This document shows positions 1 to 64,000 of a stretch of DNA of 64,000 bases, one piece after another. Both the position numbers and the translations under genes were made by a program. The number at the start of each line of letters is the position of its first letter. The stretch's first letter is position 1. Under the pieces are notes generated by a model that saw only the letters and a program-made list of their open reading frames with translations, ran no database searches and was not told where the DNA came from. The stretch comes from Calothrix anomala FACHB-343 (GTDB taxonomy: Bacteria; Cyanobacteriota; Cyanobacteriia; Cyanobacteriales; Nostocaceae), in assembly GCF_014696435.1 (NCBI RefSeq), contig NZ_JACJQG010000028.1:37992-101991 (forward strand), read 5' to 3'.

Positions 1-219
1 TGTGGGTTGTAAACTCCGTGAAGCTTTACGTTCCACTTGTCTACCAGATTGTTGAAATTGCTTACTCTCACGAATGTCGTAAATATACAAATTGAGAGTT
101 GGCCCTGCACCCTCTTCCCGTCGATTACTAGGATGACTAAAGTCAATTTGCTCTGTACTGGTGAGTGAGGTTCCTCCAGCTAGAATTTCTGCTAAAGTTT
201 GAAGAACGAAGATAAGCAT
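1..219 (-). CDS. Pvc16-type (DUF4255) injection-system tail protein, N-terminal part, cut by window edge
   Basis: The first 73 codons of a gene on the minus strand, open to the window edge, starting at an ATG at 219. The translation begins MLIFVLQTLAEILAGG and continues with IDFSHPSN, GAGPTLNLYIYDIRES and RQVERKASRS. This is the layout of the Pvc16/DUF4255 N-terminal domain: a short N-terminal helix, a strand carrying the F-x-x-P motif, then the P-T-L-N-L-x-x-Y-D-I-R-E strand. The family is the tail-terminator or cap component of extracellular contractile injection systems, phage-tail-like devices known in cyanobacteria. No clear Shine-Dalgarno sequence precedes the ATG. The remainder of the gene and any sheath, tube and baseplate genes would lie left of the window. 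The family call rests on motif recognition over a short fragment. Confidence 0.72.
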   Translation of the reverse strand, partial: MLIFVLQTLAEILAGGTSLTSTEQIDFSHPSNRREEGAGPTLNLYIYDIRESKQFQQSGRQVERKASRSLQPT

Positions 220-618
220 GAAGGTAGTTGGCTGGTAGCGAATCCAGATGTATCTAGACTATCTGTACCTACCAGGGGAAGTTAATTAGACTTTTGTCGA
301 GATTTTTATGGCGCTGTGCGTGTCAGTTGTCGGTTGCTAGAGACGCGATTAATCGCGTCTGTACAAGTGTCAGTTGTCAGTTGTTCAAAAAATCTGGTCT
401 AATACCTGCGTATAGCAAGTCTTTTTAGTAGGGGCGGGTTCACCGATATCTTCATTGATTCATAAAGATCCAAATAAACCCGCCCCTACAAAACTCAATG
501 ACTATGGGTGGAGTTTTTTATCAAGTGGATTTTTTTTACACCAGCATTTACTGACTTAGTAAAATTTGTTAATAAAAATATCTGGTTATTATACTAAATA
601 GTTATACAATTAATTGAT
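220..618. other. Intergenic region with two palindromic repeats
   Basis: No gene is supported here. It lies between the leftward Pvc16-like gene and the rightward ArsR gene, so both promoters should be in it. It carries a perfect 20-nt palindrome at 341-360 (AGACGCGATTAATCGCGTCT), a family seen again at 24784, 32136 and 43976, and a 13-bp inverted repeat at 428-489. Confidence 0.7.
428..489. repeat. Palindromic element with GTAGGGGCGGGTT ends
   Basis: Left arm GTAGGGGCGGGTT (428-440) and right arm AACCCGCCCCTAC (477-489) are perfect 13-bp inverted repeats around a 36-nt AT-rich centre. Related copies occur at about 8895-8955 and, with almost no centre, near 8738-8759 and 41149-41171. The small size and terminal inverted repeats fit a MITE-like or REP-type element. 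No target-site duplication was established. Confidence 0.7.
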
Positions 619-1017
619 GTGCTGAAGATGCAACCTCCTATGCCAGAACCAAAGCCATCTCAGACTAATTCAACAGTACTTGTGGCTCTTGCTGATTATT
701 TTAAGGTGCTATCAGAAGTTAGCCGACTACAAATTTTAACTTGTTTAAAGTCAGGGCCGATGAATGTGATGGATTTGGTGGATGCCACAGGCTTAGGACA
801 AGCAAATCTCTCCAAGCATCTGAAAGTGTTAACTCAAGCGGGGTTGGTATCGCGTCAAACGAAAGGTACTAATGCTTTTTACGCAATTACCGATCCGATG
901 ATTTTTGAGCTTTGCGATTTAGCGTGCGATCGCATTAGCCAACACATGTTACAACAAAGCGAAAGTCTCAAAGCGCTGCGAGATAATACAGCAGTGTTTT
1001 CTGAAAATAGGGGTTAG
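619..1017 (+). CDS. ArsR/SmtB-family winged-helix transcriptional regulator
   Basis: A small DNA-binding regulator. The body reads LADYFKVLSEVSRLQILTCL, then VMDLVDATGLGQANLSKHLK (helix-turn-helix recognition helix) and LTQAGLVSRQTKGTNAFYAI (beta wing), the standard ArsR winged-helix order. The recognition helix sits at about residues 58-70. No CxC-type metal site is seen near the recognition helix; the only cysteines are in the body and the C-terminal helix, so the ligand is unknown. The start is uncertain: GTG at 619 or ATG at 628 or 640; none has a convincing ribosome binding site. The stop codon lies inside a GGGGCTA-type heptamer repeat (1011-1036), so the last two or three residues come from repeat DNA. 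Its target may be the downstream flavoprotein gene, an inference from position only. Confidence 0.88.
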   Translation: MLKMQPPMPEPKPSQTNSTVLVALADYFKVLSEVSRLQILTCLKSGPMNVMDLVDATGLGQANLSKHLKVLTQAGLVSRQTKGTNAFYAITDPMIFELCDLACDRISQHMLQQSESLKALRDNTAVFSENRG

Positions 1018-1055
1018 GGGCTAGGGGCTAGGGGACAAGGAGGACAAGGGGGCGA
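1008..1055. repeat. Heptamer/nonamer short tandem repeats overlapping a stop codon
   Basis: GGGGTTA and GGGGCTA units run from the end of the ArsR gene into GGACAAGG-type units. This is the classic short tandemly repeated repetitive sequence of heterocystous cyanobacteria. The ArsR stop (TAG, 1015-1017) is formed by the repeat itself. Similar blocks occur at 31311-31342, 33142-33208, 35208-35268, 26513-26529, 26704-26728 and 46594-46622. Confidence 0.85.
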
Positions 1056-1133
1056 AATGACTAATGACTAACTCATCCGCGATGTGAGTTACATTGGAGT
1101 GATAAAATTACTACACAGTTATTTAGTTAATTA

Positions 1134-2243
1134 ATGCGTAAGTCTATTATGACTGATATCCTCTCGCCTCTGCGGATTGGCAAACATCTTGCCCGCTATC
1201 CCATAGTTCAAGGCGCAATGGCTGTGCGGGTTGCTGGTGCTAACCTAGCTGGATCTGTTGCTAATGCTGGAGGAATCGGTACGATCGCCTCAATGGGATT
1301 GGGGTTATCTTCTCCTTATTTTGAGCAACGCAAACGCAGCAGCTTTTTTAAGGCTAATCGCCTGGCTTTGATTGATGAATTAACCAAAGTACGCCAAATT
1401 AGCCCAGATGGGATTATTGGTGTAAATGTATTAGTTGCTACTAGAGATTATCTTATTTTAGCGCAGACGGCTGCGGCTAATGGTGCCAATCTGATCGTTA
1501 CTGGAGGCGGATTACCGTTATCTTTACCAGAGTATACTGCTGATTATCCAGATGTAGCACTGGTGCCGAGTGTAGCCAACCTTTACTCAGCGCAGTTAAT
1601 CTGCCAAACTTGGCAACAGAAATATAACCGCCTACCTGATGCTTTAATTGTGGAAAATTGCCAGTTTGTTGGCGGACATTTTACCGAATGCGATCGCGTG
1701 AATTTACCAGGATTCTCTGTGGCTACTGTGCTTTACGAATTGCGCCATTATTGCCAAGAGAAGTTAGGGGTAAAGATTCCGTTAATTGTGACAGGGGGAA
1801 TTAGCGATCGCACTGATATCGATTTGATGATGGTGCTGGGAGCAGATGGGGTACAAATCGGTACTCGCTTCATCACTACAGAAGAATGTGATGCCGATCG
1901 CCGTTATAAAGAATATCATCTTAATGCCTTTAGAGAAGATGTTGTCACCGTACCCAGTCCAGTAGGCAAAATGACTCGTGCTTTACGTAATACCTTTGCC
2001 CAAGAAGTTATGGACGGCTGCTTAAGCAAAGAACAGCGCTGCATTGCTAACTGTTTAGAGACATGTTTATTTCGGGATACAGGTAAAACCTATTGCATTC
2101 TCCAAGCACTAGCTAAAGCTGCAAATGGAGATGTTGAGAATGGTTTAATCTTTTCTGGGGCGAATGTTAGGTACACTGAGCAAATCATGTCAATTGCAGA
2201 ACTGATGGCAGAATTAACCCAGCCTTGTAATATTCCGGTTTAA
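1134..2243 (+). CDS. NAD(P)H-dependent flavin oxidoreductase, nitronate monooxygenase / 2-nitropropane dioxygenase family
   Basis: A 369-residue TIM-barrel flavoprotein. The start has the family motif PLRIGKHLARYPIVQGAMAV, followed by GGIGTIASMG. Later come IVTGGGLPLSLPE, VENCQFVGGHF, IPLIVTGGISDRTDI and LGADGVQIGTRFI; the last two form the FMN phosphate-binding part of the barrel. Relatives use FMN to oxidise alkyl nitronates or act as enoyl reductases, so the exact substrate cannot be assigned. The C-terminal part is cysteine-rich (SKEQRCIANCLETCLF), as in a subgroup of longer homologues. ATG at 1134 or ATG at 1149 (MTDILSP) could be the start; the second fits the domain edge better. It follows the ArsR gene by 116 bp. 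Confidence 0.85.
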   Translation: MRKSIMTDILSPLRIGKHLARYPIVQGAMAVRVAGANLAGSVANAGGIGTIASMGLGLSSPYFEQRKRSSFFKANRLALIDELTKVRQISPDGIIGVNVLVATRDYLILAQTAAANGANLIVTGGGLPLSLPEYTADYPDVALVPSVANLYSAQLICQTWQQKYNRLPDALIVENCQFVGGHFTECDRVNLPGFSVATVLYELRHYCQEKLGVKIPLIVTGGISDRTDIDLMMVLGADGVQIGTRFITTEECDADRRYKEYHLNAFREDVVTVPSPVGKMTRALRNTFAQEVMDGCLSKEQRCIANCLETCLFRDTGKTYCILQALAKAANGDVENGLIFSGANVRYTEQIMSIAELMAELTQPCNIPV

Positions 2244-2310
2244 GGTTGCTACAGATGGCTAACAGGGGATGCGATCGCGCTCCAGTTGTCAATCAAAAGT
2301 CGAGTAATTT

Positions 2311-3024
2311 ATGGATGTGGATGAAATTCTCAAACGTTATAGCGCTGGAGAACGCAGTTTTCCACGAGTCAATTTACAAGAAGCAGAACTTACAAATGCA
2401 ATTTTAACAGGTGCCGATTTTAGCTATGCAGATTTACGTCAGACACGGTTGGGCAAAACTAATTTGAGTCAAGCTACTCTCAAACAAGCAGATCTTAGTG
2501 AAGCGCTGCTCTGGGGTACAGATTTGAGCGATGCAGATTTATCTGGTGCTTTGCTGCGGGAAGCAGATTTGACGAGTGCAAAACTACTTCAAACTAATTT
2601 AACAGCAGCTAATTTAATTAAAGCTAGTTTATGCGGTGCGAATTTAACAGGTGCTAAACTTTCCCGTTCGCTACTGTTTCAAGCAGACTTACGCCCTAGT
2701 TCCGATCAGCGCACAGATTTAGGATATGCAATTTTAACTGAGGCAGATTTGAGCTACGCTGACTTAAGAGCCGCTACTATGCATCATGCTAACTTGGATA
2801 AAGCCAAATTGTGCCGCGCCAACCTCAGCCGCAGACTTCAGTGGGGGGATTTGGCTACAGATTTGAGCGGAGCGAGTTTGCAAGGAGCCGATCTCAGCTA
2901 TGCGAATCTTGATGGCGCAATTTTGCGCAATGCGAATTTGCAAGGAGCAGATTTAACCGGAGCTATTCTTGATGATGTTGACTTTCAAGGGGCGATTATG
3001 CCCGATGGTACAGTTCATGATTAA
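2311..3024 (+). CDS. Pentapeptide-repeat protein
   Basis: A protein of 237 residues made almost wholly of A(D/N)Lxx pentapeptide repeats from about residue 20 to the end, for example ADLSEALLWGTDLSDADL and ANLDGAILRNANLQGADL. Such repeats fold into a right-handed quadrilateral beta helix. No signal peptide or membrane segment is seen, so a cytoplasmic location is likely. Two regions interrupt the pattern, near residues 127-137 (RPSSDQRTDLG) and 175-188 (RRLQWGDLATDL), and may be loops. The family is very common in filamentous cyanobacteria and most members have no known role; a few, such as MfpA and Qnr, protect DNA gyrase. Nothing here indicates which applies. Confidence 0.93.
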   Translation: MDVDEILKRYSAGERSFPRVNLQEAELTNAILTGADFSYADLRQTRLGKTNLSQATLKQADLSEALLWGTDLSDADLSGALLREADLTSAKLLQTNLTAANLIKASLCGANLTGAKLSRSLLFQADLRPSSDQRTDLGYAILTEADLSYADLRAATMHHANLDKAKLCRANLSRRLQWGDLATDLSGASLQGADLSYANLDGAILRNANLQGADLTGAILDDVDFQGAIMPDGTVHD

Positions 3025-3094
3025 GAGTGGTTGCTCTAGATAAATCAATTTTTGATTTTAGATTCTGTGACTGCTTTGAGGTTACAGACATGTT

Positions 3095-3133
3095 TAGATT
3101 TTAAATTTTGTTTAATCCAAAATTTAAAATCTA
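3095..3133. repeat. Inverted repeat, possible terminator, downstream of the pentapeptide gene
   Basis: TAGATTTTAAATTTT (3095-3109) pairs perfectly with AAAATTTAAAATCTA (3119-3133) around a 9-nt loop. More AAATCTA units follow. It lies 71 bp past the stop and could terminate transcription, but it belongs to the AAAATCTAAA repeat family found again at 33206-33266 and 35146-35206. Confidence 0.55.
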
Positions 3134-3296
3134 AAATCTAAAATTTGGTGAATTAACCCCACCACACAAAGAGATGGGGCTGGCGATTTTCCAGACAGAT
3201 ACTAATTTAGGCACTTTCTTTGCGTCAAACACTTGTGAAAGTCGTTCTCTGAATCTAGAACATTGCTAGATGTTTTTCTTGCAAGATAACAATTGT

Positions 3297-3563
3297 TTAA
3301 TCATAAAAGTTATCTATTCTTAAATCTCGCCAAATTTCTGAAACTTGCCAGCCGGAATTACCAACTGATTGAATCAGAGGACGATCGCGCAATGGAATAT
3401 ATGTGGATTCTTGATAGTTAACATCAAGTACTGGCTGTTGTTGAATTGTGGATTCTGGAATCTCAAAAGTATCATCGCTGGAAGCCGGCTGAGATAACTC
3501 TTCTTGTACTTCTGGCTTTGGCAGAATGGGTTTTTCAATTCTTTTGATGAGTTGGATATCCAT
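3297..3563 (-). CDS. Small hypothetical protein
   Basis: An open frame of 88 residues, not recognised. It begins MDIQLIKRIEKPILPKPEVQ, has a proline-, glutamate- and serine-rich middle that is probably disordered, and ends IWRDLRIDNFYD. No signal peptide, membrane segment or known motif is visible. Codon use resembles neighbouring real genes and no better frame overlaps it. It stands alone between the pentapeptide gene and the P450 gene. It could be a lineage-specific cyanobacterial protein. Confidence 0.5.
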   Translation of the reverse strand: MDIQLIKRIEKPILPKPEVQEELSQPASSDDTFEIPESTIQQQPVLDVNYQESTYIPLRDRPLIQSVGNSGWQVSEIWRDLRIDNFYD

Positions 3564-4088
3564 TGACGTTTAAATTGTATGATTTGACAAAAAAATAATT
3601 CTCTGAGCGAGAATTAAGAACAGCACAATCTAGTCTTTCCCAAACTAACAGATAAATCCGTAAAAAGTTGTTGTAAAGTTTGGTGTTGAAAATTACTTAA
3701 GCTAGTCTAGGATACAACAAAATTATCCCTAGAGGAAGTGATAACTTAGGTGTAGCCAAAGCTAATAACGAGATTTTTGGATAAGCGATCGCCTCAGTTC
3801 CTTTACCTAGCCTGGAAAATATTACTTTTGAGGTAGTTGTACAACATCAGAGTCAACTTTACCTTAACCTTAACTATATTTAGCATTTGCAAATTTTAAA
3901 TTTTGCGATCGCATCATCAAGCAAAAATCGCTTCATGAATTTACCTGCGATCTCATCGTCACCCAATGCGATCGCTTTTTCACACCATACAATCATATTA
4001 ATGCGATCGCGACAAACTTATCCCCTTTCCATATACATTTGACAATCACCTCCCTAAAAGTGCGGTGATTGTCAAAATCGCCAAATCG
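3564..4088. other. Gene-free stretch with a HIP1 cluster
   Basis: No gene is supported. Four exact HIP1 octamers (GCGATCGC) fall within 226 bp, at 3785, 3905, 3968 and 4003. A small inverted repeat, TTGACAATCAC (4039-4049) and GTGATTGTCAA (4065-4075), lies just past the end of the P450 gene and may be its terminator. Confidence 0.7.
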
Positions 4089-5462
4089 TTAGATATTACT
4101 CGACTCTAAAGTCCGAGATGGTAAACGATGATGGTTTTTTGCTACAATTTGCACGCTGCGATTAGGCCCTGTTACCAAACCACGCCGTTTTGGATAAATC
4201 TCTAGATTCTCATCGACTAGCGCCAAATCCCAACTAGAAAGAATTTTTGCTAATATTACTTTCATTTCATACTGGGCAAATGCCATACCTATACAGCGTC
4301 TCACACCACCGCCAAAGGGTAAAAACTCATAAGGCGAAAATTGACGTTCTAAAAAGCGTTCTGGTTTAAATTCTTGATGTTGTGGATATAAATCTTCGCG
4401 TTGGTGAGTTAAATAAATGGAACCAAGAACGATTGTACCGGGTTCTAAATCGTAACCGCATAAAGATACAGGTTCTCTGACTACACGGGGGAAAGTTAAC
4501 ATTCCTACAGGATAAATTCGCAAGGATTCGCAGCAAACAGCGTTAAGATATGGTGATTTAAACACGCTGCTGGGGTCTGGATTTTCACCTAAAGTATCTA
4601 ATTCTTGTAATAGTTTTTCCTTAACTGATGGTAACTTATGAATCCAGTACAATGCCCAAGTTAATGCTGTGGCTGTGGTTTCATGTCCTGCTGTTAACAG
4701 TGTCATCAATTCATCGCGCAATTCTGCATCAGTCATGGCTTCACCAGCTTCATCACGCGCTGCCATCAGTAAACTCAGAATATCAGTCCGCGATGGATCG
4801 GGATGATCTCGCCGTTCTTGAATTTCTGCGTTTAATAGTTCGTGAACGCGCTGTTTACGACGCAAAAATCTTCCCCAAGAACTGCGGGGGCCTAAATCCA
4901 TTCTTAAGGCGGGAAAATACAGTTCTACAACCCTTAAAGGCGAGTTTTCATTTAGCATTACTGCTAAAATTTCCTCTAATTCTTGGGCGCGGGGGCCTTC
5001 GTATAATCCAAATACAGCTTGCATAATTATCCGCATGGTAATAATTTGCATTGCCGATCTAGTACAAAATGGTTTATCTATTTCCCATTGACTAATTACC
5101 TGGGTTGTAACTTTATTAATTACCTGTCCATAGGTACGCATTCTATCACCGTGAAACGGCGGCATTAATAATTGACGTTGACGGCGATGTACTTCTCCGC
5201 TAACTGTAATTACAGAATTTTTTCCTAGCATTGGTTCAAATACCGTGTTGAAATCGCTAGGTGCGGCAAATTCTTTTGTATCGCTAGTCAACATTTTTTC
5301 TAAAGCCTGGGGATTGCTAACAAACACCACAGGTGCATTTAATTGCATGGTAAAAATATCACCATAGCGCTGGGCACAATCTGTCATGAAAGGCATTGGT
5401 TGGAAAATCCACTTCAGCATTTGCACAAGCGCTGGAGATTTTGGGACATGAGGCAATTTCAT
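4089..5462 (-). CDS. Cytochrome P450, CYP110-like
   Basis: A 457-residue haem monooxygenase. It shows the I-helix oxygen-activation motif AGHETTATALTWALYWI, the K-helix ESLR, a PERF-type motif (FKPERFL), and the haem-binding loop FLPFGGGVRRCIGMAFAQYE with the axial cysteine. CYP110 enzymes are the typical P450s of Nostoc-type cyanobacteria and act on fatty acids, hydrocarbons or terpenoids; the substrate here cannot be told. The N-terminus (MKLPHVPKSPALVQMLKW) has the proline-rich start of this group and no strong membrane anchor. ATG at 5462 is the natural start. No ferredoxin or reductase gene is adjacent. The gene is single, with over 1 kb of non-coding DNA upstream. Confidence 0.93.
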   Translation of the reverse strand: MKLPHVPKSPALVQMLKWIFQPMPFMTDCAQRYGDIFTMQLNAPVVFVSNPQALEKMLTSDTKEFAAPSDFNTVFEPMLGKNSVITVSGEVHRRQRQLLMPPFHGDRMRTYGQVINKVTTQVISQWEIDKPFCTRSAMQIITMRIIMQAVFGLYEGPRAQELEEILAVMLNENSPLRVVELYFPALRMDLGPRSSWGRFLRRKQRVHELLNAEIQERRDHPDPSRTDILSLLMAARDEAGEAMTDAELRDELMTLLTAGHETTATALTWALYWIHKLPSVKEKLLQELDTLGENPDPSSVFKSPYLNAVCCESLRIYPVGMLTFPRVVREPVSLCGYDLEPGTIVLGSIYLTHQREDLYPQHQEFKPERFLERQFSPYEFLPFGGGVRRCIGMAFAQYEMKVILAKILSSWDLALVDENLEIYPKRRGLVTGPNRSVQIVAKNHHRLPSRTLESSNI

Positions 5463-5535
5463 AGGCTTAATTTGTTGGGTTAATTCTGTTTTGCCAATGA
5501 ATTTTGCCGAATAAAATTAAATATTTCTGCATTTA

Positions 5536-5846
5536 AAATACATAAAATACAGAGCATATTAAATGTGTTTTTAAAGTAGCAATAATAGCTATTTATAAGT
5601 AATAATTAGCGATTGGTAATTAAGTAATGCGATTAATCTCGTTTCCAGCCTCCGGCTGGAAATGCGGATTGCGAGGCTCCGCCTCAATTTATCAGATAAG
5701 AGGCGGCAGCCCACAGATCATCGCTCCCACGCAGAGCATGGGAGCTAGATGAAATACATAAATTACAGATCCTATTGAATTTATATTTAAAGTAGCAATA
5801 ATGGCTATTTGCAAGTAATAATTAGCGATTGGTAATTAAGTAATGC
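5536..5846. repeat. Pair of 95-bp imperfect direct repeats
   Basis: Copy 1 is 5536-5630 and copy 2 is 5752-5846, equal in length and aligned without gaps. Both start AAATACATAAA and end GGTAATTAAGTAATGC. The last 57 or so bases of each are nearly identical. The 121-bp spacer holds short hairpins such as CCAGCCTCCGGCTGG (5646-5660) and GAGGCTCCGCCTC. This suggests a small tandem duplication or an insertion between two halves. Confidence 0.8.
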
Positions 5847-5919
5847 ACAAAAAACAACAAAGCATAGCTACACAGCATTTTATTGTCAAGCATTGCAATT
5901 TTTGAGCAAGCAATATAAC

Positions 5920-6250
5920 TTTTTACTTGCGGAAAACACTAAAACGAGTGCGCGATTTACCTAAACGAGTAAGCGATATGGCTTTTTACTTGCGGAAAAC
6001 ACTAAAATGAGTGCGCGATTTACCGAAATGAGTAAGTGATATGGCTTTTTGAGTAGGTGAAATAGTATTTTACTTGCGGAAAACACCAAAATGAGAACTT
6101 GTTAAGGCTTAATGAGAAGGTGAAATGGCTTTTTGCTTACCTAAAACAAGAAAATGGGTACTTGATTTTGATAAATGAGAAAGCGAAATGCTTTTTTGTT
6201 TACGAAAAATTTAAAAATGAGTACTGAATATGTGTAAATGATAAATTTGG
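5920..6250. repeat. Degenerate tandem array, five units of about 62 bp
   Basis: Units start at 5920, 5983, 6068, 6130 and 6192 (a partial unit is at 6046). Each begins TTTTTACTTGCGGAAAA or a variant, has an AAAATGAGT-like middle, and ends near GCGATATGGC. The first two units (63 bp) differ at only a few positions and later ones drift. No long frame crosses the array. Function unknown. Confidence 0.8.
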
Positions 6251-6264
6251 CGAATTTTGCCCCG

Positions 6265-6420
6265 CAAGGAACTGAAGTTCCTTGCTAATAGCCAAAGTCA
6301 TCTAAAGATGACTAAATATCCTCAAAATCTTGAGTCTACTTTAGTAGACTTGGACTTTGTCCCTTGGAATTCATTCCAAGGCGAATGAGAAAGCCTACGC
6401 TGAAGCTATTTTTAGCTTAA
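6265..6420. repeat. Cluster of small perfect hairpins
   Basis: Consecutive short palindromes: CAAGGAACTGAAGTTCCTTG, AGTCATCTAAAGATGACT, GTCTACTTTAGTAGAC and CCTTGGAATTCATTCCAAGG. These are REP-like elements typical of Nostocales intergenic DNA. No gene is seen. Confidence 0.7.
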
Positions 6421-6472
6421 GTTGAGACTAATATAGGAATCCGGTTTGAATTTTGAATAAAATTAGGTACTT

Positions 6473-6552
6473 GTAGGGTGCGTTATGACTTCAGTCTAAC
6501 GCACCAAACCCTTGAAAAACGGTGCGTTACGCTTCGCGGTAACACACCCTAC
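6473..6552. repeat. MITE-like inverted-repeat element with GTAGGGTGCGTTA ends
   Basis: Starts GTAGGGTGCGTTATGAC and ends GGTAACACACCCTAC, with internal CTAACGCACC and GGTGCGTTACG also complementary. The whole 80 bp can fold into a long imperfect hairpin. It lies just past the penicillin-binding protein gene. No transposase is nearby. Confidence 0.65.
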
Positions 6553-6638
6553 GTGTTTTGCAGAAATCAAATATGATTCCTATACCCCTACAGATTGCGA
6601 TATAATTTAAACCTTATCTACATGAGAACGGCTATATT

Positions 6639-8564
6639 TCACTTTGACTTTGGGCGGGGAAATTCAGCAGGGGATTTAAATTTCATCACTGGTACATCCT
6701 GAAGCGCTTGCTGCATAAAATCGCGCCAAACGGGAGTCACCATTCCCCCACCTGTGGCACCACTGGCTAATTGTTTGTTATCATCTCTACCTACCCAAAT
6801 AGCGGTTGTTAATTGGGGTACAGTACCAATAAACCAAATATCTTTTTCTGCGGAAGTGGTACCTGTTTTACCTGCAACAGGCCTATCTAATGCAGCACCT
6901 TTACCTGTTCCTTCTGTTACAGCCGATTGCATCACATCTAACATTGCGGCTGATGCCCAAGGGTCAAGGACTAACTGGGGTTTAGGTGTATTATCTAATA
7001 AGATATTACCACTACTATCAGTAATTCTCATAATTGCCGTTGCAGGCGATCGCCAACCATAATTAGCGAAGGTGGCATAAGCGCTAGCCATTTCTAAGGG
7101 TGTGACACCAATCGCCCCTAATGGTAAAGAACTCACAGCTACCATTGGACTGTTAATTCCTAAAGTATGGCAGGTGTCGATCACTCTATTCATCCCCACT
7201 GCTTTACCAATTTTAATCGCTGGCACATTGCGAGATAATGCTAAGGCGGTGCGAATTGGCATTGCGCCCATAAAGCCGCCGTCATAGTTGCGGGGATAAT
7301 ACCACCCATCACCATCGCGATAGCTGACGGGAGAATCAATGACTGTGCTATTGGGTGTAAATTTACCAGTAGCAAAAGCGGTGTAGTAAACAAATGGTTT
7401 AAAAGCCGAACCAGGTTGACGTAATGCTTGGGTAGCGCGGTTAAATTCCCCAGCTTTGGAATCTACTCCCCCGACTAATGCTTTAATAAAATGGGTACGC
7501 GGATCGATGGCAACTAAAGCCATTTGATTTTTATATAATCCTCGACCTAAAAGAGTTTTATGCCATTTCTTAATAGTTGCTTCCGCCATTAATTGAAATT
7601 TAGCATCTATTGTAGTTTGTACCCGCATTCCGCCTTTAATTAATGCCTCGCGTCCAAAATTTTTCACGATTTCTTGGGCGACGGAATTGGTAACATAAGG
7701 CAAGGCACTACCTTGAAACGATCTAATTTTACCAAGTTTAATTTGTTGTTGCAGAGCTTGATTATATTCTTGCTGGCTAATCCATTTTAAATCTAACATT
7801 CGCCCCAGCACTTCTTTTTGTTTTTGTTTCGCCAGTTTCATATTCACAAAGGGGCTGAATTGTTCCGGCGCTTGAATTAAACCTGCCATCATTGCCGATT
7901 CTGCTAATGTCAAATATGCGGCTGATTTATTAAAATAAGTCCGGGCTGCGGTTTGTACACCGTAATTATTATGTCCCCAATAAACTTGATTGAGGTACAT
8001 TTCTAAAATTTGTTCTTTACTAATAATTTGCTCTAGGCGAACTGCTAATACTGCTTCGGCAATTTTGCGAGTAAAGGCGCGTTTTTTAGTCAGGAATATA
8101 TTTTTTACCAATTGCATGGTGATTGTCGAACCACCCTCACGCACACCACCGGCTGTCAAGTTAACTATTGCTGCACGCCCAACAGCACCAATATTAACAC
8201 CATGATGACGATAGAAATGACTGTCTTCGCTAGCTAAGACGGCGCGTTTTAAGTTGGGAGAAATTTGATTTAGCGGGACAATTTTTCTGTTAGCTTCTCC
8301 ATGTATGGCTGTTAATAATTTACCTTGAATATCATAAATATAAGTTGTTTCTGCTGGTGAAAAACTTCTGAGTTGTCGCACATCTGGTAAATTGCGAAAA
8401 CTTACAGCTAAACCGACTAATCCACCTGCTAGCACCGAACTAGCTAGCATTGTTATTGATAAGAGAGTTACACCAGCTACTTGACCTACTTCTTTGAAAA
8501 ACCCAATATTAGGTGAAGTTTGAGTTTGTGGTTGTTTGTCTAAAAGAGTATTTGACGAAGACAC
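6639..8564 (-). CDS. Class A penicillin-binding protein (bifunctional glycosyltransferase/transpeptidase)
   Basis: Polymerises and cross-links peptidoglycan from the outer face of the cytoplasmic membrane. A short cytoplasmic tail is followed by a membrane anchor at about residues 28-56. The GT51 domain shows EDSHFYRHHGV (catalytic glutamate), GGSTITMQLVKN, RKIAEAVLAVRLE and EMYLNQVYWGHNNYG. The transpeptidase domain shows the three signature boxes: SAFK (in RQPGSAFKPF), SRN (LALSRNVPAIK) and KTGT (VAGKTGTTSAEKD). Total length is 641 residues, slightly short for the class, with no long C-terminal extension. The start is GTG at 8564; no other start precedes the anchor. Relatives are involved in cell-wall growth, and in heterocyst formers some are needed for differentiation; which applies is unknown. 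Confidence 0.95.
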   Translation of the reverse strand: MSSSNTLLDKQPQTQTSPNIGFFKEVGQVAGVTLLSITMLASSVLAGGLVGLAVSFRNLPDVRQLRSFSPAETTYIYDIQGKLLTAIHGEANRKIVPLNQISPNLKRAVLASEDSHFYRHHGVNIGAVGRAAIVNLTAGGVREGGSTITMQLVKNIFLTKKRAFTRKIAEAVLAVRLEQIISKEQILEMYLNQVYWGHNNYGVQTAARTYFNKSAAYLTLAESAMMAGLIQAPEQFSPFVNMKLAKQKQKEVLGRMLDLKWISQQEYNQALQQQIKLGKIRSFQGSALPYVTNSVAQEIVKNFGREALIKGGMRVQTTIDAKFQLMAEATIKKWHKTLLGRGLYKNQMALVAIDPRTHFIKALVGGVDSKAGEFNRATQALRQPGSAFKPFVYYTAFATGKFTPNSTVIDSPVSYRDGDGWYYPRNYDGGFMGAMPIRTALALSRNVPAIKIGKAVGMNRVIDTCHTLGINSPMVAVSSLPLGAIGVTPLEMASAYATFANYGWRSPATAIMRITDSSGNILLDNTPKPQLVLDPWASAAMLDVMQSAVTEGTGKGAALDRPVAGKTGTTSAEKDIWFIGTVPQLTTAIWVGRDDNKQLASGATGGGMVTPVWRDFMQQALQDVPVMKFKSPAEFPRPKSK

Positions 8565-8975
8565 GAAATTTGTACCCCCGCACTGATAAATAAAGTCAAA
8601 TTTTAGGAAAAATTAAGCATTAAATGTTAGCAACTATGTTGGTGGTAGTTCCTAGGGCTAATCAATTTTCATCTGATATTTAAATAATACCGATTTAATT
8701 AATGAGTGTGAGATTATGGATTTTCGTGAAGTAAAGGGCGGGGTTTCCCCGCCCCTACAGATACATCTGTCTCATTATTTTTTTAAATTGGTAAAATCTA
8801 TCTTTGTGTAGAGTTTAGCAAAGATGTAATTACAAATCTTCTGCTAAAAGACATAATTATCTTAGTTCAAAATTCCCAGAATCATTACAGTCAGTAGGGG
8901 CGGGTTGATTGAGAATGATCGCTGAACATTGAAAATATTGGTGAACCCGCCCCTACATTGGTTAATCATCAACAG
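8565..8975. repeat. Intergenic region with two GGGGCGGG palindromic elements
   Basis: No gene is supported. Near 8738-8759 lies a short hairpin (GGGCGGGG TTT CCCCGCCC), and 8894-8955 holds a longer relative of the 428-489 element, with GTAGGGGCGGGTT at one end and AACCCGCCCCTAC at the other. The longer copy sits directly past the stop of the phosphotransferase gene and may end its transcript. Confidence 0.65.
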
Positions 8976-11456
8976 TTAAGCTGTAAGTTGTCTGACTTGT
9001 TCGGCGGAATCTAGTTGTAATGCGGAAGCGGCGATCGCCTGACTTTGACTGATACTTAATTGGGCGATCGCTTGTTTTAAAATAGGGATGGCTTGGGGAT
9101 TAACGCTTAATTCATCTAATCCTAATCCCAATAAAATTGCTGTGGCGGCGGTTTCGGCTGCAAGTTCTCCACATAATCCTACCCAAATTCCGGCGTCATG
9201 AGCGACTTTCACTGTGCGCTGAATCATGCGCAGTACCGCAGGATGTAATGCGTCGGTTAAATTAGCGACGCGGGGGTTATTGCGATCGCCTGCCATGACA
9301 TACTGACTTAAGTCGTTGGTGCCGATACTAAAAAAGTCTACCTCAGCTGCTAGTTGATCTGCGATCGCTACGGCTGCGGGGACTTCAATCATGATACCTA
9401 GTTGAATGTTGGCATCAAAGGGAATCGCTGCTTGTCTGAGTTCCCGTTGCACTTCATTTAAAATTTCCTTAGCTGCCCTAACTTCGGTGATACTGGCAAT
9501 CATCGGCAGCATAATTTTAATATTGTGTCCTGTACTAGCTCGTAAAATTGCCCGCAATTGAGTTGTGAATATGTCGGGATGTTCTAAACAAAAGCGAATT
9601 CCCCGACAACCTAAAAAGGGGTTTGTCTCTGGTACACCTTGAATATAAGGCAGTGGTTTATCCCCACCCACATCTAAAGTCCGAATAATTAATGGCTGTT
9701 GATCTAAAACTTGGGCGATCGCTTGGTATACTGCTAATTGCTCCTCTTCCGTGGGAGCACTTGTCCTACCTAAATACAGGAACTCTGTACGCAGTAGTCC
9801 TACTCCTTCAGCACCGCTAGCTAAAGCCACTTGAACATCAGCTATGCTACCGATGTTAGCAAAGACACTGACTTGCTTACCATCGCGCGTAATTGCTGGT
9901 TGATGTGCTTTGGCTAGCGCTTCCTGTTGTGCAGTTTGCCAAGCTTCTCGCTTCGCTTCTAATATACTCAAAATATCTGCTTCTGGCTCTACCCAGGCTT
10001 TACCACTGCCGCCATCAAGGGCCATAATTGTGCCATCTTCCAGATACAATATCCCTGGATCTACGCCCAAAACCGCCGGAATCCCTAATGTCCGGGCGAT
10101 AATTGCACTGTGAGATGTGGCGCTACCTGATGTGGTACAAATCCCTAATACTTTGCTGGGATCTAAGCCAATGGTATCTGAAGGTGTTAAATCGCTGGCG
10201 ACTAAAATCGCTGGTTCTGTCAATTCTAAAGCACTGGCTGATGCGCCGGTAAGTAAGCGCAGTACTCTTTGTCCGACATCAACCACATCTTCCACTCGTT
10301 CCTGTAAATAAGCATCTTCTAGTTGATGGTAGCTAGAAGCGACTTCATCAACAACAGCTTGCCAAGCGGCTTCGGCGTTGAGATGATGGTCATAAATGCG
10401 CGATCGCACTGCTTCTAAAAGTACCGGATCTTCTAAAAATAACAGATGAGCGACAAAAATCGCCGCTTCTGTATCGCCAATTTGCAGAGAAGCTTGAGAA
10501 AATAATGTCTGAATTTGCTGTTGAGCGGTAGCGATGGCTATTTGTAACCTTTGCCACTCTGCTTCTGCATCTTCTACGTGATATTGTGTAGCAGTAACGG
10601 CAGGTAGTTGATAATGGACTACAGGCGCGATCGCAACTCCTGGTGAAGCTGGAATTCCCGATAGTTCGCCAGCAGAAGCGGGGCTAACTTCTGTTGACTC
10701 CACCACTGGCGGCGCAAATGTACTATCATCTTCACCAAAGTTATTATTAATTAATACTTCTAAGGCGGCTAAGGCAGCATCAGCATCGATACCAGTAGCC
10801 GTAATTACTAATTCATGCCCTTGACGCACTCCTAAAGTGGCGACTTGGTTGATACTGTCACCTCTAACGGCATCTGTACCTCTTGTAACATTCCTTACCT
10901 TAATTTGCGCCTGATATTGGGCGGCAGTAGTGACAAATTGCGCGGCTGGACGGGCGTGTAAACCCAAGCGATTGTTAACTGTGAGGTGAATTTCTTTTGT
11001 TGGGAATTCTGCGTGAGATGTAGGAATAACTGATGCGGGGCTGCTATCTATGCCGAGCAAAGTATTTTTTGCTACTAAAGCTGATTGTGCTTCAGTTATA
11101 ACTTGCTGAATATTATGACCTGCGGCGGCGGCAACTACAGCTGCGATCGCACCTTCAACCAGTGGTGCTGCACATAAATGGACTTTTTCCCGTTGTTGTG
11201 GGTTAAGGAAATCTAGCGCCATTTCTGCACTCATCACAGCGCTACCCAAATCCATTAACACTAAAACACCATCATCGTTGAAGATAGAAGCGATCGCCTG
11301 ATAAACTTGCATGGGATCTGTACCCAAAGGATTTTCCGGATCGTCAATTCCAGCTGCGATCGCTAACGGGACTTTACCCTGAACCATTTGCGCTGCTAGT
11401 TCCTGTACACCAAGCGCGAGTTGTTTACTGTGAGAAACAATGACTATTCCAATCAC
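8976..11456 (-). CDS. DhaM-HPr-Enzyme I fusion phosphotransferase
   Basis: A single 826-residue chain joining three phosphotransferase-system modules. Residues 1-130 are a DhaM/EIIA-mannose domain with the phosphorylatable His9 in IVIVSHSK. Residues 154-245 are HPr with His167 in NNRLGLHARPAAQ. Residues 264-826 are Enzyme I: GIPASPGVAIAPV, the active His449 in GSATSHSAIIAR, and PEP-binding motifs GVGLLRTEFLYLG, TLDVGGDKPLPY, IEVPAAVAI and FSIGTNDLSQY. Such a chain can pass phosphate from PEP through EI and HPr to DhaM, which in other bacteria phosphorylates ADP on dihydroxyacetone kinase subunit DhaL. No dhaK or dhaL gene is in the window, so its partner is elsewhere or its role is regulatory. 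ATG at 11456 starts directly at the DhaM fold. Confidence 0.93.
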   Translation of the reverse strand: MIGIVIVSHSKQLALGVQELAAQMVQGKVPLAIAAGIDDPENPLGTDPMQVYQAIASIFNDDGVLVLMDLGSAVMSAEMALDFLNPQQREKVHLCAAPLVEGAIAAVVAAAAGHNIQQVITEAQSALVAKNTLLGIDSSPASVIPTSHAEFPTKEIHLTVNNRLGLHARPAAQFVTTAAQYQAQIKVRNVTRGTDAVRGDSINQVATLGVRQGHELVITATGIDADAALAALEVLINNNFGEDDSTFAPPVVESTEVSPASAGELSGIPASPGVAIAPVVHYQLPAVTATQYHVEDAEAEWQRLQIAIATAQQQIQTLFSQASLQIGDTEAAIFVAHLLFLEDPVLLEAVRSRIYDHHLNAEAAWQAVVDEVASSYHQLEDAYLQERVEDVVDVGQRVLRLLTGASASALELTEPAILVASDLTPSDTIGLDPSKVLGICTTSGSATSHSAIIARTLGIPAVLGVDPGILYLEDGTIMALDGGSGKAWVEPEADILSILEAKREAWQTAQQEALAKAHQPAITRDGKQVSVFANIGSIADVQVALASGAEGVGLLRTEFLYLGRTSAPTEEEQLAVYQAIAQVLDQQPLIIRTLDVGGDKPLPYIQGVPETNPFLGCRGIRFCLEHPDIFTTQLRAILRASTGHNIKIMLPMIASITEVRAAKEILNEVQRELRQAAIPFDANIQLGIMIEVPAAVAIADQLAAEVDFFSIGTNDLSQYVMAGDRNNPRVANLTDALHPAVLRMIQRTVKVAHDAGIWVGLCGELAAETAATAILLGLGLDELSVNPQAIPILKQAIAQLSISQSQAIAASALQLDSAEQVRQLTA

Positions 11457-11570
11457 AACAACACCATCAACTCTCTTGAGAGACTTTTCCTGAGCCAGTT
11501 AACCTTTACATTCTTCCATTTTCTCCTCAGAAAATCAGCGTTGATTTTCAAATCGCAACTTTAATATGCC

Positions 11571-11676
11571 AAAGTCGAATTCTGTTCCCGTTGTGACAGT
11601 TCTGGGAATTATGAAGATAGGCATAAGAACTGTAAGTATAGTTTACCTACAGTCATTTTTATGGTACAAAAGTACT
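11571..11676 (+). promoter_or_regulatory. Leader region of LRV gene 1 (copy 1 of a duplicated upstream block)
   Basis: Aligns without gaps to 16971-17076 upstream of LRV gene 2, offset exactly 5,400 bp, with TCTGGGAATTATGAAGATAGG fully shared. It contains the inverted pair ACAGTTCT/AGAACTGT around that core and a CTACAGTC octamer at 11647-11654. In copy 2 the same octamer forms a perfect hairpin, and the 5 bases of its loop are in inverted orientation relative to copy 1 (TTTAC versus GTAAA). The conservation suggests promoter or operator function. Confidence 0.6.
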
Positions 11677-11727
11677 AAGTTGTCCTAATTCCGAAGGTTG
11701 AAGATCCCTGCGTCTATACGTAGTAGG

Positions 11728-11760
11728 TTTTCAGTTGGGGTTTAAATCCCCGACTGAAAA
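11728..11760. repeat. Hairpin between the leader and LRV gene 1
   Basis: TTTTCAGTTGGGG pairs with CCCCGACTGAAAA (one mismatch or wobble) around TTTAAAT. It is followed by five AATTTTG heptamers (11768-11801). This segment is absent from copy 2 and looks like an insertion into the 5-prime untranslated region; as a strong stem it could attenuate transcription. Confidence 0.6.
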
Positions 11761-11812
11761 TGTCTTTAATTTTGAATTTTGAATTTTGAATTTTGAATTT
11801 TTAATAGGTTTT

Positions 11813-14800
11813 ATGGTGATGCAACCTCTTCAGCCAGTTAGCGCCGCCGATTTACAAGCATTTTTAGATACACCAGAAGATTTATTACAGCAGCCTGTGG
11901 AATTGCAATTAGCTGTTGCAAACTATATTGAAACACCGCGATCGCTCTTAGAAGTCTTAGTCAATAGCACTGATAAGCAAGTATCACAAGCCGCTAGTTT
12001 ACACGTAAATTATGCCGGAGAAATCACAGAAAATTGGCAAAAAGCGGTAGATACCATCCTGCAACAACAAGAACTAGGGCAAAATGACCGATTAGCTGTA
12101 GAATTGCTCAAATTGGGAACTGTACCGCCATGCTTTTTTAGCGAATGGGTTCCCGCAGAAAAGCTCATTCCAGCGTTGCGTAATCCCCATATACCCTTAA
12201 AATATCGCTTACAATTACTTGAACGCTTGGCGCAGGAACCGACTTTAAAACCACGCTTACAAGTTGCAGAATCACCAGAAACACCCTTAGCAGTATTAGA
12301 ACAACTAGCAGGGGATTTAGAATTACCTATTAGGTTAGCAGTAAAGTTTAACCCCAATTGTCCACCATCATTAATTGAACTAGTGGAAGGACAATATACC
12401 GTTGCATCTGACTGGAATACCGATGCAGAACAATTAGCAATGTTAGCACAAAGCCGTTGGGCTTGGATTCGCTTGGCGGTGGCGCAAAATCCTTGTGCGA
12501 CAGCAGAAACTTTAATGCAGTTGGCTGGAGATACTGTATATAAAATTCAGTTAGCAGTGGCGAAGAATCCAGAAACACCCGCAGATGTGTTAGCTGTATT
12601 AGCGCAACATCAAGATAAAACAATCCAAGCAACTGTAACAGAACATCGAAATGCGACGGAAGAGATATTACATCAATTATTTCCCAATCAGCAGCATCTT
12701 TTGCAAAGACGGGAAAATTTACCAACTAGTATTTTAGAAAAATTTTTTAATGAAGCAGCAACAGATAAACCTATTTGGAAAAATTCTGAACTGCGGTATT
12801 TGTATTTAAATCAACCAAATACACCTACTTGGATTTTAGCTGAATTAGCGAATGTTGATTTAGAAGTATTGAGAGCAGAGATACTTACTAGAAGTAATTC
12901 TTCACCGATTATCAAAACTTTAGAAACATGGATTCAAGATCAGACAATATTTTTAGCTAATGTTGCCAAACATCCCCAAGTTTCAGGGGAAATATTACAG
13001 CATTTGGCACAATATCCTAATCCATATATACATCTGGCTGTTGCGCAAAATTCCCAAACACCTGAAGCCTTGCGAGATATGCTATTACAGCAATTAGCAG
13101 TAGGCTCAAATTTAAATATTCGGCTGCAATTGGCAAGTAATCCCCAAACTCCGGTGGCAATTTTAGAACAGCTAGCGGGTGCATCATCTTCCCTCAATAT
13201 AATGATAGAGATGTTGCAGCAAATTGCCCCAGATGCTACACCATCATTACTTAACCGAATCAAAGAATTTATCGATAACCGCCAGTCACCAGAATTAATT
13301 ATTTTTTGGCTGCAACAGGGGGAAGAATTTCGCAACTCTATATTAAAAGAATGGGATAATTTAGTCGAGTCGTTGAATGCATCAGAGAGGCAAACACTGG
13401 CATACTTAGCTAGCCAGAAATCATCAATTAAATGGGAAGGGAGATTTACAGCAGAAAGACGCGATCGCTCAGGAAAGAAATCAGTACCTAGCGATTCTCA
13501 AGCAGCAGAAAATTATCAAATGCTAGATGGAATATTGCATTTATTAAATAGTCCGTACAACAGCGATCGCAGTAATTTAGAAGTTGTGGCAGCATTATTA
13601 GGTAATCCTTCTACACCAGCAACTTTAAGAGAGCGATTGTGGCAACAATCCCAAAAAAGTCCTGACGAATTGGGACGCTATTTAAAAGATGCTGAAATGC
13701 GGATGGCACTAGCTCTTAATCCCACTGTACTTGAAGCAGAGCGGAATGAATATTTACAACAATTAATGGCAACAAGCAATAATTTCCGCGAGCAATTAGC
13801 TAGACATCTTGCTACACCTGAATACCTTCTCAGACGCATCGCTGATGAACGCAAAGAGTATTTATGGCGTACTTTAGCAGAAAATCCCAATACTCCTGCT
13901 GATTTATTACTGCGTTTTCTCAATGAAGAAGTTGAGAAAACAGTTTATAGTAATACCACTATGTTTGACTTAGTGATTGCTCATCCTAACTTACCTGTTT
14001 TACAACGTTATCGATTATTACTAGAGAAAGCAGAAGCGCAAGAAATTACCAAAGCTCATCAATTAATGGCGCGTCGTACTGGTAGTCCTTATGCGTTAGC
14101 GCAGATTTTAGCAAAAGGCGATCGCAATTCTAAACTTACCGCCGCACGTAGCAATCAAACCCCTATCCCAGTATTACAACAACTAGCAAAAGATGCAGAT
14201 GAAGCCATCCGGCAAGCTGTTTCTAAAAATGCCAATTTACCTTTAAATAACTTATTAGAATTTACACAAGATCCAAGCGTTCATGTACGTTTAAATCTTG
14301 CCTATAAACCATTACATAGTAAAATACCTACCCCTATTCAATTATTAGAAATATTGGCACAGGATGAATCACCAATAATCAGAGCCAAAGTTGCAGAACA
14401 TCCCGATACATCTGTGGAAATATTGGTGCAGTTAGCCAACGATACCAGTCGTGAAGTCAAAACAAAACTAATTGCTAACCCTAACACTCCCGTAACAATT
14501 CTGACTCGTTTGGGATTAGAAGAAAATCTCGTAAGTCAACGCAATCCCAATACACCAGGAATTGTACTTGCTCAAGCAGTTAAAAGCATGAGTGGGAAAA
14601 ATCTCGCTGATTTTATTAAACATCCTGTCAAAGGTTCGCAAATGCCGGCGGAAACTTTGGCACAGTTAGCAACTCACACCGATAGTTCAGTGCGTTATCG
14701 CGTCGCGTCGCACCCCAACACCCCAGCCACAGTTTTAAGACAGTTAGCGAAAGATTCCTATGTCGCTACAGTTCGCGCTGTCGCCAGTAATCCCAACACA

Positions 14801-15877
14801 TCCCCGGAAACATTGGAAGTACTCGCCAGCCATCCAGATTTTACAACGCGATTGGACGTTGCACGCAATCCTAATACACCGCCTCGCGCACTTTCCCAAA
14901 TTGTTCAAAGTACCCAAAATTCAGGAAATACCCCAAATCAAACCGTGGATATGCTCAAGAGTGCATTTCCCGGTAATCATAATGATGTGCTGCGTTGCAT
15001 AGCTGGGAATCCGCGCACACCCATTGAAGCATTAGAAATTTTGGCAAGAAGAGAGTTTTTAGGTGCAACACCAGATCCGCAAGCATTCTTTCCACCTACA
15101 ACGAATGATGAGATCGTGCGATCGCTTGCATATAATCCCAGCTTAACACCACAACTGCTCGCCATTCTCACTCAAGACCCTAGCGTAGAGGTGCGAGTTT
15201 GTTTAGTTCGCCATCCCAACTTAACAGAAGCTTTATGGTTGCGCCTAGCTGAAGATACAGCAATATCGGTGCGGGAAGCAGTTGGAGCTGCAAACAACGC
15301 ACCTGTAAACGTTTTGGAATTATTGGCGCGGGATGAGCAAAGCGAGGTAAAAATTCAAGTAGCGACTAACTCTAATACACCAATTCCTGTTTTAGAAATT
15401 TTAGCCAGCGACGAAAACCCCAGTGTCAGAACTGCTGCGGCTAGTAATCCTCATCTTTCTGAAACAATCTTGGCACAATTAGCAACTGATGAAAAAGTCG
15501 AAGTTCGCCGTGCAGTTGCTCAAAATCCCAACACTCCGGCGGCTATTAAACAAAGCCTGCGCGATTTAGTTTTTCAACCCACCACCCAGCAAACTAGTTC
15601 CACCTTACGCGGACTCAGCCGCATTTACAACCCCAGCAGCGATGATATAACAAGCATACTGGCAGAATATGCAACTTCCGACAACGCCTTTGTTCGCTTA
15701 GTAACTCTACTCCATCCGCAAACTCCGGCGGAAATATTGACACAAGCAGCACAATCTGCATCTTGGCTAGAACGCTATGCAGTTGCAGATAACCCCGCAA
15801 CCCCAGAGGAACTACGCCAGCAACTAACCCACGATAGTAATCGCATTGTCAAAGCAGTTGCGATCGCAAATCTTTAA
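11813..15877 (+). CDS. Leucine-rich-repeat-variant (LRV/HEAT-like) repeat protein, copy 1
   Basis: A protein of about 1,354 residues built of dozens of roughly 24-residue repeats with the consensus LLxxLAxDxxxxVRxxVAxNPNTPxxx, for example VRRAVAQNPNTPAAI. This is the all-helical LRV solenoid, common in Nostocales and of unknown function. The N-terminal 300 residues and C-terminal 90 residues (LSRIYNPSSDDI onwards) closely match LRV copy 2, while the middle is diverged. No signal peptide or membrane segment is seen. A TTG at 11786 would extend the frame but lies in the AATTTTG repeat; ATG at 11813 or 11819 (MQPLQ, shared with copy 2) is more credible. A NuiA-like gene follows 134 bp downstream on the same strand. 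A scaffold or protein-binding role is inference. Confidence 0.88.
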   Translation: MVMQPLQPVSAADLQAFLDTPEDLLQQPVELQLAVANYIETPRSLLEVLVNSTDKQVSQAASLHVNYAGEITENWQKAVDTILQQQELGQNDRLAVELLKLGTVPPCFFSEWVPAEKLIPALRNPHIPLKYRLQLLERLAQEPTLKPRLQVAESPETPLAVLEQLAGDLELPIRLAVKFNPNCPPSLIELVEGQYTVASDWNTDAEQLAMLAQSRWAWIRLAVAQNPCATAETLMQLAGDTVYKIQLAVAKNPETPADVLAVLAQHQDKTIQATVTEHRNATEEILHQLFPNQQHLLQRRENLPTSILEKFFNEAATDKPIWKNSELRYLYLNQPNTPTWILAELANVDLEVLRAEILTRSNSSPIIKTLETWIQDQTIFLANVAKHPQVSGEILQHLAQYPNPYIHLAVAQNSQTPEALRDMLLQQLAVGSNLNIRLQLASNPQTPVAILEQLAGASSSLNIMIEMLQQIAPDATPSLLNRIKEFIDNRQSPELIIFWLQQGEEFRNSILKEWDNLVESLNASERQTLAYLASQKSSIKWEGRFTAERRDRSGKKSVPSDSQAAENYQMLDGILHLLNSPYNSDRSNLEVVAALLGNPSTPATLRERLWQQSQKSPDELGRYLKDAEMRMALALNPTVLEAERNEYLQQLMATSNNFREQLARHLATPEYLLRRIADERKEYLWRTLAENPNTPADLLLRFLNEEVEKTVYSNTTMFDLVIAHPNLPVLQRYRLLLEKAEAQEITKAHQLMARRTGSPYALAQILAKGDRNSKLTAARSNQTPIPVLQQLAKDADEAIRQAVSKNANLPLNNLLEFTQDPSVHVRLNLAYKPLHSKIPTPIQLLEILAQDESPIIRAKVAEHPDTSVEILVQLANDTSREVKTKLIANPNTPVTILTRLGLEENLVSQRNPNTPGIVLAQAVKSMSGKNLADFIKHPVKGSQMPAETLAQLATHTDSSVRYRVASHPNTPATVLRQLAKDSYVATVRAVASNPNTSPETLEVLASHPDFTTRLDVARNPNTPPRALSQIVQSTQNSGNTPNQTVDMLKSAFPGNHNDVLRCIAGNPRTPIEALEILARREFLGATPDPQAFFPPTTNDEIVRSLAYNPSLTPQLLAILTQDPSVEVRVCLVRHPNLTEALWLRLAEDTAISVREAVGAANNAPVNVLELLARDEQSEVKIQVATNSNTPIPVLEILASDENPSVRTAAASNPHLSETILAQLATDEKVEVRRAVAQNPNTPAAIKQSLRDLVFQPTTQQTSSTLRGLSRIYNPSSDDITSILAEYATSDNAFVRLVTLLHPQTPAEILTQAAQSASWLERYAVADNPATPEELRQQLTHDSNRIVKAVAIANL

Positions 15878-15977
15878 ATTGCACCTAACTATGTTAAAAA
15901 ACGTAGACTGAAAACCCTTACCCATGACAAAGCGCAAAGTCTGAGCGGAGGTTTACTCCGATCAGAACTTTGTAAGA

Positions 15978-16004
15978 ATGACAAATGACAAATGACAAAT
16001 GACA
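15978..16004. repeat. AAATGAC heptamer tandem repeat
   Basis: Four near-perfect TGACAAA units sit directly upstream of the NuiA-like gene start, in the 134-bp gap after LRV copy 1. A small hairpin (CGGAGGTTTACTCCG, 15946-15960) precedes them. No ribosome binding site is evident between the repeat and the ATG. Confidence 0.7.
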
Positions 16005-16011
16005 GCCTTAT

Positions 16012-16956
16012 ATGAACTTAGAAACCGCAAAAATCTTAGGTACTCTTGAAGTATTAATTGATAAACGCCTTGAGTTTCGTCTGCACAATAATCACCATTC
16101 TTCTTTAGAACCTTTCGTTTGGGATATCCAGGAAAAAGGCGATTTTAGTTTACTCAATCTGGGACGCGATCGCAAATGGATAACTCTCACCGATATTGAT
16201 GTTGCTGTCAAAAATTGGCAAGCATTAGAACGGCGCGGTTATTTAAACCCAGATGATTATCCTGATGACTACGAAGATGTTATCGCTCCGGAATTAGCTG
16301 ATGCAAGAGCAGAAATATATGAGGAATTAGCTGATGCTATTTCAGAAAACCTTCAGAATATCGAGGTTTTCAAATTTAGCCGCATTCCTATGTATTCATT
16401 TTATGTTGTGTTAGGTCAAGACCAAGAAAATAATTGGTTTTGTTTTTCTCAAACTGTTGCCAGAGAAACTAAATTACAAGGAGAAATCAAATATTCTAAT
16501 TTACCTGATTTAACTATGCAGCCATCTTTGGATGAAAATACGGCTAAATTGAAAGATAAATTTCAGCAAATCATCAATAAATTAGAACCGATTACTATTT
16601 ATGGTTACTATGGTGGCGGCTATGATTATAGATTTCCACATTATTTAGTTCAAGCAATAAGCGACTCTAGAGAACAAGCAATATTAATCGCTCTCCAACA
16701 AGCAGGAATGCTTGATATTGGTAAATTTCACAAGTTTGACATAGAAGCTTTATCTTGGAATTGGGATGAAAATGAAATTGCTGAATTTTACCCACAATAT
16801 GACAAGATAAATCAATTTATCACTCAAAAACTTTCTGATATTCAGATGTTGAGATGTAGTTTTTGGAACCGTGAATGTATATATGTTCTCGGAACAACCA
16901 AGGCTGAAGATTTAGCAGGAATCTATATTGAAAGTAAATTTGATTTTAATCCTTAA
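16012..16956 (+). CDS. NuiA-like tandem-domain protein, paired with LRV copy 1
   Basis: A protein of 314 residues with two similar halves. The first runs from TAKILGTLEVLIDKR through FVWDIQEKGDFSLLNL to FYVVLGQDQENNWFC. The second ends NQFITQKLSDIQMLRC, then SFWNRECIYVLGTTKAEDL and AGIYIESKFDFNP. The pattern of a helix ending in NL, a strand, then (V/I)(Y)(V/I)xGxTxxxxxAGI matches the C-terminal half of NuiA, the Anabaena inhibitor of the nuclease NucA, though NuiA has only one domain of about 135 residues. Two paralogues lie at 21274 and 22243. Nuclease inhibition is the family's known activity; whether it applies here is inference. No secretion signal is seen. Confidence 0.72.
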   Translation: MNLETAKILGTLEVLIDKRLEFRLHNNHHSSLEPFVWDIQEKGDFSLLNLGRDRKWITLTDIDVAVKNWQALERRGYLNPDDYPDDYEDVIAPELADARAEIYEELADAISENLQNIEVFKFSRIPMYSFYVVLGQDQENNWFCFSQTVARETKLQGEIKYSNLPDLTMQPSLDENTAKLKDKFQQIINKLEPITIYGYYGGGYDYRFPHYLVQAISDSREQAILIALQQAGMLDIGKFHKFDIEALSWNWDENEIAEFYPQYDKINQFITQKLSDIQMLRCSFWNRECIYVLGTTKAEDLAGIYIESKFDFNP

Positions 16957-16970
16957 GTGATTTTTTCATC

Positions 16971-17076
16971 GAAGTCAAATTCTGTTCCTATCTTCATAAT
17001 TCTGGGAATTATGAAGATAGGAATAAAAACTGTGACTGTAGGTAAACTACAGTCAGTTTTATAGTATATGTGTACT
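16971..17076 (+). promoter_or_regulatory. Leader region of LRV gene 2 with perfect hairpins
   Basis: Copy 2 of the block at 11571. It holds a perfect 18-bp inverted repeat: TTCCTATCTTCATAATTC (16985-17002) and its complement at 17006-17023, loop TGG. A second perfect stem follows: GACTGTAG (17034-17041) and CTACAGTC (17047-17054), loop GTAAA. The first could terminate readthrough from the upstream NuiA-like gene; the second is operator-like. Confidence 0.65.
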
Positions 17077-17097
17077 ATTATATTGGGTGTGATTATC

Positions 17098-20000
17098 ATG
17101 CAACCTCTTCAGCTAGTTAGCGCCGCCGATTTACAAGCATTTTTAGATACACCAGAACAGTTATTACAGCAGCCAACAGAATTGCAATTAGCTGTTGCAA
17201 ACTACATTGAAACACCGCGATCGCTCTTAGAAGTCCTCGTTAATAGCACTGATAGCCAAGTATCAAAAACCGCCAGCTTACACGTAAATTATGTCGGAGA
17301 AATCACAGAAAATTGGCAAAAAGCGGTAGATACCATCCTGCAACAACAAGAACTAGGGCAAAATGACCGATTAGCTGTAGAATTGCTCAAATTGGGAACT
17401 GTACCGCCATGCTTTTTTAGCGAATGGGTTCCCGCAGAAAAGCTCATTCCAGCGTTGCGTAATCCCCATATACCCTTAAAATATCGCTTACAATTACTTG
17501 AACGCTTGGCGCAGGAACCGACTTTAAAACCACGCTTACAAGTTGCAGAATCACCAGAAACACCCTTAGCAGTATTAGAGCAGTTAGCAGGGGATTTAGA
17601 ATTACCTATTAGGTTAGCGGTGAAGTTTAACCCCAATTGTCCCCCATCATTAATTGAATTAGTAGAGGGACAATATACCATTGCATCTGACTGGAATACC
17701 GATGCAGAACAATTAGCAATGTTAGCACAAAGCCGTTGGGCTTGGATTCGCTTGGCGGTGGCGCAAAATCCTTCCGCGACAGCAGAAACTTTAATGCAGT
17801 TGGCTGGAGATAGGGTATATAAAATTCAGTTAGCAGTGGCGAAGAATCCAGAAACACCCGCAGATGTGTTAGCTGTATTAGCGCAATATCAAAATCAAAC
17901 AATCGAAGCAACTGTAGCCGAACATATCAATGCAACGGAAGAGATATTACATCAATTATTTCCCAATCAGCAGCAACTTTTAAAAAGACGAGAAAATTTA
18001 CCGACTAGTATTTTAGAAAGACTTTTTAATGAAGGGTTAAGAGATCATTATTTATTTTTACAACAACCAAATACACCTACATGGATTTTAGCTGAATTTG
18101 CGAAAGTTGATTTAGAGGCTTTAAGAGTAGCGAAACGAGCAAAGCATACGCATCTACCATTACCAGAAGTTTTTGAGCAATGGATTAGAGATGATATTAG
18201 GTTTTTGGTTGATGTTGCCAAACATCCCCAAGTTTCGCTAGAAATTTTAGAACATTTAATTCAATATCCCCATCCATATATTAAGCTAGCAGTTGCCCAA
18301 AATTCTCTGATTGATCCAGCGAAAAAAATTGAGTTGCTAGAGGAGTTAGTCAAAGCCGGAGAAAGGGATGTTCTCAAGCTAATCGCCGCAGATTCGCAAA
18401 CACCTGTGGCGATTTTAGAACAAATAGTTGAACAGGAATCACCTCAAAATAAATTCCGCTTCAAACTCCGCCGCCTATTAACTAGAAATCCAGAAGCAGA
18501 TAATAGAGAATCTGTAGCTGATTTTTGTATGGATACAATCAGAAAAATTCTCGCTCCATATCAAATATCAATTGATGTTGAGGAATGGTTTAATTTAATT
18601 GAAAGTTATCAATGGACAACATTACTAGAAAATTATACTTATGTTGGCGATTTACAAGGAAGATACCGCCAAGATAAAAGTTTTTACGAACAGGTAAATG
18701 AGGAATGGAAACAATTTCTGCCAACTATATCAGAGTCAGAACGACAAAAAATTATCACTAATATATTAGAAATTCCCGATACGCTGGTAGATGTGGTAAA
18801 AGACGATCGCACTGTTGCAGTAGCTTTAGTGGGTAATCCTAGTCTACCAGTACCTTTACGCGAAAAATTGCAAAAGCAACTCACTCGTCCTTTAGAAAAA
18901 TTAAATTCTTACGAAAATGATTGCGATATGCGGATGGCTTTAGCTTATAATTTGCAAGTTCCCGAAGCCGAACGCAAAGAATATTTTCAGCAACTTCTCT
19001 CGACAAGTGGGGACTATATTCCAGAAACAATTGCCAGAAATCCCAATACTCCAACAGAAATTATAAACCAATTAATGACTCGTCCTGGTGTCGGTCGTCA
19101 AGCAGTTTCTCGCAATCCTCATGCACCTGCTAGTGCATTAGCAGAATTAGCTCAAGATACTAATAGCACTACACGAAATTGGGTAGCTGAAAATCCCGGT
19201 ACGCCGATTAATATTTTACTGCAACTTGCTAAACAACCTGTAGAAAAGACAAATAATAATGTTCCCACTGTTCGAGGAACTGTCATCAAAAATCCTCATT
19301 TGCCTGCAAGAGAACGCCATCGGATATTATTAGCAATGGAGGAAGAACAAGAAATTACGGAAGCGCATCAATTAATGGCGCGTCGTGCTGATAGTCCTTA
19401 TGCTTTAGCACAGGTTTTAGAAAAAGGCGATCGCAATTCTAAAATTACCGCCGCACGTAGTCATAAAACTCCAATTCAAGTATTACAACAACTCGCAAAA
19501 GATGCAGATGAAACTGTGCGTTCTGTAGTCTCAGAAAATGCTAATTTACCACTCAGCAATTTATTAGAGTTGACACAAGACTCTAGTTTAAATGTTCGCG
19601 CAGGTTTAGCCAGGAAGCGACTGCATAAACCAACTGCTGTAGAAGTACTGCAACATTTAGCTAATGATGAATCAGCACAAATTAGAGCGCAGGTTGCTGC
19701 TAATACTGACACTCCAGAGGAATTATTGAGAAAGCTGGCTAATGACTCTAATAAAGAAGTGTGGGAAGCATTGGCGCGTAACCCAAATACACCTGTGGAT
19801 ATTTTAGAATTTTTGGGGGTAGAGAAAGGCGTTGTTAATCCTTGGAATGGGAAAACACCTGCTAAAGCTTTAGCAAAAGCTGTAGAAAACACTTTAAAAA
19901 TGGACTTCCGATTTCGAGATAAAGCTTTAGATGAATTACTCAAGCCGCGAAATTCCGAAATGCCAGCAGAGATATTGGTAAAATTAGCTAACTACAAAAC

Positions 20001-21102
20001 ATCATGGATTCGTTCGGCTGTAGCGCATCATCCCAATACCCCGATTTTTGCCTTAGAACCCTTAATTAATGATGATTATAGCCCCGTTTTGTGGGTGATC
20101 GCGCGTCGTGCTGACACTCCCCCCCAACTCCTCGAAAGGCTGCTATTAAGGTTTACAGATACAAAAAATCAAGACTACGAACAAATTTGTCATGCAATTT
20201 GCGATCGCCGGGAACTTCCCCCCAACCTGTTAGAATTCTTGATGGAAAGTAACCTACAACAGGTTTATCTGCGAATAGCAGCGCAAGCAAATCTCCCACC
20301 AACAATTGTTGAAAGACTCATGGCGATGTCAAATGAGTCTGTGTTAACTAACCTAGCGCGCAATCATAGCCTCAGCGCTGAATTTTTAACTCGACTGGCG
20401 CAAAATTCTAATGCTAATATTTGTAGTGCGATCGCCAATCATCCCCACATTACCCCAGAAATTTGGCTACAGCTTGCTAACCATGCAGAAGTTAAAGTAC
20501 GTCAGTTAGTTGCGGCTAACTCAAATACTCCTGTAAATATTCTGGAAATCTTAGCCAGCGATATAGATCAAGTTGTGCGTGCAAATGTTGCGAATCATCG
20601 CAATTTACCTGTACAGATTTTAGAACAATTAGCACAAGATGAAGAAGCATTTGTTCGTGTAGCCATTGCTAATAATCCGCATTCACCAGAAACAATCCTG
20701 ACACAACTAGCAACTGATGAAAAAATCGAAATTCGTCGTGCTGTTGCACTTCATCCTCATACCCCTGCGACTATTAAACAAACCCTGCGTGATTTTCTTA
20801 TCCAACCCAACAATCAACAAAGTGTCAGCACTACCTTACGCGGAATCAGCCGCATTTACAACCCCAGCAGCGACGACATTACAACCATACTTGCAGAATA
20901 TGCGAATTCCGAAAACGCCTTTGTTCGCTTAGTAACCTTACTCCATCCCCTAACTCCCCCAGAAATATTAACACAAGCAGCACAATCTCAATCTTGGCTA
21001 GAACGCTACGCAGTTGCAGATAACCCCGCAACTCCAGAACAATTACGCCAAAAACTTGCGCAAGATAGTAATCGCATTGTTCGTGTAGCAGCTAAAGTTT
21101 AG
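17098..21102 (+). CDS. Leucine-rich-repeat-variant (LRV/HEAT-like) repeat protein, copy 2
   Basis: A paralogue of the 11813 gene, about 1,334 residues, with the same repeat type (NPETPADVLAVLAQ, NPNTPVDILEFLG, HPHTPATIKQTLR). DNA 17295-17579 is identical to 12016-12300 over 285 bp, which is unexpected given heavy divergence in the middle of the protein (around residues 300-600). The last 90 residues again match (LSRIYNPSSDDI becomes ISRIYNPSSDDI). ATG at 17098 (MQPLQLVSAADLQAF) is chosen because copy 1 has the same start; an in-frame ATG at 17068 is possible. Two NuiA-like genes follow. The variable middle between conserved ends suggests a changing binding surface, which is inference. Confidence 0.88.
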   Translation: MQPLQLVSAADLQAFLDTPEQLLQQPTELQLAVANYIETPRSLLEVLVNSTDSQVSKTASLHVNYVGEITENWQKAVDTILQQQELGQNDRLAVELLKLGTVPPCFFSEWVPAEKLIPALRNPHIPLKYRLQLLERLAQEPTLKPRLQVAESPETPLAVLEQLAGDLELPIRLAVKFNPNCPPSLIELVEGQYTIASDWNTDAEQLAMLAQSRWAWIRLAVAQNPSATAETLMQLAGDRVYKIQLAVAKNPETPADVLAVLAQYQNQTIEATVAEHINATEEILHQLFPNQQQLLKRRENLPTSILERLFNEGLRDHYLFLQQPNTPTWILAEFAKVDLEALRVAKRAKHTHLPLPEVFEQWIRDDIRFLVDVAKHPQVSLEILEHLIQYPHPYIKLAVAQNSLIDPAKKIELLEELVKAGERDVLKLIAADSQTPVAILEQIVEQESPQNKFRFKLRRLLTRNPEADNRESVADFCMDTIRKILAPYQISIDVEEWFNLIESYQWTTLLENYTYVGDLQGRYRQDKSFYEQVNEEWKQFLPTISESERQKIITNILEIPDTLVDVVKDDRTVAVALVGNPSLPVPLREKLQKQLTRPLEKLNSYENDCDMRMALAYNLQVPEAERKEYFQQLLSTSGDYIPETIARNPNTPTEIINQLMTRPGVGRQAVSRNPHAPASALAELAQDTNSTTRNWVAENPGTPINILLQLAKQPVEKTNNNVPTVRGTVIKNPHLPARERHRILLAMEEEQEITEAHQLMARRADSPYALAQVLEKGDRNSKITAARSHKTPIQVLQQLAKDADETVRSVVSENANLPLSNLLELTQDSSLNVRAGLARKRLHKPTAVEVLQHLANDESAQIRAQVAANTDTPEELLRKLANDSNKEVWEALARNPNTPVDILEFLGVEKGVVNPWNGKTPAKALAKAVENTLKMDFRFRDKALDELLKPRNSEMPAEILVKLANYKTSWIRSAVAHHPNTPIFALEPLINDDYSPVLWVIARRADTPPQLLERLLLRFTDTKNQDYEQICHAICDRRELPPNLLEFLMESNLQQVYLRIAAQANLPPTIVERLMAMSNESVLTNLARNHSLSAEFLTRLAQNSNANICSAIANHPHITPEIWLQLANHAEVKVRQLVAANSNTPVNILEILASDIDQVVRANVANHRNLPVQILEQLAQDEEAFVRVAIANNPHSPETILTQLATDEKIEIRRAVALHPHTPATIKQTLRDFLIQPNNQQSVSTTLRGISRIYNPSSDDITTILAEYANSENAFVRLVTLLHPLTPPEILTQAAQSQSWLERYAVADNPATPEQLRQKLAQDSNRIVRVAAKV

Positions 21103-21127
21103 TTGTGAATAATTGAGGATGTTGCAG

Positions 21128-21202
21128 ATGCCATACAGTGATTTTACACTTGCTAAAGTTCGAGAAGCTTTTCAAGCTGCTTTACTTACAGTGTCTTCCT
21201 AA
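21128..21202 (+). pseudogene. Short remnant of a cyanobacterial hypothetical gene
   Basis: A 24-codon frame reading MPYSDFTLAKVREAFQAALL then TVSS and stop. The opening MPYSDFTLxKV resembles the start of a family of roughly 200-residue hypothetical proteins common in cyanobacteria (from memory). The rest of the gene is missing, so this looks like a truncated 5-prime end left in the gap between LRV copy 2 and the NuiA-like gene. Confidence 0.4.
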
Positions 21203-21273
21203 ATCAGCAATTTTAGGTATGTTTCACTTTGCTAACATACCTTCAATATACTTAATATCTAATCTCTGAAATT

Positions 21274-22212
21274 ATGCAACCAAAAACAGAACAAATTCTT
21301 GCAACAATTGAAGTAATTCTTGACTCTAAATCTGGCTTTCATTTACCAGGACATGAAGATGGGGGATATATTTACCCATTTGTTTGGGATGCAACCGAAA
21401 AAGGTGAATTTAATATTCTCAATCTTAGCCTTTCTCAAAATTGGTTAAAACTTACAGATATTGAGAATACAATCAAGAGTTGGCGGACAATGGATTATGC
21501 GAGGAATTTTAATAGCTTTGACTTAAATGAAAACGAACAAACTGATTGGGCTAATAAAATAGAAAACTTATATCAAATCATAAGAGATAATTTACAAGAT
21601 TTAGAATCTTTTTTTGTCAAAACTTCCTCTTACTTTCCCTCAGACGATCTAGTTGGTTTGATTGTTGGTAAAACAGCAGATGGAGATTGGGTTACTGTTT
21701 TCCAGACTCTTTATAAAGAAACTAAAATTCCACAAGAACAACTTTCTCGTTCTCCCGTAATTCATCCTATCTCTGCTCAAGCATTAAGAGAAAATACACT
21801 CAATATAGTCTCACAACTTCAAGCCATCACATCAGAACTAGGAACCATTCATTTAGCAGGAGATATTGGTGGTGGATATTACTATAATTACGATTATCAA
21901 ATCGTCTATGGTGCGGCTGAGACAAAAGAAGCAGCAATGGCACAGGCTCTACAAGCTTCGGGAATGTTAGAAATTGGCATATTTCATAAGTTTTTTTCTG
22001 AGAAAGAATACTTGCCAAGGTGGGCTAACAATTTAGAGGCAAAATATGCAAAATACGATAAATTAAACAAATTTTTACATCATACTTTTGCAGAAGTAAT
22101 GATGTACAGATTTAGCTTTTGGACTCAGGAGAATATCTATATTATTGGCGAAACTTCAGGAGGCGATTGGGCTGGTTTATACATAGAAAGCGAATTTGTG
22201 TATAATCCATAG
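21274..22212 (+). CDS. NuiA-like tandem-domain protein, second copy
   Basis: A protein of 312 residues, paralogous to the one at 16012. The first half has QILATIEVILDSKSGFHLPG, YPFVWDATEKGEFNILNL and IIRDNLQDLESFF, then VGLIVGKTADGDWVTV. The second half has YAKYDKLNKFLHHTFAE, SFWTQENIYIIGETSGGDW and AGLYIESEFVYNP. The stretch IYIIGETSGGDWAGL is close to the C-terminal strand pair of NuiA (VYVIGETPAGNLAGI, from memory), which makes this copy the clearest link to that family. It lies 171 bp after LRV copy 2 and 30 bp before a third paralogue, so an operon is likely. Confidence 0.78.
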   Translation: MQPKTEQILATIEVILDSKSGFHLPGHEDGGYIYPFVWDATEKGEFNILNLSLSQNWLKLTDIENTIKSWRTMDYARNFNSFDLNENEQTDWANKIENLYQIIRDNLQDLESFFVKTSSYFPSDDLVGLIVGKTADGDWVTVFQTLYKETKIPQEQLSRSPVIHPISAQALRENTLNIVSQLQAITSELGTIHLAGDIGGGYYYNYDYQIVYGAAETKEAAMAQALQASGMLEIGIFHKFFSEKEYLPRWANNLEAKYAKYDKLNKFLHHTFAEVMMYRFSFWTQENIYIIGETSGGDWAGLYIESEFVYNP

Positions 22213-22242
22213 TTTTAAATATTACAATTACGTCAAATCACT

Positions 22243-23160
22243 ATGCACCCCGAAACAGAAAAATTGCTCGGTACATTAGAAATCCTCTGTTCTAATGCTT
22301 TTATTTGGGAAACTATCTACCAAGGAGAATTTAACCTATGGAATTTGATGATTTCTCAAAGATTTGTCAACCTAACCGACATAGAACTCGCTTTTGAACA
22401 TTGGCAAAATATTGAGGAATGGGGAACGCCTACAAATCAAAAAGAATATGGTGAGTATGCTCCGACTCGTTCCGAACGTAAAAACAATAACTGGAATGAA
22501 ACTATTGCTGCTGAACGCCAAGAATATTATCAAAAAATTCAGCATATCCTGACTAAAAATTGTCAAAATTTGCAAGCTTATAGTTTATCTATCCCCACAA
22601 CAAACCATCAAAATTTTGAATGGAGACACCCTGATTTTTCTGTATCAATACTAGTAGCTGAAACTAAAAATAATAACTGGTTATGTCTTGCGCCTACTGT
22701 TCCCGATCAAGTCAGCTATAATCGCCGTAAAACAAACCCAGCCACAACGAAAATTGTCCGTGAAAAATCAGCAACTTTAACTGATGAAAGTTTAATAAAC
22801 GAAGTTCAATTATTTCTCGATCATCTCACGCCAATTACCATTTACGGCTACTATCATGGCGGATATAACTATACTTATGAACATCATCTCGTAGGTGCAT
22901 ACGCTAAAACTAAAATATCTGCAATTGAACTTGCATTGCAAGCCGCAACAATGGTAGTAATAGAAAAGCCAACGCTTGAATATGTTAGAGATGCTGACAA
23001 TAGCCGCAAACTCAGCCAATTTATGAACCAGTGTTTGCGCGATCGCACTCTCTACAATATCAGTTTTTGGGATATGGGTTACACCTACGAAGTCGGACAA
23101 ACCCCACCCGGTGATTGGATTGGCGTTCGTTCCACCAGTGAATTTGAATATAATCCTTAG
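22243..23160 (+). CDS. NuiA-like tandem-domain protein, third copy
   Basis: A protein of 305 residues, the most diverged paralogue. It keeps KLLGTLEILCSNAFIWET, LVAETKNNNWLCLAPTV, the shared motif TIYGYYHGGYNYTYEHHL and the ending SFWDMGYTYEVGQTPPGDW, GVRSTSEFEYNP. The N-terminal half is shorter by about 15 residues before the FIWE strand. It starts 30 bp after the second copy and was probably created by tandem duplication. All three copies share the (T)IYGYY(x)GGY(x)Y motif or its variant HLAGDIGGGYYYNYDY between the two domains, which is not part of NuiA and so defines this sub-family. Confidence 0.75.
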   Translation: MHPETEKLLGTLEILCSNAFIWETIYQGEFNLWNLMISQRFVNLTDIELAFEHWQNIEEWGTPTNQKEYGEYAPTRSERKNNNWNETIAAERQEYYQKIQHILTKNCQNLQAYSLSIPTTNHQNFEWRHPDFSVSILVAETKNNNWLCLAPTVPDQVSYNRRKTNPATTKIVREKSATLTDESLINEVQLFLDHLTPITIYGYYHGGYNYTYEHHLVGAYAKTKISAIELALQAATMVVIEKPTLEYVRDADNSRKLSQFMNQCLRDRTLYNISFWDMGYTYEVGQTPPGDWIGVRSTSEFEYNP

Positions 23161-23227
23161 TATCAACTACAGCAAGGAGTCAAGAATTTATCTATTCTCA
23201 ATCAACAAAACCCTTACCTTGTATTCA

Positions 23228-23257
23228 TTTTGAATTTTGAATTTTGAATTTTGAATT
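23228..23257. repeat. AATTTTG heptamer tandem repeat
   Basis: Four TTTGAAT-type units lie between the convergent NuiA-like gene and the serine hydrolase gene. The same unit appears at 11768-11801 and 30457-30487. Confidence 0.8.
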
Positions 23258-23270
23258 CCGCCTTGCGGTG

Positions 23271-24512
23271 CTAGTCTTTTAAACCCGCGATCGCACTACT
23301 ATAGATTGTCATAAACCGAGATTGTTCTAAAGGTGCGTCATGATTCCAGGTTCCCACAACACAATATTGCTTTCCATTCTTCGCTTTGAGCCAAGTTGTC
23401 AAATTTAGCACACCCGATTCCGAACCACCTTTAAAAGCTACTCGTTCCCAATCTCCCGCATTCGCTACCCCAGGATTGATACTCATTAACGGTAAATCAG
23501 CAACTTTATCTATCAAACTACAAAGTTCTCGCGCCGTAAAAAACCACTCAATATCTAAAGCTACTGGGTTTCCAGTAAATTCACTGACATCGGGTAAGGA
23601 TTGTTGAGCTAGGGATTTTAAAATTGCGCGTTTTTGCTCTACATTACTATTACGATAGCGTTTTCGTAACTCTTGATTCTTCGCACTTTTGAGGATAAAA
23701 AACTCGCGAGTCGTCAAAAAAGGAACGTTGCGCGGTGTAATCGCTTCTATTATCGGTCGTCCAATGATATTAATTAAAGCATCAGTGGCGGTGTTGTCAC
23801 TTTGAGAAATCATCAAAGCCGATAATGTCTGCAAAGTTAACAATGAACTATCCGGCCAAGTTTGTAACATCCCAGAGGGTAGACTCTTCCATCCTGATTT
23901 TAACTCGACAACATCCCCCCACGATCGCACTTTAGCAGAAATTTGCGATTTCAGCGCTTGCAGAACTGCCAACTTAAACGCCGAACCCACAGCCAGAGGA
24001 GTATCAGCATTTAACGCCGCGCGTTCTGTTTTGCCTTCGAGAACCAGAAAACTCACCTGACCCGGTAAAGTTTTCAATTCTGCGATCGCTTCTTTTAAAT
24101 CTTGGGACTTAGCTACAGGCGGTTGAAAAAATAGCATAGCAATTTTACCATTGCTATCAAGGCCGATTTGCGTTGGTACATAGCCACGCGCAAACACAAC
24201 TCTGTAATTTTCACCTTGTTCTTCTACTTTTTGATAATCTCCCAGTCCCTGTTTTAAACTAGAGATAATTTGCTCAATCTGAGAGATAGGTACATGCGCT
24301 AAAAACTCAGAACTAAACCAATCAGCCAGCACTTTTTCACTAGTTAATAGTCTTTCTAAAGCCGCTTTATTCATAGCAGATTGTTTAAGTAATTGTACTA
24401 GGAAAATCGGTGATAAATTTTGCTCTATGGATTTTATTAATATACCATTTGATGAAAGCAAACTGGCTGTTAATAATACAGTTGCAAATAACATATTCTG
24501 AAGAAAAGCCAA
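23271..24512 (-). CDS. Serine hydrolase, class A beta-lactamase-like fold
   Basis: A protein of 413 residues with a hydrophobic N-terminal segment (MLFATVLLTASLLSSNGI) that looks like a signal peptide, so it probably acts in the periplasm. The C-terminal 260 residues have the class A beta-lactamase triad of motifs: SAFK (in AVGSAFKLAVLQ), SDN (in SQSDNTATDALI) and KGG (in AFKGGSESGVL). The extra N-terminal domain (about residues 50-150, with VVFARGYVPTQIGLDSNG) resembles the Cpl-7/ORF12-like lobe seen in other serine hydrolases. Without the E166 omega-loop pattern in clear form, true beta-lactamase activity is doubtful; a peptidase or esterase role on cell-wall material is as likely. It is convergent with the NuiA-like operon. 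Confidence 0.82.
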   Translation of the reverse strand: MAFLQNMLFATVLLTASLLSSNGILIKSIEQNLSPIFLVQLLKQSAMNKAALERLLTSEKVLADWFSSEFLAHVPISQIEQIISSLKQGLGDYQKVEEQGENYRVVFARGYVPTQIGLDSNGKIAMLFFQPPVAKSQDLKEAIAELKTLPGQVSFLVLEGKTERAALNADTPLAVGSAFKLAVLQALKSQISAKVRSWGDVVELKSGWKSLPSGMLQTWPDSSLLTLQTLSALMISQSDNTATDALINIIGRPIIEAITPRNVPFLTTREFFILKSAKNQELRKRYRNSNVEQKRAILKSLAQQSLPDVSEFTGNPVALDIEWFFTARELCSLIDKVADLPLMSINPGVANAGDWERVAFKGGSESGVLNLTTWLKAKNGKQYCVVGTWNHDAPLEQSRFMTIYSSAIAGLKD

Positions 24513-24783
24513 GTATAAATTTAAATTTTAGTTGAGCCTCTCAATAGTCATCAGTCATTGGTCATTGGTTAAAAATTCTCAACTGTGGACTATTGACTTT
24601 TGACTCTTGACTCTTGACAATCCTAACCTTTATCCCTCGTACCAGTTGCGTAAGTTTTATAATTCTTAGAAGATTTTCATCTTGCTATCAGGGTTAATTC
24701 AGAGCGATCGCTCATAATACCAAATCAGCAAGTTCAAAATCCCCACCCATAAGGAAGATGAGGAAAACAACTGACAATTGTAC

Positions 24784-24803
24784 AGACGCGATTCATCGCG
24801 TCT
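24784..24803. repeat. AGACGCGATTCATCGCGTCT palindrome
   Basis: A nearly perfect 20-nt palindrome just upstream of msrB, one of four in the window (341, 24784, 32136, 43976). An apparent TTG-started extension of msrB runs through it, which argues against that start. Confidence 0.8.
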
Positions 24804-24810
24804 CTCACCA

Positions 24811-25308
24811 ATGAAAAATCGGCGCTATTTTTTAGAAGCTAGTACAGTAATTGTAGGTACAGCATTTTTATCAAAATATTTCACCAGGAAATCAGAAGTT
24901 ATGACAGCTGCAAAAAATGAATTTGAAATCACTAAAACAGAAGAAGAATGGCGCAAAACCTTGACACCAGAGCAGTTTCATGTATTACGTAAACACGGTA
25001 CAGAACGCGCTGGTACTAGTCCTTTAGATAAGCAATATGCAGCAGGGACTTATGTATGTGCTGGGTGCGATTTACCCCTATTTACTTCCGAAACTAAATT
25101 TAATAGTGGTACAGGCTGGCCTAGTTTTTACGCACCAATTGAAGAAGCGATCGCCACATCGGTAGATAAGTCATTTTTTATGACCAGAGTTGAAGTCCAT
25201 TGTCATCGCTGTGGCGGACATTTAGGTCATGTCTTTAATGACGGGCCTGCACCTACTGGTAAACGCTACTGTATGAATGGTGCGGCTTTAAAGTTTATTG
25301 CTAGTTAA
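24811..25308 (+). CDS. msrB: Peptide-methionine (R)-S-oxide reductase MsrB
   Basis: Reduces the R epimer of methionine sulfoxide in oxidised proteins. Residues from about 40 form a complete MsrB domain: YVCAGCDLPLF and VHCHRCGGHLGHVF supply two CxxC pairs for structural zinc, FNSGTGWPSFY is the substrate motif, and GKRYCMNGAALKF carries the catalytic cysteine. The start ATG at 24811 gives MKNRRYFLEASTVIVGTAFL, a twin-arginine-like motif (NRRYFL) followed by a hydrophobic stretch, suggesting Tat export to the periplasm or thylakoid lumen. A longer frame from a TTG at 24778 runs through a palindromic repeat and is rejected. The gene stands alone and converges on the phosphoribosyltransferase gene. 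Confidence 0.93.
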   Translation: MKNRRYFLEASTVIVGTAFLSKYFTRKSEVMTAAKNEFEITKTEEEWRKTLTPEQFHVLRKHGTERAGTSPLDKQYAAGTYVCAGCDLPLFTSETKFNSGTGWPSFYAPIEEAIATSVDKSFFMTRVEVHCHRCGGHLGHVFNDGPAPTGKRYCMNGAALKFIAS

Positions 25309-25328
25309 GCAATAATTTAATTCCCCAA

Positions 25329-25356
25329 AACCATCAGCTGTTTGCAGCTGATGGTT
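25329..25356. terminator. Bidirectional hairpin between convergent genes
   Basis: AACCATCAGCTG (25329-25340) and CAGCTGATGGTT (25345-25356) form a perfect 12-bp stem with a TTTG loop. It overlaps the stop codon of the phosphoribosyltransferase gene (25334-25336) and lies 21 bp past msrB. The U-tract is weak, so it may work with other factors. Confidence 0.6.
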
Positions 25357-26017
25357 CGCCCAAAGCAGCCATTAACTGTGACTGCTTAGACATGAAATAG
25401 CGCACTTCTTCATCAGTAGTTTGCGAGAAATCTTCATACCAGACGCCAACTGCATACATCTGCTCTGGCATCTTTAAGCACACAACTTCGTCTACTTTTT
25501 CGCTGATTTTTTCGCAAGTATCCGGCGGGGCAACAGGAACTGCAACAACTATCCGGTGAGGTTCTTGCTGTTTTAATAAAGCAATAGCAGCCAGCATAGT
25601 TGAACCAGTAGCAATACCGTCATCAACTAAAATCACGGTACGATTTTTAACATTTAACGGAGGGCGATCGCCACGATAAACGCGATCGCGGCGCTGCAAT
25701 TCCTGCCATTCATCAGCGGCTACTTGATTAATTGTCTGACTAGTAATAGCCAAAGAATTAATGACATCGGAATTTAAAACGCGAATTCCTCCCGAAGTAA
25801 TAGCACCCATTGCTAATTCTTGATGACCGGGTACACCAATTTTTCTGACTATACAAATATCTAATGGTGCATCTAACGCCTTTGCCACTTCATAGGCTAC
25901 CGGTACACCCCCACGAGGCAAACCTAAAACCAACAAATCTTTACAGTCAGCATAAGCTGTTAGTTCTCTAGCTAACAACTTACCAGCCTCAGTCCGGGTA
26001 CGGAACTTGATAGACAT
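25334..26017 (-). CDS. Phosphoribosyltransferase-family protein
   Basis: A protein of 227 residues with the type I PRTase fold. The PRPP-binding loop is VILVDDGIATGSTMLAA, and LGLPRGGVPVAYEVAKAL and DICIVRKIGVPGHQELAMGA match the group of predicted phosphoribosyltransferases often linked to alpha/beta hydrolases or stress genes. The substrate base is unknown. The start is set by a textbook ribosome binding site, GGAGGTAAAATT, directly before ATG at 26017 (MSIKFRTRTEAGKLL). The frame stays open upstream to 26122, but that extension has no family match and contains the ribosome binding site. Confidence 0.88.
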   Translation of the reverse strand: MSIKFRTRTEAGKLLARELTAYADCKDLLVLGLPRGGVPVAYEVAKALDAPLDICIVRKIGVPGHQELAMGAITSGGIRVLNSDVINSLAITSQTINQVAADEWQELQRRDRVYRGDRPPLNVKNRTVILVDDGIATGSTMLAAIALLKQQEPHRIVVAVPVAPPDTCEKISEKVDEVVCLKMPEQMYAVGVWYEDFSQTTDEEVRYFMSKQSQLMAALGEPSAANS

Positions 26018-26729
26018 AATTTTACCTCCATCAGGTGAGAGCGACGCATCGCTTAATTCTGTGGAACATACAGAAGGCTTGCCGATTCTACTCTCTTTGC
26101 TCGATTGCCTAGCTATAGCCATTAGTAATCAAGCTGCTAATGTTTCTGGTAATTATCTATCAAATTCTGAAAATATATCTCCTGCTGTGGGCTGTTATTA
26201 TCTACCTGAATTACCAGTACCCTATTTGCCGATGACACACAGAGAAACTTGTGAGTATTAACGACACCTTGCTGATGACTTAAAAAAGAAAGTGAATGAA
26301 TGCTCTCAATTTCATTTTACCCAGGAATTCGGTGTCAAGCCTCAAGATTGAGCCTAAAGGCTTTGGAGCTTTGCAAACACTAGGGACTGTTTGCAAACCC
26401 TAAATTAGACTTCAATGTAGGTTGGGTTGAGGGACGAAACCCAACATTTACGTCGCTTCGTTGGGTTGCTTTCACCTCAAGCAACCTACTTTTGGAGTTT
26501 GAAAACACGCCCTAGCCCCTAGCCCCTAAGATACAAGGTTGGGTTGAGGAACGTAGACGCGGAGCGGTGAGGCAGTGCGTTGGGCGGGTTCCCCGACTTG
26601 AAGCAACTGCCGAACCCGAAGGGCTTCCCGAAGGGTAACCCAACATTTACGTTACTTCGTTGGGTTACGTCTACTTTCTGCAACCTACTTTCGGGTTTTG
26701 AAAACACGCCCTAACCCCTAACCCCTAAG
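26018..26729. repeat. Repeat-rich intergenic region
   Basis: No gene is supported. From about 26417 to 26489 lies a GTAGGTTGGGTTGAG / CAACCTAC element. A second, longer and partly rearranged relative spans about 26536-26690. Each is followed by the same tail, TGAAAACACGCCCTA plus CCCCTAG or CCCCTAA heptamers (26497-26529 and 26696-26728). The second tail abuts the stop codon of the beta-helix/RTX gene. The same tail recurs at 46586-46622. Confidence 0.75.
26020..26029 (-). promoter_or_regulatory. Strong Shine-Dalgarno site fixing the phosphoribosyltransferase start
   Basis: Read on the minus strand, GGAGGTAAAATTATG places a consensus GGAGG seven bases before the ATG at 26017. This rules out the upstream in-frame ATG at 26122 as the main start. 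Confidence 0.8.
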
Positions 26730-28685
26730 CTAAAGCAGGAAATTTTTCTCAGTCAGATTACTACTGTTGAAGTTAGTCAAAGTCAGCAATGTTTGAAATT
26801 GATTGGCGCTGAGACTACCATCAGAGTCAATTTTCACAACTGTATGCGAACCAACCTGCTCTTTTCTAAGATATGCCTGATAAGGATTAGAACTATTAAA
26901 GTTAGCACCACTCATAATTTTGCGCAGATCGATTGTATCTTTTGCAGCTTCAAAATATTGAATTTTATCGCCTCCTTCGGAAATACTGTTATAGACAAAT
27001 CGGTCGTTACCGCCTACACCACTTAAGATATCGACACCTTTACCACCCCTCAAGACATCGTTACCTTCGCCACCTTGAATGATATCGTTACTAGAACCTC
27101 CTGTAAGGATATCGTGACCATCACCACCTTGGATGATATTGCTGTTAGAACTGCCATTAATGGTGTCGTTACCTCTAGTACCGCGTAAGAGGTTCGGGCC
27201 AGACATACTCATGTTCATAGCTGTTAAGTTCATTTGAGAAGATATCTCAAATGCACCAACATCTGGTTTACTATCTCGCGCCATTCCTATAGCATCAATT
27301 ATGGGGATAATACCACCAGTCCTCCCAGAATTAATGGCGGGGCTACCGGCTAACAGAGGATGCAATAAAGAATTACCAACTTTTTGTAAAGGCCCGAGAA
27401 GCGGATCGACAATCCGACTACCTGCTACAACTCTTCTACCTCGTGAAGGCGCGGGAAATTCAATGTTACCACCACCATCTTGGAGTTGATATCCAACTTG
27501 TTGTTGCGATAAATCCGCAGCTTTATTATTAGCCACAATTGAGTTAGTTAGAGTTACAGGCGCAGCTGGATCGTTAATCCAAACGGCTCCACAAGCCCGT
27601 CCGGCATAGTTATTCACGATGGTGGAATTAATAATATTCACAGGGGTAGATTTGTCGCTATTCAAAAGCATTGCGCCACCAGCACCTGTGAGCGTTTTAT
27701 TGCCGGAAAAGGTGCTATTGATAATATTTTTCTCTGAAGCACCATCTAACCACAAACCACCACCTTGTTTCTCTGCGGTGTTATTGGCAAAGGTGACATT
27801 GCGAATTGTGAGTGCGCTATTACCTCGTAACCCACCGCCTCTGGCAATTCCTTTCGCATTCCTGCTAGCTGTGTTACCAACAACGGTGCTATTTTCTAGG
27901 AGAATTTGGTCTTTTGAGTAACCATAAAGCAAGAGTGCGCCGCCTTCTCCTTGGGCTTGATTGTTTTCAAATCGACTACCACGGATTCTGATGACACCAC
28001 CGACAGAGGAGCCAGATCCTACTGCATTAGCGCCATCGGTACAGATTGCACCGCCACCCAAATCACCTGCTGAACTGTTATTGCGGAAAACTGAGTTTTC
28101 TACATTTAATCCACCCAGTAGGCTATAAATTGCACCCCCATTGACTCCCTTATTGTTGGTAAATTCACAACCTCTGACAGTCAGATCGCCAGAACCAAAG
28201 GTAGAAATTGCGCCACTGCTATGTCCAGATTTGGTTACAGTGCCATCATTTTTATCAAAATTGCTGTTGATTACTGTGGCTTTAGCGCTGTAACCGACAA
28301 AGATTGCGCCGCCTTTACCGCCACGATTGTTATTGAATTTACAGTTCTCTACTATCAGCGAACCGTATTGACCAACCTTAATACCACCACCGGCGTCATT
28401 AGTATAACCGTCAGCAATCGTCAGGTTTTGCACCTTCGCATCAACATGTCTGTCAATATTTAGTACTCTTTTTGTACCGTCACCGCTAATTTTTAAGTTT
28501 GCTGCTCCCGAACCATCAATTGTCAAATTCTTGGTGATGCTAATTTCCCCGCTTGTGAGTTTAATGACTTTATTAGCAAGGTTAGAGGAAAATTTGATGG
28601 TATCTCCTGCTTTTGCAGAAGCGATCGCATTGCGCAAAGAACCAGCACCGCTATCAGAGGCTGTAGTTACGTTAATAATTGTCAT
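26730..28685 (-). CDS. Secreted beta-helix protein with C-terminal RTX calcium-binding repeats
   Basis: A protein of 651 residues. Residues 1-480 form a right-handed parallel beta helix of the Pmp/polymorphic-outer-membrane type, with many GGAI and NSxFxxN units (GGAIFVGYSAKATVINSNF, GGALLLYGYSKDQILLENS). Residues 500-600 hold RTX nonapeptide repeats (GGDGHDILTGGSSNDIIQGG, GGEGNDVLRGGKGVDILSG) that bind calcium. The end (DRFVYNSISEGGDKI onwards) matches the C-terminal region of peptidase-M10-type secreted proteins. It has no N-terminal signal peptide, which fits type I secretion through its C-terminus. Likely an extracellular or surface protein; ligand unknown. No type I exporter genes are adjacent. 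Confidence 0.9.
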   Translation of the reverse strand: MTIINVTTASDSGAGSLRNAIASAKAGDTIKFSSNLANKVIKLTSGEISITKNLTIDGSGAANLKISGDGTKRVLNIDRHVDAKVQNLTIADGYTNDAGGGIKVGQYGSLIVENCKFNNNRGGKGGAIFVGYSAKATVINSNFDKNDGTVTKSGHSSGAISTFGSGDLTVRGCEFTNNKGVNGGAIYSLLGGLNVENSVFRNNSSAGDLGGGAICTDGANAVGSGSSVGGVIRIRGSRFENNQAQGEGGALLLYGYSKDQILLENSTVVGNTASRNAKGIARGGGLRGNSALTIRNVTFANNTAEKQGGGLWLDGASEKNIINSTFSGNKTLTGAGGAMLLNSDKSTPVNIINSTIVNNYAGRACGAVWINDPAAPVTLTNSIVANNKAADLSQQQVGYQLQDGGGNIEFPAPSRGRRVVAGSRIVDPLLGPLQKVGNSLLHPLLAGSPAINSGRTGGIIPIIDAIGMARDSKPDVGAFEISSQMNLTAMNMSMSGPNLLRGTRGNDTINGSSNSNIIQGGDGHDILTGGSSNDIIQGGEGNDVLRGGKGVDILSGVGGNDRFVYNSISEGGDKIQYFEAAKDTIDLRKIMSGANFNSSNPYQAYLRKEQVGSHTVVKIDSDGSLSANQFQTLLTLTNFNSSNLTEKNFLL

Positions 28686-29364
28686 GCTTTGAATTCCCGT
28701 AAATAAATAAGGTTTTCAGTCCGACTTTTTGCCTAGAATCACCACTTCTGTGATTCACCACTAGTCGAGATGATGGGATTCAGAGCACCCTGCTGTGATG
28801 ACTTTTCTGATTTCAATTTGATATTGAGGAATTTAGTGACGAGATTCAGCCGGATATTCCTCTTTTTTTTAGATGCAACAATTTATCGCTGTTTCGATTG
28901 ATTTAAATCAACAGCATTCAGTTCATGCAAACGTTATAACTTCAGCCAAACTTTATTCGCTATAGCAATTACACTTAGATTATAGTTCCAAATTTAACCT
29001 CATCTAGTTGTTTTGCCCGGACGAATTTACTTTAGACAGATGTTACACAATTTGTCATCTTTATGCAACCTTTATAAAAAAAATATTTGATTTTTTGTTA
29101 GCTCAAGTTGATATTGATAAGTAATTACAAACAAAATCAAGCAGTAGTTGGTAACAAGTTCCTATTTAATGAAAGCCTCGGATTTGAGAAATTAGCGACT
29201 GGAAAATCTATGATTTATCGAAAAAAATTACTGCTGTGTTTGCTAGTTTTGCTTCAAAGTATGTTAACACATCAAAAATACTGCTGCAATTGAATTGATA
29301 TTCACAATTAATTATAAAAATAGCCAAAAACAACAAAAAATCTGATATTAGGGCATAAATATTG
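28686..29364. other. Long gene-free stretch upstream of the beta-helix/RTX gene
   Basis: AT-rich DNA of 679 bp without a supported gene. It must hold the promoter of the beta-helix gene. A short palindrome, AATCACCACTTCTGTGATT, is near 28738-28756. A 61-codon frame at 29108-29293 has a TTG start and no recognisable content and is not called. Confidence 0.6.
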
Positions 29365-30258
29365 TTAGCTGTACTGCATTAATTCCAGGTAAATATGCTC
29401 TAAACGTACAGGCTGACGCGCGATGGAATTAATAGCTATACCATCAAACCGGGCAATAATTTCCTTTAAATCCAAAGATTCCGGTAACCAGAAAGCCAAA
29501 TCGCTACCATAACGCCTATGGGTAAAACCATATTCTTTGGCTCTAGCGATCGCTTGTTCCTCAGACTCAGTTTGTACTAAAATAATTTCTTCGGCAGGAA
29601 TTAATTTTCTTAATTCTGCTAAACTACCTTCAGCTAATAGTTGACCATGTTTTAAAACGCCAATGCGCTGACAAAGGCGTTCAGCTTCCTCTAATAAGTG
29701 AGTTGTCAGTAAAACTGTAATTCCTTGATTTTTCAGTTGGCGGATTAATTCCCAAATTTCGTATCTCGCCTCAATATCTAACCCAGTTGTTGGTTCATCC
29801 AGAATTACTAGCTGTGGTTGATGTACTAAAGCTACTGCAATATTTAACCGTCTTTGCATCCCACCACTAAGCGTTTCTACTGGTTGTTTTGCTCTATCTA
29901 ATAAATTTACAGATGCTAAGGTATCTAAGATACGTTGCTGACGTTCTTTTCGATTCAATCCATAAATATCCGCAAAAAATTTCAAGTTTTCGGCACAAGA
30001 GAGACTTTTATAAAGTAAATTTTCTTGCGGTGCTACACCGATAATTTTTTTCGTTGCTTCGGAAACCGATTGCTGATTAATTTTAATTTGCCCACTATCA
30101 GCTTGTAGTAAATTACAAATAATATTAATCGTAGTTGTTTTACCTGAGCCATTTGCACCAATTAAGCCATAAACTTCTCCAGAATTGATTTGCAAGTTCA
30201 AATTTTTCAGAACTTGTCTTTTACCATAGGATTTATTTAAGTTTTGAATTGTCAGCAT
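29365..30258 (-). CDS. ABC transporter ATP-binding protein, exporter type
   Basis: A protein of 297 residues. Walker A is GLIGANGSGKTTTINI, the Q-loop region is GVAPQENLLYKSL, the ABC signature is VETLSGGMQRRLNIA, Walker B is LVILDEPTTGLD and the H-loop is LLTTHLLEEAE. The length and the C-terminal ferredoxin-like part fit the CcmA/NatA/drug-exporter (DRA) group. It should pair with the ABC-2 permease encoded upstream at 30491 on the same strand. The 220-bp gap between the two holds an AATTTTG repeat, so co-transcription is likely but not certain. The exported substrate is unknown. Confidence 0.93.
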   Translation of the reverse strand: MLTIQNLNKSYGKRQVLKNLNLQINSGEVYGLIGANGSGKTTTINIICNLLQADSGQIKINQQSVSEATKKIIGVAPQENLLYKSLSCAENLKFFADIYGLNRKERQQRILDTLASVNLLDRAKQPVETLSGGMQRRLNIAVALVHQPQLVILDEPTTGLDIEARYEIWELIRQLKNQGITVLLTTHLLEEAERLCQRIGVLKHGQLLAEGSLAELRKLIPAEEIILVQTESEEQAIARAKEYGFTHRRYGSDLAFWLPESLDLKEIIARFDGIAINSIARQPVRLEHIYLELMQYS

Positions 30259-30456
30259 AGATTATAAATGGGCATGGGGCATGGGGCATTGGGCATGGGG
30301 TAATAAGCAACAATATAAAGTCTATTTTTATCGGAAAAAGCTAGGTTCAAAATCTCGCCCCTGGTGGACGAAATAATCTTTGTTTCCCAAGGTAGGCTTC
30401 GCCGTGAGCGTCAGCCAAACAGTAGGAAACCCACCTATAAGGGGTGGCTGTCTTTA

Positions 30457-30487
30457 ATTTTGAATTTTGAATTTTGAATTTTGAATT
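30457..30487. repeat. AATTTTG heptamer tandem repeat
   Basis: Four to five TTTGAAT units between the ABC permease and ATPase genes. The upstream part of this gap (30271-30300) also holds GGGCATG heptamers. Confidence 0.75.
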
Positions 30488-30490
30488 GAT

Positions 30491-31270
30491 TCATAATCGC
30501 CTTTCTACAATTAACATGCGGTGATAAGATAGCCATCCACAGAAGAGCATGAGCAAGGAAAAAATTAGTAAAAACCAAAAGTGTGAATCTATATCGCTAA
30601 TTGTTTCGCCCTTAGCTGAAATTGCTACCATAGCTTCATTCATGTGATATATAGGATTATATTTAGCAATATTAATTAAAGTTGGCGGAAAAAGCGCAGC
30701 AGGTAAAAATGCTCCGCCTAGAATTAACAAAGGTACGCCAAAAGCTGCGATGAGTGAATTAACATCTTCAATCCGCCGTGCTAATTGTGTACCTAAAATA
30801 AAACCTAAGCCAACATAAGCAATAATCGTCATGAAAATCACGATTAATCCTAATAAAATAGATCCCTTAAAAGTCGCACCCCAAAAAGCAGCAATAGTAT
30901 AAATTAAAACTGCTTGTCCTAACCCAATGCAACTATGGGCGAGAAAAATTCCTAAAAAATAAGAAATACCGCTTAAGGGAGAGAGAAATAAGCGTTTGAG
31001 GGTTCGCTGTTCTCGTTCTGCAACTACCGTAGCAACAGTTCCACCTAAACAGCTAAAAAACATTGCTGCACCTACCAAAGTTGAGGGTGCAGCATATTCA
31101 AAAGCCGTATTCATTGGTAATTCTGCCCTTTCTGCTAAGATTAATCCACTGAGCATTAACACCGAAATCGGAAAAATAATCCAAAAAATTAAGCTGCGTC
31201 TGCGGCGCAATAATTCAATTAAAATACGCTGAGTTACAGCGATAATTTCCCGCCAATATTTCACGATCAT
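30491..31270 (-). CDS. ABC-2 type permease
   Basis: A membrane protein of 259 residues with about six hydrophobic segments, among them SLIFWIIFPISVLMLSGLIL, AMFFSCLGGTVATVVA, LGLIVIFMTIIAYVGLGFIL, AFGVPLLILGGAFLPAALF and FLLIFSLLMLFCGWL. This is the ABC-2 family that pairs with DRA-type ATPases for drug, lipid or polysaccharide export. ATG at 31270 (MIVKYWREIIAVTQRILIEL) is the natural start; the frame is open to 31336, but that extension comes from a GGACAAGG repeat block. Confidence 0.9.
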   Translation of the reverse strand: MIVKYWREIIAVTQRILIELLRRRRSLIFWIIFPISVLMLSGLILAERAELPMNTAFEYAAPSTLVGAAMFFSCLGGTVATVVAEREQRTLKRLFLSPLSGISYFLGIFLAHSCIGLGQAVLIYTIAAFWGATFKGSILLGLIVIFMTIIAYVGLGFILGTQLARRIEDVNSLIAAFGVPLLILGGAFLPAALFPPTLINIAKYNPIYHMNEAMVAISAKGETISDIDSHFWFLLIFSLLMLFCGWLSYHRMLIVERRL

Positions 31271-31310
31271 TATTAATATAGCAATCTTATTTTGTATATG
31301 AACAAAAGGA

Positions 31311-31342
31311 CAAGGGAAGGAGGACAAGGAGGACAAGGAGGT
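31311..31342. repeat. GGACAAGGA tandem repeat
   Basis: Three to four nonamer units (AAGGAGGACAAGGAGGAC) between the GrpE-like gene and the ABC permease gene. This block fakes an N-terminal extension of the permease frame. Confidence 0.75.
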
Positions 31343-31356
31343 TATATTTAAGATGA

Positions 31357-31839
31357 TTATTCTTCTCTTTTGGAGACAACTACCTCCACAGGGCGTAAAA
31401 TTTTATCACCTAGACGAAACCCCCGCCGAACAATTCTTGTAATTGTCTGATTTTCTAAATCATTACGAACTTCAATATCAACAACTTTACAATAGCGAAA
31501 ATCTGGATAATTATCTTGAAAATCTATGATTTCAATTTCTTGCTTTTCAAGTATTTGCAGCAGCCGATTTTCAATATCAGCAATTGTTTTAAGTAAATAC
31601 TCTTCATCTGGCTCTAAATACGCTAGATTATCGCGCATGTAATTTTGTAAATATTCTAACGCATCAAAAAAATCGATTAATTCTAAAAATAATTCTTCAA
31701 CTTCTGCATTAAATTGCTGTTGTTGTTCTTGGATAGTTTGTTTTAAGCTAAACTGTATTTTTAAAAGCGAGCTAATTTCTTGTATAATATGCTTTCTCTC
31801 TCCCTCACTTAATCTCAATCTTTCTTTTTTTTTAATCAT
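31357..31839 (-). CDS. GrpE-like protein, second type
   Basis: A protein of 160 residues. The N-terminal two thirds are charged helices (residues 15-105) and the C-terminal part IVRRGFRLGDKILRPVEVVV matches the beta domain of GrpE, the nucleotide exchange factor for DnaK (typical ending GYxxxDRVLRPAxVxV). The helical part is shorter than in the housekeeping GrpE and the sequence YPDFRYCKVVDIEVRNDLEN is distinctive. Cyanobacteria often have such a short paralogue besides the one next to dnaK; no dnaK or dnaJ is nearby here. It lies upstream of the ABC exporter genes on the same strand and may share a transcript with them. A role in exchange on a specialised DnaK is inference. Confidence 0.75.
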   Translation of the reverse strand: MIKKKERLRLSEGERKHIIQEISSLLKIQFSLKQTIQEQQQQFNAEVEELFLELIDFFDALEYLQNYMRDNLAYLEPDEEYLLKTIADIENRLLQILEKQEIEIIDFQDNYPDFRYCKVVDIEVRNDLENQTITRIVRRGFRLGDKILRPVEVVVSKREE

Positions 31840-32275
31840 ATTTTTGGTTATAATTTTATTAAGATTAATTTAAATTCGCGATTAATTTCGTCTATGCTTG
31901 AGATATGCGCGATCGCGTCTGTAAATGCACTGAATTTCTGTAAAAATTTTAAATTATTTCCGCCATTTCCGGGAAATCTGTCTTAGTCAGGTAGAGGAGA
32001 ACACAACGCTGCCAGCTTAACCATTGTAAAAATTAGATTTAGATCTATCCAAGATTCCCGAATAATGATACAAAAGTATTACTATTGAAGAAGATCGCGA
32101 GCAAGAAAGACACAAACACCAAAAGACAATTGTAGAGACGCGATTCATCGCGTCTGTGAGATTCATCGCCTCTCTGAGATTCATCGCGTCTCTAAGATTC
32201 ATCGCGTCTCTCTTGACCACTGACTGTTGACTACTGATAAACTTGTTTAGCAAACCACTTTGATAGCCCAAAACG
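31840..32275. other. Divergent promoter region with an 18-bp tandem repeat
   Basis: No gene is supported. It separates the leftward GrpE-like gene from the rightward unknown gene at 32276. Its right half holds the ATTCATCGCGTCTCT tandem array (32143-32214) and TTGACTG-type heptamers just before the gene. Confidence 0.65.
32136..32214. repeat. Palindrome expanded into four 18-bp tandem units
   Basis: The palindrome AGACGCGATTCATCGCGTCT (32136-32155) is followed by 18-bp units of its right half, ATTCATCGCGTCTCTGAG and variants, at 32143, 32161, 32179 and 32197. It appears that slippage amplified one arm of the dispersed palindrome. Confidence 0.85.
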
Positions 32276-33145
32276 ATGAAAGCATCTGCTAAGTTCGACT
32301 TTGAAGACGAAAAATTTAATGCACCGCCTTCTCAAGTCATCCCCTGGTGTCAGATGATTAATCCTCGGTATGGCACAGATGGTATCCAATCTTACGGTTT
32401 GGCAATTAAACTCGATAATGCGCAGGCTGTAGGTTTTCAACCAGATGATAATTGGCAACAGGTAGAGCATGAATTTAGCTCTGGAGTGGAAACTATATTT
32501 ATTACTCCTACTCCTAATTTAGTAATAGTCAGGCGCGGCCCGTTATCAGTTAAAGATAGAGAAACTGGGTTAAAATTGGGTACTCTTAAAGATAATTACG
32601 ATGCTTTTTTAGCCGATAAACTTAAGTTTAAAACCTTTACTCGCTATTTAATTTTTATAGTTGGAGAAGATAAAAAATTCTTGCATCATACACCATTACA
32701 ATTAACTTTAAATGGTGCAGCCGGGGCAAGTTTTAGTAAAACCTATTGCGAATATCAGCAAGGTAAGGTTGTCAGCGGTTTCGTGGCTGAATTAGAACGA
32801 GCTTATGCGGGATACAGAAAGCAACCTGTGACGCCAAAAGGACAGTTATTTCATGCTCACGGGATTTTTTCACCAATAATTGAATGTGAAGAAAGGGGTA
32901 TTGAACCTAATACTGTATTAGTAGCTTCTACGGTAGATTTTAAACATCCAACAGTATCCACATTAACGCAATATCTCATAGCTTCTGATTCGCCTGAATC
33001 TACGATAATTTGTAAAACTTTTGAAGATTACAAAGAATTTGGTAAGGAAGCCGTGAAAATAGAAACACCTAAAATCGAAATGGCAGGGGTTTCTAGTTCT
33101 TATATTTACGCTGATGAGGATGATTTTGGTTATCCGCCCTATTAG
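32276..33145 (+). CDS. Conserved cyanobacterial protein of unknown function, DUF5895-like
   Basis: A protein of 289 residues. It begins MKASAKFDFEDEKFNAPPSQ and continues VIPWCQMINPRYGTDG, then GLAIKLDNAQAVGFQPDDNW. The middle is RYLIFIVGEDKKFLHHTPLQ, LNGAAGASFSKTYCEYQQG, and the end is an acidic tail (YADEDDFGYPPY). From memory this resembles the cyanobacterial family DUF5895, but that name is not certain. An acidic tail after a compact beta-rich domain is seen in single-strand DNA-binding proteins, a weak analogy only. No signal peptide or membrane segment. It is a single gene, with heptamer repeats starting two bases after its stop. Confidence 0.7.
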   Translation: MKASAKFDFEDEKFNAPPSQVIPWCQMINPRYGTDGIQSYGLAIKLDNAQAVGFQPDDNWQQVEHEFSSGVETIFITPTPNLVIVRRGPLSVKDRETGLKLGTLKDNYDAFLADKLKFKTFTRYLIFIVGEDKKFLHHTPLQLTLNGAAGASFSKTYCEYQQGKVVSGFVAELERAYAGYRKQPVTPKGQLFHAHGIFSPIIECEERGIEPNTVLVASTVDFKHPTVSTLTQYLIASDSPESTIICKTFEDYKEFGKEAVKIETPKIEMAGVSSSYIYADEDDFGYPPY

Positions 33146-33199
33146 GGGCTAGGGGCTAGGGGCTAGGGGTTAGGGATGAGGGGGACAAGGGAGACAAGG
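33142..33199. repeat. GGGGCTA and GGGAGACAA tandem repeats
   Basis: Four GGGGCTA-type heptamers and then GGACAAGGGAGACAAGG units directly after the stop of the 32276 gene. An inverted counterpart of the same order lies at 35215-35270. Confidence 0.8.
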
Positions 33200-33292
33200 G
33201 AGACAAGGAATTTTAGATTTTAGATTTGCGATTTTGGATTCCAATCTAAAATCTAAAATCCAAAATCCAAAATTGTTTCCAATGCCCAATGC
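33200..33292. repeat. 93-bp inverted repeat, left copy (flanks mltA)
   Basis: Perfectly complementary over 93 bp to 35122-35214. It is made of AAAATCTAAA-type units plus a unique core (GCGATTTTGGATTCCAATCT) and CCAATGC heptamers. Together the copies bracket mltA and the small gene before it, a 1.83-kb segment. Confidence 0.92.
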
Positions 33293-33314
33293 CCAATGCC
33301 CAATGCCCAATGCC

Positions 33315-34571
33315 CTATTCTTTGAGTAATAAATAATATAATGAACCGTTGCCGCCTGTAACGCCAGCGCGATCGCCTGCTAGTTTGCCGGTGCCCATAA
33401 AATAATCTACCCTACCCGGCCCTTTAATGGCGCTACCTGTGTCTTGATCTAAGACAAAGCGGCTGACTCTGCGGTATTCTAGCTTACCCGCCTGATTAGG
33501 ATAGGGAAGAGAGGTATGTACTAAGGCTAAAGCACCAGGAGGCATGAGAGATTTATCTGTAGCAATGGAACGCTCTGGTGTTACAGGTACATTAATACTA
33601 CCCGTAGCTGGCGTACCACTGGTTTCCTTAAAGAAAATAAACCGTTCCCAACGTGGTAAATAGTTACTCAACTCCTGGGGAGATTGCTTAAAGAAACTGA
33701 CTAACTTTGGTAGCGTTAATCCATCTAGTGGTAATTTACCATCTTTCGCCAGTTCTCTACCGATACTTGTCCAAGGGTAATCTGTTCCACCTGCGTAACC
33801 AATAGAGGTTTTTTTACCATCAGTTAACTGAATTTGGGCAGAACCTTGGATGTGAACCATGTATGCATCGAGGCGATCGCGGAACCATAACATTTCTAAA
33901 CCTCGTAACTGGCTTTTATCACCCAATAAACCGTCTTTTCCTTCTAATTCAATGCGTTTTGGGTGCGGTTTAGCCCATTTATCGAAGTCTGGTGGTAAGC
34001 GATATAGGGGATATTTATATTGAGCAGTCCTTACACGACTGGCTGTATAAACAGGCTCATAATAAGCAGTAAATTTAACAGTACCATTACCATCATTACC
34101 TACAGATTGGTAAAAGGTAAACTCTCGCTTGACAGCAGCTTGCAATTGTGCTGCAGACTTAGATTGCACAACTAATTGACGAAAGCGTAATAAGCTGCGA
34201 CGTACCCGATCCAATGTAATTTCTGGAATTGGATATTGTTGATAAATAGCGATCGCCTTATCTTTTTCTAAATAACTGAGACTGTTATCAATCGCTTTTA
34301 ATAGCGCTTGGCGATCGCCGCGTTTACCCCTACTACCCCAAATTTGCTCATCCCAACCCAAACAAGCAGACTTTGGGGTACAACCGCTCCCTAAGTCCAC
34401 AGGTTTAAGTGCTGGCTGTACCTCAGGTACGGGTGGTACGGGGATAGGTACCACCGGCGTTGGTTGTACTGGCGGCGGTAAATTAGGAACCTGAGCTACA
34501 GCTGACCAAATTGCATTGACAAAGGCAAGTCCTAGACTTAAGGAACACAAGGCAAGGGTTTTTCTCATCAT
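33315..34571 (-). CDS. mltA: Membrane-bound lytic murein transglycosylase A
   Basis: Cleaves peptidoglycan glycan strands to 1,6-anhydromuramyl products. The protein has 418 residues with a signal peptide (MMRKTLALCSLSLGLAFVNA) and a proline-rich linker at about 27-55. The MltA domain shows FTAYYEPVYTASRVRTAQY, LEMLWFRDRLDAYMVHIQGS and AQIQLTDGKKTSIGYAGGTD. The C-terminal 3D domain carries the catalytic aspartate region DTGSAIKGPGRVDYFMGTG. No lipobox cysteine is obvious at the signal cleavage site, so it may be soluble in the periplasm. Its ATG pair begins one base after the stop of the upstream small gene, so the two are translationally coupled. Confidence 0.94.
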   Translation of the reverse strand: MMRKTLALCSLSLGLAFVNAIWSAVAQVPNLPPPVQPTPVVPIPVPPVPEVQPALKPVDLGSGCTPKSACLGWDEQIWGSRGKRGDRQALLKAIDNSLSYLEKDKAIAIYQQYPIPEITLDRVRRSLLRFRQLVVQSKSAAQLQAAVKREFTFYQSVGNDGNGTVKFTAYYEPVYTASRVRTAQYKYPLYRLPPDFDKWAKPHPKRIELEGKDGLLGDKSQLRGLEMLWFRDRLDAYMVHIQGSAQIQLTDGKKTSIGYAGGTDYPWTSIGRELAKDGKLPLDGLTLPKLVSFFKQSPQELSNYLPRWERFIFFKETSGTPATGSINVPVTPERSIATDKSLMPPGALALVHTSLPYPNQAGKLEYRRVSRFVLDQDTGSAIKGPGRVDYFMGTGKLAGDRAGVTGGNGSLYYLLLKE

Positions 34572-34826
34572 TTAGCTGAATCTTTCAACACTAGAGCTAA
34601 AAATTGGTTCTACTCGGATCGCAATAATCCGAGATGGGCGTACTACCATATACTCCCCTTGAATATTCTTGATCGGCACGCTGATAAAGTCATTAGAGGC
34701 AGATTTTGGCACTAGTTCGCCACTATACCACTTCTGAAACTCTTGAATAGTCGGAAAACGTACTTCTTCGCGGTGACCACTTTCTAGTAGGAGGTGTACT
34801 GAGTATTCATTCGGAGTTCTCGGCAT
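34572..34826 (-). CDS. Small conserved cyanobacterial protein coupled to mltA
   Basis: A protein of 84 residues starting MPRTPNEYSVHLLLESGHRE, with VRFPTIQEFQKWYSGELV and a basic segment YMVVRPSRIIAIRVEP. Not recognised as a named family; the alternation suggests a small alpha/beta fold. Its TAA stop at 34572-34574 directly abuts the mltA ATG at 34571, a zero-base gap that argues it is really translated and works with mltA or sets its expression. Confidence 0.75.
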   Translation of the reverse strand: MPRTPNEYSVHLLLESGHREEVRFPTIQEFQKWYSGELVPKSASNDFISVPIKNIQGEYMVVRPSRIIAIRVEPIFSSSVERFS

Positions 34827-34987
34827 AAAGTTGAATTATTTAAAACACATTCAACCCATTGTTAACCACCATATCCCAGAATGAGAAGGGGAACTATACG
34901 GTAGCATTACAGATATTATGGAGAGTTTTGAGTTCATCGCTCAATACTCTCTACTTCTGCTTTTAAGTTGCACAATCCATTGTGAGG

Positions 34988-35022
34988 GTTGTTGACTGTT
35001 GACCGTTGACTGTTGACTGTTA
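34988..35022. repeat. GTTGACT heptamer tandem repeat
   Basis: Five near-perfect TTGACTG units. Similar but fewer units occur near 24590-24618, 32214-32235 and 54388-54450. Confidence 0.8.
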
Positions 35023-35121
35023 ACAGCCCTTATTAGTAGTTATGCAATTTAGATGCGGATTAGTTTACTTTCGGCTATGACGGTGGTTTACCCCGATACG
35101 GTTCCCAGGAAATTGGGCATG

Positions 35122-35214
35122 GGGCATTGGGCATTGGAAACAATTTTGGATTTTGGATTTTAGATTTTAGATTGGAATCCAAAATCGCAAATCTAAAATC
35201 TAAAATTCCTTGTC
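35122..35214. repeat. 93-bp inverted repeat, right copy (flanks mltA)
   Basis: Perfect reverse complement of 33200-33292. Outside it, GTCCCCCTTGTCCTCCTT nonamers and CTAGCCTCTAGCTCC heptamers mirror the left flank but with mismatches. Confidence 0.92.
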
Positions 35215-35256
35215 CCCCTTGTCCTCCTTGTCCCCCTTGTCCTCCTTGTCCCCCTT

Positions 35257-37170
35257 CTAGCCTCTAGCTCCTACCCTCTTAAAGCCGCGCTGAGAGTTTA
35301 AAAATGGGGGTATGGGACAGTCTAATGTCATGGCGATCGCTCTGAGCAAATCTGCTTCTGATGGTGTCACTTTATTATCTAGTAAAACGGTGTGAGCGCA
35401 GGCATCCACCAGGGCTTGCTTGAGTTTGGGAGTTGCAAGGCGCAGGCGATCGATACTTTTTTTGATATCAGTAAAGCTACCATTAACTGGTGTATCTGGT
35501 ATTTCTTGCTGTCCGGCTCCGGGAAGGCGAAAAACTCCTGAACGCAGAGCATAGGCGATTTCATCAGGTTGAGTTTGTCCGACTCTGGCTAATGCTGACA
35601 GTACTAGTATGCTATCTGACCAAATTTGGTCTATAGATGTGAATTCTACTTTTGTGTGTGCTGTGGGATTTATACAAGGTTCGAGTCGGTGCCACAGTAC
35701 TAACTGCAACACAAAATTCCATAATGATAAGCTTCCCCTCGCAATAATGATACCTTGGACGCATTTACATAACCTTTGGCATTCTTTCGGGGAAGTTTGC
35801 CGGAATGTGGGTATCATTAAATCGACCAGAGGTAAACGCAAGCTGGGATCTAATTGGTTGATTTCGCTGCTAAATTCCAGGGTTTTCTCGATTAATTCCG
35901 GCGATTGGACTTGTTTTAACCAAGTTATTTGTCGTTCTTGAATTTCGGGGTTGTCTGGTTCTAAAGCTAAGGCAAAAGCGATCGCAGTTGCGCTTTGCTG
36001 TTCCTTTACCCCCATACGTAAGCTTTCTGGTAACTGGGCTAACAAAGCTTGAGCATGGGCGAAATGCTCAGGCGCAACGCTTCCCACTTGATTAACTATT
36101 TGTTCTGGCGTAATGGCTGTATGATTTCCACCACCAGCAAAGCCCATTGCTAGCCCATCCCCATAACTTTGATTACCCATTGGCGATCGCATTTTGGCTA
36201 AATCTTGGGGGTTTAAACTCCCAATTCGGCGGATGCGTTCTGTTAAGGGTGGATGGGTAGCAAACATATCTTCCCAAAATTCCAGCTTGAGGGCATTGCC
36301 AAAAAACATGTGGCTAGCGGCTTCGGCTCCGGGAGCAATTAAGCGTGAATCCATTTGTTGGAGTTTTTGCAATACTCCCGTAATTCCCACAGGGTTGCGA
36401 GTAAATTGGACTGCTGAAGCATCAGCCAAAAATTCTCGCTGACGAGAGACAGCAGCTTTAATTAAGCGCCCGCACAATAACCCAATACTGCCAATAGCCA
36501 TTAATGCTAAACCAAACGCCCACAGGGGTAAACCTTTTTCTTCGCCAGAGCTGCGCACGCGCCAGCGCCACAAAAATTCCCCAGCTAAGTAAATAAATAA
36601 AATCCCGTGTAAAAGCCCCATTAAGCGCAAATTCAGCCGCATATCTCCGTTAAGAATGTGGCTGAATTCATGTCCGATAACTCCTTGTAATTCATCCCGG
36701 TTCAGGTGTTGCAAACTACCACGGGTAACGCCAATTACCGCATCGTTAGGTGTAAACCCGGCAGCAAAGGCGTTAATACCGGATTCTGATTCCAACAGAT
36801 AAACTGCGGGAACAGAAATACCAGATGCGATCGCCATTTCCTCGACAATATTTAATAATTGTCGCCCTTGCTCGTCCGCCATTTCTGGTATTAGCAGTCT
36901 TCCCCCCAACTGCTGCGCAATCATGCTACCTCCCTCACGCAGACAGAAGATTTTATAGGTGCTAGCAAGAGCGATCGCAATTATGGTACTCATCGCTACC
37001 CAGAAAAATAAGCCAGAATGCCACCAAATCCGGGGAGCCATGCGCAACACAAATAACATAGCAATATAAATTGCTACAATCATGACTGCGATCGATAAAG
37101 CAAATAACCCAATTAACTTTTGCGTGTTTTGGCGTGCTATATCCTGATGTTCAAAGAAATTCATAGACAC
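35257..37170 (-). CDS. M48 (HtpX-like) membrane metalloprotease with long C-terminal domain
   Basis: A protein of 637 residues. Two hydrophobic segments open the protein (about 20-70), followed by the zinc motif HExxH in GVIGHEFSHILNGD and the third-ligand region SRQREFLADASAVQFTRNP. Two more membrane segments lie between these. This is the HtpX-like M48 fold, which degrades misfolded membrane proteins. Residues 330-637 are an extra region: a helical part and a C-terminal segment (LVDACAHTVLLDNKVTPSEA, DLLRAIAMTLDCPIPPF) that resembles a TerB-like helical domain. The stop follows lemA's partner order: lemA ends one base before this ATG. The last six residues (RVGARG) and the stop are encoded by a heptamer repeat. 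Confidence 0.9.
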   Translation of the reverse strand: MSMNFFEHQDIARQNTQKLIGLFALSIAVMIVAIYIAMLFVLRMAPRIWWHSGLFFWVAMSTIIAIALASTYKIFCLREGGSMIAQQLGGRLLIPEMADEQGRQLLNIVEEMAIASGISVPAVYLLESESGINAFAAGFTPNDAVIGVTRGSLQHLNRDELQGVIGHEFSHILNGDMRLNLRLMGLLHGILFIYLAGEFLWRWRVRSSGEEKGLPLWAFGLALMAIGSIGLLCGRLIKAAVSRQREFLADASAVQFTRNPVGITGVLQKLQQMDSRLIAPGAEAASHMFFGNALKLEFWEDMFATHPPLTERIRRIGSLNPQDLAKMRSPMGNQSYGDGLAMGFAGGGNHTAITPEQIVNQVGSVAPEHFAHAQALLAQLPESLRMGVKEQQSATAIAFALALEPDNPEIQERQITWLKQVQSPELIEKTLEFSSEINQLDPSLRLPLVDLMIPTFRQTSPKECQRLCKCVQGIIIARGSLSLWNFVLQLVLWHRLEPCINPTAHTKVEFTSIDQIWSDSILVLSALARVGQTQPDEIAYALRSGVFRLPGAGQQEIPDTPVNGSFTDIKKSIDRLRLATPKLKQALVDACAHTVLLDNKVTPSEADLLRAIAMTLDCPIPPFLNSQRGFKRVGARG

Positions 37171-37761
37171 CTAAAAAGACACGCGGGGAGCAGTTTTCAT
37201 TTCTGGTGTCGCTTCTTGGAGTAATTCAGCATTAGTAAAGTTAAAACTACGCGCTATCAAATTGCTGGGGAAAGATTCGCCTTTAGTGTTGTAGAGTGTC
37301 ACAGCGTCATTAAAAGCCTGACGCGCAAAAGCAATACGGTTTTCCGTCGAAGATAATTCTTCCATAACCTGAGTCATAGCGCGATCGGCTTTGAGTTCTG
37401 GGTAAGCTTCCGAAAGCACCATCAAGCGACTTAACGCACCCGTCAAAGCCGCCTCAGCACTACCTAACTGCTGCATCGCTTGCGGATCGCCTGGATTTTG
37501 CATTGCCCGACTGCTAGCATTAAGTGCAGAATTCCGCGCTGCAATTACGGCTTCTAAAGTTTCGCGCTCATATTTCATGTAACCTTTAGCAGTTTCCACC
37601 AAATTGGGAATTAAGTCATAGCGCCGTTGTAATTGCACATCAATTTGGGCGTAAGCATTCTTATAGCGATTGCGAAACTTGACTAAATCGTTGTAGCTAC
37701 TAATGATAATTACAACCACAGTGGCAACTACAGCAACCAAAAATATTAAAAACCCCATCAT
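37171..37761 (-). CDS. LemA family protein
   Basis: A protein of 196 residues with one N-terminal membrane segment (MMGFLIFLVAVVATVVVIII) and a helical body typical of LemA: YNDLVKFRNRYKNAYAQIDV, QLQRRYDLIPNLVETAKGYM, YERETLEAVIAARNSAL and YPELKADRAMTQVMEELSST. LemA proteins form small membrane-bound coiled bundles of unclear function and are often encoded beside HtpX-like M48 proteases, as here: the stop directly precedes the protease ATG. ATG at 37761 begins at the membrane segment; an open frame continues to 37821 without family support. Confidence 0.92.
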   Translation of the reverse strand: MMGFLIFLVAVVATVVVIIISSYNDLVKFRNRYKNAYAQIDVQLQRRYDLIPNLVETAKGYMKYERETLEAVIAARNSALNASSRAMQNPGDPQAMQQLGSAEAALTGALSRLMVLSEAYPELKADRAMTQVMEELSSTENRIAFARQAFNDAVTLYNTKGESFPSNLIARSFNFTNAELLQEATPEMKTAPRVSF

Positions 37762-38234
37762 ATTTTTAAAGTTCCAAAAAACTTGCGAATAGACAAATCC
37801 AACACCCTGACAAGCAAGCAAAAATAGTTGTTTGCAGAGTTACCCATCAAAGTAGCCGTCATATCCAGTCAACTTTTTGTGGATATATCAAAGAGTCTAC
37901 TTTCCGCAAGTTTGCTTCGTCGCCTGTAAAATTAGTTACGAATATTTACTGATATTGATGTTGTGTATAAGACTGGCTGAAGTGCGATCGCATAATTCTG
38001 CGCCTCTCGCCTCTGGAACGGTTTATAATTCAATACAGTTCAGTTAAGAATAATTGTAGGTTGGGTTGAACGAAGTGAAACCCAACAAATTGCCGAAAAT
38101 GTTGGGTTTCGTTCCTCAACCCAACCTACGCAGCTGTAGGCGATCGCATAATTCTGCGCCTCTCGCCTCTGGAGCAGTTTATAATTCATCTAACCACAGA
38201 GGCGCAGAGAACACAGAGATTTGAAGATAATAAA
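37762..38234. other. Intergenic region with a GTAGGTTGGGTTG element
   Basis: No gene is supported. The promoter for lemA and the protease must be in its left part. A 74-bp palindromic element lies at 38056-38129, flanked on both sides by the short direct repeat GCGATCGCATAATTCTGCGCCTCTCGCCTCTGGA-like sequence (about 37983-38021 and 38140-38174). Such flanking repeats could mark an insertion. Confidence 0.65.
38056..38129. repeat. GTAGGTTGGGTTG palindromic element, 74 bp
   Basis: Ends GTAGGTTGGGTTGAACGAAG and GTTCCTCAACCCAACCTAC are complementary apart from a few bases, with a second internal pair AAACCCAACA / TGTTGGGTTT. Same family as 40362-40452 and 41200-41290, with a shorter centre. Confidence 0.85.
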
Positions 38235-38828
38235 TTACTGCCGAATTCCTTTAATAAATTCTGTTCTAGCCTCAATAATTGAAGGCATTAAAACACAACG
38301 TACTAATAAATTTATATCTAATCCTGGTAGTAAATTACTTTGAGTAATTTGTTCATAATTATCATTATTTAGTCCATACAAAAATAACTGATTATTTTCC
38401 CAAAACCAGACTTCAGTAATTTTAAATCTCTTATATTTTTCTAGTTTATCGAGACTGCCACTAGTAATATTAACTTCAATAGCTAAATCAGGATGCTCTT
38501 TTTTCTCACCTATATAATAAGATTCATCAGGTTCAAAAGAAGCACTCTTTTCCTTTGCTCGACGGGTAGCACTACCAACAGGGATAAAATTTATGCCCAT
38601 TTCACACAAATAAAATTCTAGTAAAAAACCAATAATGGTTTTAAGCATCTCATGTTCTTCACCAAGAGTCATAAATTCTACACACCCATCCAGAAAAGTA
38701 ATCCGCAAACCTGGTGCATCTGCTGTTAACGCTTCAATCTTCTCAAATTCCTCCCAACTGTAATAGCCAGGTAACAGAAAGCGCTGTTCTGGGAGCGTAG
38801 TCAATTTATCTATAATTTGGGGAGTCAT
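38235..38828 (-). CDS. Uma2-family (DUF820) putative restriction-endonuclease-fold protein
   Basis: A protein of 197 residues. It has the Uma2 layout: YYSWEEFEKIEAL, ITFLDGCVEFMTLGEEHEML, FIPVGSATRRAKEKSASFEP (glycine and basic motif), then the PD-(D/E)xK-like pair DESYYIGEKKEHPDLAIEVN followed by KLEKYKRFKITEVWFW. Dozens of copies are usual in one Nostoc-type genome; they are nuclease-like by fold, but biological function is not established. Start ATG at 38828 (MTPQIIDKLTTLPEQRF). Not clearly linked to neighbours. Confidence 0.92.
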   Translation of the reverse strand: MTPQIIDKLTTLPEQRFLLPGYYSWEEFEKIEALTADAPGLRITFLDGCVEFMTLGEEHEMLKTIIGFLLEFYLCEMGINFIPVGSATRRAKEKSASFEPDESYYIGEKKEHPDLAIEVNITSGSLDKLEKYKRFKITEVWFWENNQLFLYGLNNDNYEQITQSNLLPGLDINLLVRCVLMPSIIEARTEFIKGIRQ

Positions 38829-38984
38829 AGTTTATTGGTTTTATCTATAGATAGCCATACTCTACTGCAACAAGAAGATAATCCTGAATAGCAACCTTGA
38901 TATTTTTATTCCTTACGAAAAGGATATTTCATGATTGATTACTTACCCTAAGTATAACTCTGAGTACAAGATATAATACGCAAT

Positions 38985-39377
38985 TTAATATCTTTGAATT
39001 AGGGTGAATAAATAAAAACCAGCCGCAGTGAATATAAAAATTACAGTAGCAGAATATACTATTACATCTTTTAACAAGAATAATATCCAATCTTTTCTTA
39101 GTTCTTGTTTAAACTTTAATTCTCGCAACTTCCTCTCAAGTTCTGCATCTTCCTTAGCAGGTAAACTAACATAACGAGCAGGATATATATTATCAATAAT
39201 TTCTTCTGTAGAACTTTTCTCTTCCCATGTATCAAAAGTTTCTACAAAATTCTCTAATGGCGGATTAGTTTGATTAGCAACAATCGGTAAATCTTCCTTT
39301 GTGAGCTTACCTATTTCTTTTTTAAGTGCCTTTTTAACAGCCTTGTTAATTAAAGTTTCTAGTTTCTTAGCCGACAT
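38985..39377 (-). CDS. Small membrane-anchored hypothetical protein
   Basis: A protein of 130 residues, not recognised. The N-terminus is lysine-rich and helical (KLETLINKAVKKALKKEIGK), the middle is acidic, and the C-terminus is a single membrane segment (VIVYSATVIFIFTAAGFYLF) followed by TLIQRY, so it is probably tail-anchored with its N-terminus in the cytoplasm. ATG at 39377. It sits among accessory genes, 95 bp from a vapC remnant. Confidence 0.6.
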   Translation of the reverse strand: MSAKKLETLINKAVKKALKKEIGKLTKEDLPIVANQTNPPLENFVETFDTWEEKSSTEEIIDNIYPARYVSLPAKEDAELERKLRELKFKQELRKDWILFLLKDVIVYSATVIFIFTAAGFYLFTLIQRY

Positions 39378-39471
39378 GAGTTGTTAAAGATTTTTGTGCA
39401 TACCATTTCAGCTTAGATTTTAGTAGAATTTAAGGCTGAACAAATGAAGTCGCCACTACATTTCTATGTTG

Positions 39472-39576
39472 TTAGGGTAAAGTCCAGTTTTTGAGTTGTA
39501 ATCCGGTAATGCGGCTGTAATGACGAGTATTATTAGTTACTAAAATATAATTATAGTTAAATTGATTATTTTTAGT
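39472..39576 (-). pseudogene. C-terminal remnant of a VapC-like PIN-domain toxin
   Basis: An open stretch of 34 codons plus stop reading ...YILVTNNTRHYSRITGLQLK then NWTLP and stop. LVTNNTRHYSRIxGL is the classic C-terminal PIN-domain motif of VapC toxins. A stop codon at 39577-39579 lies directly upstream in frame and no start is present, so only the 3-prime end remains. It lies between the tail-anchored unknown and the intact toxin-antitoxin pair. Confidence 0.75.
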
Positions 39577-39582
39577 CTAAGT

Positions 39583-39909
39583 TTATAGTTCTAAGTTTTC
39601 ATCAAATATTGATTCAATGTCTCTTGCACTATGAATGACTCGTAGAATATCAACTGCTGATTCAGTTATGCGGTAAAAAATGAGATATTTTTTAAATCCT
39701 TTGATAGATATTTGTCGAATATCTGCTAAATTGGGATTTGTAAACTGACATACTTTGCCAATAGCTGGAGTTTTTGCTAATTGTTTAAATGTTGCTTCGG
39801 CTGCTATTAAAAAGCTATCTGAAACATTTAAGTTATCTTGTGCTATGTATGTTGCTAAGTCTATTAAGTCGCGGATAACTTGAGGTCTTTTTTTGATTTC
39901 AAACATCAC
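39583..39909 (-). CDS. parE: RelE/ParE-family toxin
   Basis: A protein of 108 residues with the ParE layout: EIKKRPQVIRDLIDLATYIA (first helices), LIAAEATFKQLAKTPAIGKV, then ADIRQISIKGFKKYLIFYRI and VDILRVIHSARDIESIF, where R-V-I-H-x-A-R-D-I is the family's C-terminal motif. ParE-type toxins usually act on DNA gyrase, RelE-type ones cleave mRNA; the ending favours ParE. The ATG pair at 39909 follows the antitoxin stop by two bases, an arrangement typical of a coupled toxin-antitoxin operon. Both partners look intact. Confidence 0.9.
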   Translation of the reverse strand: MMFEIKKRPQVIRDLIDLATYIAQDNLNVSDSFLIAAEATFKQLAKTPAIGKVCQFTNPNLADIRQISIKGFKKYLIFYRITESAVDILRVIHSARDIESIFDENLEL

Positions 39910-39911
39910 GG

Positions 39912-40175
39912 CTAAACTGTACCTTGAGGTTTGTTAATTCTTTCCCGGATTGTTTGACGAATATTTTCCCAATCTTGAGTTGTCATTTCTGTTGCATCGC
40001 CAGAGTTTAATCCTTCCAGAAGCATTGTTTCAAGACGTTCTTTAGCTTTCTGTTTTTGGTCGTGTCTCACTAATTCACGAAAATACTCGCTGACACTGCT
40101 GTAACCGCCTTGAGCTACCTGTTCTTCTACATAAGCTCGCATAGTGTCAGGTAAGGAAATATTGATACTTTTCAC
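39912..40175 (-). CDS. parD: ParD-like antitoxin, ribbon-helix-helix
   Basis: A protein of 87 residues from a GTG at 40175: KSINISLPDTMRAYVEEQVA, GGYSSVSEYFRELVRHDQ, then a helical, glutamine-rich toxin-binding tail (DWENIRQTIRERIN). The N-terminal strand and two helices form a ribbon-helix-helix DNA-binding domain that usually represses its own operon. A longer frame begins at ATG 40235, but the extra 20 residues have no family match. The gene lies two bases upstream of the toxin gene. Confidence 0.88.
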   Translation of the reverse strand: MKSINISLPDTMRAYVEEQVAQGGYSSVSEYFRELVRHDQKQKAKERLETMLLEGLNSGDATEMTTQDWENIRQTIRERINKPQGTV

Positions 40176-40361
40176 GAGAGTTAGTTTTTGAATCTGTTTT
40201 CCTATATTATGGCAGTTTTTGCCATTTCCTGCCATTGCACAGAAGATATTATTTGAGATTGAGCTGAAAATGCTGGGTTAGTTTACTCAGGCTAGTATGC
40301 AATGTTTTTTATCAAACATCAGTTTGCGTAAAATGCCTGAGATTCTCATGATCAGTGAGTT

Positions 40362-40452
40362 GTAGGTTGGGTTGAACGAAGTGAAACCCAACATTGACAC
40401 CAACATTGACAAGGTTTTGAGATGTTGGGTTTCGTTCCTCAACCCAACCTAC
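40362..40452. repeat. GTAGGTTGGGTTG palindromic element, 91 bp, left of the LRAT-like gene
   Basis: Starts GTAGGTTGGGTTGAACGAAG, has ACATTGACACCAACATTGAC in the centre, and ends CAACCCAACCTAC. Nearly identical (same length and orientation) to 41200-41290. The two bracket the LRAT-like gene. Confidence 0.9.
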
Positions 40453-40474
40453 GCCTCTGAGGCTACACGAGCAA

Positions 40475-40525
40475 AACCTGCCTCCGCAGGTTATAAAAAC
40501 CGATTTCTAGCCCACGAAGGTGGGC
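40475..40525. repeat. Paired hairpins AACCTGCCTCCGCAGGTT and GCCCACGAAGGTGGGC
   Basis: Two adjacent perfect stems (40475-40492 and 40510-40525), followed by TTTGTTTGTATAGCC. Same architecture at 46486-46540 and 63954-64000. Confidence 0.8.
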
Positions 40526-40685
40526 TTTGTTTGTATAGCCCCACCCTTCTAAGGTGATATTTTTATGTATGGATGATAGTTAAATCATGCCAAGAAAAAA
40601 TATCGTTATCTCAATAAATTTACTGAACCACAATAAATATAATTCATTTATAAAATAATTATCTAATAAATTAAATCAATATTAT

Positions 40686-41081
40686 ATGAAAGCTGGAGAC
40701 CATATTTATATACGGTTGAAGCATCAATCAGGATTTAAATTTACCCATCATGGTATTTATATCGGCAATGATGAAGTAATTCATTATTGGAAACATAAAG
40801 TTAGGAAAACCGAAATTAATAAATTCACACTCGGTAAAAATATTCATATCAAAAATCACAAGAAAGAGTATTCTTCATCTCGTGTTGTTGAGCGAGCCAA
40901 GAAAAGATTAGGTGAAAATAAATATAATTTAATTTTTAACAATTGCGAGCATTTTGCTACATGGTGTAAAACAGGTAAGCATAAAAGTAAACAAGTCGGT
41001 GGTGCTATTCCGAAAGTGCCAAAAGTTATATATAAAAAAGCAAAAAAACAAATGTCAAAATATCGGATAAAGATATTTTAA
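40686..41081 (+). CDS. LRAT-like (NlpC/P60-superfamily) acyltransferase/thiol hydrolase
   Basis: A protein of 131 residues. GDHIYIRLKHQSGFKFTHHG followed by IYIGNDEVIHYW gives the first catalytic histidine region, and NLIFNNCEHFATWCKTGKHK holds the NCEHFA motif with the active-site cysteine. This is the signature of LRAT-like proteins (lecithin:retinol acyltransferase, H-REV107), permuted NlpC/P60 enzymes that act on lipids or amides. The C-terminus is very basic (KKAKKQMSKYRIKIF). The gene is much richer in A and T than its neighbours and sits between two copies of a 91-bp palindromic element, suggesting transfer. Substrate unknown. Confidence 0.85.
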   Translation: MKAGDHIYIRLKHQSGFKFTHHGIYIGNDEVIHYWKHKVRKTEINKFTLGKNIHIKNHKKEYSSSRVVERAKKRLGENKYNLIFNNCEHFATWCKTGKHKSKQVGGAIPKVPKVIYKKAKKQMSKYRIKIF

Positions 41082-41199
41082 AAGATCTGAGGGATTTTCA
41101 AATAAAAAAATATTCCAATCATTAACTTACCAAACCCGCAACTCGTAGGGGCGGGGTAACCCCGCCCCTACAATTTGGCATAATTTATATTTTGCAGTT

Positions 41200-41290
41200 G
41201 TAGGTTGGGTTGAACGAAGTGAAACCCAACATTGACACCAACATTCACAATATTTTGAGATGTTGGGTTTCGTTCCTCAACCCAACCTAC
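41200..41290. repeat. GTAGGTTGGGTTG palindromic element, 91 bp, right of the LRAT-like gene
   Basis: Near-identical direct copy of 40362-40452; differences are confined to the centre (ACATTCACAATATTTTGAGA against ACATTGACAAGGTTTTGAGA). Confidence 0.9.
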
Positions 41291-41504
41291 GCCTTAATTA
41301 CTACTTCATACTCATTGACGGTGCGTTATGCATTCCGCCATAAAATACTCTACTCCTCTTGGGCAGCAGTGTTCTCTTATAATTCTTCCATCTAAAGTAA
41401 CATATCTAAAACAATCCATATTATTTTTTATTTGCAGAAATTTTACTAAGATTAAAAAAAGTTAAAACCTAACACTATATTTTATTTAAAAAAAATTAAG
41501 TAAA

Positions 41505-41564
41505 AACCGCAAATACACGCATATAAACGCAGTCTATTTAGCGTTTATGCGTGCATCTGCGGTT
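41505..41564. terminator. Long hairpin past the phosphoketolase-like gene
   Basis: AACCGC...ACACGCATATAAACGC pairs with GCGTTTATGCGTGCATCTGCGGTT with two small bulges. It starts 20 bp past the stop (read on the minus strand) and is followed by T-rich sequence, so it may end that transcript. It could also be a REP element. Confidence 0.5.
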
Positions 41565-41583
41565 AAAAATTACAGCCTAAATA

Positions 41584-43797
41584 TTAATGCACTAACGCGA
41601 TCGCTCTTTTCGTCAAAGCTTCCGCAGTCAATCCATTAAACGCCATCAATTCACCTGCACTGGCTGTAGTTTCCCCACGCTTCCATGCAAAAGTATCGCG
41701 CTTAGAATTACTCCTTAAAAGCACTGGTTCTAACATCGCCGGCGCACCACCAGTAACAGCAATTAACGCATCACCATCAAATAATTCGGCAAATTTGGCA
41801 TCATCTAAGAAACCACCATCTGCTTCAGAACAAGTATCCCAAGCGGTATCATGAGAACGATACAAACGTCGGGGATTAATTACAGAAACTATCTTCGCAC
41901 CAATACCTTCAGTTTCTAGAAAAGCTGCTGCTTCAAATACTGGCATTAATGTCATATCACCAATAACAGCAAAGACAACTTTTTTATCTCCAGGAACTTC
42001 ATGCAATAGTACTGCACCATCGCGTAAACCTTGATGAGTTTGTTCTAATGTGGTGCGAATTGGTAAGGGTGATTTACTTGCAGTAATGACAATTCCCTTA
42101 TTTTTTGTTTGCAATGCCCAGTCATAACAAACTTGAATACTGTTAGCATCGGGTGGGAATAATGGAAACACATTACCACTGCGCATCATTGATGCAAAAT
42201 AAGCTTCAATTTCTGGACGTTGGTGTGTCCAACCGTTGCGTCCTTGCTCTAATGCACCAGCAGTAAATAATGTAATTGTTGAGGGAGTTTGGCGGCGTAA
42301 TTCTGCCATTGCTTGAGTAACAGTTTGCCAAATTGGTAATCCGTTGATGGCAAAAGATTCGTAAGAACACCACAATGTTCTTGCACCCATTAATGACAAT
42401 CCAGCAGCTAAACCTGCACAAGCATCTTCACTTAATGGTTCGTAAACTTGTCCATTGGGTGCTTGATTATATAAATCGTCGGTTGTGGGGTGAATAATCT
42501 TCAATGCTTGGTTAATATTGGCAATTCCTGATGCTTCGTTTCCATCAGCATTAGTTACTAAGAAATTGGGGTCTTTTTTACCCACAATTCCTACTAATCT
42601 TCCCATCGCTGTTGTCGAAACTTTCGGTTCACCACCTACCGCATATTCTTCTAAAGGTAATTCACCTAAATCTGGTAATGGTAATTCAAATTCTGTGACA
42701 ACTGTTTTCGCAGCTGGGCCACCACCAGCGCGTTCGGCGTTGGTTCTGACTAATTCCCAAGCTTCAGCAGGTAACGCACGTTCTTTTAAGGCGCTGACAA
42801 TATGGGGAGCATCTAACGTATCTTTGGGATAAAGGTTGTGAGATTTTGCGCCTCTGGCGTGAACTCCGGCACCTTTGAGTTGTTTAATGATGAATACGGT
42901 AAGTTTACCACCTAAAGCGGAACGGGCGGCTTTATCGACTCCCAAAAGTACGGCTTTGGTAAAGGCTAGACGCTGTTCTAGGGAAAAAGCGGTACTATCA
43001 ACATAATCGCCAGCTTGGTTTTGGTCGTCAAATTCTTTGGCATCAACTAGAACTACTTCCTCAAAACCGTTACCTTGCCAATATGCTGTCATTTCTGCGT
43101 TGGTTTTCAGGGAAACCATACTGTGATGTTCTTGGCTGTAACCGTTCCATACCAGCACGGGTAAAAAGTTGGTTGTTTGGGGATAAGCGGTGTGGAAGTG
43201 CGCCATTGAACTCATGATATATGGTTCACCTAGTCCACCATCGCCAACAGTGAAGGGGAAAAGCTTGTCTTTATGCAGCAGTGCGGCGGACATAGCGAAG
43301 TGTTGCCCTTGTCCTAAAGGCCCGGCTGGTGCGAGAATACCAGGGATATAACCGGAAAGATGACCTAAGAGTCCATGCTTTTCCCGGAAGCGATCGCGCA
43401 ATTGTTGGACTGTAAAAATGCCCATATTCTCTAAAGAGCGATCGAGGAACATAGCACTATAAAATCCGGGAGCGTGGTGACCGACTTCCGTAATAATATT
43501 CTTGTACCCTAACATGACCAGAGCCGCATAAGCTTCCGCTTGGCTAGCAAATCCACCAGGGTGTCCAGAGGCTTTACTACCTGTGATTTGTAGTGTCAGG
43601 TAACGCAAAGCATCCGCAGCAAGTATAGTTTGATAGACGGCTGCTGCATCTGTAGGATCTGCGATCGCTACTTTGCCCGATTCTATCGCTGGGGTAGCAC
43701 CATAAGTTTCAAAACCCGGTAAGGTTTCCCCAAAATATTGAATACCTTCACAAAAATTCGGAAGCGAAGAAGATGCCTTAGGCGTGGTTGCTGTCAT
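41584..43797 (-). CDS. Phosphoketolase/transketolase-like thiamine-diphosphate enzyme
   Basis: A protein of 737 residues with the two-domain TPP fold. Motifs: SKASGHPGGFASQAEAYAAL, ITEVGHHAPGFYSAMFLDRS, GILAPAGPLGQGQHFAMSAA, FTVGDGGLGEPYI (TPP-binding GDG), and in the second domain YEPLSEDACAGLAAGLSLMG and GRNGWTHQRPEIEAYF. The second-domain motifs are phosphoketolase-like (SE...AGL, HQRP for HQDP), while GPLGQG is transketolase-like. Phosphoketolases split xylulose-5-phosphate or fructose-6-phosphate to acetyl phosphate. Canonical ones have about 790-800 residues, so this is a shorter, divergent relative whose substrate is not proven. ATG at 43797. Single gene. Confidence 0.85.
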   Translation of the reverse strand: MTATTPKASSSLPNFCEGIQYFGETLPGFETYGATPAIESGKVAIADPTDAAAVYQTILAADALRYLTLQITGSKASGHPGGFASQAEAYAALVMLGYKNIITEVGHHAPGFYSAMFLDRSLENMGIFTVQQLRDRFREKHGLLGHLSGYIPGILAPAGPLGQGQHFAMSAALLHKDKLFPFTVGDGGLGEPYIMSSMAHFHTAYPQTTNFLPVLVWNGYSQEHHSMVSLKTNAEMTAYWQGNGFEEVVLVDAKEFDDQNQAGDYVDSTAFSLEQRLAFTKAVLLGVDKAARSALGGKLTVFIIKQLKGAGVHARGAKSHNLYPKDTLDAPHIVSALKERALPAEAWELVRTNAERAGGGPAAKTVVTEFELPLPDLGELPLEEYAVGGEPKVSTTAMGRLVGIVGKKDPNFLVTNADGNEASGIANINQALKIIHPTTDDLYNQAPNGQVYEPLSEDACAGLAAGLSLMGARTLWCSYESFAINGLPIWQTVTQAMAELRRQTPSTITLFTAGALEQGRNGWTHQRPEIEAYFASMMRSGNVFPLFPPDANSIQVCYDWALQTKNKGIVITASKSPLPIRTTLEQTHQGLRDGAVLLHEVPGDKKVVFAVIGDMTLMPVFEAAAFLETEGIGAKIVSVINPRRLYRSHDTAWDTCSEADGGFLDDAKFAELFDGDALIAVTGGAPAMLEPVLLRSNSKRDTFAWKRGETTASAGELMAFNGLTAEALTKRAIALVH

Positions 43798-43975
43798 GCT
43801 GAATACCTTAAAAGGATGAGGAGAAACTGTGGATGCTCGTCCAAATTAACAAAAATTTTACAACTTCAAGCTGTAACAGTTTATTGCAATTTTGCAACCT
43901 CAACATAAGTAGCTTCAATATTCAGCAGGTTGGCGTCAGGAAATATCCTTGGTAAGGGCTGTCATTGGTCATTGG

Positions 43976-43995
43976 AGACGCGATTAATCGCGTCT
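43976..43995. repeat. AGACGCGATTAATCGCGTCT palindrome
   Basis: A perfect 20-nt palindrome seven bases past the stop of the prolyl oligopeptidase gene, identical to that at 341-360. Confidence 0.85.
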
Positions 43996-44001
43996 GTACA
44001 A

Positions 44002-46341
44002 TTAGATCCCCAAAACTCGCACCAAAAACGCCCATTTATCGGTTAGTTCCTCAATTGTCTTTGTTGTCGGTTTCCCTGCACCATGTCCGGCTTTCGTCTC
44101 AATTCTAATGAGTACTGGCGCATCACCAGTCTGAGCCGCTTGCAAAGCTGCTGCAAATTTGAAACTATGAGCAGGGACAACGCGATCGTCACGATCGGCT
44201 GTAGTAATCAAGGTTGCGGGGTAAGCTGTACCGGGTTTAATGTTGTGTAGCGGTGAATAAGCATATAAAGCTTTAAATTCCTCTGGGTTATCGGGCGAAC
44301 CATATTCAGAAGTCCAAGCCCAACCAATGGTAAATTTGTGGAAGCGCAACATATCCATCACGCCGACTGCTGGTAAAGCAGCGCCAAACAAATCAGGGCG
44401 CTGAGTCATACAAGCACCCACCAATAAACCACCGTTACTACCACCTGCGATCGCTAATTTTGCCGATTTAGTATATTTATTAGCAATTAACCATTCAGCT
44501 GCCGCAATAAAATCATCAAAGACATTTTGCTTTTTCAACTTCATTCCTGCTTGATGCCATTCTTCACCATACTCGCCACCACCGCGAATATTTGGCATCG
44601 CATAAACACCACCCATCTCCATCCACACCAAAAGACTCACAGAAAAACTCGGTGTCATTGAAGCATTAAAACCACCATAAGCATAAAGATAGGTGGGGTT
44701 ATTCCCATCCAACTTAATACCTTTTTTGTGAGTAATAAACATGGGCACTTTTGTGCCATCTTTACTTTGGTAAAAGACTTGTTTTGTCTCGTAATCTTCC
44801 GGCTTAAAATCTACCTGTGGTTGGCGAAAAACTTCACTTTTTCCCGTTACCATATCATAGCGATATATAGTACCTGGTGTCGTGAAGCTCGTAAAACTAT
44901 AAAAAGTTTCCGTATCATAGCGCTTACCATCAAAGCCATTGACTGAACCCAGTCCCGGCAATTCTACTTCACGGACAAATTTACCTTTGATATCAAAAAT
45001 TTTAATTTGGCTATGAGCGTCTTTTAAATAATCAGCAACAAACTGATTATTAAGTATGCTCACATCTTCTAAAGTTTCTGTTGCTTGGGGGATAATTTCC
45101 TGCCAATATTCTGGTGCTGGTTTGTTGATATCAATAGCAATTAATCTACCACGCGGTGCTTTTAAATCTGTGCGAAAATAGAATATGTTATCGTCACGAT
45201 CAATAAAACTATAATCAGCTTCAAATTGATTAATTAGTTCGACAACTCCAGCATCAGGATTAGTTAAGTCTTTATAAAAAACTAAGTTTTTAGAATCAGT
45301 TCCCAACCAAACTGAGATAATTAAATATTTGCCATCTTCCGTAACATAACCATTGAAACCCCATTCTTTCTGGTCAGGACGCTGATAAATTAGTATATCT
45401 GCCGATTGTGGTGTCCCTAACCGATGATAATAAAGTTTTTGATAATAATTAACATCTGTCTTGGAAAATTGCTCCTCTTGGGGAGACCCCAAGACCGCAT
45501 TTTCCGCTTCTAATTGGCTTTTTTCATTTGGTTCATCGTAGCGACTGTAGAAAAAGCCTTGATTATCATTTGTCCAGGAAGCACTAGAAAATTTAATCCA
45601 TTTTAATTGGTCTGGTAAATCCTCACCTGTTTCAATATTGCGGACTTTCCACTCTTGCCAATCAGAACCACCAGTAGATAAACCGTAAGCTAAAAATTGA
45701 CTATTATTACTAATAGATAAACCAGAAAGAGCAACTGTACCATCTTCTGATAATTTATTGGGGTCAAGTAAAACTTTAGGTTGGTCATCCAGAGTTTTTA
45801 AAGTGTAGAGAACGCTTTGATTTTGTAGCCCATCATTTTTAAAATAAAAATAGCGTTCCTGGGAGTTATTACCCAAAGATTCCCCTTCTTTAAAAGGGAT
45901 ACTATATCTTTCATAATTCCACAACTTAGTCAGGCGCTGTCTAATTTTTTCCTGAGCCGGAATTTGATTGAGGTAAGCAAAAGTAAGTTGATTTTGCGCC
46001 TCAATCCAAGCTTTTGTTTCTGGCGAATCAGGATTTTCTAACCAACGGTAAGGATCTGCCACTATAGTACCGTGGTAGTTATCGACGCGATCGCTCTTGT
46101 GGCTGGGGGGATAAGTCAGCATAGTTTTTGATGGGACTCTTTGCTGGGCGTAGTGTTGGCGGAACTGGCTGCTATTTAAGCTATCTATATTTTCCGCATT
46201 TGTGAATTTCTCAACTACTACCTGTGAAGGTAATTGTTTGGAAATTGTAGCACTAGCAACACCAGCAGGTAGCACCCAACGGCAGATGATGACTGTTGCC
46301 AAAAATATAGCTAACAGTCGAGTCCATAAAACTTTGACCAT
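44002..46341 (-). CDS. Prolyl oligopeptidase family serine peptidase
   Basis: A protein of about 779 residues in the S9A family, which cuts short peptides after proline. The N-terminal signal peptide is MVKVLWTRLLAIFLATVIIC, so it is exported. The beta-propeller spans about residues 60-490, opening with DPYRWLENPDSPETKAWIEA. The hydrolase domain has the nucleophile motif IAGGSNGGLLVGACMTQRPD, the aspartate in TADRDDRVVPAHSF, and the histidine in KAGHGAGKPTTK. The start ATG at 46341 begins the signal peptide; the frame runs upstream to 46395 only because CCAATGC heptamers there stay open (MPNAPCPMP). Single gene. Confidence 0.94.
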   Translation of the reverse strand: MVKVLWTRLLAIFLATVIICRWVLPAGVASATISKQLPSQVVVEKFTNAENIDSLNSSQFRQHYAQQRVPSKTMLTYPPSHKSDRVDNYHGTIVADPYRWLENPDSPETKAWIEAQNQLTFAYLNQIPAQEKIRQRLTKLWNYERYSIPFKEGESLGNNSQERYFYFKNDGLQNQSVLYTLKTLDDQPKVLLDPNKLSEDGTVALSGLSISNNSQFLAYGLSTGGSDWQEWKVRNIETGEDLPDQLKWIKFSSASWTNDNQGFFYSRYDEPNEKSQLEAENAVLGSPQEEQFSKTDVNYYQKLYYHRLGTPQSADILIYQRPDQKEWGFNGYVTEDGKYLIISVWLGTDSKNLVFYKDLTNPDAGVVELINQFEADYSFIDRDDNIFYFRTDLKAPRGRLIAIDINKPAPEYWQEIIPQATETLEDVSILNNQFVADYLKDAHSQIKIFDIKGKFVREVELPGLGSVNGFDGKRYDTETFYSFTSFTTPGTIYRYDMVTGKSEVFRQPQVDFKPEDYETKQVFYQSKDGTKVPMFITHKKGIKLDGNNPTYLYAYGGFNASMTPSFSVSLLVWMEMGGVYAMPNIRGGGEYGEEWHQAGMKLKKQNVFDDFIAAAEWLIANKYTKSAKLAIAGGSNGGLLVGACMTQRPDLFGAALPAVGVMDMLRFHKFTIGWAWTSEYGSPDNPEEFKALYAYSPLHNIKPGTAYPATLITTADRDDRVVPAHSFKFAAALQAAQTGDAPVLIRIETKAGHGAGKPTTKTIEELTDKWAFLVRVLGI

Positions 46342-46362
46342 GAAATTATTAATTGTGGTTTG

Positions 46363-46401
46363 TGTAATGGGCATGGGGCATGGGGCATTGGGCATTGGGC
46401 A
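46363..46401. repeat. GGGCATT/GGGCATG heptamer tandem repeat
   Basis: Five units upstream of the prolyl oligopeptidase start. They create the false N-terminal extension of that frame. Confidence 0.8.
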
Positions 46402-46624
46402 TTTCTGATTAATCCCCCTTTCCTAGCTCCTAGTGCGTGTTTTCAAAGTCGCCGTCACCCTACAAGGGTGCGGCTACCTCTACCAAGTCCGCCTGCGCGG
46501 ACTACGAAAAATTAAGGTTTTTAGCCCACGCAGGTGGGCTTTGTTTGTCTAGCCTCAGGCTTCAGCCTGAAGGCGTTTGGGGTTTGAAAACACGCCCTAG
46601 CCCCTAGCCCCTAACCCCTAGCTT
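46396..46624. repeat. Hairpin composite and CCCCTAG repeats past hmpE
   Basis: Three hairpins in a row: GCCGTCACCCTACAAGGGTGCGGC (46451-46474), AGTCCGCCTGCGCGGACT (46486-46503) and AGCCCACGCAGGTGGGCT (46523-46540). Next come a CAGGCTTCAGCCTG stem and the tail GTTTGAAAACACGCCCTA with CCCCTAG heptamers up to 46622, touching the end of hmpE. The same three-hairpin order occurs at 63919-64000. Confidence 0.8.
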
Positions 46625-49600
46625 TTACGCACCAGTACCATGAATTAGCTTTTCTCCCTTGAGCATTCGTACTGCGGCTTCTAATAGAGCTTCTTCGAGG
46701 TAAGGTTTGGTAAAGTAACCGCTAGCACCAAGTTGGATTGCCATTTGTCTGTGCTTATCTGCACCCCGTGAAGTCAGCATAGCGATTGGTAATTGGTTGA
46801 GGTGGTTATCTTTCTGAATGCGAGAAAGTAACTCCAGTCCGTCACAGCGTGGCATTTCAATATCACAGAAGACGATATCACAAGGTAATCCAGAGCGGAG
46901 TTTATCCCAAGCTTCTTGTCCATCACGGGCTTGTTCTACTCGGTAACCAGCCTTGTTAAAGGTGAGGGAAAGTAACTCTCTGACTGTAATTGAGTCATCA
47001 ACAATCAGCACAGTTGGATCAATTTTCACCACTTGGACTTCTGGTACAGGTGGGGTAGTCTTCTGTTGCCAAATACTACCACCAGTTTGTTTCAACATCC
47101 GTCCTTGGAAGATATCGATGATTTCCAGTACGTCAGCAATCGGCATAATCCGCCCATCACCTAAGACTGTAGCACCAGCTACACCCAAGGGTTTAGGAGC
47201 AGGCCCTTCAAATTGTTTAATTACAATTTCTTGCTCGCTCAGTACTTGATCGATTTGTAGGGCAATCATATTATTTCCCGATCGCACTACAACTACAGAA
47301 ACCATGTCATCATCACGATTACCGCCGTAAACATTACCACGACTGAGTGTGCGGTTGAAGGCTAAAATCTCCTTGAGGGGGCGGAATGGTAAGATTGTAT
47401 CCCGCCAAGCAATAAATGATTGTCCATCAGCAGTTTCTTGGATGTTTTTAACGGGGATATCTAAGGTATCTTCAACACCGTCCATCGGGAAGGCAATTCT
47501 GGCTCTATCGGAAACGCAGCAGAGCGCTTTACAAATACTCAGGGTGAGTGGTAAGCGAATTGTAAAGGTTGTGCCTTTACCCAAAGTAGAATCGGTGTTA
47601 ACTGCACCGCGAATTTCGCTAATTTCCGAGCGCACCACATCCATACCCACACCGCGCCCAGAAATTTCATCGGCTTTGTCTTTAATACTAAAGCCAGATT
47701 GGAAGAGTAAATCGTAGATTTCTATGCGTGTTATGGCTTTTGCTTCTTCAGGCGTGAGCATACCCAGCCTCAGCGCCTTAGCTTTAATGCGTTCTGTATC
47801 GATACCTGCACCGTCATCACCCACAGAAATGACAGTTTGGTTACCTTGATGGAAGGCGCGAATAGTAATTTCACCTACAGGTTTTTTACCTGCTGCTTGT
47901 CGTACTTCTGGCGTTTCAATCCCGTGAGCGATCGCATTATTCAGCATGTGAGTTAATGGATCTGTCAGGTGATCCAAAATCATCTTGTCAATCAAGGTGT
48001 CTCCACCTTCAATGACTAACTCTACCTGCTTGCCATATTTAATCGCATTATCCCGCACACCACGCCGCAAGCGGTCAATAGCTTGGGAAAATGGCACCAT
48101 TCGCGCTCTAGTTAATCCCTCTTGGAGTTGGGTAGTGACTTGTCGGAATTGTCTTGCTACTCGTTCAGTTTCTTCCGTCACAAAGTCGATGTCACTCGCT
48201 GACTCACGTACCCTGACAATCATTTCAATCATTTCTTGAGACAAAGTATGGAAAGGCGTAAACCGATCCATTTCCAGTTCGCTAAAACCCCTCTCAGAAT
48301 TGGAATCTCCAGCAGATACATCAGTTTCTTTATTTTTCCGGGTAGCTAACAGTGAGGCTTCTAAAAGCGATCGCTCATACAATTCTTGCATCCTCGCCCC
48401 AACATCAGATAGCTGCTGCACCTGAATCAGCAAATTATCTAATGATTGTCGCAAGCGTTCTTGATCCTGCTCTAAAGTATTACGATTTACTACCAATTCC
48501 CCAACTAAATTACTCATATCATCCAGTTGTTTAACTGGAACCTTCATCGTTTCTTCAAATCTAGCTGGACGACGAGTAGATGGGCGTGGTGTTTTGTTCG
48601 CATTTGGTTTGATAGATGGTGAGTGCGATATTGTTTGATCGGCTTCCGCTAACAACTTCTCTAAATCACCAAATTCATCTTCTATTTCTGGTACGCTGAC
48701 AGTGTTACTAGAATTAGCTGGTGTAACTGGTTGCTGTTTGTGTGGATAAACAGGCGCAGGTATCAGCAAATTATTATCATCTTTTGGTGTATCTAATAAT
48801 GCTTCCAGCGCTGCAAAATCTTCATCAGGTATGGGGGATGTAAATTCCTCTTTTAATAATGTTTCTAAGTCGGCAAATTCATCTACCGCCCCAACTTCTG
48901 ATGCCACTTCTAAATTATTATTAGCAACAACAAGATTATCTTGTTCAGCTATTTTTTCCGCTTCAGGTTGTTCCTCTAAATTTAATTCAACCGAATTTTC
49001 TGGAGTCGCTGTATTTTCTTGTAATAAATCTTCTAGTCCAGCGAATTCTTGCAGGGTATTTTCGGTTTCTGAGAATTCATCAATTAAACTTAGTTCTGTA
49101 TCATCAGCAACCGTCTTCAAACTTTCCTCTAACTCTAAGTTAGCTGGAAACTGTTGTAAATCAGAAATTTCGGCAGAATTTACATTTAGATTATGTTCTG
49201 ATAATTCAGCCTCTAAATTTAATCCTGAAGTTTCGTCAACAGTTAATTCTGGAGTATCAAACGCATCTAATCCGCCAAAATCTATTGCGCTATCAACTGC
49301 TGATTCCTGATTATCTAAATTTAATGCTGGAGTTTCAGAAACAGTTAATTCTGGAGTATCAAACGCATCTAATCCGCCAAAATCTAGTGCGCCATCAGCA
49401 ACTGATTCCTGATTATCTAAATTTAAAGCTGGAGTTTCAGCAATAGTGAATTCTGGGTTATCAAATGCATCTAATCCACCAAAATCTAGTTCGCCATCAG
49501 TGACTGATTCCTGGTTATCTAAATTTAATACTGGAGGTTCGCCAACAGTTAATTCTGGGGTATCGAATGCATCTAATCCACCAAAATCTAGTGCGCCATC

Positions 49601-52600
49601 AGCAACTGATTCCTGATTATCTAAATTTAATACTGGAGGTTCGCCAACAGTTAATTCTGGTGTATCAAATGCATCTAATCCACCAAAATCTAGTGAGGTA
49701 TCAACAACTGATTCTTGATTATCTAAATTCAATACTGGAGGTTCGCCAACAGTTAATTCTGGGTTATCAAATGCATCTAATCCACCAAAATCCAGTGCGC
49801 TATCAACTGCTGATTCCTGATTATCTAAATTCAATACTGGAGGTTCGCCAACAGTTAATTCTGGTGTATCAAATGCATCTAATCCACCAAAATCTAGTGA
49901 GGTATCAACAACTGATTCTTGATTATCTAAATTCAATACTGGAGGTTCATCAACAGTTAATTCTGGGTTATCAAATGCATCTAATCCGCCAAAATCCAGT
50001 GCGCTATCAACTGCTGATTCCTGATTATCTAAATTTAATACTGGAGTTTCAGCAACAGTTAATTCTGGGGTATCAAATGCATCTAATCCACCAAAATCTA
50101 GTTCGCTATCAGTGACTGATTCCTGGTTATTTAAATTTAATACTGGAGGTTCACCAACAGTTAATTCTGGGGTATCAAATGCATCTAATCCACCAAAATC
50201 TAGTTCGCTATCAGTGACTGATTCCTGGTTATTTAAATTTAATACTGGAGTTTCAGCAACAGTTAATTCTGGCGTATCGAATGCATCTAATCCGCCAAAA
50301 TCCAGTGCGCTATCAACAACTGATTCTTGATTATCTAAATTTAATACTGGAGGTTCACCAACAGTTAATTCTGGGGTATCAAATGCATCTAATCCACCAA
50401 AATCTAGTGCGGTATCAACAACTGATTCTTGATTATCTAAATTCAATACTGGAGGTTCACCAACAGTTAATTCTGGGTTATCAAATGCATCTAATCCACC
50501 AAAATCCAGTGCGCCATCAACGACTGATTCCTGGTTATCTAAATTCAATCCTGGAGTGTCATCAAATGCATCTAATCCACCGAAATCCAGTTCGCTATCA
50601 GCGACTGATTCCCGATTATCTAAATTCAATACTGGATTTTCAGCAGTTGTTGCTGGAGTATCAAATACATCTAATCCGCCAAAATCCAGTGCGCTATCAA
50701 CTGCTGATTCCTGATTATTTAAATTCAATACTGGAGTTTCAGCAGTTGTTGCTGGAGTATCAAATACATCTAATCCGCCAAAATCCAGTGCGTTATCAAC
50801 TGCTGATTCCTGATTATTTAAATTCAATACTGGAGTTTCAGCAATAGTTAATTCTGGGTTATCAAATGCATCTAATCCACCAAAATCCAGTGTGCTATCA
50901 ACTGCTGATTCCTGATTATCCAAATTTAATACTGGAGGTTCGCCAACCGTTAATTCTGGGGTATCGAATGCATCTAATCCACCAAAATCTAGTTCGCTAT
51001 CAGCGACTGATTCCTGATTATCTAAATTTAAAGCTGGAGTTTCAGCAATAGTTAATTCTGGGTTATCAAATGCATCTAATCCACCAAAATCCAATGCGCT
51101 ATCAACTGCTGATTCCTGATTATCCAAATTTAATACTGGCGTTTCCGCAACAGCTAATTCTGGAGTATCAAATGCATCTAATCCACCAAAATCTAGTTCG
51201 CTATCAGTGACTGATTCCTGGTTATCTAAATTTAATGCTGGAGTTTCAGAAACAGTTAATTCTGGGTTATCAAATGCATCTAATCCACCAAAATCTAGTT
51301 CGCTATCAGTGACTGATTCCTGGTTATCTAAATTTAATGCTGGAGGTTCCCCAACAGTTAATTGTGGAGTATCAAATACATCTAATCCACCAAAATCTAG
51401 TGTGCTATCAGCAAGTGATTCCTGATTATCTAAATTTAATGCTGGAGTTTCAGAAACAGTTAATTCTGGAGTATCAAATGCATCTAATCCGCCAAAATCC
51501 AATTCGCCATCAACAACTGATTCCTGATTATCTAAATTTAATGCTGGAGGTTCCCCAACAGTTAATTGTGGAGTATCAAATACATCTAATCCACCAAAAT
51601 CTAGTGTGCTATCAGCAAGTGATTCCTGATTATTTAAATTCAATCCTGGAGTTTCAGCAGTTGTTGCTGGAGTAGCAAACGCATCTAATTCACCAAAATC
51701 CAGTGCGCTATCAACGACTGATTCTTGATTATCTAAATTTAATACTGGAGGTTCCCCAACAGTTAATTCTGGGGTATCGAATCCATCTAATCCAGCAAAA
51801 TCCAGTGCGCTATCAACCGTTGATTCCTTCGTATTATCAACAACAGTTGTTTCTGGTGTATCAATATTGAACAAATCATCGTCCAGATTGTTAACAGAAC
51901 TGGAAGCATTAGCCAATAAATTTTCTGTAGGCTGATTAGTAAATTCAGGAGTAAAGTCTAAAGGTTCTGGAGGTAGGGAGGTTGAGGAAAGTGTTGTGCT
52001 TTGGCGTAGCCCGTCGGAGACATCGCTTGTTTCTGCCAATAAGCTGCTAATATCTATTGCAGGTTCTTCTTGCCCATTCACAACAGGGATATTTGTTGTT
52101 TCAGTTGATGTCAACTTGGCAAATAAATCCATCCCTGCATCGGCTGACAATATCAAATCTATCTGCTCATCTGTTTGCAAAATAGTTTGATCGAAGTCTT
52201 CCAAATCAAAAGTTGTTGGTGGTGGCGATAATAGTGACTCACTATCGCTAAAAAAGTCATTAGCCGCAGTAAATAAACTTTCTTCTAACGCTTGAGCAAC
52301 ATCTTGCTCAATTGCTGCATCTAATTCTAGTTGTTGTTCTGTTTGTGCATCTTCATCCCAGAAATTTGGTAAATTTTCTGTTGCAGATGGAACTTCTCTG
52401 GTAATTTTTGGCGAGTTATTAGATAAATCTGGAATTTCTGATTTATTGGCAGAATTTTGGGTATTTTCGAGAATTTCAGTAAATAAATTATCTACAGCCA
52501 AAAGTTCTGGCTGTGGTGAATCTAGTTTAGATTCTCTAACAGGAGTAATTTCTTCTAAAGAATTATCCTGTAAATTATCTGAAAATACATTATTTAAATC

Positions 52601-54379
52601 AGTTGTTTCTTTATGATATATTTCTGCACCAGTAATTGCTTCATCGTTAATTTGTTTTAATTCACCATCAAGCAATATTTTGTTTTCATCTAATGCCAAT
52701 TCTAATAAATCTTTTACTACATCTGGTGGTGCAATATCCCCAGGATACTCTAGAAGTATGTCGGCAAATTCCTCAAGACTTTCATCATCATGATTTTCTA
52801 AATTTATGTTTTGATTAACGAGATGATTTTCTGGTATTTCCGATGCAGGTGGTATAGATTTTTCTTTTTCTGGTGAAATTTCACCGAATAAAGCGCCAAA
52901 ATCTTCTGTTTGAATTATCGTGTTTTGGGAATAATCAATGCTTTTATCGTCATCAAAAGATAGTAAATCAGCTAAATCGCTATCAGTATCATCAGTATCG
53001 CTACTATTAATATCAATACCGAGATTACTCGCAGCATTAATATCTAAAATTTCTTCTTGTTGCCAAGTTTCATCAAGTTCTGGAGTTTCACCTTCAAATA
53101 AATCAGCAAGTGTATTTAACTCAGCTATACCAACTTCTGGCCCTTTCGGATCGCGATGACGATGACTCAGTGGCGTATCATCTTCATTGCTGGAGATAGA
53201 ATTAAATAACAAAGGCAACTCAGTTGTGGTATTATCCTTTGCCGATGGAATCGCCTGTTCTTGCTGAGGTGGCTCAGATAGGGTAAATAAGTTATTGATG
53301 CTGTCTGTATTGTCATTAACAACATCATTTGTTGTTGCAGGTAGCTCTGCTGCGATCGCATTATCATCATTATCAGCAAATAAGTCAGGCTCAGATGTAT
53401 CCACTAAATCAGTGGTTTCCATCTCGAATAGCTCAACGTCTGGAAAGCTCAACAGTACTTCTAGCTGCTGACTAATGACAATATCTGCATCTTTTTCTTG
53501 AAGAACTAACTCCTGGGCGGTTTTGATTTCTGTAATCACAATTTTCGCCAGAGTTAGATAACTATTATCTGGATTCGCGATCGCATTTGTCACTGCTTTA
53601 CATAAATTACACCATTTAGGTAAATTAAATGCCTCACCTAACTGGAGTAACTGTTGACAACATTGCTGCAGACTTTGGCGACTTTGGGGAGTTGTTCCTT
53701 GTTTAAACAGTTGCAACATTTCCCGCAGTGTCTGCATCACTTGGATTTGGAATTCGCTCCAATTCTGCTGTTTTTTGGCTACAGTGGGTGCAGTTGTTTC
53801 TTGGGGTGCTTTCTTAGAAGTCTCACCAGACACAATGCTGTTGTCTTCTTCTGCATCGGAGAAATCCCGCTGCATGAAAATTTCTGTCAATGTGTGGCTG
53901 TTATCTGCAAAAGCTGGACGTACTTCTTTGGCTTTGCTGTCTACACCATTGGTTGCTTGTTGTACCAATAATTCTAGATGCTGATTTAGCCATTGAAAGA
54001 CCGGCTCAGTTTCTGACATCAAATTATTAGCAGTCTCTTCTGACAACCCATAAGGGCCGCTCAAATTTTCTAAAAGCGCTTTCAGGGTATCCGCAACACC
54101 AAGAAACAAAGACTCTAACTTTTGATCGACCTCGATTGGATTTTCTTTGAGAATTTTGAAACAATCTTCGAGGCGGTGAGATGTATGCTGGATGCTATTT
54201 AAACCAAGCATCGCTGCTCCCCCTTTAATAGAGTGAGCCGCCCGGAAGACTTCGTTGATCATTTCTGGGTCGTTCAGGGTACTCTGGAGATTTAACAACC
54301 CCTGCTCAATCGTATTCAGGTGGTCTCTTGCTTCTTCAATAAAATAACCCAAAATGCGCTGTTGTTGTTCCGGCAGCAT
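46625..54379 (-). CDS. hmpE: HmpE: giant CheA-like hybrid histidine kinase with 26 tandem repeats
   Basis: Kinase of the hormogonium motility chemotaxis-like system. About 2,584 residues in order: Hpt domain with phosphorylatable His49 in FRAAHSIKGGAAMLGL; a second helical domain at about 200-310 without that motif; an acidic low-complexity region; a 26-copy repeat array (about 845-1721); then dimerisation helices (MKVPVKQLDDMSNLVGELV), HATPase (HMLNNAIAHGIETPE, VISVGDDGAGIDTERI, ISGRGVGMDVVRSE), a CheW-like domain, and a C-terminal receiver (FCDIEMPRCDGLELLSRI). CheA itself has about 650 residues. A TTG at 54400 could extend it by 7 residues, but ATG at 54379 (MLPEQQQRILGYF) fits the Hpt edge. 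It lies 76 bp after hmpD. Confidence 0.93.
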   Translation of the reverse strand: MLPEQQQRILGYFIEEARDHLNTIEQGLLNLQSTLNDPEMINEVFRAAHSIKGGAAMLGLNSIQHTSHRLEDCFKILKENPIEVDQKLESLFLGVADTLKALLENLSGPYGLSEETANNLMSETEPVFQWLNQHLELLVQQATNGVDSKAKEVRPAFADNSHTLTEIFMQRDFSDAEEDNSIVSGETSKKAPQETTAPTVAKKQQNWSEFQIQVMQTLREMLQLFKQGTTPQSRQSLQQCCQQLLQLGEAFNLPKWCNLCKAVTNAIANPDNSYLTLAKIVITEIKTAQELVLQEKDADIVISQQLEVLLSFPDVELFEMETTDLVDTSEPDLFADNDDNAIAAELPATTNDVVNDNTDSINNLFTLSEPPQQEQAIPSAKDNTTTELPLLFNSISSNEDDTPLSHRHRDPKGPEVGIAELNTLADLFEGETPELDETWQQEEILDINAASNLGIDINSSDTDDTDSDLADLLSFDDDKSIDYSQNTIIQTEDFGALFGEISPEKEKSIPPASEIPENHLVNQNINLENHDDESLEEFADILLEYPGDIAPPDVVKDLLELALDENKILLDGELKQINDEAITGAEIYHKETTDLNNVFSDNLQDNSLEEITPVRESKLDSPQPELLAVDNLFTEILENTQNSANKSEIPDLSNNSPKITREVPSATENLPNFWDEDAQTEQQLELDAAIEQDVAQALEESLFTAANDFFSDSESLLSPPPTTFDLEDFDQTILQTDEQIDLILSADAGMDLFAKLTSTETTNIPVVNGQEEPAIDISSLLAETSDVSDGLRQSTTLSSTSLPPEPLDFTPEFTNQPTENLLANASSSVNNLDDDLFNIDTPETTVVDNTKESTVDSALDFAGLDGFDTPELTVGEPPVLNLDNQESVVDSALDFGELDAFATPATTAETPGLNLNNQESLADSTLDFGGLDVFDTPQLTVGEPPALNLDNQESVVDGELDFGGLDAFDTPELTVSETPALNLDNQESLADSTLDFGGLDVFDTPQLTVGEPPALNLDNQESVTDSELDFGGLDAFDNPELTVSETPALNLDNQESVTDSELDFGGLDAFDTPELAVAETPVLNLDNQESAVDSALDFGGLDAFDNPELTIAETPALNLDNQESVADSELDFGGLDAFDTPELTVGEPPVLNLDNQESAVDSTLDFGGLDAFDNPELTIAETPVLNLNNQESAVDNALDFGGLDVFDTPATTAETPVLNLNNQESAVDSALDFGGLDVFDTPATTAENPVLNLDNRESVADSELDFGGLDAFDDTPGLNLDNQESVVDGALDFGGLDAFDNPELTVGEPPVLNLDNQESVVDTALDFGGLDAFDTPELTVGEPPVLNLDNQESVVDSALDFGGLDAFDTPELTVAETPVLNLNNQESVTDSELDFGGLDAFDTPELTVGEPPVLNLNNQESVTDSELDFGGLDAFDTPELTVAETPVLNLDNQESAVDSALDFGGLDAFDNPELTVDEPPVLNLDNQESVVDTSLDFGGLDAFDTPELTVGEPPVLNLDNQESAVDSALDFGGLDAFDNPELTVGEPPVLNLDNQESVVDTSLDFGGLDAFDTPELTVGEPPVLNLDNQESVADGALDFGGLDAFDTPELTVGEPPVLNLDNQESVTDGELDFGGLDAFDNPEFTIAETPALNLDNQESVADGALDFGGLDAFDTPELTVSETPALNLDNQESAVDSAIDFGGLDAFDTPELTVDETSGLNLEAELSEHNLNVNSAEISDLQQFPANLELEESLKTVADDTELSLIDEFSETENTLQEFAGLEDLLQENTATPENSVELNLEEQPEAEKIAEQDNLVVANNNLEVASEVGAVDEFADLETLLKEEFTSPIPDEDFAALEALLDTPKDDNNLLIPAPVYPHKQQPVTPANSSNTVSVPEIEDEFGDLEKLLAEADQTISHSPSIKPNANKTPRPSTRRPARFEETMKVPVKQLDDMSNLVGELVVNRNTLEQDQERLRQSLDNLLIQVQQLSDVGARMQELYERSLLEASLLATRKNKETDVSAGDSNSERGFSELEMDRFTPFHTLSQEMIEMIVRVRESASDIDFVTEETERVARQFRQVTTQLQEGLTRARMVPFSQAIDRLRRGVRDNAIKYGKQVELVIEGGDTLIDKMILDHLTDPLTHMLNNAIAHGIETPEVRQAAGKKPVGEITIRAFHQGNQTVISVGDDGAGIDTERIKAKALRLGMLTPEEAKAITRIEIYDLLFQSGFSIKDKADEISGRGVGMDVVRSEISEIRGAVNTDSTLGKGTTFTIRLPLTLSICKALCCVSDRARIAFPMDGVEDTLDIPVKNIQETADGQSFIAWRDTILPFRPLKEILAFNRTLSRGNVYGGNRDDDMVSVVVVRSGNNMIALQIDQVLSEQEIVIKQFEGPAPKPLGVAGATVLGDGRIMPIADVLEIIDIFQGRMLKQTGGSIWQQKTTPPVPEVQVVKIDPTVLIVDDSITVRELLSLTFNKAGYRVEQARDGQEAWDKLRSGLPCDIVFCDIEMPRCDGLELLSRIQKDNHLNQLPIAMLTSRGADKHRQMAIQLGASGYFTKPYLEEALLEAAVRMLKGEKLIHGTGA
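49216..51845 (-). repeat. 102-bp (34-residue) tandem repeat array inside hmpE
   Basis: 26 units of 102 bp. The protein unit is LDAFDTPELTVGEPPVLNLD followed by NQESVVDSALDFGG. Variation is mostly between a few alternatives (ELTVGEPPV or ELTVSETPA; SVVDSAL, SVTDSEL or SAVDSAL), in patterns shared between distant units. One unit (near 50560) lacks eight or nine residues. The DNA repeats keep a long open frame on the other strand too, which is only a shadow. Confidence 0.95.
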
Positions 54380-54455
54380 AGTTTTTTCGCCAAGAGTCAA
54401 TAGTTAATCATCAAAAGTCAAGAGCCAAGATTTGAACTTTGGACTATTGACTACA

Positions 54456-57329
54456 TTATCTAGATTCCAGGGTTTCTACCCGGAAACGTTCTACGGAAGC
54501 GATCAAGTCACGGGATACACCCACTAAGTTTTGGAGTGCGCCAGAAACTCGCTGTGCTTCCTGGGAGGTTTCTTGTGCTGTTAGTTCTACGGATTGCATA
54601 ACGTGAGCTACAGCACGCGATGTTTCAGTTTGTTCCACAGTATCGCTGGTAATTGAACGCACCAGAATATCAATGCGATTTGCCACTTGAATAATATTTT
54701 CTAGCGATCGCTTGGCTTCTTCGGCTAATTTAGTGCCTTTAATTACCTGTTGTGTACCTTCTTCCATCGCCGTCATTACAGAGCCTGTTTCACTCTGAAT
54801 TTGCATCACAATTTGTTCGATTTCTTTTAAGGATTTGGCAGATTTATCTGCTAGCTGGCGCACTTCATCGGCAACGATGGCGAATCCGCGTCCGGCTTCT
54901 CCCGCTCTGGCTGCCTCAATACTGGCGTTCAGAGCTAACAAATTGGTTCTAGAGGCAATTTGCGAGATTAAGGCCACAATCTTTGAGATTTCCTGAGAAG
55001 ATTCCGCTAACCGCTTTACTTTGCGGGTGGTTTCTGCTACAGTTTCTCGAATTTCTAAAATACCCGCCACCGTATTTTCCACGGCTTCCCCTCCTTTAAG
55101 GGCGATGGTGCTAGCATCGCGGGCTACCGCCTCAGCTTCCCGCGCTGCTTCCGCTACGCGCTGAATCGAGTCGGTCATTACCTGTACGGAATTTAATGTG
55201 ACTGCCAATTCTTCTGCTTGTCGCAAAGCATCGCTAGATAAGGCTCTAGCAAAGGTTTCCGAATTAGTCGCACCTTTGGTTACTTCTTTAGCGGCTACTT
55301 TTACCTGTTGGACGATATCCCGCAAGTTTTGAATTGTCAGGTTAAAGGCGTCGGCTACGGCTCCTAATACGTCGGCTGTCACTTCCGCTTGGACTGTTAA
55401 ATCGCCTCTTGCTGCTCCTTCCACATCATCCAACAACCGAATTACTTGACGTTGGAGATTTTCTTTGGCTTCTTCCTGTTCGTCAGCTTTGCGTTGGGCT
55501 TCATTAGTGGTAGTAAAAATTACCCGTGCCATTTCATTAAAGCCAGTAGCTAGGAGTCCTAATTCATCTTCGGAATAGACTGTAGCTTGGACATTGAGAT
55601 TACCTTGGCGAACAGCATCGAACTGCGCTTGCAAATTTTCGGTAGTCCGGCGAATTTGCTTGATGGTAAAATTACCCATAAAGGCAGCAGTAGCAAATCC
55701 AGCTAGCCCAGCTGCTAATGACATTGCCCAGCCTGTGTTGCGTACTGATTCCCGTTGTTGGGGCGGGGAAAAATTCGTCGCGCCAAAGCTGACGATGGCT
55801 ACCACCAGTGAGGAAACAATACCAACGCTACCGGCAATCAACCATTGTTTCTTTTCTAGGGGAGCATTCTCTAAGGGTGCTAACCAACTTTGCTCGACAC
55901 TGACGACTGGTTCTAACTTAGCAACATCGACTTGGGTAAAAATTGGCATGGCTTCTTGGGAACCAGTGATAGAAAATAGTTCATCTTCGCGATCGCTATT
56001 TTCATTACTTATTGAAGGTTCTGCACTGTGAGAGTCAGAATTGCTAGCCATGTCAAAGGAACCAGAATGCATAGCCACATCGCTGAAGCTAGAGTCTGCA
56101 TCTGAGATGTCAAAGCCGGGAAGATTACCTAAATCGTCAAAGTCATCAAATTCATCTAAAAACTCTATATTACTCTGGGAATTACTTGCCTGAGGCTGAT
56201 TGACTGGTTCTTCATCTGGCGTGAAACTGTCCGAGCCAAAAGCAGATTCAAAAGCGTCCAAATCAAAATTATCATCAAGGTCTAAATTACTTGCTTCTAC
56301 TTTGACACCCTTTTGCGCCAGCTTTTCTTCTGGAGGCAAATCTCTACTAGCAGCAGAGACTTCTTTTAAGCTATCTTCAGCTTCTATCGGGCCTAACCAA
56401 TTATGGGATGTAGTTTCAGCTAGCTGCTCGTGATGACTAGAGGGTAAATTGTTGGTTTTTACGCCATTATCCCGCACAGAAGTTGGTATTTTAGCAAAAT
56501 TTTCATTTTCCAGGCTATTGCTATTAAAGTCTAAGTCTTCTGGTGGGTTATATTGTTCCCCAATCAAGAATTCTGTGGGGATTTCCCAGCTGTTGCTGGT
56601 TGATAAATCAACTTCTGCAAAAGATGAATCGCTATCATTTTCTTGCTGGGAATTTGTCCCAGAATCAACAAAAGGATTACTTGTACTGGACTGCTCAATA
56701 CTGTTTTCTGTCTCATCTTCCTGCCAAAAAGCAGGCAATTCCAGATCTGCTTCTGCTTCCCAACTTTTACTTTGGGAATCTTGATCTGTGGCTTGATTAT
56801 CCAACTTAAAGGGGTCATCACTAAAAGATGCTGCCGAGTCTGATTGAGAATTCAAATCAGTACTGCTGTTTGCAGAGATATTAAAAGGACTATCCAAAGA
56901 TAGCTCTTCTATTTCATTTACCACTGCTTCATACTCGTCAAAAGCTTTATTGTCAAAGCTGTTAGTATTAAGATCTGTTGTACTATGTGCCAAGTCTTCA
57001 GTAGAGATTTGCTGATAGTTCTCTGGCGTCACCAGGCGATCGCTGGAATTACCCTGGTATTGATTAATACTTTCAATTCCATGTTTAGCAAAACCAATAA
57101 TTTCCTTATTATCAGTTAACTGTAAAACTTTTTGATATTCGGCTTTGGCAATATCATACTGTTGTAAAACGTAGTAGATGTGACCCCGTAACAAATGGGA
57201 GTTAGGGTCATCTGGTAAATTTTGCACTACTTGGTCAACTAAAGTAGCGGCAACATCATAATTTTGTTGCGCATAAGCCGTACAAGCCTGCTTATATATT
57301 TCTAAGTAATCTTCTATACTTGCTCCCAT
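54456..57329 (-). CDS. hmpD: HmpD: methyl-accepting chemotaxis-like receptor with TPR and acidic region
   Basis: Receptor of the hmp array, about 957 residues. Residues 1-95 form TPR-like helices ([40 protein letters not shown]). Residues 100-480 are an acidic, Ser/Asn-rich region with motifs such as [17 protein letters not shown] and [20 protein letters not shown]. Two membrane segments follow (about 490-515 and 537-557: [20 protein letters not shown] and [17 protein letters not shown]) with a very short loop between them, so there is little periplasmic sensing domain. Then a HAMP domain and the MCP signalling hairpin ([35 protein letters not shown]). The start is ATG at 57329, preceded by GGGAGGGTGGAT; a GTG at 57365 would overlap hmpC by 20 bp. 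Confidence 0.93.
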
Positions 57330-57331
57330 AT

Positions 57332-57345
57332 CCACCCTCCCAATT
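57332..57345 (-). promoter_or_regulatory. Ribosome binding site deciding the hmpD start
   Basis: Read on the minus strand, TTGGGAGGGTGGATATG places GGGAGG seven to nine bases before ATG 57329. It lies in the 16-bp gap after the hmpC stop, so hmpC and hmpD are closely coupled without overlap. Confidence 0.7.
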
Positions 57346-57876
57346 TCATCCTGCCCACCTCGCACTCCGCAAAATTGCCATTTGATCGAGCAGTCTTAGA
57401 CACTGATTTTTTTTAGCATCTAGTAACCACTCACCGCGTAAAAAGGGAGCCATCGTATCCAGCACATGAGTTGGTAGCATGAGATTTTGGACATCTAGCC
57501 AGTCCATACCACCGATTTCATCTACCGCCAAGCCCACGATTGTGTCTTGATCTTCGATAGCAATTACCGGAATTTCTGCTCGATCTGTGTTTAGCGCGGT
57601 TGCTTCCCCGAGAAATTGACCCAAATCAGCCACCCAAATTACTCGACCTCGTAAATTTAGAGTACCCAAAAGTAAAGGAGAAGCATTAGGAATCGGCGTG
57701 ATTCTATCGGGACTAAGTTCCATAACCTCTCGAATTCCAGTTGCAGGTAGTGCAAACTCCTGGTGCGAAGGAATGTAAAACCGCAAATGTAATTCACCTT
57801 CAGGACTTTCTACTTGTAATTCAGGACGGAAGTGGTCTTGACTACCACCACTTAAAAAGTCCGGTTTGCTGACCAT
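57346..57876 (-). CDS. hmpC: HmpC: CheW-like adaptor
   Basis: Links receptor and kinase. 176 residues with a CheW domain: [60 protein letters not shown] (the N-L-R-G motif typical of CheW) and [20 protein letters not shown]. About 25 extra residues precede the domain. A good ribosome binding site (AAGGATG) precedes ATG at 57876. It starts 13 bp after hmpB and ends 16 bp before hmpD. Confidence 0.93.
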
Positions 57877-57889
57877 GTTATTTTCATCC

Positions 57890-58255
57890 TTATCCTCGCA
57901 GCAGTTGTTTGACTGTTCCTACCAACTCAGTTGGTTGAAACGGTTTGGCTATGTAAGCGTCTGCACCCTGTTTCATGCCCCAGTAGCGATCGAATTCTTC
58001 CCCTTTGGAAGAACACATCACTACCGGGACATTTTGGGTTTTCGGGTCGGATTTTAACCGCCGACAAACTTCATAGCCGTTCATCCGGGGCATGACAATA
58101 TCCAAGACCACCAAGTCGGGGGGTGCGCTTTGAATGGATTCCAAAGCTTCGACTCCGTCACTAGCATGGGTGACTTTTAAGCCACTTGCTTTCAGGAGGT
58201 CTGTGATCATCTCCCTTTGTGCGATACTGTCTTCCACAATCAGAACTGTACTCAT
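57890..58255 (-). CDS. hmpB: HmpB: CheY-like single-domain response regulator
   Basis: 121 residues, a lone receiver domain of the PilH/CheY type. It has the acidic pocket in VLIVEDSIAQREMI, the phospho-acceptor aspartate in LVVLDIVMPRMNGYEV, the threonine/serine position in VVMCSSKGEEFDRYW, and the conserved lysine in DAYIAKPFQPTELV. WGMKQGADAYIAKPF is typical for PilH-like proteins of cyanobacteria. It is 223 bp downstream of hmpA, the only sizeable gap in the operon, which leaves room for an internal promoter. Confidence 0.94.
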   Translation of the reverse strand: MSTVLIVEDSIAQREMITDLLKASGLKVTHASDGVEALESIQSAPPDLVVLDIVMPRMNGYEVCRRLKSDPKTQNVPVVMCSSKGEEFDRYWGMKQGADAYIAKPFQPTELVGTVKQLLRG

Positions 58256-58478
58256 AAATGCCTATCTACCTCCTGATGTAGACGTTCCCGATTTGGAACA
58301 TTCCCTGATTTTTCCGCAAGCATTTAGTGTATTAATTAACCTTATTCCTTCACTAATTTACTAAATAATAAATTTGTACTACTTAGATTGGGCTGGCTGT
58401 TTCTGTGATAACATTTTTTACCCCATCTTTTAGCGGATCAACAAGTTTAGTCTCTTTTTTCTATAGCCATGTAATAGT

Positions 58479-59672
58479 CTATTTCAGATAAGTCTCTATG
58501 AGTGTCAGTAACTCAGTATCTCTCAAAGGCTTTACTAAATAATCAGTAGTTCCTACCATCTTTGCTTTAACGCGGTCGAGAAAGCGATCGCGATCGCTCA
58601 GTAGAATAATGGGCAATAGCCGAAATGCGGTTGACTGTCGCAGCATTGCACAAATCTCATACCCATCTAATTCCGGCATCGCCATGTCACAAAAAATCAT
58701 ATCTGGCTTGAGTTGAAAAATCAGACTGAGAGACTCTAGGGGATTTGTTAAAGTTAACACTTCATATCCTTGTGGTTGCAAAATAGATTTAATCGTCTCA
58801 CTGCTACTGTGAGCTTCTTGGATACTAAGTATACGTACTTTGCTCTTTACCTCTACCTCAGAATTTTCTCTATAGGGGTCAAAATTACAAGTGTTTGAAT
58901 ATACTAATTGCAGCCAACCTTGCAGCACATAAGGATATATAGCCTTGGCGACTGTGTAAACATCGCGGTTGAGACAACGAGCTAGCTGTCGCAGAGAGGT
59001 TTTACCATCTGCCCAATATGTGAGCTTATTAATTGTTGCTACTGGTAAACCACTGTGGAATTGAACTTCTTCAGAAATTACTGGCACTTGATTGGGAGAC
59101 TGAATATGTGGATACATCTGCTGCCAATTTTGCAATTGCTTGACAATTTTCTTGATGAGCGGACTAATCTCCCAGGTTGTTAATTGGGGGGTAAGCGCTG
59201 GCCCGTGATGAAAACTGAAGCAACCAGCATGCAAACTCAGCAAATCAAACAAAGTTTCACATACCAGACCGTACAAAATCTCACGAGCAACCTTGGGTTG
59301 AATCAGATTCCGCTCCAGCAGTTCCCACAGATAGCTATACTCAGCCACATTGACTGAGTCTAGGGAAGCTAATTTGAGGTCTTTTAGCTGTAGCTTGACT
59401 CGGTAATGTCGGAGATAATCGTCAATCCTAGATAAACTACCATCACCTTGTTGGCAATAGATAATCTGGCCGTTGACAAAAAAGATAAACCAATACTGTT
59501 GTGGTTTGCAGCTGAAGCAATGATGGTGTCTGTTTACCTCTGCACTAAATTTTTGGCAGGGGCAACTATTATGGGTTGTTACCAACAATTGACCAGTTCG
59601 CTGTCCCCACTCAATCAATTGCAGGATACTAGGAATATCAATTTCATTTAAATCTCCCTGCATTGAGGTCAA
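58479..59672 (-). CDS. hmpA: HmpA: PatA-like response regulator (PATAN + receiver)
   Basis: A protein of 397 residues. The N-terminal PATAN (DUF4388) domain starts MQGDLNEIDIPSILQLIEWG and has QRTGQLLVTT, WFIFFVNGQIIYCQQGDGSL and LLQPKV-like helices. A cysteine/histidine cluster (SCPCQKF, then HHHCFSCKP, about residues 36-59) interrupts it and could bind zinc, which is inference. The C-terminal receiver (about 275-397) has VRILSIQEAHSSSE instead of the usual D-D pair, so its acidic pocket is degraded, but keeps MIFCDMAMPELDGYEICAML with the phospho-acceptor site and KPLRDTELL. PatA/PixG-type regulators head most cyanobacterial chemotaxis-like operons. ATG at 59672 or 59663 (MQGDL). Confidence 0.92.
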   Translation of the reverse strand: MTSMQGDLNEIDIPSILQLIEWGQRTGQLLVTTHNSCPCQKFSAEVNRHHHCFSCKPQQYWFIFFVNGQIIYCQQGDGSLSRIDDYLRHYRVKLQLKDLKLASLDSVNVAEYSYLWELLERNLIQPKVAREILYGLVCETLFDLLSLHAGCFSFHHGPALTPQLTTWEISPLIKKIVKQLQNWQQMYPHIQSPNQVPVISEEVQFHSGLPVATINKLTYWADGKTSLRQLARCLNRDVYTVAKAIYPYVLQGWLQLVYSNTCNFDPYRENSEVEVKSKVRILSIQEAHSSSETIKSILQPQGYEVLTLTNPLESLSLIFQLKPDMIFCDMAMPELDGYEICAMLRQSTAFRLLPIILLSDRDRFLDRVKAKMVGTTDYLVKPLRDTELLTLIETYLK

Positions 59673-60342
59673 AGGTACTCCTTGTAATTCTATTTACATA
59701 CTTTATTAATTTTGCCCAGTAATGTTTTTATGATTAACTTGTCTGACAAGTTTAACTGACTAACTGACTTTTGACTGGAAAACATAACTTCCATGCTGGC
59801 AGCGACCTGAATTTACCTATTGTGGGGAATAGCAGGATAGCTTCATCAAATTTTTAAACTTGTGCCACTAGTACCAATGTGCGGAATTCGTAATTCCTTC
59901 TACCCAGTTTTAAAACCGCACTGCGCATGGTTTGGGATATTTCGCCGGGGTAATTGATTTACACCCACGAGTACTAAATATGATTTTTGCGAATTGCGAC
60001 TAGAGAAATATCTAGCAAAAATCAGAAAAACTACCATTGGTGCTGCATTTCCCATCATTAAGGACGGTCAGCAATTTTCCTTAATTTTTCGTAATACACT
60101 TTGACAAAGCTAGTGATCGCACGGTAGCCATCATTATTGCCATCAGCACAAAATATAAAGGCGCGATCCACACATCTATATTTAGCAAATATGTAACCAG
60201 ATGTGACATGTCATCTCTATAAATAGTTTTGTATATTTTGTTTGTCTGGTTCTCTGTTGCCGGATGAAATCAGGCAAACTCACAAAAATATCTAAGATAT
60301 AACTCAAATCACGGACATCAAGTACACAAAAGGACTAACGGT
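59673..60342. promoter_or_regulatory. Divergent promoter region between hmpA and hmpF
   Basis: 670 bp with no supported gene. It must contain the promoters of the leftward hmpABCDE operon and the rightward hmpF. A ribosome binding site AAAAGGACTAACG precedes the GTG of hmpF. No repeat family from elsewhere in the window intrudes, in contrast to most gaps here, which fits selection on a regulatory region. Confidence 0.6.
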
Positions 60343-62115
60343 GTGCTGTATTTAGCAGAAGTACAAAAGCAAAAAGGCAACTTACTCACTACCAATTTAC
60401 TCAGTAGTAATTCCAAAACTGAATTGAAACTCCTGGCTTGTCAGCGAACCGATCAGAATTGGACTACTGTGTCAGAGGATGTGATTGCGGCAGAGGAAGC
60501 CAGCAAATTAAATGATGGCGCACTGGTATTGGTAGAACTGACTCCTAATCGCCAGGTACAACGCATTCAAGAAGCTGGGCGTCCACTAGTGAATATTTTG
60601 CAGAATTTTTCTCGGCAGTTAGAAAAATTCAAGTCGAAAGAAGAAGAAATCGATCAGTGGAAGCAATCATTGACATTTCAGGCACAAGAATTGAATCGGC
60701 GGGAAATGGAAATGGAAGTGCGCTTAGAACAGTTGCAAAATATGGAAAATGATTTTCAGCAACTAGAGGCGCAAAAACAGGAATGTGAAAGCTCTCGTGG
60801 AGAGATTGCAAAGTTACAACAAGAAATTGAGCGCAATCGTCAAGAACTGGAAGGAGCTTGGGAGCATTTGCGGGGCGAACAGCGCCGTTTAGAAGAATCT
60901 CAAGCAGAGGCTCAAAAAGGGAAGACTTTAGATGAAGAGCAAAGTCGAGTATTGCGGGAGTTAATCGATCGCCTTTCTAGTCGGGTTGCACCCACAGAAA
61001 CAGTGCGGGAACAATTGAATTTTGCCTTTGAGTTAGTTGAAAAGCAGCAAGATACTTTAAATCAACACTGGGAAAAATTAGAGCAACAGAAAACTGTAGC
61101 GGCGCAAAAGCAAGAGGAACTCGATCGCCTGGTGCAAAGCTTTAGCGATCGCCAAAATAGCTGGGAAGAGGGACAAAATTCTCTCTACCAGCAAAAGGCT
61201 GAGTTAAAAGTGAATATGGCAATTCTGGCTAGCAAGCAGGAATATGCGGGAATTTTGAAGACGCAATTACGCAATTTAGAAGATTTATGTCAACATATCG
61301 AGTCTGTTTCTGGAAGCTGTAGCGGTGGAATGCTGGCGCAAGTCGATGTGAAAGCTTTAGAAAACATGGCTTTAGACGAACTGCAAAAAGTGGTGCAAGA
61401 TTTGCAGGAGAAGTATGATATCGACTCTAGTTTTGTTCAAGACCAAGAACAAGAACTAAAATACAAACAAGAAGCGATCGATGCATTAGAAAAGAAGATT
61501 CATCAAGCCTCTGACCAAGATGCGATCAATCTGGAAATGGAACTGGCAGATGAAAAAGACCTCTACCAAATGCTCAACCAAAGTTTGGTGGGACAACGCC
61601 GGAATTTGCTCCAACGTCAGAAGTTACTTAAGCAACATCAAACAATACTTTTAAAAAAGCAAGGACATACTGTTGCTAATGAAGCACAAGACAATTCCAT
61701 TGATTTGCAGCCGATTCTGTTACAAACTGAAAACCAGCGTCAACAACAGTCTCAAGAGTTGCAAAAATTGGAACGCGAGATTGAACAAATGCAAGCTGGG
61801 ATTGACTTAGCCCAAGGAATGGTTGACAATCAAACTCATGATTGGGAAGAACAGCGTCAAGAACTGAAAAAACTCGAAGAAAACCTACAATCCCTGCGGG
61901 CAGAAACTACTGAATGCTGGAGTCGGGTGAATATTTATCAAGAGTCTTTACAACCTATTCAAGACTGCTTGGATGGTTTACGCCAGAAGTTACAAGCAAT
62001 GGTTGAATCTTTAGCTGAAGTTCAAGAAACTGGTGATTATCAACTCCAGGCTATTGCCCAAATGCGCGAGACACTGCGTGAGTTAATGTCTCAACCAGAA
62101 TTGCTTGCATCTTAA
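60343..62115 (+). CDS. hmpF: HmpF: long coiled-coil protein of the motility system
   Basis: A protein of 590 residues. The first 75 residues are a small beta-rich domain (MLYLAEVQKQKGNLLTTNLL, LLACQRTDQNWTTVSED, GALVLVELTPNRQVQRI). From about residue 85 to 580 it is nearly continuous coiled coil, rich in Gln and Glu (QFLEK-type heptads, ERNRQELEGAWEHLRGEQRR). Two cysteines near residue 325 (SVSGSCSGGM) break the coil. This matches HmpF, encoded divergently beside hmpA-E in Nostoc punctiforme and needed for type IV pilus activity in hormogonia. GTG at 60343 with AAAGGA upstream is the start. Confidence 0.9.
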   Translation: MLYLAEVQKQKGNLLTTNLLSSNSKTELKLLACQRTDQNWTTVSEDVIAAEEASKLNDGALVLVELTPNRQVQRIQEAGRPLVNILQNFSRQLEKFKSKEEEIDQWKQSLTFQAQELNRREMEMEVRLEQLQNMENDFQQLEAQKQECESSRGEIAKLQQEIERNRQELEGAWEHLRGEQRRLEESQAEAQKGKTLDEEQSRVLRELIDRLSSRVAPTETVREQLNFAFELVEKQQDTLNQHWEKLEQQKTVAAQKQEELDRLVQSFSDRQNSWEEGQNSLYQQKAELKVNMAILASKQEYAGILKTQLRNLEDLCQHIESVSGSCSGGMLAQVDVKALENMALDELQKVVQDLQEKYDIDSSFVQDQEQELKYKQEAIDALEKKIHQASDQDAINLEMELADEKDLYQMLNQSLVGQRRNLLQRQKLLKQHQTILLKKQGHTVANEAQDNSIDLQPILLQTENQRQQQSQELQKLEREIEQMQAGIDLAQGMVDNQTHDWEEQRQELKKLEENLQSLRAETTECWSRVNIYQESLQPIQDCLDGLRQKLQAMVESLAEVQETGDYQLQAIAQMRETLRELMSQPELLAS

Positions 62116-62144
62116 ATTGAGGCAACATTTACCGACATTTACAT

Positions 62145-63131
62145 TTAAGTAAAAATGTAAATTAAATCACCTTGCACTTGAGCGATCGCACCACCGGGAA
62201 AAGGATCTGTTTGTGTCCGATTAGGCGCTGTAATTAAATTAGTTAATTTCTCGATATGTTCAAAACTGGGTGCATCTGGAAGTATTTGTTGTAAGACTTG
62301 ACGCATAACACGCCGTTGCAGTGCTAGGGGTGCTGCTTGCAAGATGCGACGATTGAGGCTTACAGGAACAATTGCTACAGGAGTTAAGCCGATTGTGGCT
62401 GCTTCTCGCAACTCCTGGGCGACATTCTCTAAATATTCCACTTCGCCTTGGAGGAGTTCGGCTGTTTGGGCTAAAGCTGATTCAACTTTGGGGTTAAAAT
62501 TTGTTTGCAGATATGGAATTAACTCTTGGCGAATGCGGTTGCGGGCGTATTGTAAATTTTGATTGGTGGAATCTTCCCATATTGGCAGATGGAATTCATC
62601 ACAAAATTGTTTTGTTTGGGTACGGGTAATTTCTAACAGTGGACGCACTAGGGTAATGTTTTCCGTGAGGGGACGTTTCCAAGTTAGCGCCTGTAAACCA
62701 TCAGCGCCTGTACCGCGAATTAAATTATATAAAAGAGTTTCGGCGCGATCGCTAGCTGTGTGTCCGGTGACGATACAATGGTAATTATTTTTCTGAGCGA
62801 TCGCGCTTAAAACTTGGTACCGCCAATCCCTTGCTGCTGCTTCAGTAGTTAACTCTTTGTCAGCAGTTTCTAAATAAAATAATATATCCCAGCTTTTCGC
62901 CAGTTGTTGTACATGAATAGCATTCGCTTGGGAGTCAGTACGCCAGCGATGATCGCAGTGAGCAATAGCTAAATCCCATCCCCATTTTGCTTGTAAATCT
63001 AACAGTAATTTTATTAAGCATAAAGAATCTTGTCCGCCAGAGACAGCGACTAATAGGCGTTGATTCCGCTCAAATAAGCAGCGCATTCGGATTGTGCGAT
63101 GTATTTTTGCATGTAGATGAGTCCATACCAT
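62145..63131 (-). CDS. tilS: tRNA(Ile)-lysidine synthetase TilS
   Basis: Uses ATP to add lysine to C34 of the AUA-reading isoleucine tRNA, an essential step. 328 residues. The PP-loop is LLVAVSGGQDSLCLIKLLLD, then AIAHCDHRWRTDSQANA, CIVTGHTASDRAETLLYNLI and RGTGADGLQAL, all typical of the TilS catalytic domain. The C-terminal substrate-binding part is short, as in other cyanobacterial TilS proteins. ATG at 63131. It is convergent with hmpF, with 29 bp between their ends. Confidence 0.95.
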   Translation of the reverse strand: MVWTHLHAKIHRTIRMRCLFERNQRLLVAVSGGQDSLCLIKLLLDLQAKWGWDLAIAHCDHRWRTDSQANAIHVQQLAKSWDILFYLETADKELTTEAAARDWRYQVLSAIAQKNNYHCIVTGHTASDRAETLLYNLIRGTGADGLQALTWKRPLTENITLVRPLLEITRTQTKQFCDEFHLPIWEDSTNQNLQYARNRIRQELIPYLQTNFNPKVESALAQTAELLQGEVEYLENVAQELREAATIGLTPVAIVPVSLNRRILQAAPLALQRRVMRQVLQQILPDAPSFEHIEKLTNLITAPNRTQTDPFPGGAIAQVQGDLIYIFT

Positions 63132-63238
63132 TGATATTTTGCGCCCCAGAATGCATATCGTTGTCTATTTTATCTGTGGCTTCTCGATGTTTGATCGCTG
63201 CAATCTGGGGATTTGATGATTTTCTGCTCTAATCTTGC

Positions 63239-63547
63239 TTAGAAAGAAGGACTATGTTCTTTATCCCAACATTTATTATCATGCCATTCTCTTTGAGTAT
63301 CTTGGCATTCGGCAGCATTATCAATCCAAGGTATTGATGTTGCGTAAGGTGATTGTTTGTTCGATGTCAAGGAAGAGAATAAGGCAGAAGAGCTTGCAGG
63401 ATAGAATAAGGAATAAATGATAATAAAGGTAGAAATTGGCAGACCTAAGAACAAAGCCAATCCTAGGACAATTTTATTGAAAGTCCAAAATGGTTTATCT
63501 GTTGGGAACCGCTGATTTTTTTTCTTAGCTTTGAAATTTGATAACAC
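63239..63547 (-). CDS. Small single-pass membrane protein
   Basis: A protein of 102 residues, not recognised. A basic N-terminus (KAKKKNQRF) precedes one membrane segment (IVLGLALFLGLPISTFIIIY), and the C-terminal 45 residues hold two cysteines (CQDTQREWHDNKCWDKE), where the spacing suggests a small cysteine loop outside the cytoplasm. Bases are used as in real genes nearby. It lies 108 bp upstream of tilS on the same strand. Confidence 0.6.
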   Translation of the reverse strand: MLSNFKAKKKNQRFPTDKPFWTFNKIVLGLALFLGLPISTFIIIYSLFYPASSSALFSSLTSNKQSPYATSIPWIDNAAECQDTQREWHDNKCWDKEHSPSF

Positions 63548-64000
63548 AATATAAACCTGAACAAATATCTACTTAGTTTCCATCCTTAGCGGATAGTCCT
63601 ATTGTATGGAATTAAAAGCGTTATTAACTATGATGAGATTACTGCTTCTATTTTTTAAGTTTTTGATTATTTATGATTATTTATTATAAATATACAAAAC
63701 AAACATCAAAAAAATAAGGTTTTTTGCTGAAAAATCTCAAAAAATAAAATAAATACTTAATCAACAATTTATAAATACTTTAGAGAAATTCATCAAAAGC
63801 ATCCGGATGAAAAAAGTAGTGGGAGCAGCGCCTCGGCTTTGCGACAGTTGAATCTCGACTTCGCTCGAACCGCATAGTCGAAACTCAGCGACAGGGAGCA
63901 TCCCAAATGTGCAAAAACGCCCTCACCCTATAAGGGTGGGGCTAGAAATACGAAGCCTGCCTTCGCAGGCTATCAAACTTTTAGCCTGCGAAGGCAGGCT
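63548..64000. repeat. Terminal intergenic region with hairpin composite
   Basis: No gene is supported. The first 250 bp are very AT-rich. At 63919-64000 lie three hairpins in order: GCCCTCACCCTATAAGGGTGGGGC, AGCCTGCCTTCGCAGGCT (63954-63971) and AGCCTGCGAAGGCAGGCT (63983-64000), cut by the window edge. They match the layout at 46451-46540. Confidence 0.75.

Follow-up and report, generated by a model that had tools for sequence, protein, structure and literature searches.

LRV proteins (PF01816) consist of tandem LRV repeats and are generally protein-binding scaffolds; that of Azotobacter vinelandii carries an N-terminal Fe-S cysteine cluster. Canonical NuiA (PF07924), the inhibitor of the Anabaena nuclease NucA, is a single domain of ~135 residues mostly encoded beside nucA, and its S-E-S loop and terminal E-T take part in binding NucA. 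Conserved ends enclosing a swapped recognition block are found in type I restriction HsdS, phage tail fibres and NLR-type sensors. The immunity proteins of nuclease toxins include HEAT repeat proteins as well as small inhibitors, and those of NucA-type toxins are given as Imm36, SUKH and NTF2 (PMC3482391); the portion of that text available to us mentions neither NuiA nor LRV.

The locus described here, from a cyanobacterial genome of 9.24 Mb, pairs members of the LRV and NuiA families within a window of 64 kb (the whole stretch of DNA that was analysed). Its LRV proteins share with the family the tandem repeats throughout, but are ~1350 residues long, with an exchangeable centre and a fixed double-NuiA partner; LRV1 lacks the cysteine cluster of the Azotobacter protein, its cysteines (116, 192, 237, 1071 and 1139 of the 1363-residue ORF) being scattered. 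The small proteins N1–N3 match canonical NuiA with both halves in profile comparisons, but comprise two homologous halves in 305–314 residues, have LRV rather than nucA as neighbour and lack the S-E-S loop and the terminal E-T. The likeness to the immunity proteins of polymorphic toxins, as set out in the portion available of PMC3482391, lies in the repeat proteins and small inhibitors; no recurrent toxin-like gene was noticed beside the module in flanks viewed without a domain-model scan. HsdS, tail fibres and NLR-type sensors offer a working analogy only, with conserved ends and a swapped block in common but no shared protein family found (LRV had no PADLOC match).

LRV and NuiA are known families; the module that they form is described by no PADLOC, NCBIfam or PHROG model. 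PADLOC-DB 2.0.0 returned no match for LRV1, LRV2, N2 or N3 and only E 0.037 for N1, and none of the toxin, effector or defence models of PADLOC, NCBIfam or PHROG fitted the LRV or N proteins; LRV2 has a weak SpbR match, at 30.5 bits where the cut-off is 400. No paper on the LRV–NuiA pair was found in one open-licence library, subscription journals being mostly outside the coverage of that search.

Layout, distribution and history of the LRV–NuiA cluster

The module comprises five genes on the + strand, read from the ORFs and Pfam matches (LRV1, N1, LRV2, N2 and N3), and lies, with its associated elements and the adjoining ptsP-like gene, as follows.

8976..11456, − strand: ptsP-like gene adjoining the module, serving as the reference level of identity and as marker for empty sites
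11572..11677, + strand: leader of LRV1, 79% match to 16972..17077
11819..15877, + strand: LRV1, all-solenoid LRV protein of 1352 aa from the ATG start common to relatives
12529..14059, + strand: central exchangeable cassette of LRV1, type A
16012..16956, + strand: N1, double-NuiA protein of subtype 1, 314 aa (PF07924, E 1.3e-10)
16972..17077, + strand: leader copy upstream of LRV2, 79% match to 11572..11677
17098..21102 (ORF listed from 17068), + strand: LRV2, second LRV solenoid, 1334 aa
21113..21202, + strand: remnant of c2, a PD-(D/E)XK-type gene, between LRV2 and N2
21274..22212, + strand: N2, double-NuiA protein of subtype 2, 312 aa (PF07924, E 7.3e-13)
22243..23160, + strand: N3, double-NuiA protein of subtype 3, 305 aa, with the loop of the N-half deleted

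LRV repeats run along the entire length of both large proteins (PF01816, E 1.9e-61 for LRV1 and 6.3e-57 for LRV2). A longer ORF of 1363 aa opens at a TTG (11786) upstream of LRV1, and we read the ATG at 11819 as the start. The two LRV proteins are 54.7% identical, with 88% DNA identity over ~1.2 kb at the 5′ end; the 5′ third of LRV2 is near LRV1, and its centre and second half are of another type. N1 and N2 exceed the PF07924 cut-off and N3 falls just under it (E 3.5e-4; 21.3 bits against 22.1), the three being mutually only 26–34% identical. Thus the ORFs and Pfam matches confirm the arrangement given in the preliminary description, i.e. two LRV-solenoid genes followed by NuiA-like genes (one after LRV1, two after LRV2), and the 79% match between the leaders confirms its duplicated leader DNA. 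The leader of LRV2 also contains a short inverted repeat, possibly a regulatory element, and a 39-base piece of it additionally matches the leader region of LRV1 in inverted orientation. No RNA elements were found at gathering threshold within the window.

An LRV alignment alone, searched against the genome contigs, detected 41 loci, of which the best 27 (L144–L170, E ≤ 3e-86) were used; L166, whose contig ends 69 bases past the gene, was left out of the pairing count, giving 26 testable loci. In every one of the 26 a double-NuiA gene lies downstream in the same orientation (at ≤ 500 bp in 19). Among paired loci in general, stop and start overlap or nearly touch in several, such as L077 (−3), L146 (−3) and L082 (+4). 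The 26 come from 13 genera (Calothrix, Nostoc, Tolypothrix, Dulcicalothrix, Scytonematopsis, Aliterella, Aphanothece, Oscillatoria, Phormidium, Okeania, Spirulina, Pleurocapsa and a MAG labelled Thermosynechococcus) and one further MAG, and since many are related they are not 26 independent events. The other 14 loci comprise an LRV fragment with N (L180), a locus with N upstream of LRV (L181), one reaching the contig edge (L179), LRV fragments without N (L171 and L182), a tiny fragment with c2 (L184) and another LRV type, at 25–29% identity and without N (L172–L178 and L183). Genes of this other type form tandem arrays in Calothrix-type genomes, with proteins of ~330, 570 and 900 residues and no NuiA-like neighbours.

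The forward search, which looked for a same-strand LRV gene at most 3.5 kb upstream of each double-NuiA ORF (E ≤ 1e-40), found one in 25 of 33 loci, the window included; neither LRV nor an LRV remnant was present in the remaining eight (L071, L075, L084, L097, L101, L122, L123 and L124). When the threshold was relaxed to 1e-4, so that distant double-NuiA clades were included, the count was 27 of 67. In genus g57, three genomes carry double-NuiA without the LRV family of this module. No LRV gene lies within ~1.5 kb on either side of 30 canonical NuiA genes. Flanking genes are common only to small groups of loci, so the LRV–N pair is not ordinary synteny. The preliminary suggestion of a conserved LRV/NuiA-like pair is therefore borne out by the testable LRV loci (26 of 26): LRV genes are accompanied by one to three double-NuiA genes, and some double-NuiA genes occur without LRV. 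The module is patchy, since only 14 of 386 sampled cyanobacterial genomes match the three NuiA-like proteins of the window at 1e-5, some of these matches being canonical NuiA. Within the host genome PF07924 matches fall only inside this cluster, and the two other LRV genes have no NuiA-like gene beside them.

A tree of 83 double-NuiA proteins places N1, N2 and N3 in separate clades, as old, separate subtypes. The N3 clade includes the Aliterella (L150), L072 and L082 copies, the N2 group includes copies of Aliterella and Pleurocapsa (with some weak inner branches), and N1 forms its own clade, grouping tightly only with the copies of L064 and L065. Since the clades are separate, and since L065 carries only one LRV gene ahead of all three subtypes (N1, N2 and N3), the duplication affected LRV with its leader but not the NuiA-like genes; duplication of the whole LRV–NuiA unit, by which the preliminary description had the pair kept together, was rejected on these grounds. 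In L066 and L067 the last residues of LRV are as in LRV2 and the remaining second half is LRV1-like, from which we infer a loss of N1 and of most of LRV2 when the tandem copies recombined. The N2 of the window is itself a chimera, with a first half like that of G003 (88–97%), a second half like that of G001 (95–100%) and the break near the half boundary.

Exchange of the LRV centre and presence of the module

The module adjoins ptsP in five strains, in which the first LRV has three types of centre (window and G006; G001 and G004; G003). Compared with G001, the closest relative used (ptsP protein 98% identical to that of the host), LRV1 of the window is identical at 659/743 positions (89%) in the 5′ part and 1707/1771 (96%) in the 3′ part against 538/1048 (51%) in the centre, and the 3′ border of the cassette is sharp near window position 14060. 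Conversely, the LRV1 centres of G001 and G004 are identical at 1042/1057 positions (98.6%) against 82.8% in ptsP, with a dS of 0.020 for the centre against 0.371 for the C-half. Window and G006 share 1385/1513 positions (91.5%) in the centre against 82.7% in ptsP, a weaker case because the flanks (88–89%) also exceed ptsP. Between strains, the solenoid thus exchanges its central third as a cassette and keeps its ends conserved. The dN/dS ratio is below 1 everywhere (centre 0.29–0.75; C-half 0.16–0.27), and therefore positive selection was not detected.

The module as a block is likewise present or absent. Strains G002 and G008 have an empty site, in which ptsP is followed by the genes that flank L066 and L067 on the other side, with a short spacer replacing the module; G005 and G007 have ptsP without these flank genes in the stretch examined. 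The LRV family of the module is absent from all four. A phage or plasmid origin was rejected, as no copies of the module were found in viral contigs (searched with one peptide pattern of N) or plasmids (searched with N2).

Our tentative preference is for a cytosolic recognition module in which an exchangeable LRV specificity is combined with a constant double-NuiA partner, serving in immunity or conflict. Because an exchanged centre between conserved ends resembles a specificity part, the central repeats would bind a changing ligand and set specificity, and the conserved ends would hold the double-NuiA proteins. These would be a constant partner needed by LRV, as LRV is found with N and N sometimes without LRV, and would no longer be NucA inhibitors; the assembly could then sense or sequester a phage protein or a rival effector. 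A role in immunity or conflict is probable, fitting better than housekeeping in view of the patchiness, the empty sites and the exchange, and the conflict role put forward in the preliminary description agrees with both cassette exchange and presence/absence. Counted against this reading are the lack of any toxin, effector or defence model match, the dN/dS below 1, the eight strong double-NuiA loci without LRV, the three g57 genomes with double-NuiA and no such LRV, and the lack of a viral-contig or plasmid copy. It is also possible, if somewhat doubtful, that LRV–NuiA constitutes a bacterial system of immunity or recognition not described before, in which the receptor is swappable, its cassette is traded like a specificity allele and its obligatory partner is a doubled former DNase inhibitor that has lost its inhibitory loop. 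If our reading holds, cyanobacteria have a recognition system consisting of a giant solenoid with an exchangeable centre, the NuiA family does something other than guard against NucA, and the alleles needed to probe the specificity of the cassette already occur in natural strains.

Recombination in repeat genes does not require selection, and the mosaic centre might be a by-product of recombination among repeats in a housekeeping or regulatory scaffold. Purifying selection across the entire LRV gene and the generally scaffold-like nature of LRV proteins agree with this, and the conserved ends would supply tracts for recombination. We nevertheless consider it unlikely, given the patchy presence, the empty sites and the many broken copies, and a long cassette with a sharp 3′ border that is near-identical between strains 17% apart in the neighbouring gene.

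The double-NuiA proteins and nuclease A

Each N protein of ~310 residues is, by profile comparison, two NuiA-like halves in tandem, which supports the preliminary view of the small proteins as NuiA relatives. In single profile–profile comparisons the N-half matched canonical NuiA with a probability of 94.7% (E 6e-8), the C-half with 97.0% (E 9e-11) and the two halves matched each other with 94.6% (E 7e-8); hhalign of the double-NuiA alignment (A5) against canonical NuiA gave 96.3%. A profile of 38 double-NuiA sequences found the PDB chains of NuiA (2O3B and 1J57) at E 9e-5, through the C-half only.

The S-E-S loop and the terminal E-T, present in 30/30 canonical NuiA proteins, are missing from the double-NuiA proteins: S-E-S occurs in 0/38 N-halves and 1/38 C-halves (L156, near the start of the C-half), and the C-termini end in E-T in 0/38 and in Y-N-P in 34/38. 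A nucA-type gene lies within 2 kb of 53 of 62 canonical NuiA genes (52 on the opposite strand), counted between NuiA matches better than 1e-30 and ~73 of the PF01223 matches listed; when the untyped, mostly weaker PF01223 matches were compared by eye with the nine misses, none was on the same contig. The corresponding count for double-NuiA genes, within 20 kb, was 0 of 10 places (eight LRV-linked and two orphan). Moreover, G143 carries LRV-N-N without any Endonuclease_NS match, a match present in 72 of 149 genomes. As for a nucA-type gene in the host genome, raised in the preliminary description, one relatively divergent Endonuclease_NS gene does exist there, albeit on another contig (C78) than the module. 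The host genome has no canonical NuiA, and most relatives with canonical NuiA keep it next to a nucA-type gene.

Judged from sequence, inhibition of NucA by N1–N3 is unlikely, and we rejected it as the main reading on the basis of the loop, the C-terminus and the neighbourhood; the label 'nuclease A inhibitor' on double-NuiA genes is probably misleading. A wider version, in line with the neutralising of nucleases suggested in the preliminary description, has LRV capture a nuclease, whether foreign or own, whose active site is then blocked by the NuiA-like subunit; it draws on the homology of both halves to NuiA, on a GDxxG segment in the C-half near that of canonical NuiA and on the acidity that the N proteins share with NuiA (pI 4.6–5.3), and double-NuiA could block another class of nuclease. 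The missing S-E-S loop and E-T terminus, the 10 places without a nucA-type neighbour and the G143 pair make this quite unlikely as an account of the module, for which we retain the recognition reading.

Two further arrangements of NuiA-like domains were observed. In L106 and L107 a divergent double-NuiA gene (~296 aa) adjoins, with an overlap of a few bases, a gene for ~1910 aa with a lipoprotein-like start, possibly another fixed partnership. Proteins of 703 and 663 aa with NuiA-like matches (L132:6240-8351 and L133:6452-8443) are possibly further fusions or multimers of the NuiA domain.

Broken copies and the PD-(D/E)XK neighbour

By ORF length, 34 loci (those truncated at a contig end, and named loci duplicating a G locus, being excluded) include 20 with both LRV and N intact, 11 with LRV short or broken and N intact, one with the reverse and two with both broken. 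Such a bias is what a toxin–antitoxin-like pair might leave, in which the LRV protein, or the LRV-bound state, is harmful and double-NuiA restrains it; the 26 of 26 loci with readable downstream DNA in which LRV is never without double-NuiA, and the eight of 33 in which double-NuiA stands alone, point the same way. More breaks are, however, expected in LRV because its gene is four times longer, some of the shortened versions may still function, LRV is not known to contain a toxic domain, and three LRV fragments occur without N (L171, L182 and L184), so that we hold this explanation to be distinctly unlikely and keep to exchangeable recognition with a constant partner.

The gene c2 encodes a protein of ~210 residues in nine of the 27 loci, lying between LRV and N in seven and upstream of LRV in two, and is absent from the other 18. 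An intact relative in L155 matches the CRISPR-associated PADLOC model PD_DExK (E 3.3e-53), and the motif is kept in 23 diverse copies (D in 20, E in 22 and K in 23). Intact relatives also occupy the same place in L066, L067 and L069. In the window the start and end of the gene are joined in frame with the middle gone. Absence from 18 of 27 loci led us to reject c2 as a core component; it is probably accessory to the module, and this PD-(D/E)XK gene, which accompanies the module in some strains of Nostoc and Calothrix, would be a candidate accessory part of the proposed recognition module, reduced here to a remnant.

A three-gene restriction-like defence of LRV, double-NuiA and PD-(D/E)XK, with the nuclease as effector, is very improbable, for although c2 sits at the module in those nine loci, adjoins an unrelated LRV gene elsewhere in the host genome and matches a CRISPR-associated model, it is missing from most loci, survives only as a remnant in the window and is multicopy (2–18 per genome in 16 genomes), so that its neighbourhood could reflect insertion. 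This other host copy lies on contig C135 (L136:7489-9963, 10064-10669), with c2 ~100 bases upstream of the unrelated LRV gene on the same strand; c2 and LRV therefore meet in two contexts.
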